Shown in pieces: positions 1 through 37,082 of a DNA stretch of 37,082 nt. Numbering within the stretch: the stretch's first letter is position 1; every line of letters begins with the position of its first letter. The translations under genes and the position numbers were made by a program. Under the pieces are notes generated by a model that was given only the letters and a program-made list of their open reading frames with translations, was not told the DNA's origin and searched no databases. The DNA comes from a virus. The stretch lies in IMG/VR virus record IMGVR_UViG_3300034107_000030, positions 1 through 37,082 of that record. One strand, given 5' to 3'.

Positions 1-157
1 GAACAGTAGAAACTGCGCTGTAACCAGAAGTGTTTGTATTTTGCTGAAATGTTGCTACTTGTGTTCCCGCACCAACCACGGACATTTTATCGCCAGCACG
101 TGTCTGGCTCGTAGTCCCCACCAGCAAATTACCGCTAGAGTCTATTCTGGCTCGTTC
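1..157. repeat. Terminal direct repeat, left copy (matches 36912-37068)
   Basis: Bases 1-157 match 36912-37068 with a single difference (A at 128, G at 37039). The match ends at 157/37068, beyond which the sequences diverge. Both copies encode the same fibre segment in the same frame. Because it is inexact and inside a gene, this looks like an assembly join across a variable or repeated fibre module rather than a packaged terminal repeat. Confidence 0.9.
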
Positions 158-1843
158 CGTTAAATCAGCACCATTAGCACGAGTGTAGAAAGACAGCGCG
201 CTAGCGTAGTTGTCTGAAGTAGCATTTTCTTTAATGCCTTGAATGGTACAGAGAACAGCATTGAACGAACTCATCGTCTGGGTAAATGCAATACCCGCAC
301 CAATTCCAGAAGTTTGTGCGCCTGAGTTTCTTATGTTGGCAATGTATTTTGCCGTTGCGCCATCAGATGTATTTGCACCCACAACAGTTAACTTACCAGC
401 CGCAGATGTTGTCCCAACCATCAAATTCCCACTTGCATCCAGAGTCATGGCTTGCGTGAATGTAATGGCGTTTCCTGCTGTGCCTGATGCGGCGTTGTAC
501 CACTGGTGTTGACCAGAGGCTTGTGAGTAACGCAATGCATTGGTTGATTGCAAATATACCCAAGTGTTTGAACCAGTGTCATAAGCGTTCTGCGTAAAGT
601 TTGCTTGAAACGCATCGGTTCTTCCACTTATTGCTGTTGACCCTGCAAAGCCCATTTGAATTGCTTTGATACTGCTACCCCAAGCACTCGGAGTAACTCC
701 AAGCCCAAAATTCCCAGAACTATCAACTCTATAACGCTCAGTCCCACCTGTACTTGTTGCAATCGTATCTGCCGCAGGAAACCACAGACCTGTGTTTGTG
801 TCACCTGTTGTTGTCAATGCGGGAAGTGATGCAGTACCAGCAGAGAATGTTGCGACACCCGTAGCACTCAACGTAGTAAAAGCACCAGTAGTAGCTGTAG
901 TAGCACCAACAGTACCATTTAACGGGCCAGCAAATCCAGTCGCAGTCAAAATCCCAGCAGTAATGGTTACACCAGAATTGTTTTGAATTAGTTTGCCAGT
1001 TGTTCCATCAAAAGTGGCAATTGCTTTGTCTGTTGCTGATGCTGGGCCGACAACATCACCACCACCGTCAGCCACCCACTCAACAGCAGTCGCGCCAGAA
1101 TTTAATCTCAGACCCTTGCTGCCGTTGCCAGTGTAAGAGGGCAACAAGTTTTGAATGGCAGTAGCAGCCGTGGACGCATTTGTGCCACCATTGGCAATAG
1201 GCAGTACGCCAGTCACACCCGTTGTCAAAGGCAAGCCAGTGGCAAAGGTCAACACGGCAGCAGACGGTGTGCCGAGTGCTGGAGTGACTAGGGTAGGCGA
1301 TGTAGAAAACACTGCCGAGCCAGAGCCAGTCTCATCTGTCAGGGCCGTGATCAGTTGGGCAGACGTGAACGATCCCAATGCCGTGGCGTTGCCTACTGAA
1401 GTGACGGCACCCGTAAGGTTAGCGTTGGTAATGGCAGAGCCTGCGATCAAGCCGACAGCCGTGCCCGTTGCGTTTGTTGCGACTAGGAATGTGGGTGTAC
1501 CCAAATCAGGCGCTACCAAAACAGGAGCATTGGCAAACACCAGTGAGCCTGTGCCCGTCTCATCTGTTACTGCCGTACGCAAGTTAGCAGATGAAGGTGT
1601 GCCTAAGAATGTGGCGACGCCCGCACCTAAACCAGCCACGCCAGAGGCAATTGGCAGACCAGTGGCGTTGATTAAGTCAGCTTGGCCAACAACACCCAAT
1701 GTGGGATTGGACATTACGGGGCTTGTGAACAAACCCGTGACAGTAACTTGCTTGGTTGTTGTGCCTTGGACTAACGGTATATCCTCCGTCCCCGTCAAGG
1801 GCGTTGTGGCCAAAGGGAGTTGGGTGATTTTGACGTTAGCCAT
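1..1843 (-). CDS. Tail fibre protein, N-terminal part (runs off the window edge)
   Basis: Open reading frame of about 614 codons with no stop before base 1, starting at ATG 1843 (MANVKITQLPL...). The composition is typical of trimeric phage fibres: Gly, Thr, Ser, Ala and Asn rich, almost no Cys, with collagen-like low complexity. Two related segments carry the pattern TDETGxGSxVF...P.LV.P.LGTP, and three later ones carry RxDSSGN/LDASGN...VGTT, a motif common in modular fibres. The last 157 bp recur almost exactly at 36912-37068, where the same reading frame continues into an S74 chaperone domain; joined, the gene would be about 749 aa. Probable role is host receptor contact on the virion. It lies 5 bp below the 88-aa gene and has no good ribosome binding site, so translation may be coupled. 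The fibre class is well supported by composition; the receptor is unknown. Confidence 0.8.
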   Translation of the reverse strand, partial: MANVKITQLPLATTPLTGTEDIPLVQGTTTKQVTVTGLFTSPVMSNPTLGVVGQADLINATGLPIASGVAGLGAGVATFLGTPSSANLRTAVTDETGTGSLVFANAPVLVAPDLGTPTFLVATNATGTAVGLIAGSAITNANLTGAVTSVGNATALGSFTSAQLITALTDETGSGSAVFSTSPTLVTPALGTPSAAVLTFATGLPLTTGVTGVLPIANGGTNASTAATAIQNLLPSYTGNGSKGLRLNSGATAVEWVADGGGDVVGPASATDKAIATFDGTTGKLIQNNSGVTITAGILTATGFAGPLNGTVGATTATTGAFTTLSATGVATFSAGTASLPALTTTGDTNTGLWFPAADTIATSTGGTERYRVDSSGNFGLGVTPSAWGSSIKAIQMGFAGSTAISGRTDAFQANFTQNAYDTGSNTWVYLQSTNALRYSQASGQHQWYNAASGTAGNAITFTQAMTLDASGNLMVGTTSAAGKLTVVGANTSDGATAKYIANIRNSGAQTSGIGAGIAFTQTMSSFNAVLCTIQGIKENATSDNYASALSFYTRANGADLTERARIDSSGNLLVGTTSQTRAGDKMSVVGAGTQVATFQQNTNTSGYSAVSTV

Positions 1844-1848
1844 TATTT

Positions 1849-2115
1849 TTACTCGTAAGAAATGGTTGCAGAGACAGTGCCGCTGATCACAACGTAGATG
1901 CCTTTATTGGTGTACAAACCATTGAAAAAGTTGTGCATTGTGTTTCCGGTAGGCGTAAACGTTGCCAAAACCACGGGGTCAGACGCGCTAGAAGCAGATG
2001 AGTCATAGACCGTGATAGTGGGCGTGCTAGAAGCGCTGCTCACAAAAATACCGTTGAGTTTGCCAGCGCTTGCTTTGATCTGGGCGGTGGCTGTAATGGC
2101 GGTGTAGTTAGACAT
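1849..2115 (-). CDS. Small conserved phage structural protein, 88 aa
   Basis: 88 aa, rich in Ser, Thr and Ala with short alternating hydrophobic stretches that suggest an all-beta fold; no membrane segment or Cys. A GGAG sequence upstream of ATG 2115 is a fair ribosome binding site. It sits between the 121-aa gene and the fibre gene, and its stop is 5 bp before the fibre start, so co-translation is likely. Its position suggests a minor virion protein or fibre accessory, but no function is known to me. Confidence 0.7.
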   Translation of the reverse strand: MSNYTAITATAQIKASAGKLNGIFVSSASSTPTITVYDSSASSASDPVVLATFTPTGNTMHNFFNGLYTNKGIYVVISGTVSATISYE

Positions 2116-2124
2116 GGTGGCTCC

Positions 2125-2490
2125 TTATGCCAAGAATTTCAGTTTGTACAGAGTCCGAAGATGAATTTCAACAATATTATCAATCAACTGTTGCAATGCT
2201 GAATCTTCTTTTTTGCAAATTTCATATCTGCAAGCCTCAATTTGTTTGAGTGAATCTTCCAAAAACTCAACAACGTTTTTAGTGGATTTTGCTGAGTGTA
2301 GCGTGATTGGGCCGATCAAACCATAGCGGCCTTGGTAAGCCTCGGCAAAGTCGTCAGCCGCACCAACAATACGGTCGTAAAAAATGTTGAGCGCCACATG
2401 CTTAGCGTAGCTACGGGTGTTCAAATGCACACTGTGCGTGACATCGCGGGCCAAAAACAACTGGCCTACAAAATCTGCTGCTGTTTTCAT
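2125..2490 (-). CDS. Conserved helical phage protein (DUF5856-like), 121 aa
   Basis: Starts MKTAADFVGQLFLARD and is predicted mostly helical, with several His and Glu/Asp residues (around HSVHLNTRSYAKH and in the ...VEFLEDSLKQIEACRYEIC helix). I recall this family as DUF5856; the helix-rich pattern recalls ferritin-like or Dps-like bundles, but metal binding is only a guess. The ATG overlaps the portal TGA by 4 bp (ATGA), so it is translationally coupled to portal. Function unknown. Confidence 0.7.
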   Translation of the reverse strand: MKTAADFVGQLFLARDVTHSVHLNTRSYAKHVALNIFYDRIVGAADDFAEAYQGRYGLIGPITLHSAKSTKNVVEFLEDSLKQIEACRYEICKKEDSALQQLIDNIVEIHLRTLYKLKFLA

Positions 2491-4649
2491 TGTGGCATCC
2501 CCATTGGTTGTTCTGGAGGTATTTCTTCAGCCTCACGAACCGACGGCATCATCATAGTCTGTGATTCCATGGCCGCAGCAACAACACCCATGGCAATGTC
2601 TTGGATCTGTTCTTCAGTCATGCCGGCCTGCACCGCGCTGATTCGCTTGGTTTCGGCGTCGTATGCCTTGATTTCAGCCTCAAAGTCCTTGCGTTGCAAG
2701 TCCTGCATTTCAATCGACTTGCCGACGTTCTGGATCATCTGGTGCATCTGCTCCATCTCTTGACCCATCGCTTGAATCTGTTGCTGCGCCGCTTGCAATG
2801 CTGGGCTTTCGTCACTGTCTTCCAAGAACTTAGGATCAATCGTCTTGGCAAAGCGCTTGCTCATCTCTTGTGCGCCAGGCCAGTCCATGTTCTTAACGAA
2901 CAAGTCGCCAGCCACAGCCCACAGTTGTGGGTTGCCTTGCAGAAGTTGAGCCATGGCTTCCAGTGCTTCTTGACGCTTGGTTGCGTAGCCGGGGCCAGTG
3001 GTGGCCACCACGTCGTACTTGCCAACGCCCGGATTGTAGATTTTCTCTATAACCACCCCGTTTTCATCAACAATTTTCTTGACTGGTTCTTCTTGCTCAG
3101 GGTTGATCTTGACCATCTTCGTCTCGCCATCTTCACCAATAATGCGGGCAATGCGTTGAGTGTCGTAAATCTTAGGAATCAAATCAACTAGCTGGCGCGC
3201 AACGTGGCGAACTGCTCTAGTCAGGTTGTCACCGTAATGGTACGTGCCTACATCACCTTCACGCTGGCGTGCAAGGATGGCTTTGCCGCTACGCTCATTA
3301 CCGCCCAGACCCAAACTGGCGTCATATTGACCCGTTGTGGCCTTAATATCCTCAGATGCGCCTGCTTTGGCCTGTAATAGACCGCTGGAGGCCATTGGCG
3401 GCTGTGCCCGCTGGGGTAGTGGCAAGACCGCACCTTGGCCGTCTGTAACGTCTGGATTGACCTCAAGGTATGGCCAGTTGTTTGTGTTAGCCGTTTTCCA
3501 CTTGTCTTCGTAGCCCTCAAACTGGCCGCCGTAGCCAATAAACGGTGCTTTAGGCGCCAAAGCAAGCATTTCAGCCTCTTGTGACACCCAATAGTTGTAC
3601 ATTCTTTGCGCATCTTTGGCGTTACGCACCAAACCGCTGATGTAAATACGGCCATCAACTTCAAATTCGTTGCCAATGACGCGAATGACGGGAATCCACT
3701 TGCCCGCCCAGTCGTTTTGTTCCAAAATCTCATACCCGTTGATTTTGCAATACTTAACCTTGGGGTTAATTGATTCGCGTGTGCGCTTAGGTTTGCCGTA
3801 AACCGCTTTAAAGTTTCTATCTTCAGCCGTACCCTCAAAAGCAGTCTGCCCGCCGGGGTACATGTTCAGTTTGGCTTTTTCGTAGTCAATGTAGTAGTAA
3901 CTGGCGATGCGTACAGTATCCTCATTGAGCCAGTTGCTGATCGACTGATCACCTACACCAAGCGACTGGAGCGTCGAGATAGGCGCAGCGTCTGGGTACT
4001 GGCGCTCGTACTCTGCTTTGGTCAAATCTTCAGTGATAAAGCAATATTTAGCATCCGCACCCGTTGGGTCTTGGATCAAAGGATCCATGTAGACCGAGAA
4101 ACTGTTGCGAACACGGCCAATCTTAATGTCTTGATCGAACGTGTTGGGGTCGCAATACTCAGTCATTAGCGTGATGTAACCTTCGCCGTAGGCGACTTGG
4201 TTTTCACACGCTGTGTCGTAAGCTACGTCTGCGTCTGACATGTATTCGATGTGGCGAATCATGCCGTTAAAAATCTCAGCCACCTGCACGTCCGCGTTGT
4301 CGTCTACTGGGATGACCTTGGCGCCGGGGCGGTTCTGACGCATGTCATTCGTTACTTGACGAACGTGTTGGGGCAGTTTGTTAATCGTTAGTGTCGGGCG
4401 CGCGTTGATCGTTTGACCCTGCACTGCACCACGGGTAGCCAATACGTCAGCAGGCCACTGCCAGTGGTTGTCAGGCGAGCCAGCGTAAAAGCGCAGATCG
4501 TCAATTTCGTCTTCTCGTGATTCTGCTAGGGCACTCACAGCCATGTCCAAACGTGCCCGTGCGACGGTCAATATGTCAAAGTCACTTTTTGGTGGTTTGC
4601 CGCCAGCCGCTACGTTAGCGGCGGCGACCATGCCTGTTGGATCTGCCAT
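2487..4649 (-). CDS. Portal protein (P22 gp1 family)
   Basis: 720 aa, close to the roughly 725 aa of P22 portal. The portal is the dodecameric ring at the unique capsid vertex through which DNA is pumped and later leaves; it nucleates procapsid assembly with scaffold and docks the terminase. Family features seen are an acidic helical N-terminus (ESREDEIDDLRFYAGSPDNHW), the conserved segment LTINKLPQHVRQVTNDMRQNRP near residues 87-108, the YGEGYI region, and a long Gln/Met/Glu-rich helical C-terminus (about 610-690) like the P22 barrel. It lies 1 bp below the 46-aa gene and overlaps the next gene by 4 bp. Confident assignment. Confidence 0.95.
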   Translation of the reverse strand: MADPTGMVAAANVAAGGKPPKSDFDILTVARARLDMAVSALAESREDEIDDLRFYAGSPDNHWQWPADVLATRGAVQGQTINARPTLTINKLPQHVRQVTNDMRQNRPGAKVIPVDDNADVQVAEIFNGMIRHIEYMSDADVAYDTACENQVAYGEGYITLMTEYCDPNTFDQDIKIGRVRNSFSVYMDPLIQDPTGADAKYCFITEDLTKAEYERQYPDAAPISTLQSLGVGDQSISNWLNEDTVRIASYYYIDYEKAKLNMYPGGQTAFEGTAEDRNFKAVYGKPKRTRESINPKVKYCKINGYEILEQNDWAGKWIPVIRVIGNEFEVDGRIYISGLVRNAKDAQRMYNYWVSQEAEMLALAPKAPFIGYGGQFEGYEDKWKTANTNNWPYLEVNPDVTDGQGAVLPLPQRAQPPMASSGLLQAKAGASEDIKATTGQYDASLGLGGNERSGKAILARQREGDVGTYHYGDNLTRAVRHVARQLVDLIPKIYDTQRIARIIGEDGETKMVKINPEQEEPVKKIVDENGVVIEKIYNPGVGKYDVVATTGPGYATKRQEALEAMAQLLQGNPQLWAVAGDLFVKNMDWPGAQEMSKRFAKTIDPKFLEDSDESPALQAAQQQIQAMGQEMEQMHQMIQNVGKSIEMQDLQRKDFEAEIKAYDAETKRISAVQAGMTEEQIQDIAMGVVAAAMESQTMMMPSVREAEEIPPEQPMGMPQ

Positions 4650-4650
4650 G

Positions 4651-4791
4651 TTATTTCTTCTTTGCTTTTGAGGCTTCGCGCTTGACCGAATAAGCTATTG
4701 CCACCGCCTGTTTTACGGGCTTGCCAGCTTTGACTTCAGCTTTAACGTTCTTGCGAAAGGCTTCGGGTGATTTTGATTTAACCAGTGCCAT
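4651..4791 (-). CDS. Short lysine-rich phage protein, 46 aa (DUF6496-like)
   Basis: An ORF of 47 codons. It reads MALVKSKSPEAFRKNVKAEV..., followed by GKPVKQAVAIAYSVKRE and a lysine tail. The pattern SPEAFRKNVKAEVKAGKP with QAVAIAYS recurs in many phage and bacterial small proteins (recalled as DUF6496-like). Strongly basic, one short helix-turn-helix-sized unit, no Cys. It lies 2 bp after the next upstream gene and 1 bp before portal, in the same operon. Nucleic-acid contact is plausible but not shown. Confidence 0.7.
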   Translation of the reverse strand: MALVKSKSPEAFRKNVKAEVKAGKPVKQAVAIAYSVKREASKAKKK

Positions 4792-4793
4792 GA

Positions 4794-4940
4794 TTATTTC
4801 TTTGCTGTTTTAGCGGATTGTTTAAAATCTTTGGCAGTCGGCGCGCCTTTGTCGCCAGGGGAGCGCATCTTTTCTTTACTGCCAGCAGCTATGCGCTCGC
4901 GTTTTGCTGCAATGTTTGCGTAAAGTCCGGGCTTTTTCAT
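4794..4940 (-). CDS. Short basic phage protein, 48 aa
   Basis: MKKPGLYANIAAKRERIAAG... through GAPTAKDFKQSAKTAKK. The frame is open back to an ATG at 4985, but I chose ATG 4940. It follows the upstream stop (4942) by one base, has GGAAG about 9 bases upstream, and starts at the MKKPGLYANI motif that begins related phage proteins. Lysine rich and probably partly disordered. Function unknown; the second of three small basic proteins between large terminase and portal. Confidence 0.7.
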   Translation of the reverse strand: MKKPGLYANIAAKRERIAAGSKEKMRSPGDKGAPTAKDFKQSAKTAKK

Positions 4941-4941
4941 A

Positions 4942-5193
4942 CTAACACTTCCATCGTTTAAGAGCAGCTTTAGCGCGTTCGCCATCCTTGGCGTTGGCGG
5001 CTACTGCGCCCATTCTTGCACAAAATGAGTCCTTGCGACCTTGGTCTGCTTTGGTTTTGGGGTTAGGCGCTGGCGCTTTGAGGTTGCTGCCAGTCTCGCG
5101 GTTGTACTTCTCACGCCCTTTGGCGGTCAAACCAGCACCTTTGCTGGTGGGCAGTTTCTCACCACGTCCGACAGATAAGGATACTTTTTTCAT
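4942..5193 (-). CDS. Small basic phage protein, 83 aa (DUF6321-like)
   Basis: Reads MKKVSLSVGRGEKLP...GLTAKGREKYNRETGSNLKAP... and ends with RKDSFCARMG...ALKRWKC. The combination of GLTAKGR.KYNRETGSNLKAP and SFCARM is a recurring phage small-protein signature that I recall as DUF6321. ATG 5193 was chosen over the in-frame ATG 5205 because it overlaps the terminase stop as ATGA, the coupling used throughout this operon. Very basic; the two Cys (SFCARM and the C-terminal Cys) are conserved in relatives as I recall. Role unknown. Confidence 0.75.
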   Translation of the reverse strand: MKKVSLSVGRGEKLPTSKGAGLTAKGREKYNRETGSNLKAPAPNPKTKADQGRKDSFCARMGAVAANAKDGERAKAALKRWKC

Positions 5194-6716
5194 GAACCCA
5201 TCCAAGAAGTTGCAACCACGCTTCGATCTGAATACATGCGGCGCTGCGTGGGTTCACGCGCCTCACGGTGAGCCACGGGGTAGGCAAACGTGACGCAAAT
5301 CGCATCTGCTGCGTCAGGCGAGGCCAGCCCCCGTGCTTTCATGTCCTTTTTCGACTCTAAGAAGATTGTACCCTTAGAGTCGGGCTTCATCATAGGCGAA
5401 ATTAGATCAGTTTTGAGAAATCTGTCAAGCGGAATCGACGCCCCTTTTAACCAATCTTTCATCGCACCCCACATTTCGGCTCTTTTATTACCATACATGA
5501 TGGGATTCTTAGACTTGCTGCCAAAATTGATGCCCTTGACCTTGTAGCGCTGCTCTTTTAAACGGTCGACAATGCCGGCTCCTAAGCCACCTTCGTCGAT
5601 CACGACCAACGTTGGCTTGTATTCTTCTATCACGTCAATTACATGCCCGACCACCGTCATGGTGTCGTCGCCTCTATGGCGCCGTATGCTAACAATATCT
5701 CGCCCTTGGCGCACGGCGATCACCGTCGCGTCAGCACCAAAGCGCGCTGGGTCGACACCGATCACTATTGGCGCGGATAGGTCTTTATACGCCGGCCTTT
5801 TCATCGCGTCATCTACTAATAACGCCGATATGAACTGATCGTCACCTTCCGAGGGGAACTGACCGTAGACCTCGACGTGAGCCTGCGCTGAGTCGGGGCC
5901 GTACTCGTCGATGATCTGTTGGTACACCTGCTTGTCCGTGCCCTCGACCGTGCGGGCGTCCACCACCTTGGTTGACCAGAACTCTCTTTTTGAATTAAAC
6001 GCTTCGTAGAAGTACCCCGTGTTGCGCCGTGGGTTGCTGAACGCCATCCAGAACCTGTTGGGCGTGTTCTCTGTAAAGAAGCCAGACGTGACCGCCCAGA
6101 TGCTGTCGTCGATACCTGACGCTTCGTCAAACACAACCAGCACACCGTCGAAGTTGTGCACACCCGCGTACGCGTCTGGGTTTTCTGCTGACCACAGTCG
6201 ACCCTCAACGCCCCAGTAGCGTGTGCCCTTCTTGAGATCACGCTCGACCAATTCCGTGAGCCACTTGGCCGGCATCAGCCTTGTCGCCGATACCTCAAAC
6301 CAGTGGCTGTTAAGCGCCATCGCTAACCACTTGGTTATCTCGGCCCAAGTGACACTGCGCAGTTGTGATTCTGAGTTGGCTGAAATAATGGTCGTGGAGC
6401 CAATCCGCGTGGTCAGCATCCAGATGGTGATCCATGAGACTAAGGCAGACTTACCAATACCACGGCCAGATGAGACGGCGCTTCTCAAGGTGTCGTAATC
6501 CAGTTTGCCGTTGTTTTGTTTGATGTGGTCGGTGATCTGTTGTAAGACTTCACGCTGCCACTTGCGTGGGCCAGTGAAGTGTTCCAACGGCGTGCCTGAT
6601 TGACCCCAAGGAAACGCAAACATGACGAACGCCAGTGGGTTGTCCTTGATGGCTGGCGCCCACAGGCGCGCCATGAGTTCCTGTTCGTCTTCAGCGCTGT
6701 ATATGGTCGATTGCAT
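5190..6716 (-). CDS. terL: Terminase large subunit (packaging ATPase and nuclease)
   Basis: 508 aa, normal for the family. N-terminal ATPase: Walker A SSGRGIGKS at 82-90 (Lys89) and Walker B VLVVFDEAS at 192-200 (Asp197, Glu198), followed by SGFF and a coupling-type region AFSNPRR at 225-231. C-terminal RNase H-like nuclease: Asp322 in VIGVDPARFGADAT, Asp374 in LVVIDEGGLG, and Asp468/Asp471 in SPDAADAI. The enzyme cuts concatemeric DNA and drives it into the procapsid through the portal. Its start overlaps the small subunit gene by 26 bp. All catalytic residues look intact. Confidence 0.96.
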   Translation of the reverse strand: MQSTIYSAEDEQELMARLWAPAIKDNPLAFVMFAFPWGQSGTPLEHFTGPRKWQREVLQQITDHIKQNNGKLDYDTLRSAVSSGRGIGKSALVSWITIWMLTTRIGSTTIISANSESQLRSVTWAEITKWLAMALNSHWFEVSATRLMPAKWLTELVERDLKKGTRYWGVEGRLWSAENPDAYAGVHNFDGVLVVFDEASGIDDSIWAVTSGFFTENTPNRFWMAFSNPRRNTGYFYEAFNSKREFWSTKVVDARTVEGTDKQVYQQIIDEYGPDSAQAHVEVYGQFPSEGDDQFISALLVDDAMKRPAYKDLSAPIVIGVDPARFGADATVIAVRQGRDIVSIRRHRGDDTMTVVGHVIDVIEEYKPTLVVIDEGGLGAGIVDRLKEQRYKVKGINFGSKSKNPIMYGNKRAEMWGAMKDWLKGASIPLDRFLKTDLISPMMKPDSKGTIFLESKKDMKARGLASPDAADAICVTFAYPVAHREAREPTQRRMYSDRSVVATSWMGS

Positions 6717-7119
6717 CTGTTTCCTTAGCCTGTACGTCGATCACATCTAGCCTCTTAGCCGCCTCGGCCAGCGCGCCTGTGATGGATATGCGCTGATCCA
6801 CCTCGACAGATATGGCCTGCTTGGCTACCCAGCCGTGCTGATGCTTTAGGATTTCTAGCGCCATCTTAGCGTCGCCCTGGAGGGCTGCGCCTCGCACGAC
6901 GTTGGCCATTTCAATTTCGCCGTCGGCTTTGCCTTTTTGCGCGGCCATCTCGACGACTGGGTCAAGTTGCGTAAGTTGTCGGTATTCGGTGGGCAGCATG
7001 CCGGCGGCCAAGGCTAGCGTGTCGCCTTTGAGGCCAAGTTTGGCGGCGTCGTACACCGCTTTTAAGCGCGACTCTGTTGCCTGCACATTGCGCGGTGTGA
7101 ATGGGATTGAATAGAACAT
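6691..7119 (-). CDS. terS: Terminase small subunit (packaging recognition)
   Basis: 142 aa, immediately upstream of and overlapping terL. The first half (AVYDAAKLGLKGDTLALAAGMLPTEYRQL) has the size and spacing of the helix-turn-helix that terminase small subunits use to bind the packaging site. The middle (EIEMANVVRGAALQGDAKMALEILKHQHGW) is the helical oligomerisation part found in other phage TerS proteins. GGAGAG lies just upstream of ATG 7119. It is the first gene of the leftward operon, next to the repeat region 7265-7645, which could contain its binding site. Confidence 0.85.
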   Translation of the reverse strand: MFYSIPFTPRNVQATESRLKAVYDAAKLGLKGDTLALAAGMLPTEYRQLTQLDPVVEMAAQKGKADGEIEMANVVRGAALQGDAKMALEILKHQHGWVAKQAISVEVDQRISITGALAEAAKRLDVIDVQAKETDAIDHIQR

Positions 7120-7152
7120 CTGCTCTCCATGCTGGTTGCACGTAGCCTTTAG

Positions 7153-7161
7153 TTTATAACA
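7153..7161 (-). promoter_or_regulatory. Candidate leftward extended -10 promoter for terS operon
   Basis: On the minus strand the sequence reads TG-T-TATAAA (TG at 7161-7160, -10 at 7158-7153), an extended -10 element with five of six consensus bases. Predicted start is near 7147, giving a leader of about 28 nt with GGAG before ATG 7119. No good -35 is present, as is usual for extended -10 promoters. Confidence 0.4.
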
Positions 7162-7225
7162 AAAAATAAAAATTGTTCGTAACCCGTACGTTTTTGTCGG
7201 CCCTATGCTGCCGGCCCTACCCTAC

Positions 7226-7242
7226 CCCTACTGCCAGTAGGG
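7226..7242. other. Short perfect inverted repeat (7-bp arms, GCC loop)
   Basis: CCCTACT at 7226-7232 and AGTAGGG at 7236-7242 are perfect reverse complements around GCC, followed on the plus strand by TCTTTT. It could be a weak rightward terminator or a protein-binding site between the leftward promoter and the repeat array. Confidence 0.4.
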
Positions 7243-7339
7243 TCTTTTCCATGGTGCGGCCGGCTTTGGGTCATTTGGGTCATTTGGGTCATTTGGGTCA
7301 CGGTTTTAAATTGCAAGCTGGCGCCAGCATGCGCATGTC

Positions 7340-7387
7340 ATTGGGTCATTTGGGTCATTTGTTTTTTGTTGACCCAAATGACCCAAA
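7340..7387. repeat. Large inverted repeat made of two opposing iteron pairs
   Basis: The forward pair (7341-7357) and the reverse pair (7370-7386) form a perfect 17-bp stem around a 12-base T-rich loop (7358-7369). It is far longer than a transcription terminator and lies in the middle of the array. It could extrude as a cruciform or a single-strand hairpin, for example as a single-strand initiation or termination site. Confidence 0.8.
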
Positions 7388-7496
7388 AGGCGCAGATCTG
7401 GCGCCCAGGGAATTCCCCGGCTTTGGGTCATTTGGGTCATTTTGTCACGCTCCAAAAATCGGCGCGGGTAGAGTTGTCTACATGGCGTTACACTGT

Positions 7497-7540
7497 CTTT
7501 ATATACAGTACTATCTATAACTTTACTATTTATAAACAAT
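7497..7540. other. AT-rich patch inside the repeat array (possible unwinding element)
   Basis: Roughly 44 bases dominated by A and T (TTTATATAC, CTATCTATAAC, TTTACTATTTATAAAC), bounded on the left by the forward pair at 7422-7439 and on the right by the reverse pair at 7540-7557. The surrounding DNA is GC rich. An AT-rich segment next to repeats is typical of a duplex-unwinding element, but it also contains weak -10-like sequences. Confidence 0.5.
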
Positions 7541-7645
7541 GACCCAAATGACCCAAAGCATATTGCAAGTGAGTATCTGCGCTGGCTGGCGCTTAGGTCA
7601 TCGCAGCGCAAATGCATAACCTAAGCGCGACCCAAATGACCCAAA

Positions 7646-7666
7646 ACTATGCAAGTTTTGCATAGT
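7646..7666. promoter_or_regulatory. Perfect operator-like palindrome upstream of the early promoter
   Basis: ACTATGCAA (7646-7654) and TTGCATAGT (7658-7666) are perfect 9-bp reverse complements around GTT. The palindrome abuts the last reverse repeat (ends 7645) and ends 13 bases before the -35 of the rightward promoter. That is a typical site for an activator or repressor dimer. Confidence 0.65.
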
Positions 7667-7679
7667 TGCAAATAAATGC

Positions 7680-7707
7680 TTGACAGTGTAAATAATTCCC
7701 TTACAAT
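7680..7707 (+). promoter_or_regulatory. Sigma-70-type promoter of the rightward small-gene operon
   Basis: TTGACA (7680-7685, perfect -35), a 16-bp spacer and TACAAT (7702-7707, five of six -10 bases). Predicted start is about 7714, giving a leader of about 43 nt before ATG 7757. Its strength and lack of phage-specific elements suggest immediate recognition by host RNA polymerase, so the downstream cluster is probably early. Confidence 0.75.
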
Positions 7708-7756
7708 AACTACACTGGCAACGAAAAGCCGGTATCAACTAACCTAAAGGCAAACA

Positions 7757-7930
7757 ATGATCTACTCACACATTTTCAAAGCGCGCAAAGAGTCCGGCTA
7801 TAAGTTTATCTGCTACATAACCGCGACGCCAGCGCTGCAAGGCGCGCCGATAGAGTCGGCATATTTCGACAGTAAGGTAGCAGCCAAAAAATGGGCCGCT
7901 GCTAAAAACACGAAGGCATGGAACTATTAA
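7757..7930 (+). CDS. Small early protein, 57 aa, function unknown
   Basis: 57 codons plus stop, starting MIYSHIFKARKESGYKF and ending ...WAAAKNTKAWNY. Basic and soluble, with aromatic residues at both ends; it resembles a small beta-beta-alpha unit. An AAGG ribosome binding site lies 6 bases before ATG 7757. First gene after the strong promoter, so likely made first after infection. Such genes often encode host-takeover factors, which is a positional inference only. Confidence 0.65.
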   Translation: MIYSHIFKARKESGYKFICYITATPALQGAPIESAYFDSKVAAKKWAAAKNTKAWNY

Positions 7931-7938
7931 ACCAAACC

Positions 7939-7957
7939 GGCCGGCGCAAAGCCGGCC
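7939..7957. other. GC-rich hairpin between early genes
   Basis: GGCCGGC (7939-7945) and GCCGGCC (7951-7957) pair perfectly around GCAAA. There is no T run, so it is not a classical terminator. It may modulate readthrough or mRNA stability between the 57-aa and 31-aa genes. Confidence 0.35.
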
Positions 7958-7979
7958 AATAACATAAAGGCAAAACAAC

Positions 7980-8075
7980 ATGAAAAAAGCATTATTAGAT
8001 CTATTGGCCGTCGTCGTTATCGCGGCCGCGCTCACTGTCGGCGCCCTGGCTTATTTTGACGTATTGGTAAAATAA
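7980..8075 (+). CDS. 31-aa single-span membrane peptide
   Basis: MKKALLDLLAVVVIAAALTV... followed by GALAYFDVLVK. Two Lys at the N-terminus precede about 22 hydrophobic residues, so it is a one-helix membrane peptide or a signal-anchor. AAGG lies upstream of ATG 7980, and the next gene starts 2 bases after the stop. Small early membrane peptides in phages can affect host division, membrane potential or superinfection; which applies here is unknown. Confidence 0.6.
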   Translation: MKKALLDLLAVVVIAAALTVGALAYFDVLVK

Positions 8076-8076
8076 C

Positions 8077-8736
8077 ATGCAAGTACATTTAACACTTAAA
8101 AGCGCGAACGTCAAAACCGGCCCGATACCGGTTTCAACTACTGAGCGCGACTCGTGCCCGACCGATTGCAAAATGAAGGCCGAATGCTACGCGGCCAGCG
8201 GGCCACTGGCGCTACACTGGGCCGCCGTATCCATGAAAACGCGCGGCACGTCCTGGGGTGAATTCTGCGAGACAATCGCGCGCTTACCCGACAATCAAAT
8301 TTGGCGCCACAATCAAGCCGGCGATCTACCCCAGCAAAACGGCACAATTGACGCCGCGAAGCTGGGTGAATTGGTGGCCGCGAACACCGGTAAACGCGGG
8401 TTTACTTATTCGCATCATCGCGACGCCGCCAGCATTGCATGGATCCGGCATGCCAATAATTGGGGTTTTACTGTCAACTTATCGGCCAATGATTTAAATG
8501 ACGCCGATTACTTGGCCGATCAAAACGCCGGCCCGGTCGTCGTCGTTTTACCCAGTACGCAAAACGAAAACCTAAAAACGCCAGCCGGCCGGCCGGTCGT
8601 CGTTTGCCCGGCCACCCAGCGCGACGACGTCAGCTGCGCGACGTGCCAATTATGTCAACGTCAACGGTCCACAATTGTAGGTTTCCCGGCACATGGTTCG
8701 CGCCATCGCACAATCAACTTAAGGTTAGTAGCATGA
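8077..8736 (+). CDS. Cys-rich conserved phage protein (DUF7227 / gp88-like), 219 aa
   Basis: Motifs in order: TGPIPVSTT at 14-22; CPTDCKMKAECYA with Cys27, Cys31 and Cys37; WRHNQAGDLP at 76-85; KRGFTYSHH at 106-114; GFTVNLSAND at 130-139; VVVCPAT with Cys177; and CATCQLC with Cys187, Cys190 and Cys193. I recall this pattern as a phage family called DUF7227 or gene product 88. The CxxxC...C and CxxCxxC groups look like metal or Fe-S ligands, and the alternating strand/helix layout could be a TIM-barrel-like enzyme. The biochemical role is unknown. It is the largest gene of the early cluster, overlapped 4 bp by the next gene. Confidence 0.75.
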   Translation: MQVHLTLKSANVKTGPIPVSTTERDSCPTDCKMKAECYAASGPLALHWAAVSMKTRGTSWGEFCETIARLPDNQIWRHNQAGDLPQQNGTIDAAKLGELVAANTGKRGFTYSHHRDAASIAWIRHANNWGFTVNLSANDLNDADYLADQNAGPVVVVLPSTQNENLKTPAGRPVVVCPATQRDDVSCATCQLCQRQRSTIVGFPAHGSRHRTINLRLVA

Positions 8737-8912
8737 ATAAATTATTCCCGATTATCGCGCCCGGCCAGTCGGTTCCATGCTTTATGTGCAGCCAGCCACT
8801 GGCTGGCCAGCCGGCGCCAGTAGATAACCCGCCAAAGCGCGGCCAATGGCGCACGTATTGCAGCGCGTGCGATATGTTTACATTTTTTGATAAGGCACCA
8901 AATGACAATTAA
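8733..8912 (+). CDS. Zinc-ribbon protein, 59 aa
   Basis: ATG 8733 overlaps the previous stop (ATGA), so this start was chosen over the longer open frame reaching back to 8604. Cys16-x2-Cys19 and Cys43-x2-Cys46 give a four-Cys zinc ribbon with a Pro/Gly-rich 23-residue insert. Such small ribbons in phages usually bind nucleic acid or host polymerase; the partner here is unknown. Confidence 0.7.
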   Translation: MNKLFPIIAPGQSVPCFMCSQPLAGQPAPVDNPPKRGQWRTYCSACDMFTFFDKAPNDN

Positions 8913-9132
8913 AACCATGCGCGCAAAATACCCCGGCCATTGCAGCCGGTCCGGCGCCAGGATAAACCCCGGCGATGACATTAAATTTGACACCGTAACG
9001 CGCCGCGCCTGGCTAGATGAACCCGGCGACTCTCGCGTTGTTTTCTACGGTGATAACGGCCCCAGCACGTTCTACCGTAACCCGCGCGACCGGTGTATTG
9101 ACGCGCCGTGCTGTGGCTGCTGCACTATCTAG
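8902..9132 (+). CDS. Small Cys-containing early protein, 76 aa
   Basis: Reads MTIKTMRAKYPGHCSRSGARINPGDDIKFD... and ends DRCIDAPCCGCCTI. I chose ATG 8902 (11-bp overlap with the previous gene) rather than ATG 8887 because the AKYPGHCSRSGARINPGDDI stretch resembles phage zinc-knuckle proteins that start just before it. The usual second Cys of the first CxxC is Ser here (CSRS). The last 11 residues contain five Cys, which may replace the site. Function unknown. Confidence 0.65.
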   Translation: MTIKTMRAKYPGHCSRSGARINPGDDIKFDTVTRRAWLDEPGDSRVVFYGDNGPSTFYRNPRDRCIDAPCCGCCTI

Positions 9133-9139
9133 CACGCGA

Positions 9140-9187
9140 CCTTATGCGGCCGTCGCTGGCCGTATAGGGGCGCGCGCTGGTGCGCGC
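9140..9187. other. Two adjacent hairpins in the gap between early genes
   Basis: First hairpin: 9140-9151 pairs with 9158-9169 over 12 bp (two G-T wobbles) with a 6-base loop. Second: GCGCGC 9172-9177 pairs with 9182-9187 around TGGT. Neither has a T run. They fill most of the only real gap (9133-9206) in the early cluster and could act as an RNA processing, stability or attenuation element. Confidence 0.45.
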
Positions 9188-9206
9188 TATAACCTAAGGG
9201 TAAAGT

Positions 9207-9353
9207 ATGAGCGAAGACCTAATGAACGCGCTGCAAGCGCTTATTTTCTATTCGGACCTTATCGCGCCAGATCTACCGGACAACGCCAAGGCCGATAATT
9301 TCCAGATCGCATTAGACCGAGCGCGCGACGCGCTGGATAAGGTGGCCACATGA
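9207..9353 (+). CDS. Small acidic helical protein, 48 aa
   Basis: MSEDLMNALQALIFYSDLIA... followed by PDLPDNAKADNFQIALDRARDALDKVAT. CTAAGGG lies a few bases before ATG 9207, a strong ribosome binding site. Predicted as two amphipathic helices split by the PDLPDN turn. Its stop overlaps the next start as ATGA. No family recognised. Confidence 0.6.
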   Translation: MSEDLMNALQALIFYSDLIAPDLPDNAKADNFQIALDRARDALDKVAT

Positions 9354-9565
9354 GCCATTACGACAAAACGACAGTGACCTTTCACCGGGGTAATGCTTTC
9401 ACGCCAGAAGGCATAGACGCGGACCCGTTCGCGACTCTCACAATCAACGACTTAGTTGACCGAAAATTGATTGATGCTATATGCGCGCTTATGCGCAAGC
9501 ATATCAACACCGAACACCAAGATTTTTGTAATATTAAATTATCAACTGAGGATTGGGACTCATGA
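9350..9565 (+). CDS. Small early protein, 71 aa, function unknown
   Basis: Coupled to the previous gene by a 4-bp ATGA overlap at 9350-9353 and to the next at 9562-9565. Acidic overall, with a helical middle (INDLVDRKLIDAICALMRKH) and one Cys in the ICALM segment plus one in DFCN. Not recognised. Confidence 0.6.
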   Translation: MSHYDKTTVTFHRGNAFTPEGIDADPFATLTINDLVDRKLIDAICALMRKHINTEHQDFCNIKLSTEDWDS

Positions 9566-9888
9566 AAACCGTAACTATTGGCCGCACGGCCTACAAAATC
9601 AACGACGACCGTGACATTTTCGCAGAGCATGCAAAATGCACCGGTAAGCATAAGATTGTGAAAAGCCGGGGCGCAGAGTTACGCCGGTTTCCCGATTATT
9701 GGGCCGACATGAGCACGGCCGACTATGTGGCCACTTATTACGCGCTCAATAGTACCGCGCGCCGGTTTCCCTCGGCTAAGGGCGCGCCCTATGGCACTGG
9801 GAACACGTTAACCGGCTTCTATGAAAATTTAAATACGGCCCCAGCGGCCATCTACACCGGAGACGATACATATGAAAACGAAGGATAA
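9562..9888 (+). CDS. Early protein, 108 aa, function unknown
   Basis: Begins MKTVTIGRTAYKINDDRDIF. ATG 9562 (ATGA overlap with the previous stop) is preferred to ATG 9553 because it matches the coupling used by the neighbours. Basic first half (KCTGKHKIVKSRGAELRRFPDYW) and Tyr/Thr-rich second half (MSTADYVATYYALNSTARRFPSAKGAPYGTG). Possibly a small nucleic-acid-binding protein. No family recognised. Confidence 0.6.
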   Translation: MKTVTIGRTAYKINDDRDIFAEHAKCTGKHKIVKSRGAELRRFPDYWADMSTADYVATYYALNSTARRFPSAKGAPYGTGNTLTGFYENLNTAPAAIYTGDDTYENEG

Positions 9889-10087
9889 TCTACACCCGCT
9901 CATGCGGGAAATAATCGCGCCATGGGCGCCGCTCACTTATGCGGATCATTATTATGTGGATCTTGGGTTTAGATATGAGCGCGGCCAAGTGTCAGAGCAT
10001 GAATACAAAATGGCCATCGCAGAAGGACCCGAGGCCCGCCGGCTCATGGGCCGGGGCGCCATGGAAGCGATGCGGAGCGCCTATTGA
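9872..10087 (+). CDS. Small early protein, 71 aa, function unknown
   Basis: MKTKDNLHPLMREIIAPWAP... to ...RLMGRGAMEAMRSAY. It overlaps the preceding gene by 17 bp, with GGAG about 9 bases before ATG 9872. Mixed charge, likely helical, no Cys. Its stop TGA shares one base with the next ATG (TGATG). No family recognised. Confidence 0.6.
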   Translation: MKTKDNLHPLMREIIAPWAPLTYADHYYVDLGFRYERGQVSEHEYKMAIAEGPEARRLMGRGAMEAMRSAY

Positions 10088-10146
10088 TGGTTTTACTTAT
10101 CGCCCTTATACTGGCGGGGCTGCTGATCATTCTGCTGGATCTGTAG
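10087..10146 (+). CDS. Candidate 19-aa hydrophobic micropeptide
   Basis: Twenty codons: MVLLIALILAGLLIILLDL then TAG. The ATG is fused to the previous stop as TGATG, the classic coupled arrangement, and the terminator begins 16 bp after the stop. Nearly every residue is hydrophobic, enough for one membrane helix. It may be a real membrane micropeptide at the end of the early operon, but at this length a chance frame cannot be excluded. Confidence 0.4.
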   Translation: MVLLIALILAGLLIILLDL

Positions 10147-10162
10147 CAGTTGCCATCCTCAC

Positions 10163-10191
10163 AAGGCCCCTATCGCTAGGGGCCTTTTTTT
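10163..10191 (+). terminator. Strong intrinsic terminator of the rightward early operon
   Basis: AAGGCCCCTA (10163-10172) and TAGGGGCCTT (10177-10186) form a perfect 10-bp stem around TCGC, followed by an unbroken T run to 10191. It ends the plus-strand cluster just before the convergent primase-helicase stop at 10194. The minus strand has only the stem without a T run, so termination is mainly rightward. Confidence 0.92.
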
Positions 10192-10193
10192 GT

Positions 10194-12482
10194 CTATTTC
10201 ACCAAGCGCACGGCCATGGGCGCCGGTATATCTTCAACCATGCGGCGCAGTTCTGATTTAGGCCGGCTGGCCATCTCGGGCGCACAAAACATGTGTTTTT
10301 TGCTTTGAAAGTCACCGGACGCGACGCGGCCAAGATCGACCCACCCAGCCTCTTTAAGCGCATGCAGTAGCGCCGGCTGGGGGACCTTCACACCGGCCGG
10401 AGCGGCGCCAGCCACGCGGTCACACAATGCATGGAAGGGAGACGCCACCACACCCTTAGAAAACTCACCCAAGCGCCCGCGCATCAATTCGACAAGGTAC
10501 GATTCGGCCATGCTCATGCCATGCTCGACCAAGTTCAATTTGAATTCTGTCATCATAGGCGCAGCGCCAGGATTAAACGCCGACACGTCGCGCGCTTGCA
10601 GCCAGGCGCCCACGGCCGCAAACCCGCCGGCCTTGTACCATGCCCACATGCGCGCGGCAGCGTCAGTACTCATGCGCGGCGCATGCGACCAAATGCACAT
10701 CCAGCGGCGATCTTGAGAATCTAGGCTAATCGGCACGGGGTCATTGGAAAACGCCAGCACGAACACGCGGTTCGCCATTTGGTAGGGGTGCAGGCCCTTG
10801 CGGTTGACTGTCAGCATTTCAGGGGGCGCGGCAATAATGGGTTTCAACTTATTGGCCAGCGCGCGCCTCTCTTTGGCGTCAGGTTCTTTTAGCTCATTCA
10901 ATATTAAAATTTCAGATTCCAGCGCATAACCAAATTGGCTGCTCATGGTGTCATTGTCCAGCAGGCCACGGTTTTTAAGGTGGGGGCCACACACGGCCCA
11001 AATGAACGGCGCCCACATGGTATCTTTTCCGGACCCTTGGTCGCCGCCATGCAACACGGCGTGATTGATCTTGATGCCGGGGAATTGGATTTTGAAGGCC
11101 ATCACATTCAAAATGTGATCTAGTTCGCGCTGATCGGGCACAAGGGTTTTGCAGTGATCCATCCACAAACCAATGTCACCGGCGGCCACTGGGGGCCGCG
11201 CGTCGCGCCAGCGGTTACCGTACAGATCGCCATCACGGGCCACAATGACCGATTCGCCGGCGGCGTAAGTGATCCCCACAAGCGCTTTGGCGCCGCATTC
11301 CTGTCTGTTTTCATCAAAGCAAATTGATGCCTCGACTTTGGGGCGCTTACCATGGATCGAATTGCAGGGGATATGACGAAACAATGCGTTAAAGGTGCTG
11401 CGGGAAATTTCCCTGCGGTCTTGCATATCAAAATAGGACTCGTCGTCTTGAATGTAGGCAAACCGGCCGTACCACTGCGCCTTCTCAATGCGCCCTAGTT
11501 CTTTGCGCTCGACCTCGGCAATGATGGCCGCCGCTGCGTCGGGGAACGCTTCGGTGGGCTTGATTTTAGACAAGGCTTGATCCATGGCCAAGGTCAGTAG
11601 CTCATCACGTAAGCCAGGGGCATGCTTGGGGCCGCCATTGTCAGCGACCCATTGCAAAAACATGTTAGACCCAAATTCAACGCAATGGCTGTGCAGGCAG
11701 CAGTAGGCGCGGTTGGCGGGCATGTAACGGCCTTCTGGGTTGCCGTCTGTATGCTCGGCTGAGTTGGGGCACATCACGCCGGCCCAACCTTCTTGATTGG
11801 GCTTAGACAGTAGCAGGCCCTGGCCACTAAGCCACGCCATCACGTCATCGGCGCCGTCATCTGACAAGCGGATCGGCTTGAACCCCACAGAGTCAGCAGG
11901 CGCAGGCACTACGCCAAGCGCGTCACAAATTTGGTCCAATGTAAAGTCACGCGCTGGGTGAAACTCCACCAGCTTGGCGGCAAAGTTATTGCGGTCGGGC
12001 TTCAAATTGATCGAACCAGGCAAACGGAAATTGCGCACGGCATTGATCGCACCCTTGTCGGTGTAGCCCGCGTCGGCTATGGCTTTAATCGCCGCGCTAA
12101 AGTCGCCCTTTGTGGGTTGTTCTGAGAAGGCATAACCCCACTGGAATGAACCCTCAGACGTTTCGATCTTCCACGTCGGCTCAAGTGGCGGAATGGCCGC
12201 CTTTGTGCCCACGTCGTCCAGTACCATCACTAACACATACTCGCAGTTAACCGCAGACGCGGAGACGTGGCCATCTTTAAAGCGGTCGATGATAAAACTG
12301 GCCGTGTTGCCATAAATCGCCCAATCGTCTTTGATGCGTGCGGTAGGCAACATAGCCGGCCATGTGCATTTGATCGCGCCATCTGCATGGAATTGCAGTT
12401 CTTTGCCAATGGGCTTCTGGCGCACGATTAACGCAGTCTCACCCTCGGGCGCCAAAGACATTAAAAATTCAAGAAAATTCAT
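10194..12482 (-). CDS. Primase-helicase (archaeo-eukaryotic-type primase plus SF3-like helicase)
   Basis: 762 aa from ATG 12482. This start has AGG at ideal spacing, whereas the in-frame ATG 12488 is too close to it. N-terminal half: RepB/AEP-type primase features, with Asp89-Asp90 in VLVMVLDDVG, FQWGYAF near 113-119 and LPGSINLKP near 154-162. A Cys/His cluster follows (Cys238, Cys261, Cys262, His264, His266, Cys267). C-terminal half: Walker A GGDQGSGKD near 479-487 (Lys486), acidic ILILNELKE near 525-533, sensor Asn580 in FVLAFSNDPVP, and Arg592-Arg593 in SQDRRW. This is the layout of the DUF5906/NrS-1 type phage replicative primase-helicases. It primes and unwinds DNA for the neighbouring polymerase. 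Convergent with the early operon. Confidence 0.88.
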   Translation of the reverse strand: MNFLEFLMSLAPEGETALIVRQKPIGKELQFHADGAIKCTWPAMLPTARIKDDWAIYGNTASFIIDRFKDGHVSASAVNCEYVLVMVLDDVGTKAAIPPLEPTWKIETSEGSFQWGYAFSEQPTKGDFSAAIKAIADAGYTDKGAINAVRNFRLPGSINLKPDRNNFAAKLVEFHPARDFTLDQICDALGVVPAPADSVGFKPIRLSDDGADDVMAWLSGQGLLLSKPNQEGWAGVMCPNSAEHTDGNPEGRYMPANRAYCCLHSHCVEFGSNMFLQWVADNGGPKHAPGLRDELLTLAMDQALSKIKPTEAFPDAAAAIIAEVERKELGRIEKAQWYGRFAYIQDDESYFDMQDRREISRSTFNALFRHIPCNSIHGKRPKVEASICFDENRQECGAKALVGITYAAGESVIVARDGDLYGNRWRDARPPVAAGDIGLWMDHCKTLVPDQRELDHILNVMAFKIQFPGIKINHAVLHGGDQGSGKDTMWAPFIWAVCGPHLKNRGLLDNDTMSSQFGYALESEILILNELKEPDAKERRALANKLKPIIAAPPEMLTVNRKGLHPYQMANRVFVLAFSNDPVPISLDSQDRRWMCIWSHAPRMSTDAAARMWAWYKAGGFAAVGAWLQARDVSAFNPGAAPMMTEFKLNLVEHGMSMAESYLVELMRGRLGEFSKGVVASPFHALCDRVAGAAPAGVKVPQPALLHALKEAGWVDLGRVASGDFQSKKHMFCAPEMASRPKSELRRMVEDIPAPMAVRLVK

Positions 12483-12502
12483 TGCCATACCTTTATAAAA
12501 AA

Positions 12503-14395
12503 TTACTTACCATATCGAGCCATTGTCTCGACCTCAGCGTTCAAGGGCAGGCCGACTGCCCATGCTGGCGCTGTACACATCACACGTTTTAATTCTTCTG
12601 CGGCGTCTACACGATTTGTTTCGATCACAATCTCATCATGCACATGCAGCACGACGTCATCAAGCTGGCGCAAGGCGTGGCGAAGCAAATCGTTGGCCAC
12701 TGCCTGCGTTACATTTTCACATGCCAAGCCTTTCCACAGACGGGCGCGTGGCCATTCTTTTGCATCTTGCGCTGGCTTCCATGCCGCTTTGGCATAACTG
12801 ACGCCCTCTGATTCCAATTTGGCATAGGGGTAGCACAAAATGCGCCCTGACGGTAGGGCATACCACAGGTGCAGGCCATCGTATAAATATGTTATAAGGC
12901 CGGCCTTAAACTCGCGCCCCTTGTTTCTCATTGCTCGCGTGTAGGACTCCTCCAGCGCAGACCAATAAGGAACAGCCCAAGCGTTAGCACGCCGCCACCC
13001 ATCCACCATTCGTTTGGCGACAGGTTCAGAAAGAGATACGCCATAAGCGCGGCCCATGGCAGCAAAAGCGCCAACCCCACCAGCAAAACCACAGGCGAGT
13101 TCTTGAACCTTTCCAATCTGGCGCTGATCTTTTGTGACGTCATCGACTTTGATGTTGAACGTCGCTGCTGCATTAACTTTATAGACGTCTTCCCCACTGC
13201 GGAATAGTTCCAATTTATCGGCACCTCGTCCGGAAAGCCACGGATTGACGCGGGCTTCGATGGCCGCCCAGTCGGCAACCACAAGATGCTTCCCTGCGGC
13301 GGGAATGATGGCCGGTCTGAGCATTCCTTTGAGAACATCGGTAACGCGCTTTCCATACCGAGGCACGATTGCGTGCCCTCTGACCATGGCGTGCCTAACG
13401 TCGTCGGGCTGCTCTGCGCACTTGCGGGTGAAGTTGTGGACTTGCGCGCCGTAGGACGATGCTCGTCCTGTTGCTGAACCGCCTGCAAATACAAACGCTC
13501 CTCGGACTCGCTCATCTTCAACATCTGCCAAAGCTGCAAGTCTGTTAAATTTTGCGACTGACGATGCCCATAGGTCGTCTGCGCATTGGATGACTTCTTG
13601 AACATCGGGTGGTACTCCATCACAGTTTAAAAGGTTGGCTCTCACGGTCTTGTCAATGCTGACCTTGTCGTCCTTTTGCATCAGCTTGCGCGCTTCTTCA
13701 TCGACACGATCCCAGACCCACTCACGCATGCGGGGGCTGCGAACGCTGGTGATAGCGCCCTCGGTCACTTCCTTGACAATTTCCTCGATCTCAATCAACT
13801 CGTCTGACGCGTACTTGACTGCGGCGTGGCACAACGGCACGTCCACCAGCACGCCTCGGTCGTTGATCTTTTCGTTGACGTGATAATCTTCTAACTCTAC
13901 TGCGCTGAGATCACGCATGCCCTTGCTGATCGCACGCATGGCGCGCACGTCTTGCTCACAATACTTAATCATCTCGGCCATCAGTTCAGGCGAGTCTTTA
14001 AACGGCGGCACGCACATCAAGCGGATCAGTTGCGCGCCTCTGTGATCTTTCTTCATAGACGCGCCAGCAAAGCGGCCAACGTCCTCTAAACTGCCCGGCG
14101 CGCAGTTGGCACGGGCTTGTGTTGCAGTGCAATAGAACTGCTCCAGCTTAAAATCAATCTGCAACACATACCAAAAAATCAAGCGCTCAAACGCTGCGTT
14201 GTGCGCCCTGATCTGGCCGGTGTAGTTGCGCACGCGCTCGGGGAATGGCTCAGACGGTATCCACGTCACCACGTCCTCATCGTCAAACGCATAGGACATA
14301 CACAGCACGTCGGTGCTTGCATCCTGCGCATAGTTGTACACGCCTTTGGCGCGTAGGTCGCACGTACTGCGCGTTTCAAAATCTAACCAAAGCAT
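12503..14395 (-). CDS. Family-A DNA polymerase with 3'-5' exonuclease
   Basis: 630 aa; no 5' nuclease domain, as usual for phage enzymes. Exonuclease motifs: DFET at 5-8, HNAAFE at 65-70 and YCEQDVRA at 145-152. Polymerase motifs: A, VVADWAAIEARV at 372-383 (Asp375); B, RQIGKVQELACGFAGG at 425-440 (Arg425, Lys429); C, HVHDEIV at 584-590 (Asp587). AAGGAG lies 6 bases before ATG 14395. Aligning motif B with E. coli Pol I puts Leu433 at the position of Phe762. This should be the phage replicative polymerase, acting with the primase-helicase encoded directly downstream. Confidence 0.95.
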   Translation of the reverse strand: MLWLDFETRSTCDLRAKGVYNYAQDASTDVLCMSYAFDDEDVVTWIPSEPFPERVRNYTGQIRAHNAAFERLIFWYVLQIDFKLEQFYCTATQARANCAPGSLEDVGRFAGASMKKDHRGAQLIRLMCVPPFKDSPELMAEMIKYCEQDVRAMRAISKGMRDLSAVELEDYHVNEKINDRGVLVDVPLCHAAVKYASDELIEIEEIVKEVTEGAITSVRSPRMREWVWDRVDEEARKLMQKDDKVSIDKTVRANLLNCDGVPPDVQEVIQCADDLWASSVAKFNRLAALADVEDERVRGAFVFAGGSATGRASSYGAQVHNFTRKCAEQPDDVRHAMVRGHAIVPRYGKRVTDVLKGMLRPAIIPAAGKHLVVADWAAIEARVNPWLSGRGADKLELFRSGEDVYKVNAAATFNIKVDDVTKDQRQIGKVQELACGFAGGVGAFAAMGRAYGVSLSEPVAKRMVDGWRRANAWAVPYWSALEESYTRAMRNKGREFKAGLITYLYDGLHLWYALPSGRILCYPYAKLESEGVSYAKAAWKPAQDAKEWPRARLWKGLACENVTQAVANDLLRHALRQLDDVVLHVHDEIVIETNRVDAAEELKRVMCTAPAWAVGLPLNAEVETMARYGK

Positions 14396-14411
14396 TGGCG
14401 TCTCCTTTCCA

Positions 14412-14432
14412 ATGGGCGCTCATAACGCCCAT
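14412..14432. other. Hairpin in the gap before the polymerase gene
   Basis: ATGGGCG (14412-14418) and CGCCCAT (14426-14432) form a 7-bp stem around CTCATAA in the 45-bp gap after the 211-aa gene. On the minus strand it is followed by TGGAAAGGAG, not a T run. It is more likely an RNA stability or partial-attenuation element than a terminator. Confidence 0.35.
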
Positions 14433-14440
14433 CAGAAAAG

Positions 14441-15076
14441 TTACGCTGAACGGCGGCGGCGTGCAGGTGCGGCTGGCGCTTCTTCAGGTTCAGCAACAGG
14501 CGCTTCGCCATCCATGCTCACCCACTCGACAACCTCAAACACTGGCGTGTAAATCTTGCCGTAAGATTTGTGGGCGTAGTGGTCTTTCTTCAGGCGCACA
14601 ACTGGCACTGGCTTAGTCTGGTCTTTCTCGACCTGCTCGGCCAAGGCCACAGCCAAGGTCTGAACCGCACGCTTGCCGCCCACTGACGTGGTGGTGAAGC
14701 GCGCTTCCATGCCCTTGTCTTCGCCTGTCAGGCACTTGATGGACATACCGACCTGAGTCTCCCAGCCCTTCTTGGCTTGGGGCGGTGCCTCATCCAACTC
14801 TGGCAATGGGTTGCTAACGCTTGTCATCTTCTCACCCAGCACTTCGCCATCGCCCCAAGCGATGAAACCATGCACAAATGAGAAAGGGTTGACTGCCCAG
14901 ATAGCGTCGTCTTCAACTTCGGTTTGATCTGCACCAAAGACCCAATGGCCGGTTTTGTCCATCTTGATAATGACAACACCGGACGGGCCAACTTCGGCTT
15001 GGATCGAACGCAAAGCGCTGGACAAAGTAGAAACAGCGGGTAGATTAGCTTGAGAGAAGGTTACTAAATTTGACAT
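14441..15076 (-). CDS. Conserved phage replication-module protein, 211 aa (possible ssDNA-binding protein)
   Basis: Segments such as KMDKTGHWVFGADQTEVEDDAIWAVNP, GWETQVGMSIKCLTGEDKGMEA and LAEQVEKDQTKPVPVVRLKKDHYAHKSYGKIYTPVF look strongly conserved from memory of related phages. Predicted mostly beta in the core, with an acidic Pro/Ala/Glu linker and a terminal RRRRSA. The size, beta-rich core and position between nuclease and polymerase genes suggest an OB-fold single-strand binding protein. The basic rather than acidic tail is unlike bacterial SSB. No biochemical role is established to my knowledge. Confidence 0.7.
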   Translation of the reverse strand: MSNLVTFSQANLPAVSTLSSALRSIQAEVGPSGVVIIKMDKTGHWVFGADQTEVEDDAIWAVNPFSFVHGFIAWGDGEVLGEKMTSVSNPLPELDEAPPQAKKGWETQVGMSIKCLTGEDKGMEARFTTTSVGGKRAVQTLAVALAEQVEKDQTKPVPVVRLKKDHYAHKSYGKIYTPVFEVVEWVSMDGEAPVAEPEEAPAAPARRRRSA

Positions 15077-15084
15077 GATTTTCC

Positions 15085-16212
15085 TTACTGTAGTTTAGAA
15101 AGGGCAGCAGATAACTGCTTCCCAAGGAGCATCACTTCGGGTCGTGGATCATCCACGTTTGCCAAAGTGTTACCTGACGAGATGGCGACCACTAGGTCTT
15201 CCGGTAGGCCGATCTTGCGCTTTTTAAGCGCCTTTTCGGCCTTGGCGGGGGAGACGACAGTAGTCTCCATCACTTCAGATTCTGTGAGGCCACACGCAAA
15301 CAAAGCGACTTTCGCTTTCTCGTCGTCTGACCATGACCGGATGGCACGCTTGGCCACCAGTTTGTATTCGGGTAACTTGGCGCCAGACTCAAGCATCTGC
15401 AATGCAAGGGCGCGCAAGTCTTTAATCCATTCTTCCAACATATCAGCGTTCTTCAGATACGTGCTAATCTGCGCAGCCGGCAGGGCGTCAATCTGCACCT
15501 TCAATGCGCGGTCAACTGCACCGGTCATCTTGGGGCAGATGGGCTTGGCTGCACACCACTTGCAGTGATCACCCACGGCCAGCTTGGCGTTTGGTTTCTC
15601 AGCTTGCTTGACGGCCTGCACCAGTTCCAATTCAAACTCCGCAATGCGCGCAGGTGTTGTCACCCAGCGGCGCACTTGTGGTGGTTGCACAATGACGCAT
15701 TCAATCTCAGTGACGCCCTCAAACGCCCACTGCGCTTCTGGCGTGCGCATGGCAGCCGCCGCGTAAAACATCAATTGCGGGTTTTCCTCAACCTCAACCA
15801 TAACGCCGTCACCGAATTTCCAATCCAGTACAACAGCGCGATTGCCAAGACGACCGATAAGATCAGTAGACCCAAAGACGCCGTCAAGCAAGTCACCAAA
15901 ATTGACGTGTGTTTCGGCCTCGATTTCCATGACTCGTTGTGGGTCGATTGCATCAAGCGCCTCCAGTGCTGGTTTGATTTTATTATCAATCAATTCTTGC
16001 GTCAGGACTTGGTCTTCGTAACGGGCGCCAAGGTAATGCTCAGGGGCTTCGTCACCCATGATGAGTTCGGCCATGACGTTGTGTAGGAGTGTGCCTTCGT
16101 CAGCGTATTTGCTGGATGGCCTTGGCGGCATTTTCTGCACCAGCGCCACACTGCCGGGGCAGTTGATCACGCGCTTGGCTGTAGAGCCGCCGACGATATT
16201 TGAGTGAAGCAT
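15085..16212 (-). CDS. PD-(D/E)XK nuclease with Fe-S-type cysteines (DUF2800-like)
   Basis: 375 aa from ATG 16212. AGGAAAG directly upstream favours this over the earlier ATG 16248, which would place the start over the promoter. Nuclease core: EAETHVNF, Asp117 in GSTDL, then LDWKFG with Asp130 and Lys132, and Gln in ENPQLMFYAAA. Four Cys match the AddB/Cas4-type iron-sulfur pattern: Cys18 near the N-terminus (INCPGS) plus Cys217-x2-Cys220-x5-Cys226. This is recalled as the DUF2800 family next to phage polymerase genes. Likely an exonuclease in replication-linked recombination or host DNA breakdown. Confidence 0.85.
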   Translation of the reverse strand: MLHSNIVGGSTAKRVINCPGSVALVQKMPPRPSSKYADEGTLLHNVMAELIMGDEAPEHYLGARYEDQVLTQELIDNKIKPALEALDAIDPQRVMEIEAETHVNFGDLLDGVFGSTDLIGRLGNRAVVLDWKFGDGVMVEVEENPQLMFYAAAAMRTPEAQWAFEGVTEIECVIVQPPQVRRWVTTPARIAEFELELVQAVKQAEKPNAKLAVGDHCKWCAAKPICPKMTGAVDRALKVQIDALPAAQISTYLKNADMLEEWIKDLRALALQMLESGAKLPEYKLVAKRAIRSWSDDEKAKVALFACGLTESEVMETTVVSPAKAEKALKKRKIGLPEDLVVAISSGNTLANVDDPRPEVMLLGKQLSAALSKLQ

Positions 16213-16238
16213 ACTTTCCTTTATTGAATTGAACTTGA

Positions 16239-16267
16239 ATGTTAGCACAGAAATAATTGTTGTGCAA
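16239..16267 (-). promoter_or_regulatory. Candidate promoter of the leftward replication operon
   Basis: On the minus strand TTGCAC (16267-16262) and TAACAT (16244-16239) are separated by 17 bp. Start would be about 16232, giving a 20-nt leader with AGGAAAG before ATG 16212. The -35 overlaps that of the opposing promoter at 16260-16287. Confidence 0.5.
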
Positions 16268-16287
16268 ATCTTTTTTACAGGTATACT
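16260..16287 (+). promoter_or_regulatory. Candidate promoter of the rightward nuclease-helicase operon
   Basis: TTGTGC (16260-16265), a 16-bp spacer and TATACT (16282-16287, five of six). The expected start is about 16294, essentially the A of ATG 16295, so the transcript would be leaderless or nearly so. No ribosome binding site is visible before that ATG, which agrees. Confidence 0.5.
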
Positions 16288-16294
16288 TTACGGC

Positions 16295-16582
16295 ATGAGA
16301 GAAAAAGAAATTGAAGTTTATTTTGATTGGGCGGTGCAGCGCATCGGTGGCCGGACTTGGAAGTTTACATCTCCCGGACGCAAAGGTGTAGCAGATCGCA
16401 TTGCGTGTTTACCCGATGGCCAGACGTGGTTTGTGGAATTGAAAACCAAAGGCGGCAGATTGAGTGAACTACAAAAACTATTTCAGACAGAGATGGCGCT
16501 ATTGCGTCAAAACTACACATGTTTGTGGACTAAGGAACAAGTTGATGGTTTCATTACGACCGTATCAAGAGACAGCCGCTGA
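16295..16582 (+). CDS. VRR-NUC nuclease, 95 aa
   Basis: Single-domain VRR-NUC protein of typical phage size. Catalytic residues are Asp34 in GRKGVADRIA, then Glu48 and Lys50 in TWFVELKTKGG. ATG 16295 (MREKEIEVYF) is chosen over the in-frame ATG 16229, which lies upstream of the promoter. These nucleases cut branched or nicked DNA and in phages usually sit beside a helicase, as here. It overlaps the helicase gene by 38 bp. Likely role is processing of replication or recombination intermediates. Confidence 0.88.
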   Translation: MREKEIEVYFDWAVQRIGGRTWKFTSPGRKGVADRIACLPDGQTWFVELKTKGGRLSELQKLFQTEMALLRQNYTCLWTKEQVDGFITTVSRDSR

Positions 16583-17864
16583 CTTTCTCTTTGAGCATGA
16601 CCGCGCCATGATCTTGGCGCCAGTCGGTGCGGGTAAGACCGCCATCACGCTGACGGCCATGTGGGAGATGATCCGCGACGGGCACGTCAAGCGCTGGCTG
16701 GTGCTGGCGCCCAAGCGCGTCTGTACCGACGTGTGGCCAGTCGAGCGCCCTAAGTGGGCTGACCGCATCAGCATGGCTCTGTGCGTTGGGACACCAAAAC
16801 AGCGATTAGACGCCCTTAAAAGCCCCGCCCAAGTGGTCGTGACCAACTACGACAACTTGCAATGGCTGGCCGAGCAGACGTTAAATTTTGATGGCGTGGT
16901 GTTTGACGAACTGACCAGATTAAAGAACCCATCAGGCACACGTTTCAAAGCGTTCCTCAAAGTGGTTGACCCTATGACAACGCGCTGGGGCTTGACCGGC
17001 TCGTTTACCAGCAACGGCCTTGAGGACGTGTTTGGCCAGTGCAAGATCGTTGACCAGTCATTGCTTGGCCGCAGCAAAGGCGCGTTCATGCAGCAATACT
17101 TTGTGCTGATTAACAAGGAGTTTGGCGAATGGGCGCCGCGTGTTGGCTCACTTCAGAAGGTCATGGACGTAATACGGCCGGCCACATTTGTCCTAGAAGC
17201 AGGTGAGTATAAGGACAAGCTGCCGCCTTTGCATACTGTGGAATTAGCCTGCACCATGGACATGGCGCCGTACAACACCATGAAAAAAGACTTTGTGTTG
17301 GAAGGCATCACAGCCGTTAACGCGGCGGTTGTCACGGGCAAGCTACAGCAACTGGCGTCAGGTTTTGTTTACGACACCAAGACCACGCCGTCAGAGTCGC
17401 CGGGCCGGTTTAAAGTTGAGCAGAAGCCCATCTGGTACAGCATGCACAAGTTTGAACGCCTTGAAGAATTACTTGACGAGAACCAGCATGCCAACACCAT
17501 CATTGTGTACAACTACCAAGAAGAACTTGCCGAACTCAAGCGACGTTTTAACGTCACCACCCTTGACGACACCGACGCCATCAAGCGATGGAATGATGGA
17601 AAAGTCAGGCTATTGGCCGTCCATCCAAAGTCAGCCGGCCACGGGCTTAACTTACAGCACGGCGGCTGTCACATGGTGTTTCTGTCGTTGCCGTGGAGTC
17701 TGGAACTGTACGAGCAGACCATTGGTCGTTTGCACCGCAGCGGGCAACAACACCCTGTGTGGTGCTACATCTTACTGACCAGTAAAACAGTCGATGAAAA
17801 AATTTGGGCGGCCTTGCACGACAAGCGCGCCATATCTGATATTGCAATGGAGGAACTGAAATGA
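16545..17864 (+). CDS. SNF2-type DNA helicase/translocase
   Basis: 439 aa from ATG 16545 (MVSLRPYQETAADFL); the frame extends back to 16464 but homologous sequence starts at the Q-motif-like RPYQ. Motif I APVGAGKT at 25-32, motif II DELT at 121-124 (in place of DEAH/DEGH), motif III LTGS at 150-153, motif V SAGHGLNLQ near 363-371 and motif VI QTIGRLHRSGQ at 391-401 with Arg395 and Arg398. This is the compact phage SNF2 form. With VRR-NUC it would remodel or resolve DNA structures during replication. The 4-bp ATGA overlap couples it to the next gene. Confidence 0.92.
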   Translation: MVSLRPYQETAADFLFEHDRAMILAPVGAGKTAITLTAMWEMIRDGHVKRWLVLAPKRVCTDVWPVERPKWADRISMALCVGTPKQRLDALKSPAQVVVTNYDNLQWLAEQTLNFDGVVFDELTRLKNPSGTRFKAFLKVVDPMTTRWGLTGSFTSNGLEDVFGQCKIVDQSLLGRSKGAFMQQYFVLINKEFGEWAPRVGSLQKVMDVIRPATFVLEAGEYKDKLPPLHTVELACTMDMAPYNTMKKDFVLEGITAVNAAVVTGKLQQLASGFVYDTKTTPSESPGRFKVEQKPIWYSMHKFERLEELLDENQHANTIIVYNYQEELAELKRRFNVTTLDDTDAIKRWNDGKVRLLAVHPKSAGHGLNLQHGGCHMVFLSLPWSLELYEQTIGRLHRSGQQHPVWCYILLTSKTVDEKIWAALHDKRAISDIAMEELK

Positions 17865-18001
17865 AAGATGACGACGACATTCAAGACTACGTTCGCCCTT
17901 GGGTTGGGCTAACGGATGAGGAGATTAAATCACTTGACCTCAGTAACTATGTGCAAGTGGTCAGAATAGTTGAACAAGCATTGAAGGAGAAAAATACATG
18001 A
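17861..18001 (+). CDS. Small acidic protein, 46 aa
   Basis: MKDDDDIQDYVRPWVGLTDEEI then a helical tail ending KEKNT. ATGA overlaps at both ends (17861-17864 and 17998-18001) make it a clear link in the coupled chain of small genes. The DDDD N-terminus and GLTDEEI helix cap are the only notable features. Function unknown. Confidence 0.65.
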   Translation: MKDDDDIQDYVRPWVGLTDEEIKSLDLSNYVQVVRIVEQALKEKNT

Positions 18002-18159
18002 AACGCATTGATCAATGGAAAGCCAAACTAAAGGTGGCCAAAGCAGAATTGCGCATCAGGGGACGCGAGTTAAACGCCGCCGCCCGCGCCGCCGTTCGCG
18101 TAGAAGCATACATCAGACAACTGGAGAAGAAAATTGACAACCACTTGGCGAAGCCTTAA
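17998..18159 (+). CDS. Small basic coiled-coil protein, 53 aa
   Basis: MKRIDQWKAKLKVAKAELRI... with heptad-like hydrophobic spacing through LNAAARAAVRVEAYIRQLEKKIDNHL. Almost entirely helical and strongly basic (many Lys and Arg). It could oligomerise or contact DNA. GGAG lies within the preceding coding end. No family recognised. Confidence 0.6.
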   Translation: MKRIDQWKAKLKVAKAELRIRGRELNAAARAAVRVEAYIRQLEKKIDNHLAKP

Positions 18160-18322
18160 CAACGAACTTAGCAGGATGAGCGAAGAAGACGTTCTCAGAC
18201 TGCTCAACGAGGAACGTGTTGGCGCAAAGCGCGTCAGCATGCTTGAGCGCCTTCACCAGCGCTATAACACCCTGCGCGTAGCGAGGGAGAGACTAGAACT
18301 ATTAAAAGGAGCAACACAATGA
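18134..18322 (+). CDS. Small helical protein, 62 aa (TTG start)
   Basis: MTTTWRSLNNELSRMSEEDVLRLL... ending ERLHQRYNTLRVARERLELLKGATQ. The start is taken as TTG 18134, which has GGAGAAG at good spacing. The internal ATG 18176 has AGG only two bases away, and the TTTWRSLNNEL segment resembles N-termini of related phage proteins. Predicted as two helices with a basic C-terminal half. It overlaps the previous gene by 26 bp and the next by 4 bp. Function unknown. Confidence 0.6.
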   Translation: MTTTWRSLNNELSRMSEEDVLRLLNEERVGAKRVSMLERLHQRYNTLRVARERLELLKGATQ

Positions 18323-18510
18323 TCAACTGGACACCACCAGAAGGCACCAAAGTGACTTACCCAAGCAAGAGTCTGCAAGACCGCGCATTTAATTACCAGC
18401 GCGGCTCTGACGTGCAGGCGCTCTGGCGTGAGCATGGCTGGACACCGCCCAGCGAAAGCATGACACCGCCACCACCTGAGAAAGCGTTTGAACTTAGGAG
18501 AGTCAGGTAA
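18319..18510 (+). CDS. Small proline-rich protein, 63 aa
   Basis: MINWTPPEGTKVTYPSKSLQ... with a Pro cluster (WTPPSESMTPPPPEKAFELRRVR). AAGGAG sits 8 bases before ATG 18319, which also overlaps the previous stop. Partly disordered, basic end. The next gene starts directly after the stop. Function unknown. Confidence 0.6.
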   Translation: MINWTPPEGTKVTYPSKSLQDRAFNYQRGSDVQALWREHGWTPPSESMTPPPPEKAFELRRVR

Positions 18511-18702
18511 ATGCCGCGCCCCAAACCGCCTGAACCCCTACTAGGACGACAAGTCCGAATGTCTGACAGACATTGGATGATCTTGCAAGAACTTGGCGGC
18601 GCCGAGTGGTTGCGCAAACAACTGGACAAGAACGCCAAGATGCCGGCCAAGTATTACCGCATGGAAGCAGACGCACCGTCAAAGAAAGAAGTCAATGATT
18701 AA
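18511..18702 (+). CDS. Small basic protein, 63 aa, possible DNA binder
   Basis: MPRPKPPEPLLGRQVRMSDRHW then ILQELGGAEWLRKQLDKNAKMP. The RQVRMSDRHWMILQELGG pattern (short strand followed by a helix) is like the ribbon-helix-helix fold of small phage and plasmid regulators, but the similarity is only at motif level. Starts immediately after the previous stop with AGGAG upstream. Confidence 0.6.
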   Translation: MPRPKPPEPLLGRQVRMSDRHWMILQELGGAEWLRKQLDKNAKMPAKYYRMEADAPSKKEVND

Positions 18703-18856
18703 CAGACCAGACTTTGCAACATGGAGCCAAGCCAACTTGGCCAAGTTTGCCGAGGAAGCCTACGCCAAACTGTGCGAACAAGACGACCGCATACAGATGC
18801 TGCAATGCGATCTGAAGACCGCCATTGAGGCGTACAGGGCGCTAACTAAGGAATAG
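18695..18856 (+). CDS. Small helical protein, 53 aa, end of rightward operon
   Basis: MINRPDFATWSQANLAKFAEEA... through DDRIQMLQCDLKTAIEAYRALTKE, almost wholly helical with coiled-coil spacing. ATG 18695 overlaps the previous gene by 8 bp. Its last 15 bp overlap the convergent lysozyme gene (stop at 18842), leaving no room for a terminator between the two operons. Confidence 0.6.
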   Translation: MINRPDFATWSQANLAKFAEEAYAKLCEQDDRIQMLQCDLKTAIEAYRALTKE

Positions 18857-19318
18857 GCGGTGCTCGTCTATGCGGCGGGTTTGCAAGCCTCTGAGAACCT
18901 TGCCAGCCGCCATGCAATATTTTAGAAGTTCTTCGGCAGCACCCTCTTTATCGCCCCGAAGCAACTTCTGACGAAGCGTCGAACGCTGGAGTGTTCCCAG
19001 ACCGACGTTAAAACTAAAAGACACAAGGCCATCAAACATACCTTGCGTAAGGGGTACTGGGCAGAAGCGCTCCACGCCTCGCTCAAAACGGTCAAGATCA
19101 GCCCGGAGAATTCCATCTACTTCTTCTTTGGTAAACGTCCGGCTATCTTCAGGATGAAGCGCGTAAGCGCCCCTTTCAGATAATAGTATTTTGATTTGAT
19201 GCGGATAAAGAACATGACCTACTCCTATTGTCCACAGCTTTGCTGGGCACTGGTACGGTTTAAATCGAACACCCTCATGGTGCTTGATCATCTCAATGGC
19301 TTTGGGCGAGACGTTCAT
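18842..19318 (-). CDS. Endolysin: GH24 muramidase (T4/P22 lysozyme type)
   Basis: 158 aa, normal length. Catalytic Glu15 in HHEG and Thr30 in LWTIGVGH fit the E-8-D-5-T spacing of the family; the middle position, Asp in T4 lysozyme, is Cys24 here (PYQCPAKLWTIG). The C-terminal NVG and AAGKVLRGLQTRRIDEHRLF match the conserved substrate-binding end. It cleaves peptidoglycan at lysis. No signal or anchor sequence, so export should depend on the holin. Its ATG overlaps the holin-like stop by 4 bp. Confidence 0.92.
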   Translation of the reverse strand: MNVSPKAIEMIKHHEGVRFKPYQCPAKLWTIGVGHVLYPHQIKILLSERGAYALHPEDSRTFTKEEVDGILRADLDRFERGVERFCPVPLTQGMFDGLVSFSFNVGLGTLQRSTLRQKLLRGDKEGAAEELLKYCMAAGKVLRGLQTRRIDEHRLFLS

Positions 19319-19830
19319 TTGCCAAACGCTCTGCCACCAAAGTGGAACGCTATGATGGACGCAAACAGCGCCTGAGTTTCAGAGTCCCACAGCATGTTGA
19401 GCATGTCGTCAAACGCCACACCCATATAATAACCATACCAAAATCCCCCAATATCCACAAACACTAATAGCAAGAAAAATCCATAAGTAATAACAGGTCG
19501 CACACTCGCTCTGAGGTTTTTCATCCATGTTGACGTCCCTTCATTCAAACTGGTGTCGTGGGCGTAGATGGCCTGCATCTCTGCCTGCTGGGCGCCGATG
19601 ATCGCCTGACCGGTGGCGGCCGCGCTTTCAGTCTCTAACTGCTCTGTGCGGATATGCTCGATGCGCTCTTGCGCCTCAAAGCCAGCTTTGCGCAATTCTA
19701 ACTCGCGCTCAATCTGTAGCCGAGCCAATGCCAATTCATGCAGTTTGTCAGACCGATCTTGAAAGAAGTCCAACAGTTTGGGCAGGCCGCCCATCAAAAA
19801 AGAAATCAGGGTTGAGAGTAAAGTTAACAT
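19315..19830 (-). CDS. Holin-like membrane protein (GTA 3-TM holin type), 171 aa
   Basis: A hydrophobic N-terminus (about 1-20), a long charged coiled coil with many Glu/Gln/Arg (about 25-90), then LRASVRPVITYGFFLLLVFVDIGGF and a final hydrophobic stretch near the C-terminus. The VRPVITYGF segment before paired membrane helices is what I recall of the GTA_holin_3TM family. AAGGA lies before ATG 19830. Its place next to the muramidase supports a role in releasing it through the inner membrane. Confidence 0.75.
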   Translation of the reverse strand: MLTLLSTLISFLMGGLPKLLDFFQDRSDKLHELALARLQIERELELRKAGFEAQERIEHIRTEQLETESAAATGQAIIGAQQAEMQAIYAHDTSLNEGTSTWMKNLRASVRPVITYGFFLLLVFVDIGGFWYGYYMGVAFDDMLNMLWDSETQALFASIIAFHFGGRAFGK

Positions 19831-20102
19831 TTTTTATCCTTGTCATCATTTTGCATAAGTTTGATACCAGACAGGAATCCAATCATGCCGCCTATAAGAG
19901 TAGAAAAAGCGGGTGAAATCATTTTGAATATCTCTGCGTTGTCTACTTCTTTGGCCCACAAGCCCAGCATAAAGCTGACCACCATGGCCAACACGGAGAT
20001 GCATAGGGTAAAGCTGACCATCAGCGTGACCCACAGAGTCAGTTTTTCTTTTGTTTCCAATTGGGGTTTCCTGACTAGTCTGGGTATTGGCTTCTTGGTC
20101 AT
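19824..20102 (-). CDS. Two-span membrane protein in lysis cassette, 92 aa
   Basis: A basic N-terminus (MTKKPIPRLVRKPQ) then two hydrophobic segments (LWVTLMVSFTLCISVLAMVVSFMLGLW near 23-49 and ISPAFSTLIGGMIGFLSGIKL near 62-82) and a charged tail. The shape is that of a class II holin or antiholin. It overlaps the next gene by 7 bp and the previous one by 4 bp (ATGA). Function inferred from topology and position. Confidence 0.7.
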   Translation of the reverse strand: MTKKPIPRLVRKPQLETKEKLTLWVTLMVSFTLCISVLAMVVSFMLGLWAKEVDNAEIFKMISPAFSTLIGGMIGFLSGIKLMQNDDKDKKC

Positions 20103-20338
20103 ACATAAATATCCAGTTTACGGTTTGTAAAAATTTCTAGGTTAAGTTGGTTGCGCTGCGCTTTCTTTACATACAACTCAAACTCAAGATCGTCAATTTT
20201 TTCATCTACTTTTTTCATTTTGAGCGCCTGCTTGTAGTCTTCAGTCAGCTTTTCAGCCCTGCGTTCAAGCGCATCTGTCTTGGTTGGATAACCTTCTGGT
20301 TGCACCATTGGATACCATTTGTACAAAGGCGGAATCAT
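20099..20338 (-). CDS. Coiled-coil protein in lysis cassette, 79 aa
   Basis: MIPPLYKWYPMVQPEGYPTK then a long helix rich in Glu, Lys and Leu, ending NLEIFTNRKLDIYV. It looks strongly conserved at both ends from memory of other phages. No membrane segment or signal peptide. ATGA overlaps at both ends. Role unknown; could be a cytoplasmic partner of the membrane proteins or a minor virion protein. Confidence 0.65.
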   Translation of the reverse strand: MIPPLYKWYPMVQPEGYPTKTDALERRAEKLTEDYKQALKMKKVDEKIDDLEFELYVKKAQRNQLNLEIFTNRKLDIYV

Positions 20339-20622
20339 TTCTTTTCCCGTTCAAGTGCATTCTTGTATCCATGTATAACCAAAGCCCTTAGGCTGTGTGA
20401 ATCAGAAGTCCCACCCCATTCGCTGATGTTATTCCAGATAACCAAAAAGTCGGAACTTTTGCACAACTGCTGATGTTTTGTAAGCCACTCAGCCATCTGT
20501 CTGTGTCTCTCTGTTGGGTCATGCACACCCCAAGCAATAGAATAGAACTCCCGCACGTGGCACGTGTCCTTGGCTACGGCTCCCACCAGCCCCAACAGCA
20601 GTAAGAGTATGAGCCAGCGCAT
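20335..20622 (-). CDS. Secreted small protein, possible spanin-type, 95 aa
   Basis: An N-terminal MRWLILLLLLGLVGAVA signal sequence followed by KDTC and a soluble domain (HVREFYSIAWGVHDPTERHRQM...). The cleavage site looks like signal peptidase I; DTC is not a proper lipobox, so it is not a typical outer-membrane spanin. Cys21 and Cys54 could form a disulfide in the periplasm. Its start follows the 73-aa gene stop directly. It lies in the lysis cluster, so a periplasmic lysis role is plausible. Confidence 0.6.
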   Translation of the reverse strand: MRWLILLLLLGLVGAVAKDTCHVREFYSIAWGVHDPTERHRQMAEWLTKHQQLCKSSDFLVIWNNISEWGGTSDSHSLRALVIHGYKNALEREKK

Positions 20623-20844
20623 TCATTTGTCTACTTTATTGTCCAGTTTGTCAAATATCTTGCCAAGCATTTCTTTAACGTCACGCATGTCAGCGCGGTA
20701 GTCGTCGCGGCTAACGTAGTTCAAAGGCATAGCCCGCACGTCGGTGTCAAGGCGCTCAAGTGATCTGTAAATGTTATTCAGCACCCAACCACCTAAGAAC
20801 CCCGCCAGACTGACCGCGATGTTAAATAGAACTTGCGTATCCAT
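20623..20844 (-). CDS. Membrane-anchored coiled-coil protein, 73 aa
   Basis: One hydrophobic segment (LFNIAVSLAGFLGGWVLNNIY, about 6-26) followed by a charged helical tail (RLDTDVRAMP...MRDVKEMLGKIFDKLDNKVDK). The single anchor plus coiled coil is what an inner-membrane spanin would look like, though it is short. The ATG shares one base with the stop of the preceding ejection protein (TAATG). Confidence 0.6.
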   Translation of the reverse strand: MDTQVLFNIAVSLAGFLGGWVLNNIYRSLERLDTDVRAMPLNYVSRDDYRADMRDVKEMLGKIFDKLDNKVDK

Positions 20845-23096
20845 TACCGGGCCAATGCGTTTTGATTTTCAGGTTCAGCGCGGCGTGACATTTCAGCGCC
20901 AAGCGCCCGCGTGCCAGCCAGCCCTGCGGCAGTGCCAGCGCCAGGCGTGGCCGCACGACGAGCCGCTTGCAGTTTGATAGCGGCCTCAATTTGATCAGCG
21001 GCTAAAGCGGGGCTAGTTAATTCTCGCGCAATTTCTAGCGCAATCTTGTCGTCCATGCGCAATGCAAGGCGCTTAACAACATTGTTAAAAACAGTGATTG
21101 GTACTGACAAAAAGTTTGGTAATGGCAAGCCAGCTTCTTGGCCAGTTTTGGTGGCTAAATTTTTAATATTAGCCCCAGCGTCGGCACCTGCTTTTACCAA
21201 GCGCTGATATTCACCTTCGCGCAATAAATCTTGCCGCACAGCATTTACATGGCTAAGTTGTTCAGGCGTAAAACTTCTGGTCAACTCACCAATTCGTTGC
21301 TCAACTGCAAGCGCGTTAACGCCGGCTGGCAAAGCGGGTCCTAATTTGTTACCACTGGCTTTTGCAAGTTCATCAATTTTTGCCAAGCGCGCGGCGTCTT
21401 TGGCGACAACACCAACGCGTTGCGTAATGTTCATCCCAGCGCCATCAAGAATTTTAAGCGGCTCCGCGTATTTTTTCATAAACGCGGCGTGCGACTCAGG
21501 TGTTACGCGGCCAGCCGCATCTGTTACTTCGCGGCGGTATAGGTCTTCAATACCCGTGCGGGCAATTTTCATTGCATCTGGGTTTTTGTCAAACAAACGC
21601 AAGAAGTCTTTGGCTTCGCTTTCACCTTTGGGTTGAAAGTATTTGCTAACGACGTCTTCTGGTTTGATTTTGGTTTCTTGCAAATTTGTTTGCTTAAACA
21701 AGTTGGCGTTGATGCCTTCTTTAAAGCGCGGCGCGTATTGTGTGCGGTAGGTATCTAGCGCGCCTTTGTACAGCGTTTTAGCTTCGTCAGGTAAAGTAGT
21801 GCTTGACTTAACCGCGTCGTCAATTGCGGCATGTAACTGCTTTAGATTGCGCAGGGTTGTGGCCGCCATAGGCGCGTTGCTAGATGACGCCGCCGCAATG
21901 TCTGCATTGATGGCTTTGCGAACATCATCAAGCTGCAACAAAGTTGCTTCAGGCGTTGCTGGGGGCGGCGTAGGCGCTTTAGCTGCTTTAAACCCTGCTT
22001 TGCCAATAGACACTGCTTCCGCTTCAGGTACAGAAGGCACAAACCCGCGCAGTTTGCGCACCGTATCCGGCGCAGTTTCAGTGGCAAAACTTGACAGCTT
22101 GCGATCAAGAATACGTTCGGCTTCGTTTACAACTTTTGATACGTCAATCTTTACATCGCCAGCGGCCTCAAACGCCGCATCGTAGGCGGGCTTCACTACT
22201 TTTGTTTTCACTGCATTTTGTTCAGCCTTGGCCGCGTCGATCAGCGCGCCGCCAACTTCGCCAGGCGTCACGTTAACTAATCCGCGATCAATTTTTGCTT
22301 GGATGCGTTGTTTAGACGCGTCAAATTTAGCGGTTGCGCGCGCTTCTTGCGCTTGCCGGGCGGCAATGTTCTGCGCTTCTTTGCCTGCGTAAATATCCGC
22401 TGTGCCTGGCACTTGACGGGCGCGGGACTGCAATACCGATAGCCCTACACTACCCACAGGCGCGGCGACTTCGCCGGCTGTTGGAGATGTGCCTGGAACA
22501 ATTTGTGTGCGGCCACGCAATGCGTTAACAATTTCTTCACCCTTGTCGCCAACAGCTTTAATGTATTGGTCAAGTTTAATGTTTTTAAGTTTGTTTGCGT
22601 ACTCAGCGCCTTTGGTAATGACAGGGCTTACAACGCCGCGTCCAAAGGCTTCCATTGTTGCGCCTTCAAGCACATTTCGCGCTTGCCGCGTAGCCGCTTG
22701 TGGCATTGTTTCCCCGCCGCTTTCGCCAGCGGCCAAACGCAATAACTCTTTAGCACCAGCATAACCAGCACCTGCGCCAGCTAGAGTTCCTAATGGCCCT
22801 GCGCCAGTCCCTACAATTGCACCGCCAGCACTGCCTAACGCCTCAACAGCAGGCGCAACAAACTCTACTTGTTCTTTACGCGGCTTGGCCGCAAGAGAGG
22901 CGCCCATCTCAAACGGTGCAGACAGTACGTCAAACATACCAGCTTTACCGCGTGGTGCGGGGGCCGCAGCAGGCTTAGGTGCGGCGCCAAAAGTTTGGGC
23001 TGCAAATGCTTCTATTTGCGTAGGCGTTGCGTCATCAGGCCCTTCAAAGACATGAACCGTACCATCAGGGCCTTGAACACGGTATTTGGTAGCCAT
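20844..23096 (-). CDS. DNA ejection protein (P22 gp16 position), 750 aa
   Basis: Large Ala/Lys-rich helical protein with an N-terminal YRVQGPDGTVHVFEGPDDATPTQI module, a glycine-rich hydrophobic stretch (GSAGGAIVGTGAGPLGTLAGAGAGYAGA, about 88-115) and long helices. It is third in the run gp7-like, 456 aa, 750 aa, as in the P22 order gp7-gp20-gp16 (P22 gp16 is about 609 aa). Such proteins are packed in the capsid and injected ahead of the DNA to form a channel through the cell envelope. The Gly-rich segment could insert in the membrane. No lytic transglycosylase motif seen. Confidence 0.8.
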   Translation of the reverse strand: MATKYRVQGPDGTVHVFEGPDDATPTQIEAFAAQTFGAAPKPAAAPAPRGKAGMFDVLSAPFEMGASLAAKPRKEQVEFVAPAVEALGSAGGAIVGTGAGPLGTLAGAGAGYAGAKELLRLAAGESGGETMPQAATRQARNVLEGATMEAFGRGVVSPVITKGAEYANKLKNIKLDQYIKAVGDKGEEIVNALRGRTQIVPGTSPTAGEVAAPVGSVGLSVLQSRARQVPGTADIYAGKEAQNIAARQAQEARATAKFDASKQRIQAKIDRGLVNVTPGEVGGALIDAAKAEQNAVKTKVVKPAYDAAFEAAGDVKIDVSKVVNEAERILDRKLSSFATETAPDTVRKLRGFVPSVPEAEAVSIGKAGFKAAKAPTPPPATPEATLLQLDDVRKAINADIAAASSSNAPMAATTLRNLKQLHAAIDDAVKSSTTLPDEAKTLYKGALDTYRTQYAPRFKEGINANLFKQTNLQETKIKPEDVVSKYFQPKGESEAKDFLRLFDKNPDAMKIARTGIEDLYRREVTDAAGRVTPESHAAFMKKYAEPLKILDGAGMNITQRVGVVAKDAARLAKIDELAKASGNKLGPALPAGVNALAVEQRIGELTRSFTPEQLSHVNAVRQDLLREGEYQRLVKAGADAGANIKNLATKTGQEAGLPLPNFLSVPITVFNNVVKRLALRMDDKIALEIARELTSPALAADQIEAAIKLQAARRAATPGAGTAAGLAGTRALGAEMSRRAEPENQNALAR

Positions 23097-24466
23097 TATC
23101 CGCCCTCTTTTCCAAGATATTTAAATCCACCAGTGCCTGCGGCAGGGGCGTTGCCACCGGGTGCTTTTGGCGCGGGTAAATCGCGGAACTGAGGGAAGCG
23201 CTCAAAATCTTCGGCGCGTGACTTCTCATACGTATCGCGGATACGTGCGGCGGCGCCTTTGGCTTGCTCTTCTAACAATGCAATTTGCTCAAGCAACGGT
23301 CCTTTACCTTTGACCTCATCTAGCACTGCAATTTGATCAGCCAAGATTTTCCATTCTTGATTGGCAATAGATCCAATAGCGCCTGACATGGCCGCTGTCG
23401 CTTTGCCTAGCGCGGTTACTTTACCGCGTAAGTTAGCCAAACGTGTTTCTGCCTGCGCTGCGCCGCCTTCAGGGAACGAAGGTAAAAATTTACCTGTGAA
23501 GCCTGTGGCTGCGGATAGCCCTGGTGATGTTTTTACCGCATCAGCAGAAGCTAATAAATCATCTATTTGCGACAATGCAGTTGATGCGGCTTTGTAGTCT
23601 TTACTGACATCAGCACGCAATTTAATTGTTTGTCCTTCTGTCAAAGGTTTCAAAGTAGGCGCGCCAGCCGCAGGTTGCATTCTGTTGCGCAGCGCCTCTT
23701 CACGGCTGACAAATATAGATTGACCTGTTGTTGGGTCAATAACCGCAACTGGCGGCTGTTCGGCGCGAGGTTGGGCCGGTGGCCGGCTCTGCTGTGCAAT
23801 CGCTATTTTTTGCGCTTGCACGTTAGCAGGCAAAGGCAAATCTGCGTATGATCCAATTGTAGTAGGCGCGCCGCTAAATGCAGGCACTTGCACAATATCT
23901 GTACCACCGCTACGGTTGACTGTTTGCGTTGAGGGTTTTAATTCGCTTGCACTAGCGCCTTGTTGCGCTAAATACATCTGGCGTTCCGCAAAAGGAATTG
24001 CCAACAATCTTTGTTGCGTAGCCAAAGCCTTTGCTTTTTCTTCCGTTGAAAATAGCGGCGATGACTGAATGTCTTCTGTATGCGCAATAATGTTAGCGTC
24101 CGATGGGCGGCCACTAATATCACGCAAGGCTTGGTTTAATAATTTTTGTTTTGACCCCGCCGCCTCAGTTAAAGATTTAGATTCAGCGGCTTTTTGCGCA
24201 GCAGTAGTTGCCGCTTCTTTGCGAAATGCAATACCTAACTGGGGGTTAACTTTAAACAATTGGCTTTCGTAATCCGTCGCAGTAGGGTCTAGCCTACGCA
24301 ACATATTTTTTTCTTGCGCAGCCGCTTCGGCTTCGCGCATTTGAAGTTGCGCCATAGCGTTTTGATTTTGCGCGTTTTGAATTTGCGAAAACTGCGCAAG
24401 CGCATTAAGGGGGTTTTGCAGTTCAATACCGCGTACACCTAGAGCAATGTTTGGATCAATGGCCAT
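23096..24466 (-). CDS. DNA ejection protein (P22 gp20 position), 456 aa
   Basis: Gln/Ala-rich helical protein. The N-terminal ALAQFSQIQNAQNQNAMAQLQMREAEA repeats are typical of phage internal virion proteins, and the middle is Pro/Gln rich (about 210-245). The length matches P22 gp20 (about 471 aa). It is linked to the next gene by a TAATG overlap and follows the gp7-like gene after 2 bp. It should form part of the injected trans-envelope conduit. Confidence 0.78.
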   Translation of the reverse strand: MAIDPNIALGVRGIELQNPLNALAQFSQIQNAQNQNAMAQLQMREAEAAAQEKNMLRRLDPTATDYESQLFKVNPQLGIAFRKEAATTAAQKAAESKSLTEAAGSKQKLLNQALRDISGRPSDANIIAHTEDIQSSPLFSTEEKAKALATQQRLLAIPFAERQMYLAQQGASASELKPSTQTVNRSGGTDIVQVPAFSGAPTTIGSYADLPLPANVQAQKIAIAQQSRPPAQPRAEQPPVAVIDPTTGQSIFVSREEALRNRMQPAAGAPTLKPLTEGQTIKLRADVSKDYKAASTALSQIDDLLASADAVKTSPGLSAATGFTGKFLPSFPEGGAAQAETRLANLRGKVTALGKATAAMSGAIGSIANQEWKILADQIAVLDEVKGKGPLLEQIALLEEQAKGAAARIRDTYEKSRAEDFERFPQFRDLPAPKAPGGNAPAAGTGGFKYLGKEGG

Positions 24467-24468
24467 AA

Positions 24469-25203
24469 TTAAACTCCCGAACCAGGTATCTGACTCTGAT
24501 ACAGCGGGCTATACGGAGCGGCGGTTGGTTGAGGCGCAAAACGGTTTATCAAATTTTGATTTTGCGTGTAATTCATGTATTGGCCCAAACCACTTGTCAA
24601 AGCGTTAGCGCCGCCAACGTAACCAGATGCGCGTGCTGCGCCTCCGCTAGTTAGCAAGTTGCCTGCGTTAGTGCCGTAGTTGGCTGCGACATTGCCCATG
24701 GTATTAGCCGCAGTCTGGCCAGCACCCATCAAACTTTGTAACGGTTGCAACTGGTTAGCGCGGTTAGTCTGGTAACGATTGAAAGCATTTGTAAACTCTT
24801 GCGAACCCATTTCTTGACCGTAGCGTTGCGCGGCTTTTAAAGCCCCACCGCTGATCAAACCACCACGGGCGGCTGCTTGTCGGTCAAGTGCCTTCTGACC
24901 TTCGGACAATCTAAAACCGTAACCAGGGTCTGTGGTGAAGTCAGCCATGCCAAAGTCTCTAGCGTACTTACCGTAATCAGTGCCTTCTGTACCGCCTGGC
25001 AAACCAAAGTATGTCAGTAGTTTGTTTTGCGCGGCCATGCCACCTTGTCGAAATGGTTCTTGAAGCCTGTTTTGCTCCTCAAACATTTCACGTTGGATTT
25101 CGCCTGCACGATCTGTTGCGGCGGCTTGTGTAGAAGCGGCTTTTTTAGATGCGCTTGCACCGAGTATGGCGCTTCCACCAATTGCTAGGGCCATCCATGG
25201 CAT
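24469..25203 (-). CDS. DNA transfer/ejection protein (P22 gp7-like), 244 aa
   Basis: Starts MPWMALAIGGSAILGASASKKAA. ATG 25203 is one base after the cupin stop with AGGAG upstream; the longer open frame from 25263 lies inside the cupin gene. The N-terminus has a short glycine/alanine hydrophobic helix (ALAIGGSAILGASAS). Family-like segments are EMFEEQNRLQEPFRQGG, DPGYGFRLSEGQKALDRQAAARGGLISGGALKA and the Gly/Asn-rich C-terminal half. First of three ejection proteins. Length is near P22 gp7 (229 aa). Confidence 0.85.
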   Translation of the reverse strand: MPWMALAIGGSAILGASASKKAASTQAAATDRAGEIQREMFEEQNRLQEPFRQGGMAAQNKLLTYFGLPGGTEGTDYGKYARDFGMADFTTDPGYGFRLSEGQKALDRQAAARGGLISGGALKAAQRYGQEMGSQEFTNAFNRYQTNRANQLQPLQSLMGAGQTAANTMGNVAANYGTNAGNLLTSGGAARASGYVGGANALTSGLGQYMNYTQNQNLINRFAPQPTAAPYSPLYQSQIPGSGV

Positions 25204-25204
25204 A

Positions 25205-25546
25205 TTAGTTCTCCTGTAGGCACTTGGCCAGTTCTTGCGCTTGGGCTTGATCGCTTGGCACAATTAAAACTTCGTCAACTTCATCCAAATCAGTGCATTC
25301 TGTTGCATGAATGCAATACCACACAACATCTGTGAGCGATTTTACGCCATGATGCTTGTCGGCTTCAATAGTTAAACAGGCTGGAGCGTGAATAATCTTG
25401 CGCTCACCGTCAACCATTAACTCAATCGAGCCACTGGCCAAAATCGACAAATGGCTGAACTTGTGCTTATGCTGGACAAGCACATGGCCGGCTGGTATCA
25501 GCGTCTCTTTGGTGTAGACGCCTGCACTGAAATGGTGGTTGATCAT
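25205..25546 (-). CDS. Cupin-fold protein, 113 aa
   Basis: A single cupin barrel: GHVLVQHKHKFSHLSILASGSIELMVDGE holds His26, His28 and His32, followed by a second motif with His65-His66 and His80 later. These could bind a metal. It is coupled to the tailspike by a 4-bp ATGA overlap and sits in the slot where P22 carries gp14. Small cupin proteins in this position occur in other phages from memory, but whether it is a virion protein, a modification enzyme or a fibre chaperone is unknown. Confidence 0.75.
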   Translation of the reverse strand: MINHHFSAGVYTKETLIPAGHVLVQHKHKFSHLSILASGSIELMVDGERKIIHAPACLTIEADKHHGVKSLTDVVWYCIHATECTDLDEVDEVLIVPSDQAQAQELAKCLQEN

Positions 25547-28500
25547 AAAGCCGCAATCACAAAGGCTAACAATTCTTCGTAGCGTACACCAAGAGTGGTC
25601 ACGTCGTCCACAGTATCCGAGCAGAACACGCCGTAGTCGTTGGCGTTCAAGCCTTCAGCCGCAAAGGCCGCCTGCACGTCTTGCGCCATCACGCCAATGT
25701 GTTTGCGTGCGCCTGCGCCCTTAGCCGCCACGGCGTCTTTAAACTTAAAGGTCTTAAACAAGCCTTTGATGCGTCTGGCCACGGCCAACTCAGCGGCGGT
25801 CAGGTCAGCAACTTGTTCTTTCTGGGTTGCGTCAGACGTGTTGATCGTGCCGGTTGTGGCATACACAGTCGTCCAGCGGAAACCAGAAGTGCCCAAGGAC
25901 ATGGCGTTGTCAGAACTTGCGCTAAACGACGCGCCAGAACCGTTTACAAATACGCCGTTGCCGGCGCTGCTTTGCAAAGCAATAATGTTGTTTGATGACA
26001 CCAATGTAAAGCTACTGGTTGACAAAGTTGCGCCAGACAAGTTAGCCGCAGTTGAGGCGCTTGTTGCAGTTGCTGCGCTTGTGGCAGTTGACGCAGAACC
26101 AGCAGACGTGGCAAAAGTTGCCGTTGCGGCGTTGCCAGTGGTGTTCTGGTTTAGTGTTGGAAAGGTACAGTTAGCCAAGTTACCGCTAGAGGGCGTGCCC
26201 AATGCACCGCCAGACGATATTGGGGTAAACCCTAACGCACCTGTGACGTCGCCACTGGTCAACGTAACTGCGCCTGTGCGAGTATTAAAAGACGACACGC
26301 CTGCCGAAGTAGGTGCTACCCAAGTGCCGTCATTGCGCAAGAACAATGAAGTGTTGCCAGTTGGCGCGGTGATGGAGTAACCGTTCCAGATAAACTGGTT
26401 TTTCAGATAGATGGTTTTCCAAGTAAAGCCAGACGCGCCCAAGTTGATGGTGTCGTCAGCCGCAGGAATCAGCGAAGTAAAGCCGCCGCCCGTAAACACG
26501 GCCACATAGCTGGTTGAGTTACCCATAACGCCAACAGCAGTTGTTGACAAGATGCCCGGGTAGCTACTGCCAGTCACCAAACCAACGGTCAGGTTGTTGA
26601 TTGTTTGGTTTGCAGTAAACGTGTTAGCCACACCAGGGTTAACTGGCGTGTAGCCCAATGCGCTAGTTACATCTGTGTTAAGTAGGGTAATCGCGCCAGT
26701 GCGGGTGTTAAAAGATGATACGCCACCACCTGCGGCTGGGGGAACTTCCCATGAACCGTCATTGCGCAAGAACTTGGTTGTGTCGCCAGTTGGCTGAACA
26801 ATGCCGTAGCCATTCCATGTGAACGTATTGCTTAAAAAGAAACCATTCCAGCGCTTTGTAGCACCGCCCAACACCAAAGCATTTGCAGCGCTACTGTCTG
26901 CGCTAGGTTGGAAGTTGTTTAAGTTAAAGTCAATGGCGCGGGGTGTGGCTGCTGTACCGTTGTTGGTTAAGAACATTGTGCCGTCGTATGTGGCCACACC
27001 CATTGGGCCGCCAGGAGCCGCACCGCCCACACCAATACCGTTACCCGCCGCAGTCTGGCCAAACACGCCGTTGAGCGTGGTGATGTTGCCAGCCGCAGTG
27101 ACTTGTGCCAAGGTTGGTGTTACTCCACCAGAACCGTTGGCAGCCGCAGTAATACGGCCTTGAGCGTCCACAGTGATGTTGGCTGACGTGTACACACCCG
27201 CAGTCACCGTGGTGTTGTTCAAACTAATTGTGCCAGACGTGGTGATCGTGCCACCGTTTAAGCCAGTGCCTGCTGTGATGCTTGTGACCGTACCAGAGCC
27301 AGAGCCAGATGGCGTAGCCCATGTGCCGTCGTTGCGCAGGAAAGTGGTGGTTGAGCCAGTAGGCGCAGGGATCGCATAAGCGTTCCAAGTAAAGGCATTC
27401 TTTAGGTAGAAGCCGTTCCAGTTGTTAGCCGAACCGCCAAGCGTCAGTGCAGTAGCCGCGCTTGAGTCTACGGCAGGCTGAAAATTAGCGCCATTGAAGT
27501 CAACGGCGTAAGTGGTTGCCAAAGCCGCAGTGTTGGCCAAGTACAAACGTGATGCATAAGAGCCAATGCCCGCAAAGGGTACGCCACCGTAAGTATTAGT
27601 TCCAATGACAATACCTGTTGTTGTACCATTGCCACCAAAGATACCGTTAAGCGTTGAGGTGTTGCCAGCAGTCAGGACAGACTGCAAAGTGCCACCACCA
27701 CCGCCACCACCAATAGGTGTGCCAGACAGATCAGCGTAAACAGACGCCTCAACAATACCTTCAAAGCGGTTAGGCGCGCCTTGTTTATATTGGTCAACGG
27801 CGCTGTAATAAGTGCAGCCCACCATGGCCAACTTGAAGTCGCCTGCCACGTTGTTGATTGTGGGGCGCGTGCCGCTTGGTGTGTAACCTGACAAGCCAGC
27901 AAAGCCAACTGCTTCCATTGTGATCGGGAATGCGTAGCTGGACAGTGAAGCCGCCAAATAAATTTGTTGCTGAGGATAGCTAGTGCCAACAACCGTAAAA
28001 CTACAGCCATTTAATACGCCATTGATGCCAGGGCGGGATACCGTCTGTTGCACTTGAAATTGCGCTTGACCGCCGTTGCCTTCAAAGTACACACCGGTAA
28101 TGTTAAAAGCGCAAGCTGACTGCTGTGCAAGTTTGCCGCCTGCATCAACAATAGCCAAGCCCCACTTGGCGCTAGACAAGTCAGTGCCAAAACCGTTGGC
28201 TTCAATAGAGCCACCAATGTAGTTAAATGCGCCTGCACCAATGACCTTGCCGCCATACGAGTCGTTGTTGCCAACGGTACAGTTGGACATGGTGATGGCG
28301 TTAGGCTCAGACACAAAACCAAACGCGGCGTTAGGCTCAAAGTAGAAACCGCCGTCGTTAAAGCGAATAACCAAATCATTGAACGTGGACGACAAGACGT
28401 TTGCGCCATACAGGCCAGTTGACCAGCCTGCAAGGTAGACGTTGTTGATCGTGATAAACGCAATATCTTTTAACGCAATACCCAGCTTGTTCTTTTGGTA

Positions 28501-29250
28501 GCCGTACAACGTAAAGTCTTGAAACAAACCGTAACCAGCAGGTTGCGGATCGTATCCAATAATTTCAATACCGTTAGCGTTGGCTGTTTGGTAAATAGTT
28601 GTGGCACCCATACCGTCACCAGACATGGAGGGGCGCTTAATCGGATCTACTGTGACGCTGTTCATGGTAAACACTAGCGCAGCGGAAATCTTGTATGTGC
28701 CTGCGGGCAGATAAACGTTGCCGCCATAAGTGCACGCTAGATTGATGGCCGCTTGGATGGCAGACGTGTCGTCTGTTGTGCCGTCGCCCTTAGCGCCAAA
28801 GTCTTTGACTGACACCAAGTCTTGCATCTTGTTGTTTAAGGTCTTGCCAACCGCGCCAGGCATGATGCCTAAAGAGTAGGTCTGTTTAAACCCAATAAGC
28901 GCGTCGCCAAGCGTAATGTCAGATTGGTTGGCTAATTGCGCTGCCAATGTATTGGCGTTGCTGATGCCAGGAATATTGTCCCATGAGCCAATCTGCACCT
29001 CGTTTGCGTCTTCCAAGATGAACTTGTACAAATCACCTGCTTCAAGCCAGACTTCTTCTTCTACACGTCCGGCTGCGTTTAAAACAATAGGGTTGCTGTT
29101 GGCAGTTAAGCCAGTGGCGGATGTGTAGGTGGGGGCCGCAGTCGTTGTGCCAGCGGCGTAGGTGTAGATTAAACCGCCTGCCAATGGCACGCCGTTGTCG
29201 TCAAAGAATTGTGCGCCAGCGCCTGCAAATAGGGAAATGTCGACGGTCAT
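25543..29250 (-). CDS. Tailspike/long tail fibre with beta-helix and C-terminal S74-type domain, 1235 aa
   Basis: N-terminal virion-attachment part (1-110: DISLFAGAGAQFFDDNGVPLAGGLIYTYAAG). Pectate-lyase-like right-handed beta-helix entry motif VSVKDFGAKGDGTTDDTSAIQAAI with YLPAGTYKI at 146-188, and helix turns to about 500. Then three repeated modules with LGG...WNGFYL-N-FTWN-Y--PTG...FLRNDG-W. C-terminal domain from about 1120 with SDATQKEQV, IGVMAQDVQAAF and GVRYEELLAFVI, an S74 peptidase/chaperone that normally trimerises the fibre and is cleaved off. The beta-helix may bind or cut surface polysaccharide; no catalytic residues can be assigned. Confidence 0.9.
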   Translation of the reverse strand: MTVDISLFAGAGAQFFDDNGVPLAGGLIYTYAAGTTTAAPTYTSATGLTANSNPIVLNAAGRVEEEVWLEAGDLYKFILEDANEVQIGSWDNIPGISNANTLAAQLANQSDITLGDALIGFKQTYSLGIMPGAVGKTLNNKMQDLVSVKDFGAKGDGTTDDTSAIQAAINLACTYGGNVYLPAGTYKISAALVFTMNSVTVDPIKRPSMSGDGMGATTIYQTANANGIEIIGYDPQPAGYGLFQDFTLYGYQKNKLGIALKDIAFITINNVYLAGWSTGLYGANVLSSTFNDLVIRFNDGGFYFEPNAAFGFVSEPNAITMSNCTVGNNDSYGGKVIGAGAFNYIGGSIEANGFGTDLSSAKWGLAIVDAGGKLAQQSACAFNITGVYFEGNGGQAQFQVQQTVSRPGINGVLNGCSFTVVGTSYPQQQIYLAASLSSYAFPITMEAVGFAGLSGYTPSGTRPTINNVAGDFKLAMVGCTYYSAVDQYKQGAPNRFEGIVEASVYADLSGTPIGGGGGGGTLQSVLTAGNTSTLNGIFGGNGTTTGIVIGTNTYGGVPFAGIGSYASRLYLANTAALATTYAVDFNGANFQPAVDSSAATALTLGGSANNWNGFYLKNAFTWNAYAIPAPTGSTTTFLRNDGTWATPSGSGSGTVTSITAGTGLNGGTITTSGTISLNNTTVTAGVYTSANITVDAQGRITAAANGSGGVTPTLAQVTAAGNITTLNGVFGQTAAGNGIGVGGAAPGGPMGVATYDGTMFLTNNGTAATPRAIDFNLNNFQPSADSSAANALVLGGATKRWNGFFLSNTFTWNGYGIVQPTGDTTKFLRNDGSWEVPPAAGGGVSSFNTRTGAITLLNTDVTSALGYTPVNPGVANTFTANQTINNLTVGLVTGSSYPGILSTTAVGVMGNSTSYVAVFTGGGFTSLIPAADDTINLGASGFTWKTIYLKNQFIWNGYSITAPTGNTSLFLRNDGTWVAPTSAGVSSFNTRTGAVTLTSGDVTGALGFTPISSGGALGTPSSGNLANCTFPTLNQNTTGNAATATFATSAGSASTATSAATATSASTAANLSGATLSTSSFTLVSSNNIIALQSSAGNGVFVNGSGASFSASSDNAMSLGTSGFRWTTVYATTGTINTSDATQKEQVADLTAAELAVARRIKGLFKTFKFKDAVAAKGAGARKHIGVMAQDVQAAFAAEGLNANDYGVFCSDTVDDVTTLGVRYEELLAFVIAAL

Positions 29251-29259
29251 TTTCGTTCC

Positions 29260-29934
29260 TTAAACAATGCTCGTAATGATACCGTTTACCACGGTAATAG
29301 TCTTTGAATCGGCAGAGGTAAATGTACCCGAAGCGCCAGTGTTTTGGGTGGCCATTGTGCCAAGGCCAAGGTTTGTCCTAGCGTCTGGCGCAGTTGTCGC
29401 ACCCGTACCGCCATTTGCCACTGCTATGGCTGTGGCGTTCCACACGCCAACTGTCAGCGTGCCCACGCCCGTGATGCCGGTATATGACCCAGATATACGG
29501 GCGGTGTTGATCGTGCCCGTGGTGATCTGCGCTGCGTCAATGGCAATTGGCGTGTTAACCGAACTGGTCAGGCGGCCTTGGGCGTTGACGGCATAGGTCG
29601 GGACGTTAGACGCTGTGCCATACGTGCCTGCGGTTACGCCCGTGTTTGTCAGGCCCACGGTGATGGAGCCAGCGCCGTTGGTCACGTTAATGCCAGTGCC
29701 TTGCGTCAGCGTGTTTAACTTGTATGTGCCAGTGTCGCCAATCAGCAACTGACCGTTGGTGGGCACGCCATCTACACCTGTGCCGCCGTTAATTGGGCCA
29801 ATAATGCCCGTGCCGTCGCCGCAGATGGTGTAGATGTTGTTAAGAAACCGGAACCATTCACGCGAGATCGTGCCCGTGCGTTCGTCCATGAACGGCACGC
29901 GAGGGGCAGGAATCTGGGTAATGTTACTAGGCAT
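29260..29934 (-). CDS. Fibre-like virion protein at the tail-needle position, 224 aa
   Basis: MPSNITQIPAPRVPFMDERTGTISREWFRFLNNIYTI is a recurrent phage N-terminal adaptor, followed by Gly/Thr/Asn-rich repeats (GPINGGTGVDG, TYAVNAQGRLTSSV, VANGGTGATTAPDARTNLGLGTMATQ). ATG 29934 was chosen over 30003 because it overlaps the gp10-like stop by only 8 bp and begins at the conserved motif. It occupies the place of P22 gp26 (needle), directly after gp10, but its sequence is fibre-like rather than coiled coil. Confidence 0.75.
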   Translation of the reverse strand: MPSNITQIPAPRVPFMDERTGTISREWFRFLNNIYTICGDGTGIIGPINGGTGVDGVPTNGQLLIGDTGTYKLNTLTQGTGINVTNGAGSITVGLTNTGVTAGTYGTASNVPTYAVNAQGRLTSSVNTPIAIDAAQITTGTINTARISGSYTGITGVGTLTVGVWNATAIAVANGGTGATTAPDARTNLGLGTMATQNTGASGTFTSADSKTITVVNGIITSIV

Positions 29935-31462
29935 TTGTCGGGCTTGCGTGAAGTTCTGCACCCATGATGGCGATCTTGACGGGGTCAGTGCCTGACACCT
30001 CATAGACCCTGTCGCGGATGCGTGTGGTCATGCCAAGGCGACGCCACATGATCCGCTGGCCAAACCGGCCAATGCCGCCCATGGACGTCCAGTGTTCGTT
30101 TGACCAGTTGTGGCCGCCGTCGTCTGACCAGCGCAGCATAACTTGGGGATCGGCAATTACAGAGGACGTAATGTCGCTGGCAATGTAATCGCCGTTTTCA
30201 GTGATCAGATTGTCGCCAGCTTGCGTAACCAAAAGGAACACTTGCTCAGTTGTAAAACCGTTCAGACCCACACCAGACTCAGCGTCTAGTTGCAGGCTAT
30301 GCTGGGCAGTGCGCTTGAGCGTGTTTTGGCCAGTAGGAATAGCACGCCATGAACGCAACCACTTCTGAGGCGCGTTGTTGTCTGAGTAGATTTCAAGGCT
30401 GTATTTGTAAATGTTGCCATTTTCAAAGTCGCCAACAATTGTCTCACCACCAAAGTTGCACTGACAGTTAGAACGGTGACGGGTAAACGCGCCATTGACC
30501 AGCCCTGCGCGCTCATGCCATGCTTGCGTAGCCGCGTCATAGACCCAAGTCGCGTTGGCGCTGGGAAATGTCAGGACATAAAAGCCGTGGCCTTCTTGCT
30601 GGTATGTGTATGCCAGAGCGTCAGAGATGTTGCCGTACTGTGCGATAGCGTACTCAATGGCATGAGTAGAAACTCTTTGTCCTGTGTAGCCGTTGGCCTT
30701 GTAAACAATACCTTGGCCACGGGCGTCAGTGCCAAGCCAAAACAAGCTGTTGTCTAGTTTGGCAATAGAGAATGCAGCCACACAGCCAATTTCGTTAAAC
30801 GCGCCTTGGATGCGTTGGAGTGGGAAGTCTGTGCCGCCAACGTCGTACCAAACTTCAACCGAGTCAGTGCCAAACAACCAAGCCTCGCGGTGATCCACAT
30901 TGACCGCTACCAAGCCGTCTGGTGAGCCTTCAGCGCTTGCAAAATCAAGTGGGTCTATGGATGAGCCATCAAGCAATTGCGTGACCCATACGCGCTGGCT
31001 ATTGGGTTCGTTAAAAACAAAGTACCCATCTAAATAACCCACGGTCACAGCGCCTGGGAAATCGGGGTCTGTGATTTGTTTAAACTCGTTTGTGGCTTCG
31101 TTGTAAATGTAGCTTGGGCCGTTGCAGGCAAAAAACAGTTGCGTGCCGTTGTCAGCAATAGACACAGGGCCACCGTCAATGATGTTACCCAACTTGACTG
31201 GCGTGGCCGACGTGCTGGTCATTTTGTAGACCTCTGTGCCAGATACGACATAGAAGTCAGCGCCGTTGGTCTGGTGCGCCCACAATGCGCGGATGGGGCC
31301 AGAGCCAATGGTCTGAAGTAATTCTAATCCTGGTGCACGGTTCAAAAAGCCAGGTTCTTTGCCACCTTCAGGAATAACCTCTGGAAACAAATTGATCATG
31401 CGGTTGTCGGCAGCATTGATGCTGCGGGCAACGTAGCTTGAGCCAAGGATTGGCGTTTTCAT
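29927..31462 (-). CDS. Packaged-DNA stabilisation / tail hub protein (P22 gp10-like), 511 aa
   Basis: MKTPILGSSYVARSINAADNRMINLFPE and the following beta-rich sequence match the P22 gp10 stabilisation-protein family; P22 gp10 is about 472 aa. ATG 31462 gives a TGATG junction with the gp4-like gene; the alternative is TTG 31465. Repeated blade-like segments (VYKANGYTGQRVSTHAIEYAI, FYVLTFPSANATWVYDAATQAWHERAG) fit a propeller-type hub. It plugs the head-to-tail channel after packaging and carries the tailspikes. Confidence 0.92.
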   Translation of the reverse strand: MKTPILGSSYVARSINAADNRMINLFPEVIPEGGKEPGFLNRAPGLELLQTIGSGPIRALWAHQTNGADFYVVSGTEVYKMTSTSATPVKLGNIIDGGPVSIADNGTQLFFACNGPSYIYNEATNEFKQITDPDFPGAVTVGYLDGYFVFNEPNSQRVWVTQLLDGSSIDPLDFASAEGSPDGLVAVNVDHREAWLFGTDSVEVWYDVGGTDFPLQRIQGAFNEIGCVAAFSIAKLDNSLFWLGTDARGQGIVYKANGYTGQRVSTHAIEYAIAQYGNISDALAYTYQQEGHGFYVLTFPSANATWVYDAATQAWHERAGLVNGAFTRHRSNCQCNFGGETIVGDFENGNIYKYSLEIYSDNNAPQKWLRSWRAIPTGQNTLKRTAQHSLQLDAESGVGLNGFTTEQVFLLVTQAGDNLITENGDYIASDITSSVIADPQVMLRWSDDGGHNWSNEHWTSMGGIGRFGQRIMWRRLGMTTRIRDRVYEVSGTDPVKIAIMGAELHASPTNA

Positions 31463-32175
31463 CAATAGTTACCGGCATAGATGTTGAAACGTTGGCGGTT
31501 AGCCACCAATGCGTAAGGCAAAGCCATCACATCATCTGGGTTGTTGATGCGCTTCAGATTGCGCTTAGAAGTCATGGCAATTCGCTGAACCTGTGGGCTT
31601 GGCTCAACGCCAAACTCAGGGGCAAACTCCATGGCCAAGTTGTATGTAAACGCCCGCAGATAGCCAGGCGGGAAGTGCAAAGCCGTGGCTAGTGTGACTG
31701 GTTGCGTAAGTTCTTGCACCGACACAAAGTGAAACTCCAAATTTTGTGTAGGTCTTGGATAGAGATATATCTCAATATTAGGAAACGTCATGTTGACCCA
31801 CATGACTTGCGGGAACGTGGACGTTACAGTCTTAACAGCAATACCGTTGTACTGCTGTTGATTGATCATTTTGATGCCATACGACACGCCACTAGGCGCT
31901 TTGAAATACGTCGCGTCATCTATCAGTATGGGACGGTTGCCGACAAAGTCACCCGTTGGGCCAAGGGTGCGACTGATAAGACTTGCAGGCCATGTAAAGA
32001 CTTGGTCTTCTGTGCAAAACACTGATAAACGCTCAGTGTTCCACGACTCAATCATTTGTTGCATCGCCATCAAGGCGTCTTGCGACATAGCCGCAGAAGG
32101 TGTCTCGGCTTCGGCCAGAATACCCAGCAGGCGAAGCGCCCGATTTATTTGATCGCCAGCGGTATACGTTGCCAT
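31462..32175 (-). CDS. Head completion / tail accessory protein (P22 gp4-like), 237 aa
   Basis: Begins MATYTAGDQINRALRLLGILA. Conserved family parts: helical N-terminus with ALMAMQQMIESWNTERLSVF, the FTWPASLISRTLGPTGDF loop, PNIEIYLYPRPTQNLEFHF and FPPGYLRAFTYNLAMEFAPEFG. The protein binds beneath the portal ring as the first adaptor after packaging. It is longer than P22 gp4 (166 aa) but of the size common in other phages. It directly precedes the gp10-like gene, as in P22. Confidence 0.9.
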   Translation of the reverse strand: MATYTAGDQINRALRLLGILAEAETPSAAMSQDALMAMQQMIESWNTERLSVFCTEDQVFTWPASLISRTLGPTGDFVGNRPILIDDATYFKAPSGVSYGIKMINQQQYNGIAVKTVTSTFPQVMWVNMTFPNIEIYLYPRPTQNLEFHFVSVQELTQPVTLATALHFPPGYLRAFTYNLAMEFAPEFGVEPSPQVQRIAMTSKRNLKRINNPDDVMALPYALVANRQRFNIYAGNY

Positions 32176-32177
32176 GT

Positions 32178-32366
32178 TCAGACTCCTTCGGTTGCTTCCT
32201 CTGCCGGTTTACGGCGGCGCTTGATCTCCAACGTATTCACGGGAGCCGCCTGAACAGGCGTGTCTGGATTGTAGCGCGTCCAGCCATTTTTTTCATCTTC
32301 TTCAGCTTCTAAATCCATGGTTGCCACTTTAGCGCCATGGACAGGGTGAATCATTGTAATGTTCAT
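32178..32366 (-). CDS. Small virion-module protein, 62 aa
   Basis: MNITMIHPVHGAKVATMDLEAEEDEKNGWTRYNPDTP then Pro/Ala spacer and TLEIKRRRKPAEEA. Two starts are possible (ATG 32366 or ATG 32354, the latter beginning at MIHPVHG); neither has a ribosome binding site. The gene begins 6 bp after an intrinsic terminator (32372-32395), so it is expressed only by readthrough. Acidic middle and basic end. Function unknown. Confidence 0.6.
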   Translation of the reverse strand: MNITMIHPVHGAKVATMDLEAEEDEKNGWTRYNPDTPVQAAPVNTLEIKRRRKPAEEATEGV

Positions 32367-32371
32367 AGTAG

Positions 32372-32395
32372 AAAGGGGGTGATTAGCCCCCTTTT
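32372..32395 (-). terminator. Intrinsic terminator between decoration gene and tail hub genes
   Basis: On the minus strand, AAAGGGGG and CCCCCTTT (8-bp stem, 7-base loop) end in TTT-C-T. It has a moderate T run and is expected to be partial, since the tail genes downstream show no separate promoter. Confidence 0.65.
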
Positions 32396-32398
32396 AGT

Positions 32399-32812
32399 TT
32401 ACAGAACGTGGAGTACAGCAAAGTTGATTACAAAAGCCTCAGCCAGCGCACCGCCTGAGAGATTGCGAATTGTGATTACGCAACTTCCTGTGGTTTTGCT
32501 AGAAATCCAGCAGTTGTAAGCACCAGCGGTAGCACCAGATGAAACGCTTAAAATAATAACGTCTTTTGCGCTAATTGTGCTGTTGGTCAAAGTGAACGAA
32601 ACGTTTGTGATGTTAGCCAACGAAGCGCCGTTCAGTGTGATCTGACCAGCAGACTTGTTCAGAGTTACCCCTGTGGACTTGTCTGTGGCTTGTGTCACTG
32701 TGCCGCTTGCTTCTGCGGTGTAGCCCAACTCGCCACCAGCCAGCACAAAGTTAGACCCAATGATGTCTTGGTCTTCAAAAGCAACACCAATTGGTTTGGT
32801 ATTAGAGGTCAT
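32399..32812 (-). CDS. Capsid decoration-type protein, 137 aa
   Basis: MTSNTKPIGVAFEDQDIIGSNF..., then Ser/Thr/Ala-rich beta sequence (ATDKSTGVTLNKSAGQITLNGASLANITNVSFTLTN...). ATG 32812 has AAAGGA at good spacing and replaces the upstream ATG 32848, which lies inside the terminator. Downstream of coat and the 135-aa gene; composition fits a head decoration or fibre protein. It is flanked by two terminators, so it forms its own transcript step. Confidence 0.65.
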   Translation of the reverse strand: MTSNTKPIGVAFEDQDIIGSNFVLAGGELGYTAEASGTVTQATDKSTGVTLNKSAGQITLNGASLANITNVSFTLTNSTISAKDVIILSVSSGATAGAYNCWISSKTTGSCVITIRNLSGGALAEAFVINFAVLHVL

Positions 32813-32824
32813 GATGTTTCCTTT

Positions 32825-32848
32825 AAAAATGAGGGCCGAAGCCCCCAT
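32825..32848 (-). terminator. Intrinsic terminator with TTCG loop after the coat/decoration genes
   Basis: Minus strand: ATGGGGGC-TTCG-GCCCTCAT, 8-bp stem with one G-T pair and the extra-stable TTCG tetraloop, followed by TTTT. It lies 3 bp after the stop of the 135-aa gene and should reduce transcription of everything beyond coat and first decoration gene. Confidence 0.85.
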
Positions 32849-32851
32849 TAT

Positions 32852-33259
32852 TTAGCCCAAACGATACACAACGTAAGTACCGTCGCCGGTCTTACGGAAG
32901 CGGAACAATTGGCTAGTTGTTACAGCGATAGCAACCAAGGCGTTACCGCCATCAGATACACCAGTATTAACAGCCAAAGTCACCGCGCCAGAGGAAGTGC
33001 CGATGTTGACAATTGACAAGTCAAATGTGCTGCCAACAGTAGCATTAGGAACTGCTGCGTCAATTGCTGTGCCCAAAGGTAGCGTGTATGTTGCAGCAGT
33101 TGTGGAGGGGTTAGCCACCAACATCTGATTAACAATTTGCGCTGCCGTTAGGGTTGCAGTAGCCGTAGCTGTCTGAGGGGCGGCCATTGCGCCCATGATA
33201 GTTTCTTGACGGTTTCCTGCACCAACTTGATAACCGCCTGCGCCATTAGGTAAAGCCAT
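32852..33259 (-). CDS. Capsid decoration-type protein, 135 aa
   Basis: MALPNGAGGYQVGAGNRQETIMG... followed by Thr/Ala-rich beta sequence (PQTATATATLTAAQIVNQMLVANPSTTAATYTLPLGTAI). It ends in a short basic segment (FRFRKTGDGTYVVYRLG). Located just after the coat gene with AAAGGA before ATG 33259. Position and composition suggest a surface decoration protein that stabilises the capsid. No specific family recognised. Confidence 0.7.
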   Translation of the reverse strand: MALPNGAGGYQVGAGNRQETIMGAMAAPQTATATATLTAAQIVNQMLVANPSTTAATYTLPLGTAIDAAVPNATVGSTFDLSIVNIGTSSGAVTLAVNTGVSDGGNALVAIAVTTSQLFRFRKTGDGTYVVYRLG

Positions 33260-33284
33260 GATAATTTCCTTTCAATCTTAAAAA

Positions 33285-34487
33285 TTAACCCCAGATGCGG
33301 CAAGCCATCTGTGGACGAATTGTGCTGAAGCCATACAAAACGTCGATACGGCAAGGCATGCGATCGTTGTTAATGTCGTACTGGCGAACCACACGCAAAG
33401 AAATACCATTGTGAACAGCACGGGCAGCCATGTCGACGCCTTGGGGCAACAACAAGTCAGCAGTGGCGAACGTGATCGCATCTTTGTGGTAAACCAAGTT
33501 CTGTGCGTACTGGCTAGTTGCAGCGCCCACAAATATCACAGCCTTACCAGAGGCAGGGAAACTGTCCACGGTAGCCAAAGCATTAGCAGCGGTGTAAATA
33601 GGAGCAACAGTCACAACGATTGCAGTGCCAGAGGCAGTTGCATCAGCCAAAGCTACGAACTGGAACAAAGAACCAGTGGACTCACGGGTCTGTGGGTTCA
33701 CAGCAAAGCAATCAGCAACAGTGAACACGTCACCAGCTTTAACTGTCAGGCCAGAGCCGATGGTCAAAGCAATGCTTGCAGCGCCTTCAGACGACACAGT
33801 AGTGGTCACAGAGTTGCCAGTGGCAACGCGTGAGCCAGTCATGTGTTGCTTGATAGACTGAGACATGTTGACTTCGTCATAGCCGAGAACACCAGTGCCC
33901 ATCATGCCGTTCTTAAACTGCTTGCTGATGGTGTCTGTAGGATTGAACAAACCCTTCATGCCTTCAACCAAACCAGCGTTAGCGGCTGGGTTGACGGTGG
34001 CGTAACGGGGGTTCATCACAGCGGCGTTTTCGTTCAGCTTCTGCTGGGCTTGGAGCAAGACCAAAGAAGTTGAAGGTGTAGTGCCGGGCGTGCCAACAGT
34101 GTTACCAATAGACCTGTACGCATTGGCCACGTCTGCATCAATGGAAGATGCCAACTGGCTGATACGAGGCTTTAACACACGCTCTGCAAAGTCGTCCAAT
34201 TGCATGGTCAATTCAGCAGATGTGAAGTTAACACCGATGTGCTTTTGTGAAGCAACAGTCAATGTGGTGAACTGCTCGTTGTCGTCTTGAACTTGCAAGG
34301 CGGCGCCGTCAGTAACCAAAGCACGGTCAGGTAAACGGATACGCAGTGTGGAGCCGATCTTTGCGCCTTCAACAGCGAAAGAGTCGTCATACTGGCGGTT
34401 TACGTTACGGGTGATCACCAAGTTGTTCTCGAGGATTTCGAGAGCCTTACGGGTGATCATGTCAATCGTCAGAATACTATTAGACAT
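33285..34487 (-). CDS. Major capsid protein (P22 coat family)
   Basis: 400 aa against about 430 in P22. Family signatures: MSNSILTIDMITRKALEILENNLVITRNVNRQYDDSF at the N-terminus, GSTLRIRLPDRALVTDG, EVNMSQSIKQH around 205-215, and a C-terminal DRMPCRIDVLYGFSTIRPQMACRIWG. HK97-fold core with the extra insertion domain of P22-type coats. It assembles on the scaffold around the portal. AAAGGA precedes ATG 34487, directly after the scaffold gene. Confidence 0.95.
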   Translation of the reverse strand: MSNSILTIDMITRKALEILENNLVITRNVNRQYDDSFAVEGAKIGSTLRIRLPDRALVTDGAALQVQDDNEQFTTLTVASQKHIGVNFTSAELTMQLDDFAERVLKPRISQLASSIDADVANAYRSIGNTVGTPGTTPSTSLVLLQAQQKLNENAAVMNPRYATVNPAANAGLVEGMKGLFNPTDTISKQFKNGMMGTGVLGYDEVNMSQSIKQHMTGSRVATGNSVTTTVSSEGAASIALTIGSGLTVKAGDVFTVADCFAVNPQTRESTGSLFQFVALADATASGTAIVVTVAPIYTAANALATVDSFPASGKAVIFVGAATSQYAQNLVYHKDAITFATADLLLPQGVDMAARAVHNGISLRVVRQYDINNDRMPCRIDVLYGFSTIRPQMACRIWG

Positions 34488-34505
34488 ATTAGTCCTTTCA
34501 AAAAA

Positions 34506-35294
34506 TTAGCGGTTGCGTTGCGCTTCGTACTTTTTCATCTGGCGGGCACGTTCAGCTTCGATCCACTGCGAGGTTGTCATGGACTTGATTGACCGTGGGT
34601 CAGTCGTGTCATGGCTCGGCGAACCGTTTGAACGTGCTGTTACCGGACTAATCGGCGCTGGCGCGTTTGAAGTTTTTTTGACCGGAGGATCAGAGGCCAA
34701 TCTGGCTTCAATCTTTCCAATCTCTTTTGCCTGCATGAAAGGCGATAAACGGGAGATTCGCGCCGCTTCTTTGACGTTTGAGCCTAGGTAGTAAGCTACT
34801 TCGGGGCCAACGTCAGATTCATAAATCGCTTCAGCCATGACCTCGGTGATGGGCACGTTAGGGTTACGGGCTACCTGATCGTAGTCGTCATATTTATCCC
34901 TGACCTTTTCCTCACTGTCGGCATAAGCCTCCATGATCTCGGCTTGCTGCTTTGCGGCATCACGTTGGGCGACAAGTTCTTGGGCTTTCTGAAGTGCTAA
35001 TACTTGCGCATATTCTTCAGGGCTTGTAAAACTGTCAGCACTAGGTGCTTCCGCTGGCATAGACCTCAAGGTTTGCGTCTCCGCTGCTCTTGTGGCCTGA
35101 TCTCTTTCCCATTTGCGCTGTTCTCTTGCGAGGCGCTTACCGATCATTGCGTCGATTTCAGCTTGCGTATAAGTTTTTTCCGCTGGCTGGTCAGTCTGCT
35201 CTGTCGATACTTCCGGCGAATTAACTTCGGGTTCAGGGGCAGCCGTTGCTTCCTGTTCCGGCGCGGGTACTTCCGCTAAGATTTCATTGTCCAT
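34506..35294 (-). CDS. Scaffolding protein (P22 gp8-like)
   Basis: 262 aa, acidic disordered N-terminus (PAPEQEATAAPEPEVNSPEVSTEQTDQPAEK), a long helical centre, and a short C-terminal helix with many basic residues (SQWIEAERARQMKKYEAQRNR). A basic helix-turn-helix at the C-terminus is what P22 scaffold uses to grip coat protein. It sits immediately upstream of the coat gene. CAGGA precedes ATG 35294. It should be present in the procapsid and leave on packaging. Confidence 0.88.
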   Translation of the reverse strand: MDNEILAEVPAPEQEATAAPEPEVNSPEVSTEQTDQPAEKTYTQAEIDAMIGKRLAREQRKWERDQATRAAETQTLRSMPAEAPSADSFTSPEEYAQVLALQKAQELVAQRDAAKQQAEIMEAYADSEEKVRDKYDDYDQVARNPNVPITEVMAEAIYESDVGPEVAYYLGSNVKEAARISRLSPFMQAKEIGKIEARLASDPPVKKTSNAPAPISPVTARSNGSPSHDTTDPRSIKSMTTSQWIEAERARQMKKYEAQRNR

Positions 35295-35344
35295 TTTGAA
35301 TCCTGAGATTCCCTGATGTTCGCACCAGTACGTTTTGTCGCATA

Positions 35345-35560
35345 TTACAGCAATTCTTGTTTAGGCGTCAACGCTTCTTTCAACATCTTGAAAAAAGCCT
35401 CTCTGCCAACTTGGAGTTGATCAACATTAAACTTGGCACTTGCCAGTTTGCGATCAAGATCCGCGACATGGTTGAGAAGCGTCTGCTGCTCAGGACTCAT
35501 GTCTTCATATTGGTATTCAACTTCGTCGATTGTCACAGGGGTCTTTTTTTCGTTTCCCAT
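35345..35560 (-). CDS. Small coiled-coil protein before scaffold, 71 aa
   Basis: MGNEKKTPVTIDEVEYQYEDMSPEQQTLLNHVADLDRKLASAKFNVDQLQVGREAFFKM... A short beta hairpin (TIDEVEYQYEDMS) then one long heptad helix; the pattern recurs in many phages next to structural genes. AAGGAAAC lies before ATG 35560. A 50-bp gap with no clear promoter separates it from scaffold. Function unknown, possibly assembly related. Confidence 0.65.
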   Translation of the reverse strand: MGNEKKTPVTIDEVEYQYEDMSPEQQTLLNHVADLDRKLASAKFNVDQLQVGREAFFKMLKEALTPKQELL

Positions 35561-35571
35561 GATGTTTCCTT

Positions 35572-36174
35572 TTAAATTGCTGCCAAGATCAGGTGGCAGC
35601 TTCCTGTTAAATTACGCCCTTTCCAATTATTTGGCTTCTTACCTTTTTTAGCAAGGGACATTTTTAATTTAGTTTCGTCAGATAATTTTCTTCCTACGCG
35701 CAACGCAGCTAATTTTGCCGCATGTTCTGGAGATTGTTTTTTACCGCGTTTTGCCTCAGAGATTTTTTGGCGTGTTTCTGGCGAAACAACGCGGTCTGAC
35801 ATTAACTTTGAAACAATTTGCTTTTGTTTATCTGACGTTGTTTTACCAAGCCTAGATTTTGAAATAGCATCTGCGGCCAAATTCCGAACCATAACGTACG
35901 TTTTGGAATTTAATTTGGAACCGTTGCAACACGCCATAGTCCAAAAAGCATTTGCCATTTTTGCGTTTTTATACGCTTTCCAAAGCAACCAATGAGCAAG
36001 AAAATGAAGCCGCAAAGACAAAGCTACTAGATTGTCTTTTTTGTTGTTACCGCCCATAGAGCGCGGGACAATATGATGCTTCTCTACCCGACCTTCAGAC
36101 GGGTAAAGTTTGGCATATTCAATTAACCGCAAATAACGGCTATATTGAAGCTGGCTTACGGGGCTGTATTCCAT
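35572..36174 (-). CDS. HNH homing endonuclease with NUMOD3 repeats, 200 aa
   Basis: HNH nuclease core VEKHHIVPRSMGG...NLVALSLRLHFLAHWLLWKA with His33-His34, Asn48 and His57/His61. Then three NUMOD3-type DNA-binding repeats: SPETRQKISEAKRGKK (131-146), SPEHAAKLAALRVGRK (148-163) and SDETKLKMSLAKKGKK (165-180). It cuts DNA at a specific site so that its gene is copied into related phages; it is a selfish element with no virion role. The coding sequence is visibly more AT rich than scaffold and coat. No ribosome binding site; the ATG overlaps the 109-aa gene by 19 bp, so translation is coupled. Confidence 0.9.
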   Translation of the reverse strand: MEYSPVSQLQYSRYLRLIEYAKLYPSEGRVEKHHIVPRSMGGNNKKDNLVALSLRLHFLAHWLLWKAYKNAKMANAFWTMACCNGSKLNSKTYVMVRNLAADAISKSRLGKTTSDKQKQIVSKLMSDRVVSPETRQKISEAKRGKKQSPEHAAKLAALRVGRKLSDETKLKMSLAKKGKKPNNWKGRNLTGSCHLILAAI

Positions 36175-36485
36175 GGTAATGGCGGCGTAACTACTGGAGG
36201 GTTTACCTGATTTGCAATTTGTTGCTCAACAGCGGCTTCAGTAGCGGTCTGGTCAACGCCAGAAGCCCATATCCAGCCAAGCACTTGAGCCTGCGTCAAT
36301 TGTGCGTAGGGCGTGTAGGGTGCGCTTGGGTCAAGCGTTACTGAGCAAGTAGAATAGACAGAACCGTAGTAAGTTCCGTCTGTGCCAGAGCATGTCCAAT
36401 GCACGTTAAAAACGACATCGGTCAAGCCGCCCTCTTGTGGGTAGCAGTCCATTGCTGTAACTGTCCATGTGTATTGTGTAGTCAT
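36156..36485 (-). CDS. Phage structural-module protein (DUF7936-like), 109 aa
   Basis: MTTQYTWTVTAMDCYPQEGG... with VVFNVHWTCSGTDGTYYGSVY, VTLDPSAPYTPYAQLTQAQVLGW and a C-terminal helix. This pattern is common in phages, usually next to a fibre gene; I recall the name DUF7936. Beta-sandwich-like first half and helical second half. AAAAGGAAAA lies before ATG 36485, 19 bp after the fibre stop. Role unknown; a virion-associated or fibre-assembly function is likely from position. Confidence 0.7.
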   Translation of the reverse strand: MTTQYTWTVTAMDCYPQEGGLTDVVFNVHWTCSGTDGTYYGSVYSTCSVTLDPSAPYTPYAQLTQAQVLGWIWASGVDQTATEAAVEQQIANQVNPPVVTPPLPWNTAP

Positions 36486-36504
36486 GATATTTTCCTTTTA
36501 AAGA

Positions 36505-37082
36505 TTAGGGGTGTGATGCTTTGTAGGCATCAAATTCTGCTTTCAGTTCTTGGATGGCTTTTAGCAACATAAATGGTAAAACGCTTTGTTTTACTTGTTT
36601 ATATATTTCGCCGCCTTCTTCAACTGGATTTATGTCATTTTGAACAAGATTTGGAAAAACTTGTTCCACTTCTTGTGCAATAAGACCCAACTCTTGGGGA
36701 GTACCTTCTGCATCATTTTTCCAGTTATATTTGACAACACGCAACTTACAAAGGTCATCAATATAGCCATTACGAGTGGTAACAATATTTTTCTTTAGCC
36801 GCTCATCTGACGAATAAGAAGTTGTGCCATTACCATATAGATACCAGTTGCCTACGCTACTGGTGTTACCCCAGAAATGATATGAACTTGTATTGTTACC
36901 ATTTGATTGAAGAACAGTAGAAACTGCGCTGTAACCAGAAGTGTTTGTATTTTGCTGAAATGTTGCTACTTGTGTTCCCGCACCAACCACGGACATTTTA
37001 TCGCCAGCACGTGTCTGGCTCGTAGTCCCCACCAGCAAGTTACCGCTAGAGTCTATTCTGGCTCGTTCTGGATAAGCGCCAG
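36505..37082 (-). CDS. Tail fibre C-terminus with S74 chaperone domain (runs off the window edge)
   Basis: Open to the right edge; contains ERARIDSSGNLLVGTTSQ and the S74 signature SSDERLKKNIVTT, then LCKLRVVKYNWKND, LGLIAQEVEQVFPNLV and YKQVKQSVLPFMLLKAIQELKAE. S74 domains are intramolecular chaperones that trimerise the fibre and then cut themselves off at the Ser-Asp site. The ATG at 37038 is only an internal methionine; the true start is almost certainly at 1843 through the terminal repeat. The 14 bases beyond the repeat (37069-37082) do not match the left copy. Confidence 0.88.
   Translation of the reverse strand, partial: GAYPERARIDSSGNLLVGTTSQTRAGDKMSVVGAGTQVATFQQNTNTSGYSAVSTVLQSNGNNTSSYHFWGNTSSVGNWYLYGNGTTSYSSDERLKKNIVTTRNGYIDDLCKLRVVKYNWKNDAEGTPQELGLIAQEVEQVFPNLVQNDINPVEEGGEIYKQVKQSVLPFMLLKAIQELKAEFDAYKASHP
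36912..37068. repeat. Terminal direct repeat, right copy (matches 1-157)
   Basis: Same 157 bp as the left end with one change (37039 G versus 128 A). Outside it, 37069-37082 encodes GAYP where the left copy encodes DLT before ERARID. Confidence 0.9.

Follow-up and report, generated by a model that had tools for sequence, protein, structure and literature searches.

The array of paired 9-bp repeats lying between the packaging and early genes of this freshwater phage is very probably its replication origin, with the phage-encoded primase-helicase as the corresponding initiator. This reading is based on the comparison of related loci, in which the spelling of the repeat and a few residues of the primase-helicase vary together, and on a structural model that places these residues on the wing of a predicted winged-helix domain. 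The window, i.e., the whole stretch of DNA that was analyzed, is 37,082 bp long and contains genes for a P22-like portal protein, TerL, a DUF5906 primase-helicase, PolA, an exonuclease, a helicase, and an endolysin. The coordinates of the relevant features are listed in Table 1.

Table 1. Features of the repeat array, its neighbors and its proposed reader (positions in the window)
Feature	Position	Strand	Basis
terS-like gene, divergent neighbor, unlikely reader	6691..7119	-	assigned from position and relatives; no own family match
Four tandem TTTGGGTCA copies (two pairs)	7265..7300	+	exact matches
Tandem pair, first copy ATTGGGTCA	7340..7357	+	includes one-mismatch copy
Tandem pair	7370..7387	-	exact matches
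Tandem pair, left border of AT-rich gap	7422..7439	+	
AT-rich central gap between facing pairs (64% A+T), candidate DNA unwinding element	7440..7539	.	
Tandem pair, right border of AT-rich gap	7540..7557	-	
Outermost tandem pair, one copy TTTGGGTCG	7628..7645	-	
Candidate sigma-70 promoter of early genes, TTGACA-16-TACAAT, just beyond array	7680..7707	+	consensus match, 11/12
Primase-helicase (764 aa), proposed reader/initiator	10194..12488	-	DUF5906, RepB'-like region, predicted C-terminal winged helix
Predicted C-terminal winged-helix domain, approximately residues 650-752	10233..10541	-	AlphaFold2 model
Wing hairpin, residues 719-741	10266..10334	-	AlphaFold2 model; class-separating residues

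The first-pass annotation had described 14 copies of a 9-mer, eight forward and six reverse and always in tandem pairs, around an AT-rich patch in a non-coding region separating the packaging and early genes, and all of these points were borne out. Across the 37,082 bp, TTTGGGTCA occurs in 12 exact copies, all of them within 7265-7645 and none elsewhere (0.43 copies are expected by chance, and none of 100 shuffled sequences reached 12), and two one-mismatch copies (7340, forward; 7628, reverse) complete the 14. Because every copy sits in a head-to-tail run with a 9-bp period, the units of the array are pairs, four forward and three reverse, in the order + + + - + - -, where the two at the left end are fused. 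The array is intergenic, with terS on one side and the divergent early genes, whose first called ORF is at 7757 on the plus strand, on the other, and the candidate early promoter begins 35 bp past the last pair. No inflection of the GC skew, which had been suggested as a check, was seen at 7265-7645. The minima of AT skew and purine skew both fall at 7531, and we give them little weight because the gene strand switches at the same place.

The expectation that related phages carry the motif at the same place was also confirmed. When IMG/VR was scanned with the 18-bp pair, at least 120 stretches matched, and among the matches listed, about 100 contigs have the array upstream of terS, together with TerL or TerS relatives. 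Many single-dimer matches of the first scan were discarded as chance matches inside coding sequences of unrelated phages. Neither megablast with the window nor a distant blastn search with the array matched any named phage or plasmid, and among the papers listed by a literature search for the 9-mer, all were unrelated. The anatomy of the array is kept in relatives, also in those with the 9-mer TTGTCCACA in place of TGACCCAAA: neighboring reverse/forward pairs are 29-30 bp apart (the distance between the pair at 7370 and the one preceding it in nearly all relatives possessing both), outer pairs are 87-89 bp apart (88 bp for the outermost pair of the window, and 87-89 bp in most relatives possessing both), and a central gap lies between facing pairs. 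Over 45 loci, this gap has a mean A+T content of 62%, compared with 44.5% in the other inter-pair gaps, as expected of an unwinding element. Multiple short repeats thus adjoin an AT-rich region, the arrangement of an iteron origin. The central spacings cluster near 100, 109, 118, 128, and 139 bp, i.e., in steps of about 10-11 bp, close to a full turn of the helix (p=0.003 in two of the three orientation classes); this phasing of the pairs is suggestive only, because the gain or loss of one 9-bp unit also moves the spacing by 9.

The same design is spelled in different ways. Loci whose TerS is about 93% identical to that of the window are of two kinds, those with TTTGGGTCA arrays and those with no such site, and the latter carry TTGTCCACA. 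Near-identical TerS proteins and the same layout also occur with TGACCCAAA, TAGCCAACA, TGACCCACA, and other 9-mers, while further lineages have TGACTCACA, TAGCCAACA, TGACCCACA, and more, giving at least 14 distinct spellings. Since the design stays the same while the 9-mer changes, these loci constitute a natural experiment in which one can ask which protein changes alongside. In one locus (L019/L160), a TGACCCAAA array upstream of terS is accompanied by TGGTCCACA/TTGTCCACA copies closer to terS, possibly the trace of a switch between spellings; its primase is of the window type.

Within one clade, no column separated the two motif classes in TerS (0/152), TerL (0/509), or PolA (0/645). In the primase-helicase, two clades show parallel changes at eight class-separating positions, of which seven (719, 722, 723, 725, 728, 733, and 741) fall within residues 719-741. 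Residue 725 agrees with base 8 of the motif in all 97 non-redundant loci: Arg accompanies C in 55 of 55, and Gly, Ala, Ser, or Thr accompanies A, T, or G in 42 of 42. It is the best predictor among the 764 positions of the protein and ranks top over all positions and bases, and the rule held in all 19 loci fetched afterwards, 16 of which belong to the Arg class. One contig, L013 (= L131), breaks it by combining TGACCCAAA repeats (a window-type array) with an Arg725 wing, and is regarded as a recombinant or an assembly chimera because its nearest relatives change type at approximately 3.2 kb. At base 4, all 25 loci with T have Asp728, and C is found in four of the 29 loci with Asp728. On a tree built from primase residues 1-600, 11 changes of the trait are counted, and the rule holds in all eight phylogenetically independent pairs that lie on supported branches (p=0.0078). 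Moreover, the primase is the only tested early-side protein that accompanies every array of the window's spelling. Several candidate readers had been named at the outset, and this covariation singles out the primase-helicase among them.

The N-terminal part of this protein appears to be a primase of the AEP type: 15 of 29 relatives, though not the window member itself, match Pfam RepB_primase (best E 1.1e-6), and no TOPRIM (DnaG-like) match was found. An SF3-type helicase follows (DUF5906, residues 479-595, E 1.4e-12), with a Walker A motif (GGDQGSGKDT at residue 481) and DRRW at 593. The sole confident PDB relative by sequence is the helicase region of the NrS-1 primase (6k9c/6k9e; E 2.8e-9, residues 462-661), and a PDB search with the C-terminal profile gave nothing meaningful. 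Because the full-length AlphaFold2 model is of low confidence (pLDDT 61), only the model of the C-terminal 135 residues was used. The input for the structure predictions excluded one row from a named phage record. The domain is predicted to be a winged helix (pLDDT mostly 84-94 over the core), in which residues 719-741 form a two-stranded wing and residue 725 (model residue 96) lies at its tip. Foldseek returned no significant match (E 0.1 or worse), with winged helices abundant among the matches listed, and a second structure comparison gave weak similarities to winged-helix domains, with Z up to 6.3. Among the structure matches listed, which are weak, the solved P4 origin-binding domain does not appear, and this says nothing for or against a relationship.

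Several other readings of the array have to be weighed, one of which is that it serves as a packaging site bound by the product of the adjacent terS. Sites of the pac and cos kinds often lie within or near terS, and TerS proteins bind DNA as rings; in agreement with this, terS and the array are direct neighbors in almost all loci, and binding by a ring would fit phased sites. However, TerS proteins of 93% identity are found with both TTTGGGTCA and TTGTCCACA arrays, and the best TerS column predicts base 8 in 80% of cases against a baseline of 58%, while the primase reaches 100%. The array is also not a fixed genome end, because the contigs of 36-40 kb relatives end at varied distances from it and the ends of the window look like an overlap of a circular map. 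Packaging through TerS is therefore highly improbable, and of the three functions originally put forward (iteron origin, TerS packaging site, or multi-site operator), it is the origin that the covariation strongly favors and the packaging site that finds no counterpart in TerS. Linkage is a genuine concern, because the C-terminus is the end of the primase nearest the array, about 2.6 kb away, and the two can be exchanged together. If the whole block from the array to this C-terminus were swapped as one, the true reader might be another of its products, and the linked small genes g9872 and g9553 do separate the motif classes where they are present. Against such hitchhiking, the match of the primase residue is retained in loci lacking g9872 or g9553, the pairing persists in distantly related clades, whose primase is about 62% identical and which have none of the small genes tested, the eight independent pairs agree, and the signal falls on one wing residue and is not spread along the C-terminus. 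We consider this explanation very unlikely, and the primase-helicase, rated well above its linked neighbors although short of proven, is most likely the reader.

The same small genes bear on the proposal that the array is a multi-site operator, where an early-gene repressor or activator would bind the pairs and control the divergent early and packaging promoters. The near-consensus promoter so close to the last pair, as well as the class separation by g9872 and g9553, would suit such a role, but each of the six early families tested is missing from some of the 33 loci that carry the window's 9-mer (g9553 occurs in 26, g9872 in 20, and DUF7227 in 17), none of them has a recognized DNA-binding domain, and seven pairs around an AT-rich gap are more than operators usually have. 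As an alternative to the origin, the operator is unlikely; the two roles are nevertheless compatible, and the origin may additionally regulate the adjacent early promoter. A host protein, either DnaA acting on 9-mers that are divergent DnaA boxes or another factor, is extremely improbable as the reader. The 9-mers share the letter spacing of the DnaA box (T...C.A.A) and perfect boxes occur in TTGTCCACA-type arrays, yet the window's array contains no consensus box (TTWTNCACA), the genome has two in total, fewer than by chance, and a host reader would leave the perfect match to a residue of a phage protein unexplained.

With regard to the phage itself, the nearest named records by TerL are MW202483 (78.5% identical) and DSL-LC05 (69.6%), which are metagenome-assembled podovirus-like genomes. 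An exact 127-bp direct repeat is present near the ends of the window (1-127 = 36912-37038) and is followed by 44 diverged bases; it looks like an assembly overlap of a circular map with a strain variant. In MW202483, a stand-alone DnaA domain-IV protein (PF08299, E 1.1e-17) is encoded at 7083-7379 on the minus strand, and GTTTACRTAAAC palindromes replace the 9-mer pairs upstream of terS (10200-10600). A reader of this kind was considered for the window and rejected, the domain being absent from the early proteins tested. DSL-LC05 has TGACCCACTGGGTCA-like palindromes (3590-4130) upstream of a different terS, and these have the TGACCCA core in common despite different replication genes. Two contigs (L141, positions 3690-3760, and L142) have TTGTCCACA-type arrays with perfect DnaA boxes (TTATCCACA and TTATGCACA), unlike the window. 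The DUF7227/phrog_2554 protein encoded at 8077-8736 of the window also occurs in Pseudomonas PAK_P1-like phages, cyanophages, and roseophages. Short contigs of the phage group (L394-L399) are found in freshwater MAGs assigned to Rhodoferax, betaproteobacteria, an actinobacterium, and Mucilaginibacter, with uncertain host assignment.

If the array is the origin and the primase-helicase its initiator, several copies of the protein would bind the pairs through their wings, and helicase rings would load at the AT-rich gap between the two facing pairs. The protein would then melt this gap, prime the opened duplex, and hand over to the phage PolA for theta-type replication. Since the 9-mer and the wing diverge together, different lineages would possess private origin spellings. 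We give roughly even chances to the broader proposal that this large, uncultured freshwater podovirus-like group has repeatedly re-spelled its iterons (at least 14 spellings of the 9-mer are seen) along with a few wing residues of the initiator. This would amount to a natural recognition code, in which residue 725 would correspond to base 8 and residues 728 and 723 to bases 2-4, and to private origins that could restrict cross-replication among co-infecting relatives. An origin and an initiator would also be assigned to hundreds of phage contigs that are annotated with neither. About a hundred natural origin-initiator pairs, with one wing residue predicting one base, would make it possible to test how the specificity of a winged-helix initiator changes and whether the spelling of the origin keeps replicons apart.

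Phage P4, with its ori and alpha protein, is among the closest known systems. As described in PMC4234260, where Ziegelin and Lanka 1995 and Yeo et al. 2002 are cited, P4 alpha joins a primase and an SF3-type helicase to a C-terminal winged-helix domain that binds the origin by reading short repeats, and the window protein is alike in uniting a primase, an SF3-type helicase, and a predicted C-terminal winged helix in one phage protein. The primase of P4 alpha is nevertheless of the bacterial TOPRIM type, whereas the N-terminus here is RepB'-like (AEP) in relatives; P4 is a satellite relying on the host polymerase, whereas the present phage has its own PolA; and the iteron sequences differ. P4 also has a second repeat cluster, crr, whereas all exact copies here are in one cluster. 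We do not file the window protein as P4 alpha, given its non-TOPRIM primase and the single repeat cluster. In NrS-1, the helicase region of the primase-polymerase is alike, and the match excludes the C-terminal winged helix. The three jobs of helicase, RepB'-type primase, and iteron binding are also brought together at the iteron origin of RSF1010 by RepA, RepB', and RepC (PMC4234260), but as three polypeptides where there is apparently one here, and with unrelated iterons; pRN1 is a further precedent beside P4 alpha (PMC4234260). In SaPI Rep/ori and SCCmec Cch2, the C-terminal domain of the initiator helicase recognizes an iteron origin downstream of its own gene (PMC7581432), which resembles the iteron reader proposed here. 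The present origin would instead lie about 2.6 kb beyond the helicase gene and next to terS, its 9-mer pairs run in both orientations, and the elements are genomes of tailed phages. By analogy, the array most likely works like an origin of the P4/SaPI kind, and the novel aspects of the present case are how large the group is, the pairing of the sites, and the putative natural recognition code.
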